Shown here piece by piece: positions 1-33,346 of a stretch of DNA of 33,346 nucleotides (position 1 is its first letter; every line of letters starts with the position of its first letter). Position numbers and translations under genes: made by a program. Source of the stretch: Candidatus Altimarinota bacterium (GTDB lineage Bacteria > Patescibacteriota > Gracilibacteria > BD1-5 > JAGOOR01); the NCBI GenBank assembly GCA_023268615.1, contig JALQUC010000004.1:1-33346 (forward strand), written 5' to 3'. The notes below the pieces were generated by a model. That model searched no databases. It had not been told where the DNA came from and saw only the letters and a list, made by a program, of their open reading frames with translations.

Positions 1-1140
1 AGCAAGACGAAGCTTCTGGAGAAGTTTCTTTTCTTTTGATTTTGGAGCTGTTTTGATTTCTTTTTGGAGGTTCTGGATGAGGCTCGCGAGATCGATACGA
101 TCGAGGAGCTGACGGATAGCCTCAGCACCAGTGCCACCAACGAATACCTGAGGGAATCTCTCCATGAGGAGACGATAATCAAGCTCTGAGATGACTGTTC
201 CAGAAGTGAGACTCTGGAGCTTATCACGCATATCACGATATTCGAGATCAAGCTCCTCCATCTTTGCTTCACAATCACGCTCCATTTCACGGACTGCTTT
301 TTCTTTTATTTCACCAGCTTCATGAGCAATCTTTGCTTCATTGAGCATACCGGTGAATTCTTTTTGCATCTCAGTACGAGTCTGCTTGAATCTGTCTTCG
401 AGAGCACCAAGTGCATCCTTGCGGAAATCTTCATGGACATCAATGATGAGGTACGCAGCAAAGTAGACAACCTGATCAAGTTTCTTGACAGGAATATCGA
501 GCATGAGACCAACGCGAGAAGGAACAGATTTGAGGAACCAGATATGTGCTACTGGAGAAGCGAGCTCGATGTGCGCCATACGCTGACGACGAACCTGTGA
601 AGTCGTGACTTCGACACCACATCGCTCACAGATGATACCCTTGTAGCGGATTCGTTTGTATTTACCACACGCACATTCATAGTTCTTGCGTGGACCAAAT
701 ATCTGCTCACAAAACAGACCACCTCGCTCAGGACGCTGAGTACGGTAGTTGATTGTTTCAGAGATGAGGATTTCACCGTGAGATTGAGCGAGGATATCTT
801 CTTTTTTTGCAATCGAGATAGAGATACCACGAATTTTGTTGAGGTTCTTTCCTGCTGTTATATTTTGTTTACCTGCATTCTTGCTGATAGCAGAATAGTC
901 TGTGATTCTATCATTGAGAAAATCAGTCATCTCATCAGTGAGATATGGATTTGTATTATCATCATCGAGGAATCATTTTTCTTCTGCAAAGAAATCAGGC
1001 TCTTCATCGAGACCTGGTTCAGCATCATCCTCTAAGCCTGGGATAATCAGTTCTTCCTCTGAGATTTCTGCATCTCCTGTGAGGTCAAAAGAATCGAGCT
1101 CTTCTGGAGCATCATTGATTTCGTGGTCATCGTGTGTCAT
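1..1140 (-). CDS. rpoC: DNA-directed RNA polymerase subunit beta' (N-terminal 380 residues; runs off the left edge)
   Basis: Largest catalytic subunit of RNA polymerase. The visible part holds the clamp-head start: [20 protein letters not shown] near residue 127, then the zinc-binding cluster ECACGKYK...CERCGVEV (Cys 155, 157, 170, 173). The active-site NADFDGD motif lies outside the window. One in-frame TGA (973-975) is read as Gly. The start is the ATG at 1140, 28 nt after the rpoB stop; a longer reading from a non-ATG codon at 1197 would overlap rpoB. The ETINYRT motif begins near residue 47 in E. coli but near 127 here, so there is an N-terminal extension of about 80 residues. It is strongly acidic ([24 protein letters not shown]) with almost no basic residues. 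The family is certain; the role of the acidic tail is unknown. Confidence 0.97.
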
Positions 1141-1168
1141 AAAAGCAAAGATTAAGAAATGGAGTGGA

Positions 1169-4100
1169 TTATTCTGCCTCAGTAGAAGTAGCAGCAATTT
1201 CTGAGAGGACTTCTACCTCTCCCATACGATCTGCATAGATATCGGCTCTCTCCTCTACTTCGTAGCCCTCGAGGAGTTCCATCTTGAGACCGAGCGCTTG
1301 GAGTTCTTTAATCATCACATGGAATGATTCTGGGACACTTGGTCGCTTGATATGTTCATTTTTTACGATAGCACGGTATGCCTGAGTACGACCAGTGATA
1401 TCATCTGATTTGATGGTGAGAATTTCCTGGAGGATATTTGCTGCACCATATCCCTGAATCGCCCAACATTCCATTTCTCCGAATCTCTGACCACCATTCT
1501 GAGCCTTACCTCCGAGTGGTTGCTGAGTAATCATAGAGTATGGACCGACAGCACGAGCATGAATCTTGTCTTCAACAAAATGGTGAAGCTTGAGCATATA
1601 AACAGTTCCGAGCATAGTTTTTTCTTGGAATGGTTCACCAGTTTGTCCATCGTAGAGTTGGACTTTTCCAGAAGTATCCATACCAGCCTGCTTCATGAGA
1701 TCATGGATGACATCGATATCAATACCGTTCAATACTGGGGTCGCGACCTTGATACCGAGATTACGCGCTGCTTCACCGAGATGAGCCTCGAGCACCTGAC
1801 CGATATTCATACGAGAGACGACACCGAGAGGATTCAATATGATATCAACAGGCTGACCGTCCGCTGTGTGAGGCATATCCTCAGAAGGGACGATACGAGC
1901 GACGATACCCTTGTTTCCATGTCGACCAGCCATTTTGTCACCGACTTCTATTTTTCGAGTTTGTGCGACATAGACTTTTACTTGTTGGAAAACGCCTGTT
2001 CCGAGATTATCTCCTTCTTCTTTTCGGAGAATCTGGACATCTATGACCTTGCCTCCTGATCCTGATGGGATGTAGAGAGAAGAGTCTTTGACATCTTTTG
2101 ACTTGTCACCAAAGATAGCACGGAGAAGTCTCTCTTCTGGAGAAAGTTCTTGTTCGCCTTTTGGTGTGATTTTACCGACGAGGATATCACCACCCTTCAC
2201 GAAAGCACCAATACGAATGATACCATTTTCATCGAGATCGCGGAGTTTCGCAGAGGAAACATTTGGGATATCGTTGGTTGTACTTTCTGGTCAGAGTTTT
2301 GTTTCACGGACATCGAGGGTGTACTCATTGATAGAAACATGCGTAAACATGTCATTTTCGACGAGACGAGAATTGAGGATAACAGCGTCCTCAAAGTTGT
2401 ATCCATTCCATGACATGTAGGCGACACGGAGATTGTGTCCGAGAGCGAGTTCACCGTTTTCCATAGCGTGTCCATCAACGAGGATATCTCCAGCGAGGAA
2501 TTCCTGACCATGACTGACGCGAGGGTATTGATGCAGCTGCATGTCGTGATTTGATCGCTCAAATGTGATGAGTTCGTAGGTCTTCTTTTCACCATTATCG
2601 TACATGACTGTGACATGTTTTGCATCGACACCGAGGACTTTTCCGTTTCGCTCAGCGCGTACACAGTATCCACTCTTGTAACCAAATTCGAGCTCATTAC
2701 CTGTACCGACGATTGGTGATGTTGATTTGACGAGAGGGACTGCTTGACGCATCATGTTCGAGCCCATTTCTGCACGAGTCGCATCATCATGTTCGAGGAA
2801 CGGGATGAGAGATGTTGTTTCTGAAACAATTTGTTTTGGAGAGACATCGATATGTGTTATATCACGGACATAAACGATAGTTGCTTCACTATTTTGACGA
2901 GCACCGAGACGAGTCTCTGCGAAATTACCGTGAACATCAATAGGAGAATTGGCTTCTGCTATGGTAAAATCACGCTCGACATAGGCGTCGACATATTCAT
3001 ATTTGTCTGTCATGTATCCGCGAACGAGGATCTCTGCGTCTTTTATATTTTTCCTCAGAGCCTCTGCGTGTGCAGCGGTCATAAGTGTTTTTTCGGGAAC
3101 GATGACCTTGCCTTTTGCATCGACGACATCCTCGAGCGTGATACGATTGACTGCTGATTTGCCATCATTTGGGACATGGTGTGCGACCTTACGGTATGGA
3201 GTCTGGAGGAAACCATATTTATCAACACGAGAATATGAAGCAAAGTGGAGAACGAGACCAATATTCGGACCTTCTGGAGTCGCAATAGGACAGATACGAC
3301 CGTATTGAGTCGGATGTACATCACGCACTTCGAACGAAGCCCGTTCACGAGTGAGACCACCAGGACCCATCGCAGAGATACGACGCTTGTGCGCGAGCTC
3401 TGAGAGAGGATTACTCTGATCCATAAATTGTGAGAGCTGTGAGCTGGAGAAAAATTCTTTTACAACGGCTTCGATAGGACGGTGATTGATAAAGCTTCGT
3501 GCTGTTGACTCATCGAGATTGAGGACGGTCATACGATCCTTGGCAATTCGCTCCATTCGTGCGAGACCGACGAGGAATTTTTCCTGAACGAGCTCACCAA
3601 CCGAACGAATACGACGATTGTCGAGACGATCGATATCATCAGGTGTCGCAGTTGGATCATCCATCTGGAGCTTCATGAGGTAGCGAAGTGTTTCAACTAC
3701 ATCATCAGTCGATAGGTATCGACCATCTCCTTCGTAGACTCCGCTGACACCGAGTTTTCGTGACATCTTGAGTCGTGCGACTTCACCGAGGTCAAATCGT
3801 TTTGGGCTATAAAAAGTCGTGCGGAAGAGATCCTCTACTCGCTCGTCAGTACCGAGATCGCCTGGGCGAATGAGCTTGTAGAGTGCATGCCATGCATCAA
3901 CCTGATTTTTTGTTTTATCTTTGTCGAGTGTAGGCTGGAGAAATTTTGCGATAGCTTCTTTATCTCCGCTAAAGGCTTTGATGAGAGCAGCATCACTCTC
4001 GAGTCCAAATGCTCGGAGGAGTGTGGTAGCTGGCATTTTGCGTTTCTTATCAATTCGGACAGTAATCACTCCCCTCTTGTCGACAGAGAATTCGAGCCAT

Positions 4101-5074
4101 GCTCATTTTTTTGGTTTGATTTTTGCTGTGTAGACACCTGCATCTGCTTCAAATGATATACCGTCAGCCTTGATAATCTGATGGACTATGACTCGCTCAA
4201 CACCATTGACGATAAATGTCCCCTTCGAAGTCATAAGTGGGATACCTCCCATAAATACTGTGTCTTCTTTGATTTCACCTGTTTCTTTATTCAACATTTG
4301 AAGTTTCACGCGGAGATATGATTCGTAGTTGAGATTTTTTCTACGACATTCCTTTGGGCTATAACGAGGTTCCTCGAGCTCCATTCATTTGAAGTGAATC
4401 TCGACGCGTTCTTCTGAAAAATCTGTGACCGGGAAAACACTCTCAAGTGCCTCTTGAAGCCCGTAGTCGAGGAATGATGCATATGAATCAAGCTGTGCAG
4501 CGATGAGCTCAGGCATCTCAACAATAGAACGATCTTCTGTGAAGAAGTGTCGACCAGAGCGGACATAGAGTGCTCCGTGTGTTGGTTTCTCGACACGAGC
4601 AGACTTGATGATGACTGGAGATGGGACATCTCGTTTTGAGACTTTTGGTTCTGCAATTTTTTTCTTTGATGCGAGCGTTTTTGGGCTGAGTACTTTTTCT
4701 GGTTTTGGTGCTTTCTCCTTCTTATCCTTCGTTGCTTTTGGTGCAGATTTTACAGGTGCAACTGGTTTCTTTGCAACTGGTTTTGCAGGAGTTTTTACTG
4801 CTTTTTTTGCAACCTTGGTCACGATTTTTTTTGCTGGAGCTTTTTTTGCGACAGGTTTTTTGATAACTTTCTTTGCAGCCGGTTTTGCCACTTTTTTTGC
4901 AACGATTTTTTTTGCTGGAGCTTTTTTAACTGGCTTGGTTGTTTTAACTGGTTTTTTAACAGCAACCTTCTTCAGAGGAGGTGTCTTTTTGACTGGTTTT
5001 TTTGCTACTTTAGTGCTCTTTGGAGACACTTTCGTACCTGCTTTTGCAGGTTTGGTGGTTTTTTTCGCAGTCAT
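1169..5074 (-). CDS. rpoB: DNA-directed RNA polymerase subunit beta with Lys/Ala/Pro-rich N-terminal tail
   Basis: Catalytic beta subunit of RNA polymerase, 1301 residues, continuous only when three in-frame TGA codons are read as Gly (2291-2293 in TKL-G-PE, 4103-4105 in KPKK-G-AWLEF, 4385-4387). The first two fall on glycines conserved in E. coli RpoB (TKLGPE, YRGSWLDF). Canonical blocks follow in order: [78 protein letters not shown]. The rifampicin-pocket region is mostly conserved, but PIETPEGPN reads PIATPEGPN. Residues 1 to about 148 are a low-complexity tail with roughly 50 lysines and repeats such as KKAPAKKIV; normal RpoB homology starts near residue 175. Two T8 runs (A8 in the sense strand) lie in the tail. 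rpoC follows after 28 nt, and a strong promoter lies upstream. Confidence 0.97.
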
Positions 5075-5196
5075 AAACGATGGAAAAGGAGATAAAAGAC
5101 ACAGAAAAAACGCATAGGTATACTATACGATAGACACGGACGAGTTATCTAGTAGGTTCGTGCACGAAAATTGTCGGAAAAAATCTTTATGCGAGG

Positions 5197-5224
5197 AGTA
5201 TAGGAGGGTGATATGAATTGTCAA
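5197..5224 (-). promoter_or_regulatory. Promoter of rpoBC, TTGACA-N16-TATACT
   Basis: On the minus strand, TTGACA (5219-5224) and TATACT (5197-5202) are separated by 16 nt. This gives a start near 5190 and a leader of about 115 nt before rpoB. The -35 box and the next six bases (TTGACAATTCAT) are identical to those of the ribosomal operon promoter at 23643-23670, which has the same spacer length and -10 box. I see no strong structure in the leader (5075-5190). Confidence 0.8.
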
Positions 5225-5252
5225 ATAATTTTCTCTTGAATTTCTAAAAAGA

Positions 5253-5570
5253 CTATAATTCGTCGTCCGGGACAAGTTTTAGTACTGACTCTGGAAGAGG
5301 GTTATATGTTTTTATTTCTACGAAGTCATCTCATTCTACGACTCTCTCGCCGACTGCCTCCTTGGCAGCCCGAATATCTCGTCAGAGCTCTGGTGATACA
5401 TTATTATTCAGGACTTCATTGATACTCAAATTCTTCGCCTCAAGAACATCGGCTACCACGCGTGGACAATTACAGTCAGCACAATTACTCTGACATATTC
5501 AGGCTTGCAATCCTATATTTCTCAGGCGGTATTTATCTGGAAGAGGTATGGCATCAGGTGGCATAGACAT
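5253..5570 (-). CDS. Small Cys-cluster protein of unknown function (visible only with TGA = Gly)
   Basis: A 105-residue frame that a standard-code reading misses because it holds three in-frame TGA codons. It runs from ATG at 5570 to TAG at 5253-5255. The first 40 residues carry a tight cluster CQSNCADCNC (Cys 26, 30, 33, 35), suggesting binding of zinc or an iron-sulfur centre. The rest is charged and probably helical (EVLEAKNL-like, DIRAAKEAVGERVVEGDD), with no signal peptide or membrane segment. It lies just upstream of the rpoBC promoter on the same strand. AT-rich sequence with TATATAATATG-like boxes precedes the start. I do not recognise the family. Codon use resembles the neighbours, and the length without TAA/TAG plus the Cys cluster support a real gene. 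Confidence 0.6.
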
Positions 5571-5677
5571 AGTATATATCATATTATATATCATGTAAAG
5601 TTATTTTTTCCTTCATAATTAAAAGAAAAATCACCACACCAGTACACGGTGCTACTGAGTTTTCACAACTGGTGTCT

Positions 5678-5750
5678 GTCATCGCGAGGAGTGAAATGAC
5701 GACGCGATCCAGGAAATGGATTGCTTCGTCGCTATGCTTCTCGCAATGAC
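5678..5750. repeat. Dispersed inverted-repeat element, copy 1
   Basis: A 73-bp element with imperfect terminal inverted repeats: GTCATCGCGAGGAGTGAA at one end and TGCTTCTCGCAATGAC at the other. The core is ATCCAGGAAATGGATTGCTTCG. It resembles the very common bacterial intergenic repeat of the type CATTGCGAGGAGCGAAGC...GGATTGCTTCG...CGCAATGAC. A second copy lies at 12798-12868. It sits directly beyond the terminator of the upstream secreted-protein gene. Translating it gives the familiar artefact CHCEKHSDEAI, so I do not call a protein here. An 8-bp inverted repeat (ACACCAGT at 5636-5643, ACTGGTGT at 5668-5675) flanks it. Confidence 0.75.
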
Positions 5751-5779
5751 AAAAAATCCCCACTCGAAAAGTGGGGATT
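5751..5779 (-). terminator. Rho-independent terminator of the secreted protein gene
   Basis: A 10-bp stem, AATCCCCACT (5755-5764) with AGTGGGGATT (5770-5779), and a 5-nt loop. In the minus direction it is followed by a run of six T (5756 to 5751). It lies 18 nt past the stop of the gene ending at 5798. Confidence 0.88.
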
Positions 5780-5797
5780 AAAAGAAACTGAAATGGG

Positions 5798-6811
5798 CTA
5801 TTGGAATCCTGCAAGTGTGATCTGTCACCATGCTCCAAGTGGATTTGTAGGCCCCTTATTAAAAGTATAGCTGATCTTTGTAGTCTGAACAAGAGGAGTG
5901 AACCAACAGTTACTATCACCTCCATGGTCTCTATCAGTAGTACCTCCATGTGCTGGCGAAGAAGCCCCTACATTTCCTGGACCAGAACCAATACTGACTC
6001 CTCCTCATGCATCTTGAGAAGATATAGTCCTCACAGTAGCACAGATATATGCGAGCCGAGCTCAGGCAGGAACTGTGACTCCGCTCACTGTCGCGAGATC
6101 AAGTGTGTATGGTGTAGGTGTAGCACTGAGTGTAGCTTTCTGACCAGTACAGGTATAGTCCGTAGTACCTAATTCAAAACAGTCAAGCTGAGGATAGCTA
6201 CTCAATAGTGCGATACCACCGCCTCCAGTGGTTCCGCCGCCACCACCCCCCACTAATCCAGATTTTTTAATATAAACAATTCTGACATATCCAGTACTTG
6301 CTGTAGTTGTAACAGACCATACAAAGAAACCTGGACCTGTATACCCCTCTACAGTCTCACCGGCATTGATAACATTTGGGTGATACTCACCACCTGGTAC
6401 ACCATATTTACTTAATATACCCATATATGTCGAATCGGGAAGAGTACCTCCACAATCAGAAGCAGTAAAAGTAGTTCCTGCTCTATTGCCACCAGCAGTA
6501 AAGGTAAAATTTTTGTCACAAATAATAAGAGGATTATTAGCAGCACCCGAACCTCCGCCACCCTGTGCGACAAGTTCAAGGACACGATTCCATTCACCAG
6601 CAGTGAGCATATCCCCTGTTTCTTTTCCAGTGACAGGAGACGATTGAAGTCCGGTCTTGCCAGGATTGAGTTCGCCTGCGAGAGTGAAACTGCGAATAGC
6701 AGCCTTCATCTCTGTGATCAGGGATCATCCAGTAGCCGTCTGTGCAAAGAGTGTTGCTGAGACCCCGAGAAGTGTGAGTACTCAAGCTGAGATAAGGAGA
6801 GATTTTTTCAT
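5798..6811 (-). CDS. Secreted protein of unknown function with Gly-rich linkers
   Basis: 337 residues from ATG at 6811 to TAG at 5798-5800, with five in-frame TGA codons read as Gly. The N-terminus is a clear signal peptide: MKKS, a hydrophobic core, and a probable cleavage after LFA near residue 23. The mature protein starts with a region containing GDMLTAGEWNRVLELV, then GGGGSG and, near residue 187, GGGGGGTTGGGG as flexible linkers. The second half is rich in Thr, Gly and aromatic residues with few Cys, suggesting an extracellular beta-rich domain or filament/pilus-like surface component. It follows the giant surface protein on the same strand after a 96-nt gap and has its own terminator. 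I do not recognise the family; export is well supported. Confidence 0.8.
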
Positions 6812-6907
6812 AGAGAAAGAGGTTATGGTGATATATTATGAGACTGATGCAGATATACGAATGATGGTGTATTTATTTTTCTGAGAATATTGTGTGATAG
6901 AGTTCAT

Positions 6908-9900
6908 CTAGAATCCACAATTACCACCTGTATACCCTACTGGCTTCTGGAGAAGAAGAGGAAGAGTCGCAGTCGTATAAGCATAGTAATTGAGATGGAG
7001 ACTACACTGAGATTCGCCAACAAATGATGGTCTCAATCTCTCGAGGTCCTGGACCTGAGCATCTGCGAGAGAAGGAGCAGCAGCAAGGGTACCATTCGGT
7101 GTAAATATACGAGGATTATTCGCATTGATGACATCTGATGCACCACTACGCTCGAGCGATCCACCGCGTGTATTGTATGAGTATATACGACCATTGATAG
7201 TCAGACGCTCACCCGGTGCAGAAGCATTACTACTCTTGAGAGCTCCTCCATCAGCTATGAGAATTGCATCAATATTTGTCACCGTTGTGTCGATGATGAT
7301 ATTACCTCCCTGACCAGTGACATTTCGACGAGCGATGAGGAGGAGTGTCTTCCCTGGTCCACTGTAATTGATATTTTCCTTGATGTGTATATCTCCTCCG
7401 TCGACAATCACTGATTTGGTGCCCGTGTCTGTAGGACTAGGACTCGTCCTCAGATTGAGTGTATTTCATGAATACTTGTAGTAATAGTAGCCGTTGGTAT
7501 TGAGCACTGATGTGTTGGCTTTGGTTGGAGCTCTATCAGTATCCCAGTTTGTGAGTGTCGTCGTGGTACGAGGCTCGAGCTGATTGGCTACAAGTGTCTG
7601 AATATTGGTTGCGAGAATACCTCGGAAGCAAGCAGCATTGGACTGATTTTCTGAGAATGAGTAACCGTATTTCTGATTGTCTGTTCAGCTTCCTCCGAGA
7701 CGAGTCGCTGTGAGATTACGATAATTCGATGTTGTTCATCAGAATGTCGGAATAGGAGACATATTGGTCGCAGAGAAACAAGCATCTGTGACAACTGGAT
7801 AGATACCACGAGTCGTATTACCAGCATTATCACGGATACAGTAAGTGATCACTTCTGTTGTCATATTGAGTGCTGGGATTGTGACCGTTGCTATTGATGA
7901 TGCTGCACCTGTATCAGAAACTGTCGCAAATGAAGGGGTGACACCACATTCTTCATCAAATGTGAGTGAAGAGAGGTTGGCTTTGAGTCCCTTTCTCCAG
8001 ATGATACCCTGAGTATTGGTAGTGGCTGGGGTGGTGGTTGGTGCAATTGTTGTTTTCCAGATTTTTGAGTCATTATCTGTCGCGGTCAGTGTCACATCTC
8101 GTGTCGATCCAGTGGTTGGAGCTGTAGGAGTCACGACAGGAGCTTCAGTATCTATATAGGCCGATACCTTCTGAGATGGTGTTGATATATTACCAGCTGT
8201 ATCTGCAACAACTACATCTTGGTTAACTACCGTCTCAGATATGTAACGAGTATAGCGGAGGAGATCAGCTCCGATATCAACGGTTCCATGATAGACGCCG
8301 GGATCCCATTTATCATACTGAGTAGTTGAACTATGAACAAGTGGAGCACAAGCACATGAAGCAGATTCAGTCGTAGGAGTATCGCGACAGACAGCAACGG
8401 CTGTCACAGTCTTATTGTACCATGTATCTGGTGTTATCGGGGTAATCAGAGAAGCATCAGTATAGTATTTGATAGAATCGAGTTTTGGTGGATCAATGTC
8501 TCGCTGTACTGTTCTCGTCTGTGTCTGGAGAGAGTTGATCTTGTTTCCATTTAGATCAGCAGCATAGATATCATAGTATTCTCCATTGGCAAGGGTAGCT
8601 TTACATGAGACAGTATCATAAATATTTTTAAGCTCAGAAGAACCGGCAGCATATTTGGCACATTCTATACTTCTCGGGGTACCATTGAAACTAAATGAGA
8701 GCGTGAAGGGTGTACCGTTGGCAGCACCAGTACCAGCAGCTGTGACAGCTGATTGGAACATCTCGACACACTGTGTACGGATATCATCTGGTGCATCAGG
8801 ATTACATCCAATATTATATGTATCTGTCTGAGCCGTGGTACAAACTGCATCACCAGAATGAACAACAGAGAATGCTTGTGGGACATTACAATTGTCTCCG
8901 ACACAAGCAGTCGCACGACAGTAGTCATTAGTAGAATACCCTCCTCCGACACGGACAGCACAGGCAACAGGAGTTGATCCTGTATTGAACCGATGATTCT
9001 GAGTCTGTATCGATATAGCTCCTATCTGATATTCTGCGAGGAATGATGTCATAAATGTATCAGCAATCAGGAACTGTGGTGCGATACTACCGATATGGAG
9101 AGCAAAAGGGTTTGGATTCTCGACGCTCGTGAGTCGAGCACCACAACGGAATGAGGCATCAAATGAAGTATTTGAAGTGAGTTCATCTGAGAGTGTATTT
9201 CATTTGTAAGCATAAACACGATTACATCCCTGAACAGCGTTTTCGTTCGCATCTTTTACTTGCATTCTCTTCTCACAGGTATGAGGAGTAGCTGTTCCTG
9301 TCGTATTGACTGTAGCCGCATTACCGTAGAAGCACTGAACAGTATAGTCGCCAGCTGGCATTTTTGGATGAAGAACTTGTGTCGAATTTGGATATATGTC
9401 TGAAGTCATGACGACAGTAGTGCCCTGTTTGATCATATATCGGAAATGTGTATCAGCGACGACACCATTACCAGTACAAGTAATATATGGCTGGTCATAG
9501 TTCGCCTTGAGCTCAGACGGAGCCTGGGTATTACTACATGCTTTACAAGTCTTCGTCGCTGTGTCCCATTTCTCAGGAGGGATACAACACGCTCCTGGTA
9601 GGTTATCTGTGAGATTATCATCACTACACATCGCCTGGATACCTCCTATGATACTACACTTGTCTTTATCATCAGAGCCACCATTGACACAGTCAGCACA
9701 CTGACAACTCTCTTCTCCAGAACAGGTACCGTCATTGACACAGACAGCTGTATCACAGGTTGTACCACCTGGGAGACATTTTTTCTGAGCAGCACAATAA
9801 AATTCTCATTTTCAACAAGTCATCGGAACACAACTATTTGCTGTAGAATTCCACTGTGAACCAGCTGGACAACACGCACCTACTTGTTGTTTACAAGTCG

Positions 9901-11695
9901 TCGTACATGCCTGACCATCGAGACACGCAGGGAGACAGAATGGGAAGGTCGTATTGCTCGCAACCACTGAATCCTTGGTACAATAGAGTTGTTCTCCACC
10001 TGTTCAGACACCACATTGGTCTTTATCATTGAGGAGATTACCCTGAGTACAGTCACCACAATTACATGACTCCCCTACTTCACAGACATTATCCTGATCA
10101 CAAGTAATTGCACTACATGGCTGACCTGCAGGCTTACACATATTCTCTGCAGAACAGAAGTACTGCCCCTGGGCACAGAGATTAGAGGCACAAGTGTACT
10201 CAGCTGCAGTAATAATCGTCGGTGGAGTGATACCAGCATTATAACATCCACAGGAGATGACACCGCCTGTGCCAATACTACAGACAGCTGACCCCTGAGG
10301 ACAGGTGAGAAGTGATGCTACCTGTGCTGTAGTAGCAGTAGCAAATGATCCTGTTGTAGTCGCATTCATGGTCAAGGCTCCTGTAGAAGAAACAGACAGA
10401 GTCGACGATGGAGCTGTTGGGAGTATCGGTGTCGTCGGAGTATTATGAGCTGTAGTTGATGCGAGCGTACAGGTACCAGTCAGGTGTGAGTAGCCTGTGA
10501 GAGAAAATGCAGTTCCCGCTGGGCTCGTTGTCGGAGTCACTGTGAGGAAACAGACTGGGCTCGCTGGAGTCGGTGTTTTCGTCGTGCCAGCTGGACACAC
10601 GAGATCGCCAGATTCGGTATTATCAGTCGCACTGGTACAGTCAGGGTCTGGATTTGCACCACCAAAGTCTATCTTGCCATCGCCGTCATTATCAATGGTG
10701 TCAGAGCATTGTGCGAGAGCAGCATTATCTTCACTTGTATCGGTGGCACTCGTACAGCCTGGATCCGCTGGAAAATCAATCTTTGTATCTCAATCATTAT
10801 CTATACCGTCAGCACATTGTGCTGTTGTGGGAGAGGTGACGCATTGACCACTGACCATTGTCTTTCCTGTTGGACAAGTATTACAGGCAGATGGATTATT
10901 TGCTCCATTATTACAATTACAATTTGCTCCACTTTTTGTCGTACCAGCTGGGGCAGTCGCCTGAAAACCACCTATATTACTACATTGATCTGCTACACAT
11001 TGATTGCCCACTTTTTGCTTTGAAGCAGGACAAGCACAGAGAGTACCATTGAGTCTCCTATATTCTCCTGGCTCATCTGTGAGGAAACATTCGTCACGAG
11101 CACCGGCTGGAGTATCGGGACAAGTAGCACCTGTACATGTGCGAGGCATACATTTAAAATTATATGCACCAACTTTTTTATAATCCGCCTCTGCTTTAGT
11201 CTTGGTCCAGTTGAGTTGCCAGTTGAGTCCTGATTTCTGGAGAGGAGCACTCCATCGATCACCACAATCAAATGGTTCGTATTTACAGACGACGACATTG
11301 GTCCAATTGCCTCATGCAGCACCTCCGCCAACAATTTGTATGTTATTTCCTACTCATTTACAGAGCTTGTTGTCTCCTGGTGAACTCCATGTAGCAAATA
11401 CAGGAGACATATACCATCTCATATATTCCTTATTTACTCATAATCTTTGAGCTTCTTGGTCACAGAGAATGTCACCCGTTAGTCGAGCTGTAGGATTGGT
11501 TCATGGATATACAGCTGTACCACCTTGACCAGTCGGACATCCTGCTGCATCTCGTGAATTAAATACATGGTGAAAACCATATATAGCATTTGGGAAATCA
11601 TATCATTTGAGTGTATTTGCTTGTGCATATGCTTGATTTGAACAAAGAAATACAAAAACAAGCAGACCGAAGACAGAGAGAAATCGCGAATACAT
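6908..11695 (-). CDS. Giant secreted Cys-rich surface protein
   Basis: 1595 residues in one frame once 13 in-frame TGA codons are read as Gly; a standard-code reading breaks it into many pieces. A signal peptide (MYSRF start, hydrophobic core, cleavage near AYA-QA at residue 25) directs export. Next is a Cys-rich N-terminal part with W-rich segments, then two calcium-loop-like repeats (CADGIDNDGDTKIDF and CSDTIDNDGDGKIDF, near residues 297-345). Cys modules follow (CEVGESCNCGDC near 540, CSGEESCQCADC near 665). Ig-like or cadherin-like stretches cover about 1060-1250 (TDTEAP-type borders, DVTLTATDNDSKIW, DNAGNTTRG). A parallel-beta-like region (VDGGDIHIKENI, ILIADGGALKSS) lies near 1428-1510. 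No sortase motif or C-terminal membrane anchor is visible. It is probably an adhesin or host-contact protein; this is inference from architecture. Confidence 0.85.
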
Positions 11696-11752
11696 AGTCA
11701 AAAAATAGTAAATAGTTTGCCCCTATTGTAGTAAAATATGCCTCATTAGAAA

Positions 11753-11780
11753 AGCATATTAGCCTCAAATACATTGACAA
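11753..11780 (-). promoter_or_regulatory. Possible promoter for the giant surface protein gene
   Basis: On the minus strand, TTGTCA (11775-11780) and TATGCT (11753-11758) lie 16 nt apart, about 58 nt before the ATG at 11695. The spacing matches the better promoters in this window, but the -10 box is weak and the sequence is AT-rich, so chance similarity is possible. Confidence 0.35.
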
Positions 11781-11807
11781 AATATTGAGTCAGTTTTTTT
11801 TATACGA

Positions 11808-12731
11808 TTATCGTGTTTGCGCGGATTTCATCTGGTTGATTCCATCTTTGAGAGAAAACGAATTATTCCATCCTGTCGCTCGGAGTTTTTCTGGACTCAG
11901 AGCGCTCCGCTGTATCTCTCAGAGTGATGGTGTATATTGAGGCTTGATTGTAGTATCTGTAGAGCTTGCGAGTATCTGCCAGAGCTGATTGACCGAAGTC
12001 TCGATACCGGTGCCCACATGATAGACACCTGTGAGATTTTTCTCGAGTGCATGCATGTTTGCCGAGACGACATCAGCGACATGGATAAAGTCTCTGGTCT
12101 GTGAACCATCACCATAAATCGTAGGAATCTGATTATTCTGTATCTTATCGAGAAATATAGAGATGACTCCAGCTTCTCCGAGAGCGTTCTGACGAGGTCA
12201 GTAGACATTGGCGTAGCGAAGAATAGTCGAGCGAATACCGTATTGTCTCTCGTAAAATTCGAGCAAGAGTTCTACTGCCCTCTTTGAAATACCATATGGA
12301 CTCTCAGGGTGTGCCTCATGAGATTCGCTATAGGGAGGATTGTCACCGCCAAACATAGCACCACCTGTCGAAGAAAATATCATTCGCTGGCAGTCATGCT
12401 TCCTCATAGACTCAAGAATATTCATGGTACCCAGAATATTTACTTCTATATCATGTACGGGGTTTCTGATAGACTCACGGACATTTATCTGAGCAGCGAG
12501 ATGAAATACGACTTCTGGTCGTACCTGCTCAAATATGTCAGATATCTTCTCTCAATCACGAATATCGACTTCATAAAAATGCACAGAAGCATTGCCATCA
12601 TGATGCGCAATATTATCTCTCTGTCCTGTACTGAGATTATCGATAATAAAGACTTCGTCGCCACGCTCTACACAGGCATCAACGAGATGTGATCCGATAA
12701 ATCCGGCACCACCAGTGATAAGTATTTTCAT
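11808..12731 (-). CDS. NAD-dependent nucleotide-sugar epimerase/dehydratase (GalE-like extended SDR)
   Basis: 307 residues, cytoplasmic. The Rossmann start [20 protein letters not shown] binds NAD. The catalytic triad is visible as Ser/Thr in [12 protein letters not shown] and Tyr/Lys in [11 protein letters not shown]. Substrate-domain motifs include [28 protein letters not shown] and a C-terminal [20 protein letters not shown] typical of UDP-glucose 4-epimerases. Three TGA codons are Gly; those in VY-G-PRQ (12198-12200) and SL-G-EIQRS fall on family-conserved glycines. It likely supplies a sugar for envelope polysaccharide or glycosylation. Its place next to surface genes fits, but the substrate cannot be told from sequence. 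It follows the terminator of the ribosomal operon and begins with ATG at 12731. Confidence 0.93.
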
Positions 12732-12766
12732 AATGAGTATGATAGGAGAAATGAGCTAAAGACAAG

Positions 12767-12792
12767 AAAAAACTCTCCCAGATTTGGGAGAG
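12767..12792 (-). terminator. Rho-independent terminator at the end of the ribosomal operon
   Basis: An 8-bp stem, CTCTCCCA (12773-12780) with TGGGAGAG (12785-12792), and a 4-nt loop, followed in the minus direction by six T (12772 to 12767). It ends transcription after rplS. The dispersed repeat at 12798-12868 lies between the rplS stop and this hairpin. Confidence 0.85.
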
Positions 12793-12797
12793 AGTCT

Positions 12798-12868
12798 GTC
12801 ATTCCAAGCGGAACGGAGTGAAGCGTGGGAATCCAGGGAATGGATTGCTTCGCTACGCTCGTAATGAC
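12798..12868. repeat. Dispersed inverted-repeat element, copy 2
   Basis: A 71-bp element with ends GTCATTCCAAGCGG and GCTACGCTCGTAATGAC and the core AATCCAGGGAATGGATTGCT. The core and 3' arm match copy 1 at 5678-5750. It lies in the 3' untranslated part of the rplS transcript, 16 nt from the rplS stop. Confidence 0.75.
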
Positions 12869-12884
12869 GGGAACAGGATTTGAA

Positions 12885-13316
12885 TTATTCTGCTGGAGTC
12901 TCTGCTGGAGCTTCTTTCTTTGCAGGAGCCTTCTTGGTTGCTTTTTTTGGAGCGTCTTTAGATACTTTGACTTCTTTGAGACGAGCTGATTTTCCTTGGA
13001 GTTCACGGATAAATCTGATATTCTTACGATTCACTTTGTACTGTCGGATCACCTCTACACCTTCGAGAGTCGGGCAAGAGATTGGAAAAGTCTTCTCGAT
13101 CCCGAGACCGTTTGTGACACGACGAACAGTAAAAGTTTTCTCGCCATGAGTCTTGCCACCAGTTTTGATGACGACACCTTCAAATTTTTGAATACGAGAT
13201 TTGTCTCATTCACGGATTCTCTGGGCGACTTCTACCTGCATTCCTGTACGGATCTGAGGAAAATCTTTCTTGCCAGCGGCGAGATTCTGAATATGTGCGA
13301 TAAGTGTTGCATCCAT
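12885..13316 (-). CDS. rplS: 50S ribosomal protein L19 with KAP-rich C-terminal tail
   Basis: 143 residues; a component of the large subunit at the 30S-50S interface. Family blocks include PQIRTGMQVEVAQRI, KFEGVVIKTGGKTHGEKTFT, VRRVTNGLGIEKTFP, CPTLEGVEVIRQYKVNR and FIRELQGKSARLKE. One TGA (13206-13208) is Gly in IRE-G-DKSRI. The usual protein ends near ARLKE; here about 28 further residues form a tail of Lys, Ala and Pro (KKATKKAPAKKEAPAE). This tail is similar in composition to the RpoB tail. It follows secY after 34 nt, unlike most bacteria where rplS sits with trmD/rimM. Confidence 0.96.
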
Positions 13317-13350
13317 AGTAAAAATAGTTAATGGTTAATTGTTTATCGTT

Positions 13351-14703
13351 TTAATAAAATGATTTGTAATTATATGACTGTGATTCTGATTTGAATCTGC
13401 GGATGAGCTCGAGGATGACGCCTACGACGATGATGAGACCAGCTCCTGATACGAGGAAATCTATCTGAGCGACATCGAGAGCAGGGATATTTCGAGCCTT
13501 GAGTGCATTATTGATGAGTGTCGCAACATATGGGAAGACCGCAACGATAGCGATAAATGAACCACCGAAGAAATTGAGATGATTAGACACCTTGCGGAGG
13601 TAGTCAGCTGTCTGACGACCTGGACGAATACCAGGGATATATCCACCGCGCTTCTGGATACCATCTGCGACTTCTTTTGTATCAAAAGTAATAGAGATAT
13701 AGAAGAATGAGAATCCGATGACCATAATAACAAATATAATAACAAACCACCAGGTTGGAGCATTTGGATTAAATATCTGTACCATGAGGTCAGCAGCACT
13801 TCGGACAAATGCTGGCATACCAGCGCTACGAAGAGCAATTGCCTGTCCTATGATATATGGAAATGTCACGAGAGACATAGCAAAGATGATAGGAACCATA
13901 CCTGCCTGGCTAATACGAATCGGGAAATATGATCGCTCATCTCGACCTGTACGAGTATAGACGAGAGGGATACGACGGTATCATTCTGTGAATCGGATGA
14001 TGATATAGATGACGAGGAGTGTCGCGAGGAGGAGTCCAACAAATGGGATGAGCTGTGTCGTGATAGAACCAATAGATCCAGACCAGACAACACCCGCGAG
14101 CTGTGTCGCTATACGACCAGGGACTTCTGCGAGGACACCAGCAAAGATAATCATTGAGATACCATTTCCAATACCTGATTCATTGATTTGTTCACCGAGC
14201 CACATGAGAAATACTGTACCAGCAGTGATAGTGACCATCATCGAGAGGAGAAGACTCCAATCACTCGTATCAACAACAGGAATACTGGTGAGACTATTGA
14301 GGAGGAGGATCATCCCGTAACTCTGGATAAATGCCAACGGAACAGTGAGGATACGAGTATAGGTGTTGATTTTTTTCTGACCTTGTGCTCCTTCTTTTTT
14401 GATTTCTTCCAGCTTTGGAACGACAACAGAGAGGAGCTGGAGGATGATAGAAGCGTTGATATACGGAGAGAGACCCATGAGGATAATAGAAAATCGTTCA
14501 AGACTTCCACCCATAAGAGAGCTAAAGAAAGCAAGTCCCGGCTGTGCAGAGAAAACACTTCGCATGCTCGCCAATGAATCATTAGAAACCCCTGGAACTG
14601 GTATCACAGAGAGGAGTTTGTAGACGACAATGAGACCAAGAGTCAGCATTATTTTTTTTCTGAGACTTGATGAGCGGAGGATTTGTTTCCAGGTATTCTT
14701 CAT
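13351..14703 (-). CDS. secY: Preprotein translocase subunit SecY
   Basis: 450 residues, integral membrane channel of the Sec translocon; exports the many signal-peptide proteins in this window. It starts MKNTWKQILRSSSLRKKI and contains about ten membrane segments. Conserved parts are VIPVPGVSNDSLASM, GLSPYINASIILQLL (plug/TM2 region), ESGIGNGISMIIFAGV and the cytoplasmic loop RRIPLVYTRTGRDERSYFPI. The TGA at 13981-13983 is Gly in RFTE-G-YRRIPL. ATG at 14703 is preferred over a longer frame that would enter rplO. It follows rplO by 16 nt, as in the classic spc operon, but adk, map and infA do not follow it. Confidence 0.97.
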
Positions 14704-14719
14704 AAACGATGATAATAAT

Positions 14720-15175
14720 TTATCCAACAAGATTGATAGTTCCGCCTGCTTTCTCGAGAGCTGCACGAGCAGAAGCACTGACAGCGTGAGCTGAGACCGT
14801 CACAGATTTTGTGAGTTCACCTCCAGAGAGGACTTTGACACGAACTTTTGAACCACGGACAAATCCTGCTTCGACGAGTTTTTCGAGAGTTATTTCAGAG
14901 ACGCCAGAATCAGCGAGCTTTTGGAGATCACCGAGTTGTACTACGACAAATGGGGTCTTGGTAGAATATGCACCGCCTCGGAGTTTTGGGAGACGCATGT
15001 GAAGTGGTGTCTGTCCACCTTCAAAGAGAGGGTGAATCTTTTTACCAGTTCGAGCTTTTTGCCCTTTACAACCGCGACCACAGAAGACACCTTTTCCAGA
15101 TCCGAGTCAGCGACCGAGTCTCTTGGAAGTAGTGCGTGATGATGCGCGAGGACGAAGTGTAGAATGAGTAAGCAT
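14720..15175 (-). CDS. rplO: 50S ribosomal protein L15
   Basis: 151 residues, late-assembly large-subunit protein. Motifs: RLGRGLGSGKG (with TGA 15107-15109 giving the conserved Gly), GRGCKGQKARTG, FEGGQTPLHMRLPKLRG, and a C-terminal GGTINLVG. The family usually has His in GRGHKGQ; here it is Cys. The first ATG at 15175 gives the normal N-terminus. The 91-nt gap from rpsE is where rpmD (L30) sits in most bacteria; only a hairpin repeat is found there. Confidence 0.96.
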
Positions 15176-15197
15176 AGGGATAAATTATAAAGTTATA

Positions 15198-15266
15198 AGT
15201 AAAAGTAAAACAATGGATTATTTGATAAAAAGAGATTCCTCTGTTTTTCTTTTTCTTTTCCTTTTT
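15198..15266. repeat. Hairpin-forming purine/pyrimidine repeat, copy A (in the rpmD position)
   Basis: On the plus strand the left arm is AGTAAAAGTAAAACAATGGA and the right arm is TTCCTCTGTTTTTCTTTTTC followed by more pyrimidines, giving a long imperfect hairpin. It shares the landmarks AAAACAATGGA and TCCTCTGTTTT with copy D at 30167-30247, and a weaker match with copies B and C. It separates rpsE from rplO and begins at the rpsE stop codon. Confidence 0.6.
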
Positions 15267-16046
15267 CTATTTTTGCATGTTATATTTCTTAAGTGCTTCC
15301 ATAGTAGCATAGGCAGTAGTGATGACATTACGACCTCCATGGCGTTTTGAGAGAATATTCTGACAACCAGCGAGTTCGAGGATGCGTCGAGCAGAACCAC
15401 CAGCGATGATACCAGTACCTTCTGTAGCTGGATGAATCATGATCTTCACCGCCTTGAATTTTGTCTCAACCTGATATGGAACTGTACCATTTTCGAGAGG
15501 TATTTTGATGAGGCTTCTCTTTGCAGAATTGACTGCTTTTTCGACTGCGATAGATACTTCTCGTGCTTTGCCGAGGCCAAAACCAACACGACCATTTCGA
15601 TCACCGATGACGACAGCTGCACGGAAACGGAGCTGACGACCACCACTCGTGACTTTTGTTACACGACCGACTTCGAGGAGGACTTCTTCAAATTCTTTTT
15701 TGACTGGTTCAAATCCTGATTTACCACCACGACGGTCATCGCGACGACCACGATCACCACCAGATTTCTCACCTGATCGAGCACGACTCGGACGCTCTGC
15801 ACGGGCAGAGAGTGCTGTGAGCGGTGTTGCTCGGACAGCTGGAGCTGCTTCAGGAGTTGCTTCTTCTGCTTCATCAGATACTTCTGAAGATTCTTCAGAA
15901 GTCTCCTCAGCAACTTCAGATTCTTCTGAAGGAGTTTCAACTTCATGTATCTCCTCAGGAGTTTCATTGACTACTTCTGCAACATCAGCTGTTGTAGCTG
16001 AATTTTCTGCTTCAGCGTCTGTAGGTATGATTGTCTCGTCTGTCAT
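15267..16046 (-). CDS. rpsE: 30S ribosomal protein S5 with long acidic N-terminal extension
   Basis: 259 residues; E. coli S5 has about 166. The core starts near residue 112: FEEVLLEVGRVTKVTSGGRQ, VVIGDRNGRVGFGLGKA, REVSIAVEKAV, GTGIIAGGSARRILELAG, NVITTAYATMEAL. These are the RNA-binding and fidelity-domain motifs of the decoding-centre protein S5. Residues 1-67 are dense in Glu, Ser and Thr (EESEVAEETSEESSEVSDEA), and residues 80-110 are Arg/Gly rich (GGDRGRRDDRRGGKSG). The protein thus begins with an acidic then a basic unstructured tail. It has no TGA codon. The ATG at 16046 is 11 nt after the rplR stop. Confidence 0.96.
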   Translation of the reverse strand: MTDETIIPTDAEAENSATTADVAEVVNETPEEIHEVETPSEESEVAEETSEESSEVSDEAEEATPEAAPAVRATPLTALSARAERPSRARSGEKSGGDRGRRDDRRGGKSGFEPVKKEFEEVLLEVGRVTKVTSGGRQLRFRAAVVIGDRNGRVGFGLGKAREVSIAVEKAVNSAKRSLIKIPLENGTVPYQVETKFKAVKIMIHPATEGTGIIAGGSARRILELAGCQNILSKRHGGRNVITTAYATMEALKKYNMQK

Positions 16047-16057
16047 AAAAATAATTA

Positions 16058-16402
16058 TTAAAATATGAGGCCTGCTGTACGAGCTGCATCAGCGAGTGCT
16101 GCAACGCGTCCAGTATATATAAATCCACCTCGATCAAAGACAACAGTCTTGATACCAGCAGCTTGGGCTTTTTTTGCTATTTCAGTACCGACAGATTGAG
16201 CACGCTCAATTTTAGTACCTTTTTTGACTTCCATGTCATGTGCACTCACGAGTGTACGACCCGCGACATCATCAATAATTTGCACATATATCTGAGCATT
16301 TGAACGATAGACAGCGAGACGAGGACGCTCAGCAGTACCGCTGATACGAGCGCGTATTCTGTTGTGTCGTTTGATTCGTTTTTCTGATTGAGAGAGAGAC
16401 AT
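16058..16402 (-). CDS. rplR: 50S ribosomal protein L18
   Basis: 114 residues, normal size. It binds 5S rRNA. Motifs: [68 protein letters not shown] and the C-terminal AARTAGLIF (usual end AREAGLxF). It lies between rplF (17 nt) and rpsE (11 nt), the standard spc order. Confidence 0.97.
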
Positions 16403-16419
16403 AATAGGAAATTAATATT

Positions 16420-16965
16420 TTATTTAGCACCTGTTTTACCTGCTTTGCGACGGACATATTCGTCAACATATCGGATTCATTTACCCTTGTATGGTTCAGG
16501 TGGTTTGACAGCACGGATCTTGCCAGCAAACTGTCCAACTGCCTGAGCATCGATACCAGAGACGATGAGGATATTTGCATTTTGAGCATCCTGAGAAACA
16601 GAGACATCTGATGGGACTTCAAGGACTACTTTGTGAGAGAAACCAACAGCAAGCGTGAGCTTGTTTCCTGAAATCTCAGAACGGTATCCCACCCCCTGTA
16701 TCTCGAGAGATTTGGTAAAACCAGTTGCTACACCATTCATCTTGCTCTGAACGAGTGACCACATGAGACCCCACTGAGCAAAATCATCATTTTCTGAAGA
16801 AGTCGAAGCAAGTGTGACTGTATTCCCTTCAATCGCAGCTGACACTGCTGGTGAAAGTGCGAGATCGAGTTTTCCTTTTGGACCATTGAAGGACAAAGTA
16901 GAACCCTCAAGTGTCGCAGTGACACCAGCTGGAAGGGTAATAGGTTTTTTAGCAAGTCGTGACAT
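16420..16965 (-). CDS. rplF: 50S ribosomal protein L6
   Basis: 181 residues. Two L6 repeats are seen: MSRLAKKPITLPAGV start with SFNGPKGKLDLAL, then GFTKSLEIQGVGYRSEISGN and the C-terminal PEPYKGKGIRYVDE. The TGA at 16477-16479 encodes the Gly of KGK-G-IRY, which is nearly invariant. Under the standard code the protein would lose the last 18 residues (VRRKAGKTGAK end). It ends with TAA at 16420-16422. Confidence 0.97.
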
Positions 16966-17012
16966 AGGGGCAAAGTTTAATAAGTTTTATAGGTTTAACG
17001 CGTTGAATAAGT

Positions 17013-17399
17013 TTAATAGACTTCTCCGAGAATCTCCCCACCAACATTGAGAGCACGAGCTTCGTAGCCAGTGATGACACCCTTTGGTGTAGAGATGATA
17101 TAAATACCAGAACCATTTCGAGATTTTTTGATAGCAGTAGAGCCGACATAGACACGGTGTCCAGGAGTACTCACACGGCGAAATACAGGTACTTTTCGAT
17201 TTTTAGAACTATCGAGCGTGATAAGAATTGTCTTCTTGGTATCACCCTGGACGGCAAAATCAACGATGAATTTGTTCTTCTTGAAGATAACCAGAATTCT
17301 CTCTTTGAGAGTAGAATGTGGGACAACAAGTGACTCATGTCCACGAACGAGAGCGTTGCGGAGTGAGACGAAAAGATCAGATATAGAATCAGTAGTCAT
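17013..17399 (-). CDS. rpsH: 30S ribosomal protein S8
   Basis: 128 residues, central-domain 16S rRNA binder. Motifs: DSISDLFVSLRNALVRGHES, STLKERILVIFKKNKF, RVSTPGHRVYVGSTAI, GIYIISTPKGVITGYEA (the usual GxxIxSTSxGxMTxxEA) and the C-terminal GGEILGEVY. It has no TGA codon. A 47-nt gap to rplF holds short imperfect repeats of the type AAAGTTTAATAAGTTT, also found before rplE. Confidence 0.96.
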   Translation of the reverse strand: MTTDSISDLFVSLRNALVRGHESLVVPHSTLKERILVIFKKNKFIVDFAVQGDTKKTILITLDSSKNRKVPVFRRVSTPGHRVYVGSTAIKKSRNGSGIYIISTPKGVITGYEARALNVGGEILGEVY

Positions 17400-17413
17400 A
17401 AGAAAAAGAAAAA

Positions 17414-17638
17414 TTACCAGCTAGATTTACGAACCCCCAAAATCTCCCCTCGGTTGACTCGTTCACGGAGCTCTATACGAGAGAGACCGAAACGACCGAT
17501 GACGCCACGACGGCGACCTGTGACGATACACTGAGAGTAGATACGAGTTGAGAAAGTGACTTTCTGCCCGTCTGCTTTTTGGCGTGCTGCTCGGAGCTTG
17601 CGTCGATTGCATTTTGCGATGAGTGCTTTGCGTGTCAT
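17414..17638 (-). CDS. rpsN: 30S ribosomal protein S14 (short form with two Cys)
   Basis: 74 residues. The C-terminal half is typical: [20 protein letters not shown], then [18 protein letters not shown]. The N-terminus [20 protein letters not shown] resembles S14 but is shorter than the 101-residue E. coli form and longer than the 61-residue zinc form. Only two Cys remain (in AKC and SQC), not the four of the zinc-ribbon type, so zinc binding is unlikely. It lies between rplE (5 nt) and rpsH (14 nt). Confidence 0.94.
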
Positions 17639-17643
17639 AGGAA

Positions 17644-18180
17644 TTATTTATGAAATGGTAAACCAATATTTTGGAGGAGAAGAAGTGAATCTTCTTGTGA
17701 TTCAGATTTTGTAGCGATGGTGATCTGGAGACCGTGAGTCTTGACGATGTCGTCCTGTACGATTTCTGGGAAGAGTGTCTGTTCACGGAGTCCGAGACTA
17801 AAATTTCCTGACTTATCAATGCTCTTCGCACGGAGACCCTGAAAGTCACGAACACGAGGAAGAACGATATGAATGAGCTTCTCGAGGAAGTCATACATTC
17901 TCTGTCCACGAAGTGTGACAGTCAGACCAACTGGGAGGCCTTCTCGGAGTTTGAAGTTCGAGACTGCTTTTCGAGACTTTGAGAGGACTGGTTTCTGACC
18001 AGTGATGAGTGTGAGGTGCTGCTCAAAGAGTGAGTAGTCCTTGTGACCACTCGTCACGAGAGAACCAATACCCATATTGACGACGACCTTGTCGAGACGA
18101 GGAAGCGCATTCACATTCTTCCCGAGCTCTTTTTTGAGCTTTGGCAGAACAGTGGATGTATAGTGTGTGCGGAGAGACAT
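17644..18180 (-). CDS. rplE: 50S ribosomal protein L5
   Basis: 178 residues, 5S rRNA-binding protein contacting the tRNA elbow. Motifs: [79 protein letters not shown] and [17 protein letters not shown] near the end. No TGA codon. Size and order are normal. Confidence 0.97.
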
Positions 18181-18207
18181 AAAAAGTTTAATAAGTTTGG
18201 TAATTGA

Positions 18208-18558
18208 TTATATTGCTTTGCCTGTTTTGACAGAGATACGAGAAGTTCGTGCACCCTGCTCAATACGAATTCGAGTTGGTTTTTTGGTTGTAGGATCTAT
18301 GAGCATGACATTTGAGATATGAATCGGTTTTTCAAATTGGACTTTCTGGCCTGGAGTTGTCCCCTGCTTCTTCACATGTTTTGTGACGATATTGACGCCC
18401 TCGACGATGAGCTTGTCATCTTGCGGGAAAGTACGAAGGACTTTGCCCTCGACAGGAGTTCGTTTTTCAACACCATCTTTATTGGTCTCGACACGGAAAC
18501 GATTCTTCCCCGCTATGATACGGACAGTGTCTCAGGTATGGATTTTCATTTTTTTCAT
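18208..18558 (-). CDS. rplX: 50S ribosomal protein L24
   Basis: 116 residues, assembly-initiating large-subunit protein. It begins MKKMKIHTGDTVRIIAGKN, where the Gly is TGA (18532-18534). This is the KOW motif region (usual form IKKGDxVxVIAGKDKGK). It continues with GKVLRTFPQDDKLIVEGVNI and KPIHISNVMLIDPTTKKPTR. Because the TGA is the ninth codon, the gene start is hidden under the standard code. A second ATG three codons in (18549) is equally possible. Confidence 0.95.
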
Positions 18559-18584
18559 AATACGGAATGGATAATTGTGACTGA

Positions 18585-18956
18585 TTAAATAACTTCTGGT
18601 GCTTTGGAAATAATAGACTTGAATCGTTTGTCACCTCGGAGCTCTCGGAATACAGGACCGAAGACACGAGATCCGACAGGTTCACCCTTGTCATTGACGA
18701 TGACACATGCATTATCATCAGAGCGAACAGTTGATCCATCTGCTCTCTTTACAGGGCGAGATGTACGGATGACAACTGCTCGGACGACTGCATGAGCCTT
18801 TACCTGACCATCTGGTGCTGCATCTTTGACAGAGCAGACAATGATATCTCCGACGCGTGCATAGCGATGTCGTGTTCCTTTTGGTATATTGAAACAGAGC
18901 ACTTCCTTAGCACCTGTGTTATCAGCGACGACGAGTCTTGTTTCTTTTTGTATCAT
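18585..18956 (-). CDS. rplN: 50S ribosomal protein L14
   Basis: 123 residues, normal size. Motifs: MIQKETRLVVADNTGAKEVL, GDIIVCSVKDAAPDGQVKA, VVIRTSRPVKRADGSTVRSD, DNACVIVNDKGEPVGSRVFG and PVFRELRGDKRFKSIISKAP. No TGA codon. It sits at the boundary of the S10-type and spc-type gene orders. A 72-nt AT-rich gap upstream to rpsQ contains repeats of GTTTTAAG and a run of eight T. Confidence 0.98.
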   Translation of the reverse strand: MIQKETRLVVADNTGAKEVLCFNIPKGTRHRYARVGDIIVCSVKDAAPDGQVKAHAVVRAVVIRTSRPVKRADGSTVRSDDNACVIVNDKGEPVGSRVFGPVFRELRGDKRFKSIISKAPEVI

Positions 18957-19028
18957 ATATGAGAGGTTTTGAGTTTTAAGTTTTCAGTTTTAAGAAATTC
19001 TTTTTTTTGTACTTTGTCTTTTGTATTA

Positions 19029-19253
19029 TTAAGAGATGACTTTCCAACAAACTGTTTTTGAGCGAGGAGCTGTTTCTTCGATAGTGACAGTCATGCCTTC
19101 TTCGAGCGAAGCGCCAGCAGTATTTGCATGAAAGTTTTTTGAAACTGGGACATCCTTACCATATTTTGGGTGCTTGCGATACTCAGTCACACGAACGGTG
19201 ACCGTTCCCTGCATTTTCGTGGAGGTGACTACTCCTGTTTTAGTTCTTGGCAT
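19029..19253 (-). CDS. rpsQ: 30S ribosomal protein S17
   Basis: 74 residues, early 16S rRNA binder. Motifs: KTGVVTSTKMQGTVTVRVTE, RKHPKYGKDVPVSKNFHAN and a shortened C-terminus TVTIEETAPRSKTVCWKVIS. The ATG at 19253 is chosen because it gives the family N-terminus and lies 1 nt after the rpmC stop. A longer frame from 19334 would overlap rpmC. Confidence 0.95.
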   Translation of the reverse strand: MPRTKTGVVTSTKMQGTVTVRVTEYRKHPKYGKDVPVSKNFHANTAGASLEEGMTVTIEETAPRSKTVCWKVIS

Positions 19254-19254
19254 A

Positions 19255-19449
19255 TTATTTGAGTTTAAGTTTAGTGAGATGACGAGCAACAGCGCGGCGT
19301 GCTTCTCGGAGCTTGTGTACTTCTTTGAGCTCACGGAGAGAGTGCTTCATCTTGAGAGAGAAGAGCTCAGCTCGGAGTGTTTTGAGATCTCCAGACTTCT
19401 TTGGTGCTGTTTCTTTTTTGACAGGCTTGGTAGTTTTTTTAGTAGGCAT
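19255..19449 (-). CDS. rpmC: 50S ribosomal protein L29
   Basis: 64 residues, at the exit-tunnel rim. The two-helix core is DLKTLRAELFSLKMKHSLRE and REARRAVARHLTKLKLK (family LRxELFxLRFQ...IRRxIARIxT). The first 18 residues are a Lys/Pro/Thr-rich leader ([18 protein letters not shown]), similar in style to the RpoB tail. It lies between rplP and rpsQ as usual. Confidence 0.93.
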   Translation of the reverse strand: MPTKKTTKPVKKETAPKKSGDLKTLRAELFSLKMKHSLRELKEVHKLREARRAVARHLTKLKLK

Positions 19450-19460
19450 AGCGAGAATAA

Positions 19461-19889
19461 TTAAGCAGCGAGTGAGAGAAGTGAGTTACTATCAATGACA
19501 GAAGTTTTGACTGAGAGTTTTGCACCAGCGAGGATAAATGCTTCGCGTGCGAGCTTCTCAGAGACACCATCAATTTCAAAAATCATAGTGCCAGCTGGGA
19601 TTGGTGAGTGGTAGTACTCTACGCCTCCTTTCCCTCAACCCATTGGAACTTCGAGAGCTTTTTTGGTAAATGGCTTGTGTGGGAAAACACGGCACCATAC
19701 TTTTCCACCTCGCTGAAGTCGTCGAGAGATAGTCTTTCTGGCAGCTTCGATTTCACGAGCAGTGAGAAAGCCTGATGTCATAGCCTTGAGACCATACGAT
19801 CCGTGTGCGAGCATAAAGCCAACAGTAGCGTTGCCTTTCATGGTGCCTCGCATGAGTTTTCTATATTTTGTTCGTTTTGGTTGTTGCAT
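19461..19889 (-). CDS. rplP: 50S ribosomal protein L16
   Basis: 142 residues, near the A-site and peptidyl transferase centre. Motifs: [79 protein letters not shown], and the C-terminal [19 protein letters not shown]. The TGA at 19635-19637 encodes a Gly in the PMG-G-GKG loop (family RMGKGKG). Without recoding the last third of the protein would be lost. Confidence 0.97.
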
Positions 19890-19923
19890 AAGAGAAAAGT
19901 TTAATTCGTTACAGAGTTATTCA

Positions 19924-20556
19924 TTAATTATTTTCGACATCTCATTTATAAATCCAGATCTTCAGACCGATGATACCATACTGTGTGAGAGCATGCTCTA
20001 CAGCATAATCGATAGAAGCTTTGATTTTTTGACTTGGGACATTTCCTTCTTTGTAGAGCTCATGTCGAGCAATTTCAGCACCACCAATACGACCAGAGAT
20101 ACGGATTTTGATACCTTTTGCACCCTTCTCCATAGCCTTCACAATAGCCTGCTTGATAACACGGCGGTATGGGAGACGACGCTCAATCTGACGACCGATG
20201 CTATCACCGACGAGAGTCGCGTGGACATCTGGGTTTTTGATTTCTTTGACATCGATGTTGACCTTCTTTCCGTAGAGTGCTGTGAGTTTCTTTTGGAGTT
20301 TTGTGAGATTTTCACCATTCTTACCGAGAATGAGCGCTGTACGAGATGTATAGATGATAGTACGGAGTCCTGCATCGCTATGGGTGATGTTCACATGACC
20401 GACTGGGAGACCCTTGAAAAATTTACGAATCAAGTCACGAATGACAACATCCTGCTGAATAGCGAGTGTGTATTCTGCTTTGTCGTAGTATCCTGTAGAG
20501 GCCCAAGAACGGGTTGTTCCGATACGCCATGAGATGGGGCTGACTTTGTGTCACAT
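19924..20556 (-). CDS. rpsC: 30S ribosomal protein S3
   Basis: 210 residues, at the mRNA entry tunnel. The second codon is TGA (20551-20553), giving MGHKVSPISWRIG, the standard S3 start (MGQKVHP). The next-to-last segment also has a TGA (19942-19944) just before DVENN. A KH-domain core is seen: HTALILGKNGENLTKL-like GKNGENLTKLQKKLTALYG, then VDVKEIKNPDVHATLVGDSI-type sequence, RRVIKQAIVKAMEKGAKGIK and RISGRIGGAEIARHE. The start is invisible under the standard code, since the second codon would be a stop. Confidence 0.96.
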
Positions 20557-20594
20557 AGGAGGGAGTTTTTAAGTTTTAAGTTTTGATTTGTAAA

Positions 20595-20921
20595 TTATTT
20601 TTGAGACAGTTCGAGAAATACATGACTCGTATGCTTGAGGATACGGTGACTACGGCCTCGACCGACTGGTCGTGCACGCTTGTATGTAGGCCCCTGAGCT
20701 ATAGAGAGTGTGTGAATCATGAGGTCATCCTTCGAAGCACCATCGTTGTGAACAGCATTTGACGCAGCACTAAAGAGAACTTTGTAGAGGATATCGCCTC
20801 CTTTCTTTGAGAAGAGACGGAGCATAGCGAGACCATCGTTGACTGACTTGCCTCGTACGAGGTTGGCGACAACACGGAGTTTCTTTGGTGAGATGCGGGC
20901 GTTTTTGAGAGTAGCTTTCAT
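20595..20921 (-). CDS. rplV: 50S ribosomal protein L22
   Basis: 108 residues, lining the exit tunnel. Motifs: MKATLKNARISPKKLRVVAN, LVRGKSVNDGLAMLRLFSKK, VLFSAASNAVHNDGASKDDL, and the tunnel hairpin YKRARPVGRGRSHRILKHTS with the C-terminal VFLELSQK. The ATG at 20921 is chosen over a TTG at 20942 since it gives the family N-terminus and 24 nt spacing from rpsS. Confidence 0.96.
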   Translation of the reverse strand: MKATLKNARISPKKLRVVANLVRGKSVNDGLAMLRLFSKKGGDILYKVLFSAASNAVHNDGASKDDLMIHTLSIAQGPTYKRARPVGRGRSHRILKHTSHVFLELSQK

Positions 20922-20945
20922 AGTGTATAATTTTATTGGCAAATA

Positions 20946-21209
20946 CTATTTGTTACCAGCGTGTTTGATAAATTTACGAGTAGGAGAAAATTCGCCAAGA
21001 CGATGACCAACCATATCTTCGGTGACAAACACTGGTGTATGCTGTTTACCATTATGAACACCAAATGTGTGACCGACAAAATCAGGATGAATCACAGAAG
21101 CGCGAGCCCATGTTTTGATAACACTTTTCTTACCAGTTGTATTGAGAGCAGTTACCTTTTTCATGAGGTGCTCTGGGATAAATAATCATTTTTTGAGACT
21201 GCGTGACAT
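20946..21209 (-). CDS. rpsS: 30S ribosomal protein S19
   Basis: 87 residues, 30S head protein. It begins [20 protein letters not shown] with TGA (21186-21188) for the invariant Gly of the SLKKG motif. It continues with [40 protein letters not shown] and [15 protein letters not shown]. Start ATG at 21209, 2 nt after the rplB stop. Confidence 0.97.
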
Positions 21210-21211
21210 AA

Positions 21212-22066
21212 TTATGAAACTGAAGAATTAGAAGTAACACGAGATCCTCGCTTGTTAGTAGCGATCCATCTGTCTGTTCGTTTGTTTTTGCGAGTCTTGA
21301 CACCGAGTGCAGGCTTGCCCCATGGAGTAGTAGGCTGACGACCAATAGAGGTATGACCTTCTCATCCTCCGTGTGGGTGGTCTACAGGATTCATCGCAGT
21401 ACCGAGGACATGAGGACGACGCCCCATCCATCGACTACGACCAGCCTTACCAACAACAATCTGATTGTGATCTATGTTACTGACGACACCGATAGTTGCG
21501 AAACAATCTTTGTGGACGAATCGGACTTCACCTGAATTGAGTTTGATCTGAGTGTATTCACCTTCTTGAGAGACAACCTGAGCACTCGCGCCAGCAGAAC
21601 GAACTGCCTGAGCACCACGGCCGATAACGAGCTCGACATTGTGGACAAAGAGTCCAGTTGGAATATTTCCTACCTTCATTCTATTTCCTACAACAGCTTT
21701 TGCGTCAGCAGAAGTGATAATAGTATCACCGACCTTCATGGTCGAATGAGCGAGTACATAGCGGTGCTCTCCATCAGCGTCTTTAACGAGTGCTATAAAT
21801 GCAGAACGATTTGGATCGTATTCAATTGTTTCAACAACTGAAGGGATATCTTTTTTGCTAAATCGGAAATCGACCATACGGAGGCGTCGTTTGTGACCAC
21901 CGCCACGGAACCTCGAAGTTGTACGACCGTATGAATTGCGTCCACCACTGCTCTTGCGAGAAGTTGTGAGTTTCTTCATAGGTGTATCTGTCGTGATCTC
22001 GGCAAAAGCATTGCCTGTCATTCATCGACGACCGTTGGTAGTAGGTTTGTAGATTTTGATTGCCAT
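21212..22066 (-). CDS. rplB: 50S ribosomal protein L2
   Basis: 284 residues, close to the peptidyl transferase centre. Two TGA codons encode Gly: 22022-22024 in NGRR-G-MTG and 21362-21364 in HPHGG-G-EGH, both matching conserved glycines of L2 (the second is in the most conserved stretch of the family). Other blocks: [100 protein letters not shown] and [20 protein letters not shown]. Start ATG at 22066 ([14 protein letters not shown]). Confidence 0.98.
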
Positions 22067-22069
22067 ATA

Positions 22070-22366
22070 TTAATCTTTTGAGAGGTGAAGTTTAGCGAGC
22101 TGAGTGATAGGCTTGTCGAGAGAGACATATGCTTTCTTGAGAGTAGCGCGTCTGCGGACAGTTCCTTTTTTACCATTACGAGTCTTGAGGTGATTTTTTG
22201 CAATCTGGACAGATGAGACTTCACGATCATAGAGCTCATGAAATGCACGCTTGATATCAGTCTTTGTAGCATCTTTTGCAACGAGGAAAGTGTAGACATT
22301 ACCAGTCTCGAGCATACGAGATTTGTGTGATTCTACTGGTCAGAGGATAACAGAATAGATATTCAT
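22070..22366 (-). CDS. rplW: 50S ribosomal protein L23
   Basis: 98 residues, exit-tunnel docking site. It starts MNIYSVILGPVESHKSRMLE, with TGA (22340-22342) as Gly, matching the L23 start (IIRPVITEKS). It continues YTFLVAKDATKTDIKRAFHE and LYDREVSSVQIAKNHLKTRN. The C-terminus SLDKPITQLAKLHLSKD is unusual but ends cleanly at TAA 3 nt before rplB. A standard-code reading would start late at 22315. Confidence 0.94.
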
Positions 22367-22369
22367 AGT

Positions 22370-22969
22370 TTATGCGGTAAAATGAGAAGAAAGTGTCGCG
22401 AGAGCATCCTTGGTGAAAACACAGAAATCATATTTCAAAATCTCAGCAGGACTCGCATGAGTGACGACATCTATATGTGTACCGTGGAGATTGTTGAGAC
22501 CGAGGATAGATTTTGATTCAGCTGCAGAGACAAATACGAGTGCTGTTCCATCTTTGGTGATATCAGCAAAAGTTTTTGCCATAACTGATGTTTTTGGATC
22601 GACTTTATCAATAGTACGAATCTTGCCCTCCCCCGCCTTGAGCGTGAGAGCAGATGCGAGACCGAGACGACGCTCAGCAGCATTCATACTGATCTGGAAA
22701 TTAGCATTGCTTTTTGGGCCAAATGCGACACCACCACCCTTACGAGATGGAGAACGGTTACTACCCTTTCGAGAAGAACCAGCACCTTTTTGTTTTGTGA
22801 GCTTGCGCGTAGATCCGCGTCGTTCATTTCGGCTCTTGGTATGAGCGATAGGAAATCGACCATTGTGGCTCTGGAGGAGCATGAGACGACTGAGGACATC
22901 GAGATGTGGGACAACACCAAAGAGGGATGCGTCGAGAGTATCTGGAGTTGGGATAGAGAGAGAAGTCAT
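22370..22969 (-). CDS. rplD: 50S ribosomal protein L4
   Basis: 199 residues. Core motifs of L4: AHTKSRNERRGSTRKLTKQK, GAGSSRKGSNRSPSRKGGGV, AFGPKSNANFQISMNAAERR (family PHP..RSYxxKxxKKxRRLAL), LALNNLHGTHIDVVTH-like GLNNLHGTHIDVVTHASPAE and FCVFTKDALATLSSHF. ATG at 22969 is preferred over a TTG at 22975. No TGA codon. In many bacteria L4 represses its own S10 operon; whether it does so here through the structured leader before rplC is unknown. Confidence 0.96.
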   Translation of the reverse strand: MTSLSIPTPDTLDASLFGVVPHLDVLSRLMLLQSHNGRFPIAHTKSRNERRGSTRKLTKQKGAGSSRKGSNRSPSRKGGGVAFGPKSNANFQISMNAAERRLGLASALTLKAGEGKIRTIDKVDPKTSVMAKTFADITKDGTALVFVSAAESKSILGLNNLHGTHIDVVTHASPAEILKYDFCVFTKDALATLSSHFTA

Positions 22970-22983
22970 ATTCAATTTAATGC

Positions 22984-23541
22984 CTAAAATACGAGATAAA
23001 CAAAAGTATTCATCGCTCCTGGTACTGGACCACGAACAGCGACGATATTGTTTGTTGGATCGATGAGCTCGACCGGGACAGATGCGAGTGTGACAGTTTT
23101 ATTACCGTGACGACCGTGCATCTTTTTGCCTGGTTTTGTACGACGAGGCTTACGAGTACCGATAGAACCGAGTGCTCTGTGGAATTTAGAACCATGACCT
23201 CCAGGACCTCCTTTGAAGTTCCATCGTTTCATCGCACCAGTGAATCCTTTACCTTTTGATACTGAAGTGAGCTTGACTGCAGCGACACCTTCGAGTGTGT
23301 TGACATCGAGAGCATCACCGACATTCATAGCAACAGATGCATCATATGGCACCTCCTTGCGTTTGACTGTTTTACCCTTTGCATTTTTTGCATCGAGTAC
23401 GAGCGCTGAATAACCATCCTTCTCTGCCGTCTTTATCTGACGAATAGCGAGCTGAGGTACACGCAAGAGCGTCACAGCGACGAGAGCGTCTCCGCGAGCG
23501 ATTTGCGTCATTGATATTTTTTGTGCAACAAGTCCAGACAT
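22984..23541 (-). CDS. rplC: 50S ribosomal protein L3
   Basis: 185 residues (E. coli 209). First gene of the operon here; the usual first gene, rpsJ, is not upstream. Motifs: VAQKISMTQIARGDALVAVT, LVLDAKNAKGKTVKRKEVPY, SKGKGFTGAMKRWNFKGGPG, GHGSKFHRALGSIGTRKPRR, TKPGKKMHGRHGNKTVTLAS and VPGAMNTFVYL near the end. The loop WNFKGGPGGHGSKFHR reaches the peptidyl transferase centre. ATG at 23541, about 95 nt after the predicted transcription start. Confidence 0.97.
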   Translation of the reverse strand: MSGLVAQKISMTQIARGDALVAVTLLRVPQLAIRQIKTAEKDGYSALVLDAKNAKGKTVKRKEVPYDASVAMNVGDALDVNTLEGVAAVKLTSVSKGKGFTGAMKRWNFKGGPGGHGSKFHRALGSIGTRKPRRTKPGKKMHGRHGNKTVTLASVPVELIDPTNNIVAVRGPVPGAMNTFVYLVF

Positions 23542-23559
23542 ATAAAAAGAAATCTTAGG

Positions 23560-23628
23560 CTCTTACGAGTCTCGATATATCGAGAAAGTATAAGGGCCAA
23601 ACTAGGAATTGATTCGCTCCTGTAAGAG
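23560..23628 (-). promoter_or_regulatory. Structured 5' leader of the ribosomal operon
   Basis: In the minus-strand mRNA, CTCTTAC (23622-23628) can pair with GTAAGAG (23560-23566). Together they enclose the perfect 14-nt palindrome CTCGATATATCGAG (23571-23584). The structure lies between the predicted start (about 23635) and the rplC ATG at 23541. The position suits autogenous control by a ribosomal protein or an attenuator, but no run of T follows, and the ligand cannot be told. The rest of the divergent intergenic region up to 23824 is AT-rich with no gene that I can support. Confidence 0.5.
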
Positions 23629-23642
23629 AGGAAAACGACGGA

Positions 23643-23670
23643 AGTATAAAAAGAAGAAATGAATTGTCAA
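23643..23670 (-). promoter_or_regulatory. Promoter of the ribosomal protein operon, TTGACA-N16-TATACT
   Basis: On the minus strand, TTGACA (23665-23670) and TATACT (23643-23648) lie 16 nt apart. The upstream stretch on the minus strand is A/T rich (runs of A), which could act as an UP element. The 12 bases TTGACAATTCAT are identical to the rpoBC promoter. Confidence 0.85.
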
Positions 23671-23824
23671 AAGATTTTTTTATGTTTTGTAAAGTGCTAA
23701 AAATACTCTCAGAAGCTGAGTACAAAAAATATGATGACAAATGAAAAATCCTTAGTAAAGAGACTCTTGACAATCAAAAAATCTGACTGTCATTCGCACA
23801 CTTTATTTTTTAACCCTTTTCTCT

Positions 23825-24025
23825 ATGAAAAGTATGCTCGACATAATCCCGAGCCACATCCTCACTTCGATGTCTGCAACGACGGGTACTCAGAGTACTT
23901 CTCGCGAGACTTCATCACGAGTTGCAGCAGAAGTAGAGTCATCGCCAGTAGTCAGAGAAAGCGCCCTAGAAGCATTTCTCATACGACTCCAGGCATTGAA
24001 AAGCGCAGGACGAAATTCTCGTTAG
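23825..24025 (+). CDS. Small protein of unknown function
   Basis: 66 residues, MKSMLDIIPSHIL start, Ser/Thr-rich middle (TTGTQSTSRETSS), and an amphipathic helix toward the C-terminus (ESALEAFLIRLQALKSAG). No signal peptide, membrane segment or known motif. It ends with TAG and is followed by a hairpin and then a rho-independent terminator, which supports it as a transcribed unit. It is divergent from the ribosomal operon. A TTGACA at 23767-23772 lies upstream, but I see no good -10 box at the right distance. The family is not recognised. Confidence 0.5.
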   Translation: MKSMLDIIPSHILTSMSATTGTQSTSRETSSRVAAEVESSPVVRESALEAFLIRLQALKSAGRNSR

Positions 24026-24033
24026 TTTCGCCC

Positions 24034-24057
24034 TATAATGGAGAATAGGTATTCTCC
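24034..24057 (+). other. TATAAT box and perfect 8-bp hairpin after the small gene
   Basis: TATAAT (24034-24039) is immediately followed by the inverted repeat GGAGAATA-GG-TATTCTCC (24040-24057). A terminator follows 11 nt later. This may be a second hairpin in the 3' end of the small gene's mRNA, or a short independent transcript. No good -35 box is visible, so it is not called a promoter. Confidence 0.4.
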
Positions 24058-24067
24058 CTCATTGATT

Positions 24068-24097
24068 GGTAAGCAACTTTTTGCTTATCTTTTTTTT
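24068..24097 (+). terminator. Rho-independent terminator
   Basis: The stem GGTAAGCAA (24068-24076) pairs with TTGCTTATC (24081-24089, one G-U pair) over a 4-nt loop. A run of eight T (24090-24097) follows. It ends the transcript of the small gene at 23825-24025 and separates it from the HTH gene. Confidence 0.8.
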
Positions 24098-24124
24098 GCC
24101 ATTTTTTCAAAGCTCGTGTACAAT
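24096..24124 (+). promoter_or_regulatory. Promoter for the HTH gene; predicts a leaderless mRNA
   Basis: TTGCCA (24096-24101) and TACAAT (24119-24124) are separated by 17 nt. The usual start point, about 7 nt after the -10 box, coincides with the A of the ATG at 24131. If correct, the mRNA has no 5' leader. The -35 box overlaps the T-run of the preceding terminator. Confidence 0.6.
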
Positions 24125-24130
24125 GTTTAC

Positions 24131-24457
24131 ATGAATCTCACCGTCTACAATCCTGATGAACATGAAGAACCCAAAGAAGGCTCACCTATTCCTGAAGTAC
24201 GGGAAGAGGTAGAAAATATTATTTCATTTTCTGCCGCATCTCCTTATATGAGTATTGAGGAAGTAGCCACAATTCTCTGAGAAACACCCGAAGAAGTGAT
24301 GAAAGCAATTCTCAAGTGATGAATTCCAGCCACGGAAGTGGCCAGTGGATGGAGAATATTTAGAAATTTGTTTGAAGAGAGTAAGCCCGCGATTGCAAAT
24401 TATGTCAAAGAAAAAACAGAAATTGAAGGCTTCTCTCTATTCCCCTCAGAGGAATAA
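24131..24457 (+). CDS. Excisionase/MerR-like helix-turn-helix protein
   Basis: 108 residues, readable only with TGA = Gly (three codons: 24278-24280 and a tandem pair at 24313-24318). Residues about 38-82 match the excisionase-type winged helix (HTH_17): MSIEEVATILGETPEEVMKA, ILKGGIPATEVASGWRIF and LFEE. These correspond to the family pattern SVEEVAxLLGVSxxTVxRxIxxGxIPAxxxGxxWRI. The glycine of ILG-E and the double glycine before IPA are the recoded positions, and Gly is expected there. It is acidic at the N-terminus (PDEHEEPKEG). It probably binds DNA; the target is unknown. Gene-to-gene spacing places the metK promoter directly after its stop, so it may be transcribed into the metK leader. 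Confidence 0.75.
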
Positions 24458-24459
24458 TA

Positions 24460-24487
24460 TTGACTCTTCACACAGTCCCGCTACAAT
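24460..24487 (+). promoter_or_regulatory. Promoter of the metK riboswitch transcript, TTGACT-N16-TACAAT
   Basis: TTGACT (24460-24465) and TACAAT (24482-24487) are 16 nt apart, starting 3 nt after the stop of the HTH gene. The predicted start is near 24494, exactly where the first paired base of the riboswitch P1 helix lies. Confidence 0.75.
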
Positions 24488-24493
24488 GCTCCT

Positions 24494-24671
24494 ACCTTAT
24501 CAAGAGCAGGCGAGAGACGAAACTCTATGACCCTGCAGCAAATTTGGCTTACACAGTAAAAGTAGAAGTAATAGTAAAAGAGTGGAATTTTTATAATAAT
24601 CCTTTGTTTTGCTTTTTCTGTTCCTTATAACTGCGAAGCTGATAGTGCTCCACTTTCGATAGATAATTGGT
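24494..24671 (+). promoter_or_regulatory. SAM-I-type (S-box) riboswitch upstream of metK
   Basis: The 5' conserved half matches the S-box: TTATCAAGAG (24497-24506), then P2 CAGG...CCTG (24507-24510 with 24532-24535) with inner GAG/CTC (24514-24516 with 24523-24525) and the kink-turn side CTATGA. Next is CAGCAA (24536-24541). P1 closes as ACC-TTATC (24494-24501) with GATAA-tt-GGT (24662-24671). P3 can form from GCTT..CAGT with ACTG..AAGC, and carries a long inserted arm. After P3, GATAGTGCTCC resembles the conserved AAGGUGCUAAAUCC but is diverged. A terminator follows at 24696. Known biology: SAM binding by this class turns off methionine/SAM genes, and metK is a typical target. The match is by eye; the 3' core is the weaker part. 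Confidence 0.72.
24554..24620. repeat. Hairpin-forming repeat, copy B (inside the riboswitch P3 arm)
   Basis: Left arm CAGTAAAAGTAGAAGTAATA, right arm CCTTTGTTTTGCTTTTTCTG. It shares the form AGTAAAAG....GTGGAA....ATCCT(t/c)TGTTTT with copies A and D. It lies within the apical part of P3 of the SAM riboswitch. Confidence 0.5.
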
Positions 24672-24695
24672 ATTCATCCAAATATTTACACTCAA

Positions 24696-24723
24696 AACGA
24701 TAAGGAAACTTGTTGTTTTTTTT
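24696..24723 (+). terminator. Riboswitch-controlled terminator before metK
   Basis: A 9-bp stem, AACGATAAG (24696-24704) with CTTGTTGTT (24709-24717, two G-U pairs), around a GAAA tetraloop, followed by T8 (24716-24723). The GATAAGG within it (24699-24705) is the exact complement of CCTTATC (24495-24501), the 5' strand of P1. This gives a clear on/off switch: P1 formation with SAM frees the terminator; without SAM the P1 5' strand can hold the terminator open. Confidence 0.75.
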
Positions 24724-24780
24724 GTTTTAAAAGAACCACATTTTTTCTCTTTTGTCTTTTATTTTTTCTCTTTTCAAACT

Positions 24781-25788
24781 ATGTTCAAAACCGCTGAATC
24801 CGTGTCTCCAGGACACCCAGACAAAATGTGTGATCAGATCTCTGACGCCATCCTCGATGCTTGTCTCGAGCAAGATCCTCTCGCTCGTGTCGCTATCGAA
24901 ACTGTCGGTGGTCACGGCTCCCTCGTTGTCATCGGAGAACTCACGACGACTGCTTTTGTCGATGTAAATCCTATCGCAAAACGTATCTGCTGAGGAAATA
25001 TAGGCGTCCTCGTCAATATCGTCCAACAGTCTCCAGAAATCGCACAAGGTGTCGATACAGGTGGTGCTGGTGATCAGGGTATCATGGTCGGTTATGCAAC
25101 ACGCGAAACTCCGACCTATATGCCGCTCGAATACGAGCTCGCACGCAGACTTAATGAATACCTCTGGGCACTTCATCCAAACGATGGGAAAACACAGGTG
25201 ACACTGGACACAATGACGAATGACGAATGACGAATGACGAATGGAGGAAGTCTCGTAGCAGTTGTTGCGAGCTGGTGTGGCGTACCTCGTACACAGCTCG
25301 AGCAAGAAGTACGAGCGTGGTTAGATACAGAAGCCCTCATCAAGCACTTAAATCGTGATGCCGTGAAGCTCCATCTCAATCCCGCAGGAGATTGGAATAT
25401 CGGCGGATTCACTGCCGACACAGGTCTCACAGGGCGCAAGCTCGCTGTCGATAACTACGGACCTCGTGTGCCTATCGGTGGTGGTGCTTTCTCAGGAAAA
25501 GACCCAACGAAAGTCGACCGTTCTGCTGCCTACAAGGCTCGCCAAATGGCGGTCAAACTATTAGAGGAAAAAGGAGCAAACGAAGTCATGGTACAAATCG
25601 CCTACGCTATCGGCTACCGCCACCCTGTCTCATGTGTCGCATGGATAGACGGTGTCGCAGAGAACCAGGATATCCTCCGTGATGACCTCACCCCTCAAGG
25701 CATCATCACCTCTCTCGACCTCTGCCGTCCTATCTACGAACAAACCGCTCGTTATGGGCATTTTGGTAGAGGGTATAGGTGGGGATAA
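24781..25788 (+). CDS. metK: S-adenosylmethionine synthetase
   Basis: 335 residues (E. coli 384). Makes S-adenosylmethionine from methionine and ATP, in the cytoplasm. The three family signatures are present: [20 protein letters not shown] (ATP site), [13 protein letters not shown], and [19 protein letters not shown] (phosphate loop and lysines). Two TGA codons are Gly: 24991-24993 in RIC-G-GNIGV and 25228-25230. The second lies inside a 7-bp tandem repeat encoding MTNDEGRMTN, in a segment between the GYA motif and the ASWCGV/EVRAWL part. Under the standard code the gene looks split into two, but the frame is intact. The 5' leader carries a SAM-I-type riboswitch and terminator. No Shine-Dalgarno sequence is seen. 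Confidence 0.96.
25213..25243 (+). repeat. Heptanucleotide tandem repeat (ATGACGA x4.4) inside metK
   Basis: Four perfect copies of ATGACGA (25213-25240) and a partial fifth. The unit length is not a multiple of three, so loss or gain of one copy would shift the metK frame, while three copies would not. One TGA of the repeat is in frame and read as Gly. Confidence 0.9.
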
Positions 25789-25797
25789 AATTAAATT

Positions 25798-26406
25798 ATG
25801 AAAACTTCTGGTTCTAAAAAATGATGTCTGTATGGTATATTATCTCCTATCTTAAACAGGAATTTACTCATATCAGTTCTGCCACTCTTATTTTTTCTAT
25901 TCATTAGCAATTTTTTGGATTATATTTTCGATACAGATAATCCATTCGAAAGAAATCAAGCATTTCTACCATTTGTCTTTTTGTTTATCATAGTTCAATG
26001 TTGATATTTTATTTTGTATTGATTAGAAAAAATACTTGAAACTGGGATAAAAATGAAAAATTTTAATTGGTATTTTCTGCATTATCTACAAATATTTTTC
26101 TATTTAGTATTATGATTTTCTATTAATTATTGGATCTTATTTCAAATCGATAATTCAAATTATTGAAATGTATTATCAACAAATTCATACGAACAGCTCT
26201 TCGATTTTTTCTATTTTAGTTTTACCAATATAACTACCATAGGGTCCAGTTCTATCATTGCCTTGAGTAGAACAGCTCAGTTTTATCTTATGCTAGAAGT
26301 TACAATGTGAATTATAATGCTGTGATATTTTCTATGATCTTTCTCTGAAATTCTGGGGACTTTTCAAAAACAAAGCAGTGTTTTCGTAAACAAAAATAAC
26401 AAATAA
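25798..26406 (+). CDS. Ion-channel-like membrane protein with altered selectivity filter (visible only with TGA = Gly)
   Basis: 202 residues with eight in-frame TGA codons, from ATG at 25798 to TAA at 26404-26406. Four hydrophobic segments lie near residues 22-43, 56-78, 94-115 and 161-183. Between the last two is FDFFYFSFTNITTIGSSSII (residues 135-154), which aligns with the pore helix and filter of two-TM potassium channels (YFSFxTxTTIGYGDI). It is followed by ALSRTAQFYLMLEVTMGIIM, the usual outer loop and inner helix. The filter reads TIGSSS rather than TxGYGD, so potassium selectivity is doubtful. It is notably AT-rich and uses more TTT/ATT/TTA codons than the neighbours, perhaps a sign of different origin. 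It lies 9 nt after the metK stop. The channel fold is inferred. Confidence 0.65.
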
Positions 26407-26407
26407 T

Positions 26408-26470
26408 ATGCCCGAAATCCTCAACATCATAGACATAAACGACCAGATAATTGGTCAGGCGACACGATAG
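26408..26470 (+). pseudogene. Remnant of a NUDIX/isopentenyl-isomerase-like gene (first 20 residues)
   Basis: ATG at 26408 opens a 20-residue frame, MPEILNIIDINDQIIGQATR, ended by TAG at 26468-26470. It closely resembles the N-terminus of NUDIX hydrolases of the IPP-isomerase-like group (ILDIVDENDNVIGxATR, followed by EEVH). No NUDIX box follows in any frame; AT-rich sequence and then another gene come next. Probably the 5' scrap of a deleted gene, 1 nt after the channel-like gene's stop. A chance match of a short peptide cannot be excluded. Confidence 0.45.
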
Positions 26471-26504
26471 TAGAAAAAATTATATATATAGATACACTGA
26501 CGAC

Positions 26505-27443
26505 ATGAAACTCTGGTATTTCTTCAAACTCTTTGTTTTTCTCCTCATCGCAGGACTCACCTATCAACATCGAGATGAGATCATGCTCCGGGTCAGGACT
26601 GCTGTGCATGCGTACTTCCCTTGTACAATTCCTGTGACCTATTCTCTGGGTCAATTTGATACGCAGTTTGGATTATCGCGTGCGGATTTCCTCATGCGTA
26701 TAGCGACTGCCGAGAATGCATGGGAAGATGTCGCAGGAAAAGAACTCTTCAAATATGTCGAGAGTGGTGGGGACATGACGGTCAATCTCATCTATGATGC
26801 GAGGCAGCAGACGACGGAGAAACTCCAAGAGATAGGAGATACTATCAGTGATAAAAAATCTACTTACGAGAAATTATGGGCAGAGTATGAAAGGCTGTCT
26901 GCCGAGCTCGTCAAAGAAAAAACAGCCTACGAGAGAGAGGTCGCACAGCTCAAGAATCTGCAAAGTGCATACCAGAGAGAGGTCGCACGGGCAAATAAGC
27001 GAGGAGGAGCAGAAGAAGCAGAATACGATAGACTCGAGACGCAACGACTCGAGATAAATAAGCGCGTTGCAGAGGTGAATGGCTCACTGTCGCGGCTCAA
27101 TAAGACCATCTCAGCAACCAATACTCTCGGTGCTCAGGTAAATGCACTCGTCCAGGAATTAAAACTCAATGTCGATATCTACAATACAACTGGTCGGACA
27201 AGAGGAGAAGAATTTAGCGAAGGAGAATACATCTATGACTCCGAGGGAAAACGCATCAATATATACGAATTTAGCGATACGACCAAACTCGCTCGTGTGC
27301 TCATACATGAGCTCGGACATGGGATCCAGATGGAACATGTCGAGGACAGTGATGCTATCATGTACCGCCTCAACGCTGGAAAAAATGACACTATCACTGA
27401 GGCGGATCAGGCAGAGCTCAGAAGGGTATGCCGAATCAAGTAA
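26505..27443 (+). CDS. Membrane-anchored coiled-coil zinc metalloprotease (matrixin-like)
   Basis: 312 residues from ATG at 26505. A hydrophobic N-terminal segment (about residues 4-20, FFKLFVFLLIAGL) is a signal anchor or signal peptide. Residues about 100-225 form a long coiled coil rich in Glu, Lys and Arg. The C-terminal domain has HELGHGIQMEH at 268-278, which fits the HExxHxxxxxH zinc site of metzincins, followed by DSDAIMY, a typical Met-turn. A conserved EGEYIYDSEGKRINIYEF lies just before. The protease is likely at the outer face of the cytoplasmic membrane, with the coiled coil as spacer or partner-binding part. No TGA codon. An upstream non-ATG reading (26451) is less likely. The catalytic assignment is well supported; the substrate is unknown. 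Confidence 0.8.
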   Translation: MKLWYFFKLFVFLLIAGLTYQHRDEIMLRVRTAVHAYFPCTIPVTYSLGQFDTQFGLSRADFLMRIATAENAWEDVAGKELFKYVESGGDMTVNLIYDARQQTTEKLQEIGDTISDKKSTYEKLWAEYERLSAELVKEKTAYEREVAQLKNLQSAYQREVARANKRGGAEEAEYDRLETQRLEINKRVAEVNGSLSRLNKTISATNTLGAQVNALVQELKLNVDIYNTTGRTRGEEFSEGEYIYDSEGKRINIYEFSDTTKLARVLIHELGHGIQMEHVEDSDAIMYRLNAGKNDTITEADQAELRRVCRIK

Positions 27444-27474
27444 ACTTGCCCAATAAAAAATCTCACTAGAATGC

Positions 27475-27576
27475 TTCTAGAAGAAGATAGATATAGAAAT
27501 AGATAATAGGGTGGTGATTTAAAATCTATTCTGTTTCTATTTTCTACTTCTATTTCTCATATTTAACTTCTAGAAT
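27475..27576. repeat. Hairpin-forming repeat, copy C (yebC leader)
   Basis: Purine-rich left arm beginning TTCTAGAAGAAGATAGATAT (27475 on) and pyrimidine-rich right arm CTATTTTCTACTTCTATTTC ending in CTTCTAGAA (27568-27576). Together they can form a long imperfect hairpin. It ends 6 nt before the yebC start. The architecture is that of copies A, B and D, but sequence similarity is weaker. A lone pyrimidine arm of similar type (CTCTACATCTACATCTCAC) lies after yebC at about 28355-28390. Confidence 0.45.
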
Positions 27577-27582
27577 TCGACT

Positions 27583-28344
27583 ATGTGACGCTGACCAGTC
27601 ATGGCCAATAAAAAGGCTGCAACCGCTCTCCAAAAAGGAAAAATCTATGGCATGCATTCGAAGCTCATCTCCCTCGCAGCAAAGTCTGGAGCGAATCCCG
27701 ATGAGAATCCAACACTGTTTACAGCGATAGAAAAGGCAAAAAAGGACAGTGTCCCTCGAGATGTCATCGATAAGGCTATCCGTCGTGGTGCTGGTCTCGA
27801 TAAAGATGCTGCAGCTATCGAGGATATCGTCTACGAGGGTATGGGTGCTGGTGGTGTCGCTATTATCGTCCGAGCACTCAGTGATAATCGCAATCGTACA
27901 GCGAGTAGCGTGCGTTCGTATTTCAATAAAAATGGCGGTAATCTGGGCGAGACGGGTTCTGTCTCCAATCATATGTTCCGCTATCGCGGAGTATTTGTGG
28001 TCCCGACAAGTTCTATCACAGAAGATCAGATCATCGAATCAGGATGTGATGACTATGTCGTCGATGGCGATGAAACTCGGCTCATCTGTCTCCGTGAACA
28101 ATTTTCCGATGTGATGAATTTCCTCAAAAATGCCGGCATTGAAGCGACTTCAAGTGGATTTGAGTATTTGCCAGCAATGGAAGTAGAGATTACGGATTTT
28201 GACCAAGGGGTAAAAGTCATGAAGCTCCTCTCAGATCTGGATGATGACGATGATGTGGAAAAAGTCTGGACAAATGGTGTATTCGACGATATACTGCGTG
28301 AGAAAGTAGAAAGCTTTATCGAAAGCAATACTTTTAGGTCATAG
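27583..28344 (+). CDS. yebC: YebC/PmpR-family protein (TACO1-like)
   Basis: 253 residues. Members act as DNA-binding regulators or, in more recent work, as ribosome-associated factors easing translation of proline-rich stretches. Motifs: KGKIYGMHSKLISLAAKSGA (family KRGKIFTKLIREIxVAAREG), NPTLFTAIEKAKKDSVPRDV, VYEGMGAGGVAIIVRALSDN, NRTASSVRSYFNKNGGNLGE, TGSVSNHMFRYRGVF. The start is extended from the ATG at 27601 to that at 27583: with TGA = Gly at 27586 and 27592 the N-terminus reads MGRGPVMANKKA. Other family members begin MGRGPS, so this is likely the true start. Two TGA codons within the first four codons hide it from standard-code gene calls. Confidence 0.92.
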
Positions 28345-28415
28345 ATTTAGAATCCGCTCTACATCTATCCTCTACATCTACATCTCACATAACAATTTAG
28401 CTTTAATTTTTTACT

Positions 28416-28928
28416 ATGGCAGAGGATACAACAGGTGCAGGAGGGGCTCAGCAAGGCGATCAATCAGGACAACCACTTCCAGGATTTGATCCTGTTGCAG
28501 CTGAGGCATTTTTCAAGGATCTCATCGGTCGCTACAACACTGATGACAATCAGATTATCATGGATCTCGTGTCATTTCACCCACTGACACAGTTTGATGA
28601 AAAAGAATTCGTCGATCTCCTCGAGCACTCACTCTCACTCTCAGTCGCTGAAAAAAAACGCGTCGTCGATGCTATCCCGACTCTCTCTCAATATCAGATA
28701 GATGAGCTCAAAAAGGTATTTACAGAAGAGCGAGAAGAATTCCGTAAGCTCATGCCAAAAGAAGGAGAAACAATCAAAAAGCTCGTGACAGACAAAAAAG
28801 CAGAATGGACGCAGCTCAAACAAATCTACATCGATGAGCTCAAGAACCGTCAAAAAGCGAACGAAGATGCTGGTAAAATCGATGATCTCAAGAAGTCTCT
28901 CGGTCTCGACGAAGAGGAAAATAATTAA
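28416..28928 (+). CDS. Acidic helical protein of unknown function
   Basis: 170 residues. It has a Gly/Gln-rich start (TTGAGGAQQGDQSGQPLPGF), then a mostly helical body with two segments: QIIMDLVSFHPLTQFDEKEF and EFVDLLEHSLSLSVAEKKRV. A long charged helix follows (KKVFTEEREEFRKLMPKEGE to DELKNRQKANEDAGK) and an acidic C-terminus (LGLDEEENN). No membrane segment, signal peptide, Cys or catalytic motif. No TGA codon. It has its own promoter-sized gap and a strong terminator. I do not recognise the family. Confidence 0.8.
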   Translation: MAEDTTGAGGAQQGDQSGQPLPGFDPVAAEAFFKDLIGRYNTDDNQIIMDLVSFHPLTQFDEKEFVDLLEHSLSLSVAEKKRVVDAIPTLSQYQIDELKKVFTEEREEFRKLMPKEGETIKKLVTDKKAEWTQLKQIYIDELKNRQKANEDAGKIDDLKKSLGLDEEENN

Positions 28929-28942
28929 AAAATATATTCTAC

Positions 28943-28980
28943 AAAATGCTCCTTGAAATGCTTTTCTGGGAGCATTTTTT
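28943..28980 (+). terminator. Rho-independent terminator
   Basis: The 10-bp stem AAAATGCTCC (28943-28952) with GGAGCATTTT (28969-28978) encloses a 16-nt loop; T6 at 28975-28980. It lies 14 nt after the stop of the preceding gene. A second similar GAGCA sequence follows, but no further hairpin is convincing. Confidence 0.82.
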
Positions 28981-29078
28981 AGATTGTGAGCATCTTTGCT
29001 CCCTTGTCATGAGGGATAGACTTGCATGGGTATAAAAAGATATATGCTAGAATGTAGCTAATTCTTTTCTCGATTTTT

Positions 29079-30164
29079 ATGAAAAAATTCTTCCTCCTTT
29101 TTTCCCTTTGCTCTTTTCTTTTTTCTTTGAACGAAGTTTTAGCATATACGAGCGCAGATGTGGCTATCGCAAATGGTCTCGCTGATGCAAATATCATCGT
29201 CGATCAGAGGACTAATCCTGATAAATATCGTCTCGATGACAGTATCTCTCGACAAGAAGTCATCGGCATGACCCTCAAGCTCAAAAATGTGGCTCTTCCA
29301 AATAACTACACCTGTAAGGGATACTTCACTGATGCGACTTTTAGCAAATCTCACCCTGATGCATGGGTCTGCCGTGCCGTAGAGCTCGCAGCTGATCGTG
29401 GTCTCATCACACGCGACAATGCAAAGACGCGACCAGGCGATACGATTACAAAAGCAGAAGCCCTCGCTCTCGCATGGAAGGGCTCAGGCATGGATATCGA
29501 GGTACACGACGATGAAGATGGGACATTTTATGATGCGAGTGGCAAGGCTGCAGAAAAATGGCAAGAAAATCTCCTCCAGACAGCTCTCGAAGCAGGAGTA
29601 ATAACAGCGACTCAGGATGCTTCTGGCGGATTCGTGAAGCTCCTCTGGAATCATAACAGTCCTGCGACCCGCAAAGAAGTATTTGCTATCATAGCAACTC
29701 TTCAGACTCTCAAAAATGCTTCTTCTCAGACACTCTATCTCAATTTCTCTGGAGAGGTACAATACAAACCAACCAAAACTCAGATAATCAGCAGTGACTC
29801 AGCTATGATCGCCAATCTGGAGACCAAAAATTTCTCAGCTGTCGTCGATGCACTCTCTCCCAAGCCAACACAATACAGAACAGAAGGAAACACACTCTTC
29901 GTCATGCAGAATTCACCAGATCTGTGGGGCCATGTCACCTACTCGAGCATCACCACTCTCTTTGGAAAAGTGTTCCAGCAATACTCGCCCTACAATCCGT
30001 ATGATAAAGCGATAGCAGCGATGCTCCGACGATTTAATCTCGCGTCAGAAGTCGATTTCTACGCTCTCCCCTACGGAGATCTCTGGGAGAGAACACGAGA
30101 CTATATCGAGCAATACTACATCGATGAATTCATGAATGCACCAGTCGTTATGTCTTCAGAATAA
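29079..30164 (+). CDS. Secreted protein with S-layer-homology-like repeats
   Basis: 361 residues. A signal peptide (MKKFF start, a hydrophobic stretch, cleavage near VLA-YT at residue 22) marks export. Residues about 24-165 resemble SLH modules: VAIANGLADANIIVDQRTNP with RLDDSISRQEVIGMTLKLKN, then YFTDATF, HPDAWVCRAVELAADRGLIT and TRPGDTITKAEALALAWKGS. A third, weaker one runs to about 215 (WQENLLQTALEAGVIT, SPATRKEVFAIIATL). Two Cys (CKGYF and VCRAVE) may form a disulfide. The last 150 residues are of unknown type with many Tyr and Asp. SLH modules usually bind wall polysaccharide, so it likely sits on the cell surface. No TGA codon. Confidence 0.8.
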   Translation: MKKFFLLFSLCSFLFSLNEVLAYTSADVAIANGLADANIIVDQRTNPDKYRLDDSISRQEVIGMTLKLKNVALPNNYTCKGYFTDATFSKSHPDAWVCRAVELAADRGLITRDNAKTRPGDTITKAEALALAWKGSGMDIEVHDDEDGTFYDASGKAAEKWQENLLQTALEAGVITATQDASGGFVKLLWNHNSPATRKEVFAIIATLQTLKNASSQTLYLNFSGEVQYKPTKTQIISSDSAMIANLETKNFSAVVDALSPKPTQYRTEGNTLFVMQNSPDLWGHVTYSSITTLFGKVFQQYSPYNPYDKAIAAMLRRFNLASEVDFYALPYGDLWERTRDYIEQYYIDEFMNAPVVMSSE

Positions 30165-30166
30165 TG

Positions 30167-30247
30167 CAGTAAAAGAAAAAGAAAAACAATGGAATAAAAT
30201 ATTTATTCCTGAAGCAAAAAATCCTCTGTTTTACTTTTACTTTTTCT
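30167..30247. repeat. Hairpin-forming repeat, copy D (after the SLH gene, before ddl)
   Basis: Left arm CAGTAAAAGAAAAAGAAAAA followed by CAATGGAATAAA, right arm ATCCTCTGTTTTACTTTTAC followed by TTTTTCT. The arms pair with few mismatches, and GGAATAAA with TTTATTCC forms an inner hairpin. It shares AAACAATGGA and TCCTCTGTTTT with copy A. Its right end runs into TATACT (30248-30253), a possible -10 box for ddl with no clear -35. It could also act as terminator for the SLH gene. Confidence 0.6.
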
Positions 30248-30276
30248 TATACTGTGATTTATCTAAATGATTGAAT

Positions 30277-31299
30277 ATGCACATAGCTCTCCTCACGGGT
30301 GGTATCTCAGCAGAACGCCCTATTAGTCTCCGAAGTAGTGAATGAATCACCAGTTTCATCGCACAAACCTCTCACACCTGTGATGTCTATGACATACCGT
30401 GAGATCTCGATAATTTTATCGCTCGACACCAAGAATACGATATCATATTCCCCTACATCCATGGATACTATGGAGAAGATGGCATCATCACCGGTCTCTG
30501 TGAGACTCTCGGTCTCAGATATATAGGGAGTCCTGCGACAACACACGCCCTCTGTATCGATAAATTTCGCACCAACTGTGTCGTCGAAAAACTCGGCATC
30601 GTCCGCGTCCCAAAATCATGGATACCCGGCATGAACTCTCCGACTCTCCTCGGACTCCCTGAAGATATCTCTGAGACGACTCCGCGAGAAGTACCAACAC
30701 CAACGCTCATCGTGAAGCCTAATTGTGGAGGCAGCACCGTCGCCACCAACAAGGCGACAAATATGACCGAGCTTCTCTCGGGCATCAATGAAGTCCAGAT
30801 AAACACAGCAAGCCTCACTGAGAGCAATATAGAACTCCTAGGTGAAGAGAGGAAATTTGAACGACATTTCCCAAATTATACGGATGTGCCAATTGTTCAG
30901 GAATATATCGATGGTGATGAATACACAGTGGGTGTCGTGGGACCGAATCATAGTCCAGAAGTACTCCCTATCATGCAGATAGTCAATCTCAAATCCGTCC
31001 TCTTCGACTGGAAAGAGAAATACGAATCTGATGGAAGCAATGAGGTATTCCCTCTGGCTCTCGATCCAACACTCGAAAACAAGCTCCGTACTGCATCAGC
31101 AAAAATCTATCAACTCCTCTGATGTCGAGGTGTCGCTCGTATCGATTATCGTGTGCGCGATGGCGAGCTCTACTTCCTGGAGGTGAATACTTTTCCTGGT
31201 GCAACAAAAGCATCATTTATACCAAAAATGTGGCAGAAAACTGGACGCGATATGGGAGCATTTATCACTATGCTTATCGAGACTGCACTGGGCAAATAA
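30277..31299 (+). CDS. ddl: D-alanine-D-alanine ligase
   Basis: 340 residues, cytoplasmic ATP-grasp enzyme making D-Ala-D-Ala for peptidoglycan. Motifs: LLTGGISAERPISLRSSEGI (family GGxSxEREVSLxSG), FPYIHGYYGEDGIITGLCET, YIGSPATTHALCIDKFRTNC, IVKPNCGGSTVATNK, QEYIDGDEYTVGVVG and FLEVNTFPGATKASFIPKMW (ExNxxPG, Mg and nucleotide site). Three TGA codons are Gly; the one in QLL-G-CRGVARIDYR (31120-31122) is a conserved glycine. Under the standard code the gene breaks into pieces. It shows that the organism can cross-link a wall of its own. It abuts the convergent gene at 31300 with no spacer. Confidence 0.95.
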
Positions 31300-32049
31300 T
31301 TAGCTAGAATATCCGGATGCAACTGAGTGAAGTGCGAGTAGTGGTATGTCCTGATAACTCTCAAAAAATGTTCTCAATTCTGAGGAGAGGTATGGAAGTG
31401 CTTGTCTAAATTCTGATTCAGTAATGAGATTTACTCGACTGTATCCTGGAAATCGGACGAGCCATTCAGCCTCCACATCATTTGAGAGGAATTCTCGGAA
31501 GAGCTGAGGTTCTGTCGTTTTTTGCCCATCAAGAGGATCGAGTATGTACCACTCGTGATCATCTCCTCGGAAGACAACGACACGATGTCACTGGAGTCGT
31601 TCTGGACGCCTCGCAACAAATCTATACACATCAAATACTGTTTCCATATATGCCTCATGTCGCACTTCGAGAGCCATGAGGAAATCTTCTTTGACAGTAA
31701 AAGAAGTCAGTGTGTTATCCGCTCGACCAAATCGTATGAGCTCATTGGCATCACCACGAGCGATCATATCTGGTGAGACATTCATAGCCTCGAGGAGCTG
31801 GACGATATTATTGCGTGCGATAAACGAACATGCACTCACGCTCTTCTCTGCTATGGTATAGGACTCTACACTAGAAACAACAATCGTTCCATTGTCCAAG
31901 ACTTCTGGGGTTGTATCTGGTTGTATTGGGGTAAGCCTGACTATTTCTTCGAGAGATCATGGCAAGATGGTTTCTTCTGCCAAAGCAAAAGCACACCAAC
32001 TGAACACAATCATTCCTCACACTATCACGGTAAAATTCGAAAGATGCAT
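31300..32049 (-). CDS. Secreted protein, possibly transglutaminase/papain-like fold
   Basis: 249 residues from ATG at 32049 to TAA at 31300-31302, with three TGA codons as Gly. A signal peptide (MHLSNFTVIVGG, hydrophobic core, AFALA cleavage near residue 24) marks export. The mature part has SACSFIARNNIVQLLEAM (a Cys at a helix start) and later GHRVVVFRGDDHEWYILDPL (His then Asp-Pro). The order Cys, then His-x-Trp, then Asp resembles the catalytic triad of transglutaminase-like and papain-fold peptidases (HxWxxxxxxxDP). This is an inference from motif order; the family is not confirmed. It is convergent with ddl, sharing no bases. Confidence 0.65.
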
Positions 32050-32157
32050 AGAAAAATCTAGAGAAAGGGTAATCCCAAAAGAGGCGAAGTCAATCAGACA
32101 GTATTTACAATAAAAACGATGTTGCGAAAAGAAGTGTCCTTCCTATAATAATTTTGC

Positions 32158-32592
32158 ATGAAAAAATACACAATTATCACTCTCATTATCTCTCTGATTC
32201 TCCTCATCGGAAGCGGTCTCATGATATGGCTCGAGGGTCGTTTTCCTATCCTCCATATTCCTCGTATGATTATTGGTTCGATAGTCGTCCTCGGGGTTCC
32301 TGGATACTGGATTACTCGGTGGACTTTCCCTGTGACAGAAAATCAGCAACTCATCGATGGAACCGACGAAAAAGCGACACCAGGAGACAAAGATGAAGAA
32401 ATTCATGAAATTGATGGACTGGAGCGATTTGTTCTATCAATTGCTCTCTCTATCTCCTCTGTGCCACTTCTGCTCTTTTATGTAAATTTTCTCGGTGTCC
32501 CTCTCACGGTCTGGAGCGTATACTGGACGATTGTTGGAGTCTCTCTCGCCTCTATGATAGCGACTTTTTTTATCGAACGCCGTCATGCCTAA
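32158..32592 (+). CDS. Membrane protein resembling DUF1616
   Basis: 144 residues with four hydrophobic segments: about 5-25, 36-55, 90-110 and 117-137. It contains IVVLGVPGYWITRWTFP and, after an acidic linker (DGTDEKATPGDKDEEIHE), LERFVLSIALSISSVPLLLF. These resemble the DUF1616 pattern PGYxLxxxxFP...ERxxLSxxLSxxxxPLL. No TGA codon. It overlaps the next gene by 8 nt, suggesting translational coupling. The function is unknown; the neighbours suggest envelope polysaccharide or glycoprotein synthesis. Confidence 0.75.
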   Translation: MKKYTIITLIISLILLIGSGLMIWLEGRFPILHIPRMIIGSIVVLGVPGYWITRWTFPVTENQQLIDGTDEKATPGDKDEEIHEIDGLERFVLSIALSISSVPLLLFYVNFLGVPLTVWSVYWTIVGVSLASMIATFFIERRHA

Positions 32593-33259
32593 TTTTATAA
32601 CTCGACATTGGCACTTTGTGTGGGGATTTTTTGCCCTCGTACTCACTGTACTCTCACTCGGATACGATCTGACTCCTCAGTTTCCGAGTATGTGCGTGAT
32701 TTTGGGAATTATCCTGGCTATACTGATCGATACGCTCGAGCCTATTCCTGCCATAAAAAGACACGATTGGCATGCACTCTATGCTGATGTGCGAGGTGGA
32801 CGAGTCGACATAGGTCGTGGATTTCTGTTTTTTCATTCCAAGCTCATATTTCCAACTCTCTTCACCATCTATCTCATACTCCTCATCCTCCAGAAGGTCA
32901 AGGTGGTACCAGTAGAATGGCAATCCTATGCGACAGCAGCTATCGACACGCTCCAGCTCCTCTGGGTAACCTTGATTAGTGCTGTATTGACCAATTTCAC
33001 TGGGCTCAAGGATGATGCCTATGAAGTAGAACATACATCTCCTGTGGCCAATATCCTAACAATAGCCCTCGTCTGTCTCCTCGCGTACGGCGGTATGTGG
33101 GCTATTTTTGCAGAAATTGCTGTGATTGGTCGTGTAGCCTATTTCGTCGCCTTGAGCGTCGGTGCTCTCATAGCACTCGTGAGCTTCATGATACTGACAG
33201 AACCGGATGAATGAGAAGAAAAAACACAGGAATCGATCTCTCCACCAAAACTGTCCTAA
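32585..33259 (+). CDS. Polytopic membrane protein of unknown function
   Basis: 224 residues when the TGA at 33212-33214 is read as Gly (EPDE-G-EEKTQESISPPKLS), ending at TAA 33257-33259. A standard-code reading would stop 15 residues earlier. About six hydrophobic segments are seen (for example FFALVLTVLSLGYDL, VILGIILAILIDTL, FPTLFTIYLILLILQ, ILTIALVCLLAYGGMWAIFA, YFVALSVGALIALVSFMIL). Polar loops hold HDWHALYADVRGGRVDIGRG. It overlaps the upstream gene by 8 nt and is 3 nt from the next, so the three form an operon. I do not recognise the family. Confidence 0.75.
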
Positions 33260-33262
33260 TCT

Positions 33263-33346
33263 ATGAAAAAACTGATTATTCAAATCCCTTGTAAAAACGA
33301 AGCAGAAACACTTCCTGTGACTTTTCGTGACCTGCCGAAGCACATC
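33263..33346 (+). CDS. Family 2 glycosyltransferase (start only; runs off the right edge)
   Basis: The first 28 codons read MKKLIIQIPCKNEAETLPVT then FRDLPKHI. This is the beta-strand and loop that start GT-A fold family 2 transferases (VxxPCxNEExTLPxxLxxLP), as in dolichol-phosphate-mannose synthase-like proteins. The catalytic DxD is outside the window. It is likely to move a sugar to a lipid carrier or cell-surface polymer together with the two membrane proteins upstream. Confidence 0.8.
   Translation, partial: MKKLIIQIPCKNEAETLPVTFRDLPKHI

Follow-up and report, generated by a model that had tools for sequence, protein, structure and literature searches.

What does a gene encode when its product has the pore helix of a potassium channel, enters the selectivity filter as T-I-G, and then carries three serines where Y-G-D is expected? 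This is the question raised by one locus in the window, the whole stretch of 33,346 nucleotides of a Candidatus Altimarinota genome that was analysed here. Translation of positions 25798-26406 with table 11 gives no listed ORF of at least 80 aa, while reading TGA as sense gives a single frame of 202 codons with TAA at its end, uninterrupted by TAA or TAG despite a G+C content of 26%. Judged by its sequence, the gene is real and more than a chance open frame. The initial annotation described 202 residues, eight TGA codons, the string YFSFTNITTIG followed by SSS, and low G+C, all of which the sequence bears out; its remark that the gene is invisible to standard gene finders holds for table 11 and fails for any caller run with code 25. 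A second correction concerns the code, in which TGA stands for glycine and not for tryptophan. Within the gene for ribosomal protein uL2 (window 21212-22066), TGA lies inside the stretch HPHGG-TGA-EG, which we take to be the uL2 motif HPHGGGEG, and TGA is therefore glycine in this genome, an assignment that the profile comparisons described below also favour. The code in which TGA encodes glycine (code 25) is known from BD1-5/Gracilibacteria and SR1; no tRNA was found in the 33,346-nt window. With TGA as glycine, the profile Ion_trans_2 (PF07885) scores the protein at 26.3 bits (E=7e-6), above the Pfam cut-off of 22.5, which is the similarity to channels that the initial annotation had anticipated. 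The gene and its parts are as follows.

25798..26406, + strand: channel-like gene of 202 aa with four TM helices, one pore loop, eight TGA codons read as glycine and a TAA stop (ORF and profile scores)
25858..25932, + strand: first hydrophobic helix, residues 21-45 (hydropathy; both low-confidence AF2 models)
25963..26037, + strand: second hydrophobic helix, residues 56-80 (hydropathy; both low-confidence AF2 models)
26068..26148, + strand: third hydrophobic helix (residues 91-117), which is the outer pore helix and contains F107 and Y111 of the family (hydropathy, AF2, alignment)
26191..26235, + strand: pore (P) helix, residues 132-146, running into the filter (profile alignment, AF2)
26236..26253, + strand: filter segment T147-I-G-S-S-S152 (sequence)
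26269..26355, + strand: fourth helix (residues 158-186), which is the inner pore helix (profile, AF2, hydropathy)
26308..26310, + strand: TGA codon of G171, at the gating-hinge position (alignment of surveyed pores)

The filter is encoded by ACC ATA GGG TCC AGT TCT (26236-26253) and is directly preceded by the pore-helix string FDFFYFSFTNIT. The inner half (T-x-G) is retained as T-I-G, Y-G-D is replaced by S-S-S, and the K+-selective signature T-x-G-Y/F-G is absent; the proline that follows the filter is also lost (GSSSIIAL). In the alignments, the outer helix, pore helix and inner helix with its hinge glycine are all in register with Ion_trans_2. This hinge residue, G171, stands 22 residues past the filter glycine, a position occupied by glycine in 67 of the 78 other Patescibacteria pores surveyed; KcsA has the same spacing of 22 between filter G77 and gating-hinge G99. 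GxGD is kept in 75 of these 78 pores, a sample that mixes best-scoring pores with hand-picked weak ones and is thus not a random draw, and the three exceptions are KirBac-like proteins with GTSPL or GSSPL. Just one other Ion_trans_2 protein is found in the genome of the window, a six-TM protein with a canonical TTIGYGD filter. The positions of the filter and hinge residues, together with the profile and family evidence, support the view of the initial annotation that the protein is a relative of channels without the potassium filter.

Filters that depart from the canonical sequence in other ways are found in characterised channels. In one study (PMC5052707), NaK (TVGDGNFS) is described as non-selective, CNG channels have TIGETPPP, and NaKTs of Tsukamurella paurometabola (LPMGNGPLSP) is described as a non-selective, Ca2+-activated cation channel. 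NaK and CNG pores share with the window protein an inner T-x-G and an altered outer half, but they are 2TM or 6TM proteins with D-G or E-T as the outer residues in place of S-S, and the window protein, with four helices and TIGSS, lacks both the 2TM layout and the TVGDG that define the NaK type. NaKTs resembles it in standing alone as a bacterial channel and in having a filter far from the canonical one, and differs in its 2TM layout, its filter sequence and its Ca2+ gating through a proline motif that is absent from the window protein. A parallel within the same phylum is seen in KirBac-like proteins (L012:1348-2265, L013:1324-2268 and L020:1345-2268), which have TTLG[ST]SPL at the position of the Kir TxGYG-type filter, that is, TTLG followed by S/T-S for Y-G; they differ in being 2TM proteins with a Kir-type C-terminal domain that form a separate clade at 100/99. 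This altered KirBac-like filter spans two genera of one Patescibacteria family, and an IRK_C domain was identified in L012 and L020. The literature gave no characterised serine filter of the GSSS kind.

The relatives of the window protein were approached through profiles, and two of these, built without it, give it 50.6 and 37.5 bits; none of the 3000 shuffles run for each profile, which preserve local composition, scores as high. Among solved structures, the best sequence match is the K2P channel TREK-2 (4bw5, E=7e-4), a weak match that covers one pore half; TREK-2 and TRAAK, the closest solved structures by sequence, differ in having 4TM chains with two pore loops each and GYG-type filters. 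A scan of the genome collection gave one relative, L005 from a Crocinitomicaceae MAG (31% over 118 residues, TIGYGD), and searches around its genome added L102 (GYEG), L108 (GYGD), L109 (GFGD) and L119 (GLGD), each a frame of 176-192 aa whose single pore loop precedes the last helix. A family of uncharacterised proteins of about 180 residues, with four TM helices and one pore loop (4TM/1P), is present in five Bacteroidota genomes. The L102 protein (L102:1459-1977), with GYEG for GYGD, is a second non-canonical filter in this family. Like these proteins, the window protein is in the range of about 180-200 aa, places its one pore loop ahead of the final helix and is similar over its full length, with hydropathy and helix pattern giving four helices and one pore in 202 aa; the Bacteroidota proteins differ in their identity to it (19-25%), in their GYGD, GFGD, GLGD or GYEG filters and in their use of the standard code. 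When the five alone were made into a profile, it aligned to residues 19 to 179 of the window protein, with a high hydrophobic bias of 18.8 bits in the match. Residues 1-126 alone score 19.1 bits with this profile (best of 3000 shuffles, 13.9), while the general pore profile gives no signal on them. When the window protein was aligned with four of the Bacteroidota proteins (five rows in all), D41, F107, Y111, Y139, S141, G149, I153, S157 and A160 were invariant. A tree of the pore region places the window protein as sister to the five Bacteroidota proteins at 87/81, under the usual thresholds and with long branches. Distant membership of the 4TM/1P family is therefore likely.

Orthologues were sought in the order (77 genomes), the class (353) and a sample of the phylum (380), as well as in phage records, plasmids and viral contigs, and none was found; the NCBIfam search returned no family. 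The best matches in the phylum have other architectures, among them 2TM proteins with a soluble N-terminal domain and KirBac-like proteins. Conservation of GSSS, which the initial annotation proposed to check in homologues, could therefore not be shown, nor could selection on the filter; the nearest relatives have GYGD, GFGD, GLGD or GYEG. As far as homology can tell, the protein is a channel relative that has lost the potassium signature, observed in one genome so far. AlphaFold2 was run on monomers, for the window protein alone and with one relative, and both models are poor (mean pLDDT 58 and 54, pTM 0.33) while placing the helices at the expected positions; Foldseek with the first of these poor models gave no meaningful match.

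How the gene came to lie here is addressed by its composition and its surroundings. Its G+C content is 26.1%, against about 45%, the other genes examined having 40-52%. TGA provides 8 of its 13 glycine codons, compared with 51 of 805 in those genes (Fisher p=4e-7). The gene therefore looks foreign to its genome, and its low G+C and dense TGA glycine codons point to an AT-rich donor that already used TGA for glycine. A donor with the standard code would not carry TGA within genes, so the dense TGA suggests that the gene passes among bacteria with a common reassigned code; TGA-dense channel genes also occur in another family within the same order. A second gene that is possibly foreign, at window 24038-24457, encodes a small protein that matches HTH_17 weakly; TGA encodes 3 of the 6 glycines in its counted part. 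The immediate neighbours of the channel gene are the following.

24781..25788, + strand: metK, upstream neighbour, intact to its C-terminal domain (domain search)
26408..26470, + strand: NUDIX-like gene remnant of 20 codons, immediately following the channel stop (comparison with G001)
26505..27443, + strand: Peptidase_M10-like (matrixin) protein, downstream neighbour, conserved in G001 (domain search, comparison)

The metK stop lies 9 bp ahead of the channel start. Conservation with G001, the one genome of the same genus, spans the block that runs from the M10 peptidase to yebC (93% identity for yebC). Upstream of this block, G001 has a 162-aa NUDIX-like gene (L101:87-575), so labelled from a reading of its sequence, and an antisense gene. 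The remnant in the window is 97% identical over 59 bp to this longer gene; the window keeps the first 20 NUDIX-like codons and passes to the peptidase, with the remainder and the antisense gene missing. Upstream of the conserved block, G001 showed no copy of the channel gene, and the 87 bases before the NUDIX-like gene, beyond which the contig ends, have no match to it; metK was not found in G001 either, so that the comparison covers the downstream flank. The locus is variable between the two genomes, and absence of the channel from G001 could reflect loss there rather than gain in the genome of the window. The short stretch L101:1-86 of G001, likewise AT-rich, seems to contain the last part of another gene. 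The site upstream of the NUDIX-like gene may be one that collects AT-rich accessory genes.

The reading we prefer, with a probability of about 0.5, is that the gene was acquired horizontally and encodes a subunit of a tetrameric 4TM/1P, poorly selective cation channel. Under this proposal, the donor would have been an AT-rich bacterium in which TGA likewise encodes glycine, and the gene product would be one subunit, with four subunits arranged around one pore. Since T-I-G and the hinge glycine are kept, a pore with the inner half of the filter should still form, its inner end lined by threonine and backbone carbonyls beneath the retained pore helix. Replacement of Y-G-D by serines would be expected to abolish the outer K+ sites and to leave the pore poorly selective. 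The non-canonical filters of NaK, CNG and NaKTs conduct, which makes a poorly selective cation pore our best guess, and conduction of ions other than K+ is plausible by the same analogy.

The main rival, possible but with the odds against it, is that the protein folds and assembles as a channel and does not conduct, either as a silent or modulatory subunit or as the product of a gene decaying in its new host. Its presence in a single genome, the loss of three filter residues together with the following proline, the long end branch in the pore-region tree (1.85) and the variable locus beside a gene remnant would all fit such a course. However, the 202-codon frame is intact and still encodes the pore helix, T-I-G and the hinge glycine, and no partner of the same topology was found, the sole other Ion_trans_2 protein of the genome being the six-TM protein with GYGD. 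For the regulatory or sensor role suggested in the initial annotation, nothing was found in its favour. A bolder extension of the preferred reading, which we regard as rather doubtful, is that TIGSSS marks a cation channel of an undescribed 4TM/1P family that is exchanged among bacteria reading TGA as glycine and has a selectivity unlike that of characterised pore-loop channels. Unlikely, in turn, is a serine-lined filter that is still K+ selective or sharply selective for another ion (Na+, Ca2+). CASTOR lacks TVGYG and yet selects Ca2+, for which its authors suspect an aspartate (PMC6697748), but this residue has no counterpart in the window protein, whose filter segment, unlike that of CASTOR, has no acidic residue, and the outer K+ sites have lost their tyrosine and second glycine.

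It is highly improbable that the donor was Mollicutes-like, with TGA as tryptophan, and that the gene is now mistranslated in its present host. The 26% G+C and a TGA:TGG ratio of 8:2 would fit, and the tryptophan translation matches DUF2649 at 1.5e-4, below the cut-off of that family. Against this, when all 20 residues were tried at the eight TGA sites with a profile from 80 other pores that excluded the window protein, glycine ranked first (37.5 bits) and tryptophan last (26.1). Some of the 80 relatives themselves had TGA read as glycine, so the test was repeated with a profile of 28 pores from TGA-free ORFs, where glycine was again first (37.8) and tryptophan third from the bottom (28.8). 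The strongest single-site effect of residue choice is at G171. The five-Bacteroidota profile prefers small residues at the TGA sites, with serine first and glycine and tryptophan close together. With Ion_trans_2, the tryptophan translation scores 14.8 bits. Tryptophan at TGA was rejected, as it falls under the Ion_trans_2 cut-off of 22.5, loses the hinge glycine and scores low in both pore profiles. A non-channel hydrophobic protein that is channel-like by composition alone would account for the 18.8 bits of hydrophobic bias in the family-profile match, but is very hard to credit, as shuffles preserving local composition never attain the observed scores.

Should the poorly selective channel we favour conduct, its pore would consist of the inner T-x-G half alone and an outer ring of serines, and would provide a natural test of how much of a potassium filter a pore needs. 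The 4TM/1P layout is not among the topologies given in the available part of a recent K+-channel review (PMC12332018).

Several other genes of the window have unusual ends. RpoB (window 4600-5074, - strand) has a long Lys/Ala/Pro-rich N-terminal extension before its conserved body, uS5 (rpsE; window 15267-16046, - strand) has an acidic N-terminal extension, and bL19 (window 12885-13316) has a Lys/Ala/Pro-rich tail at its end.
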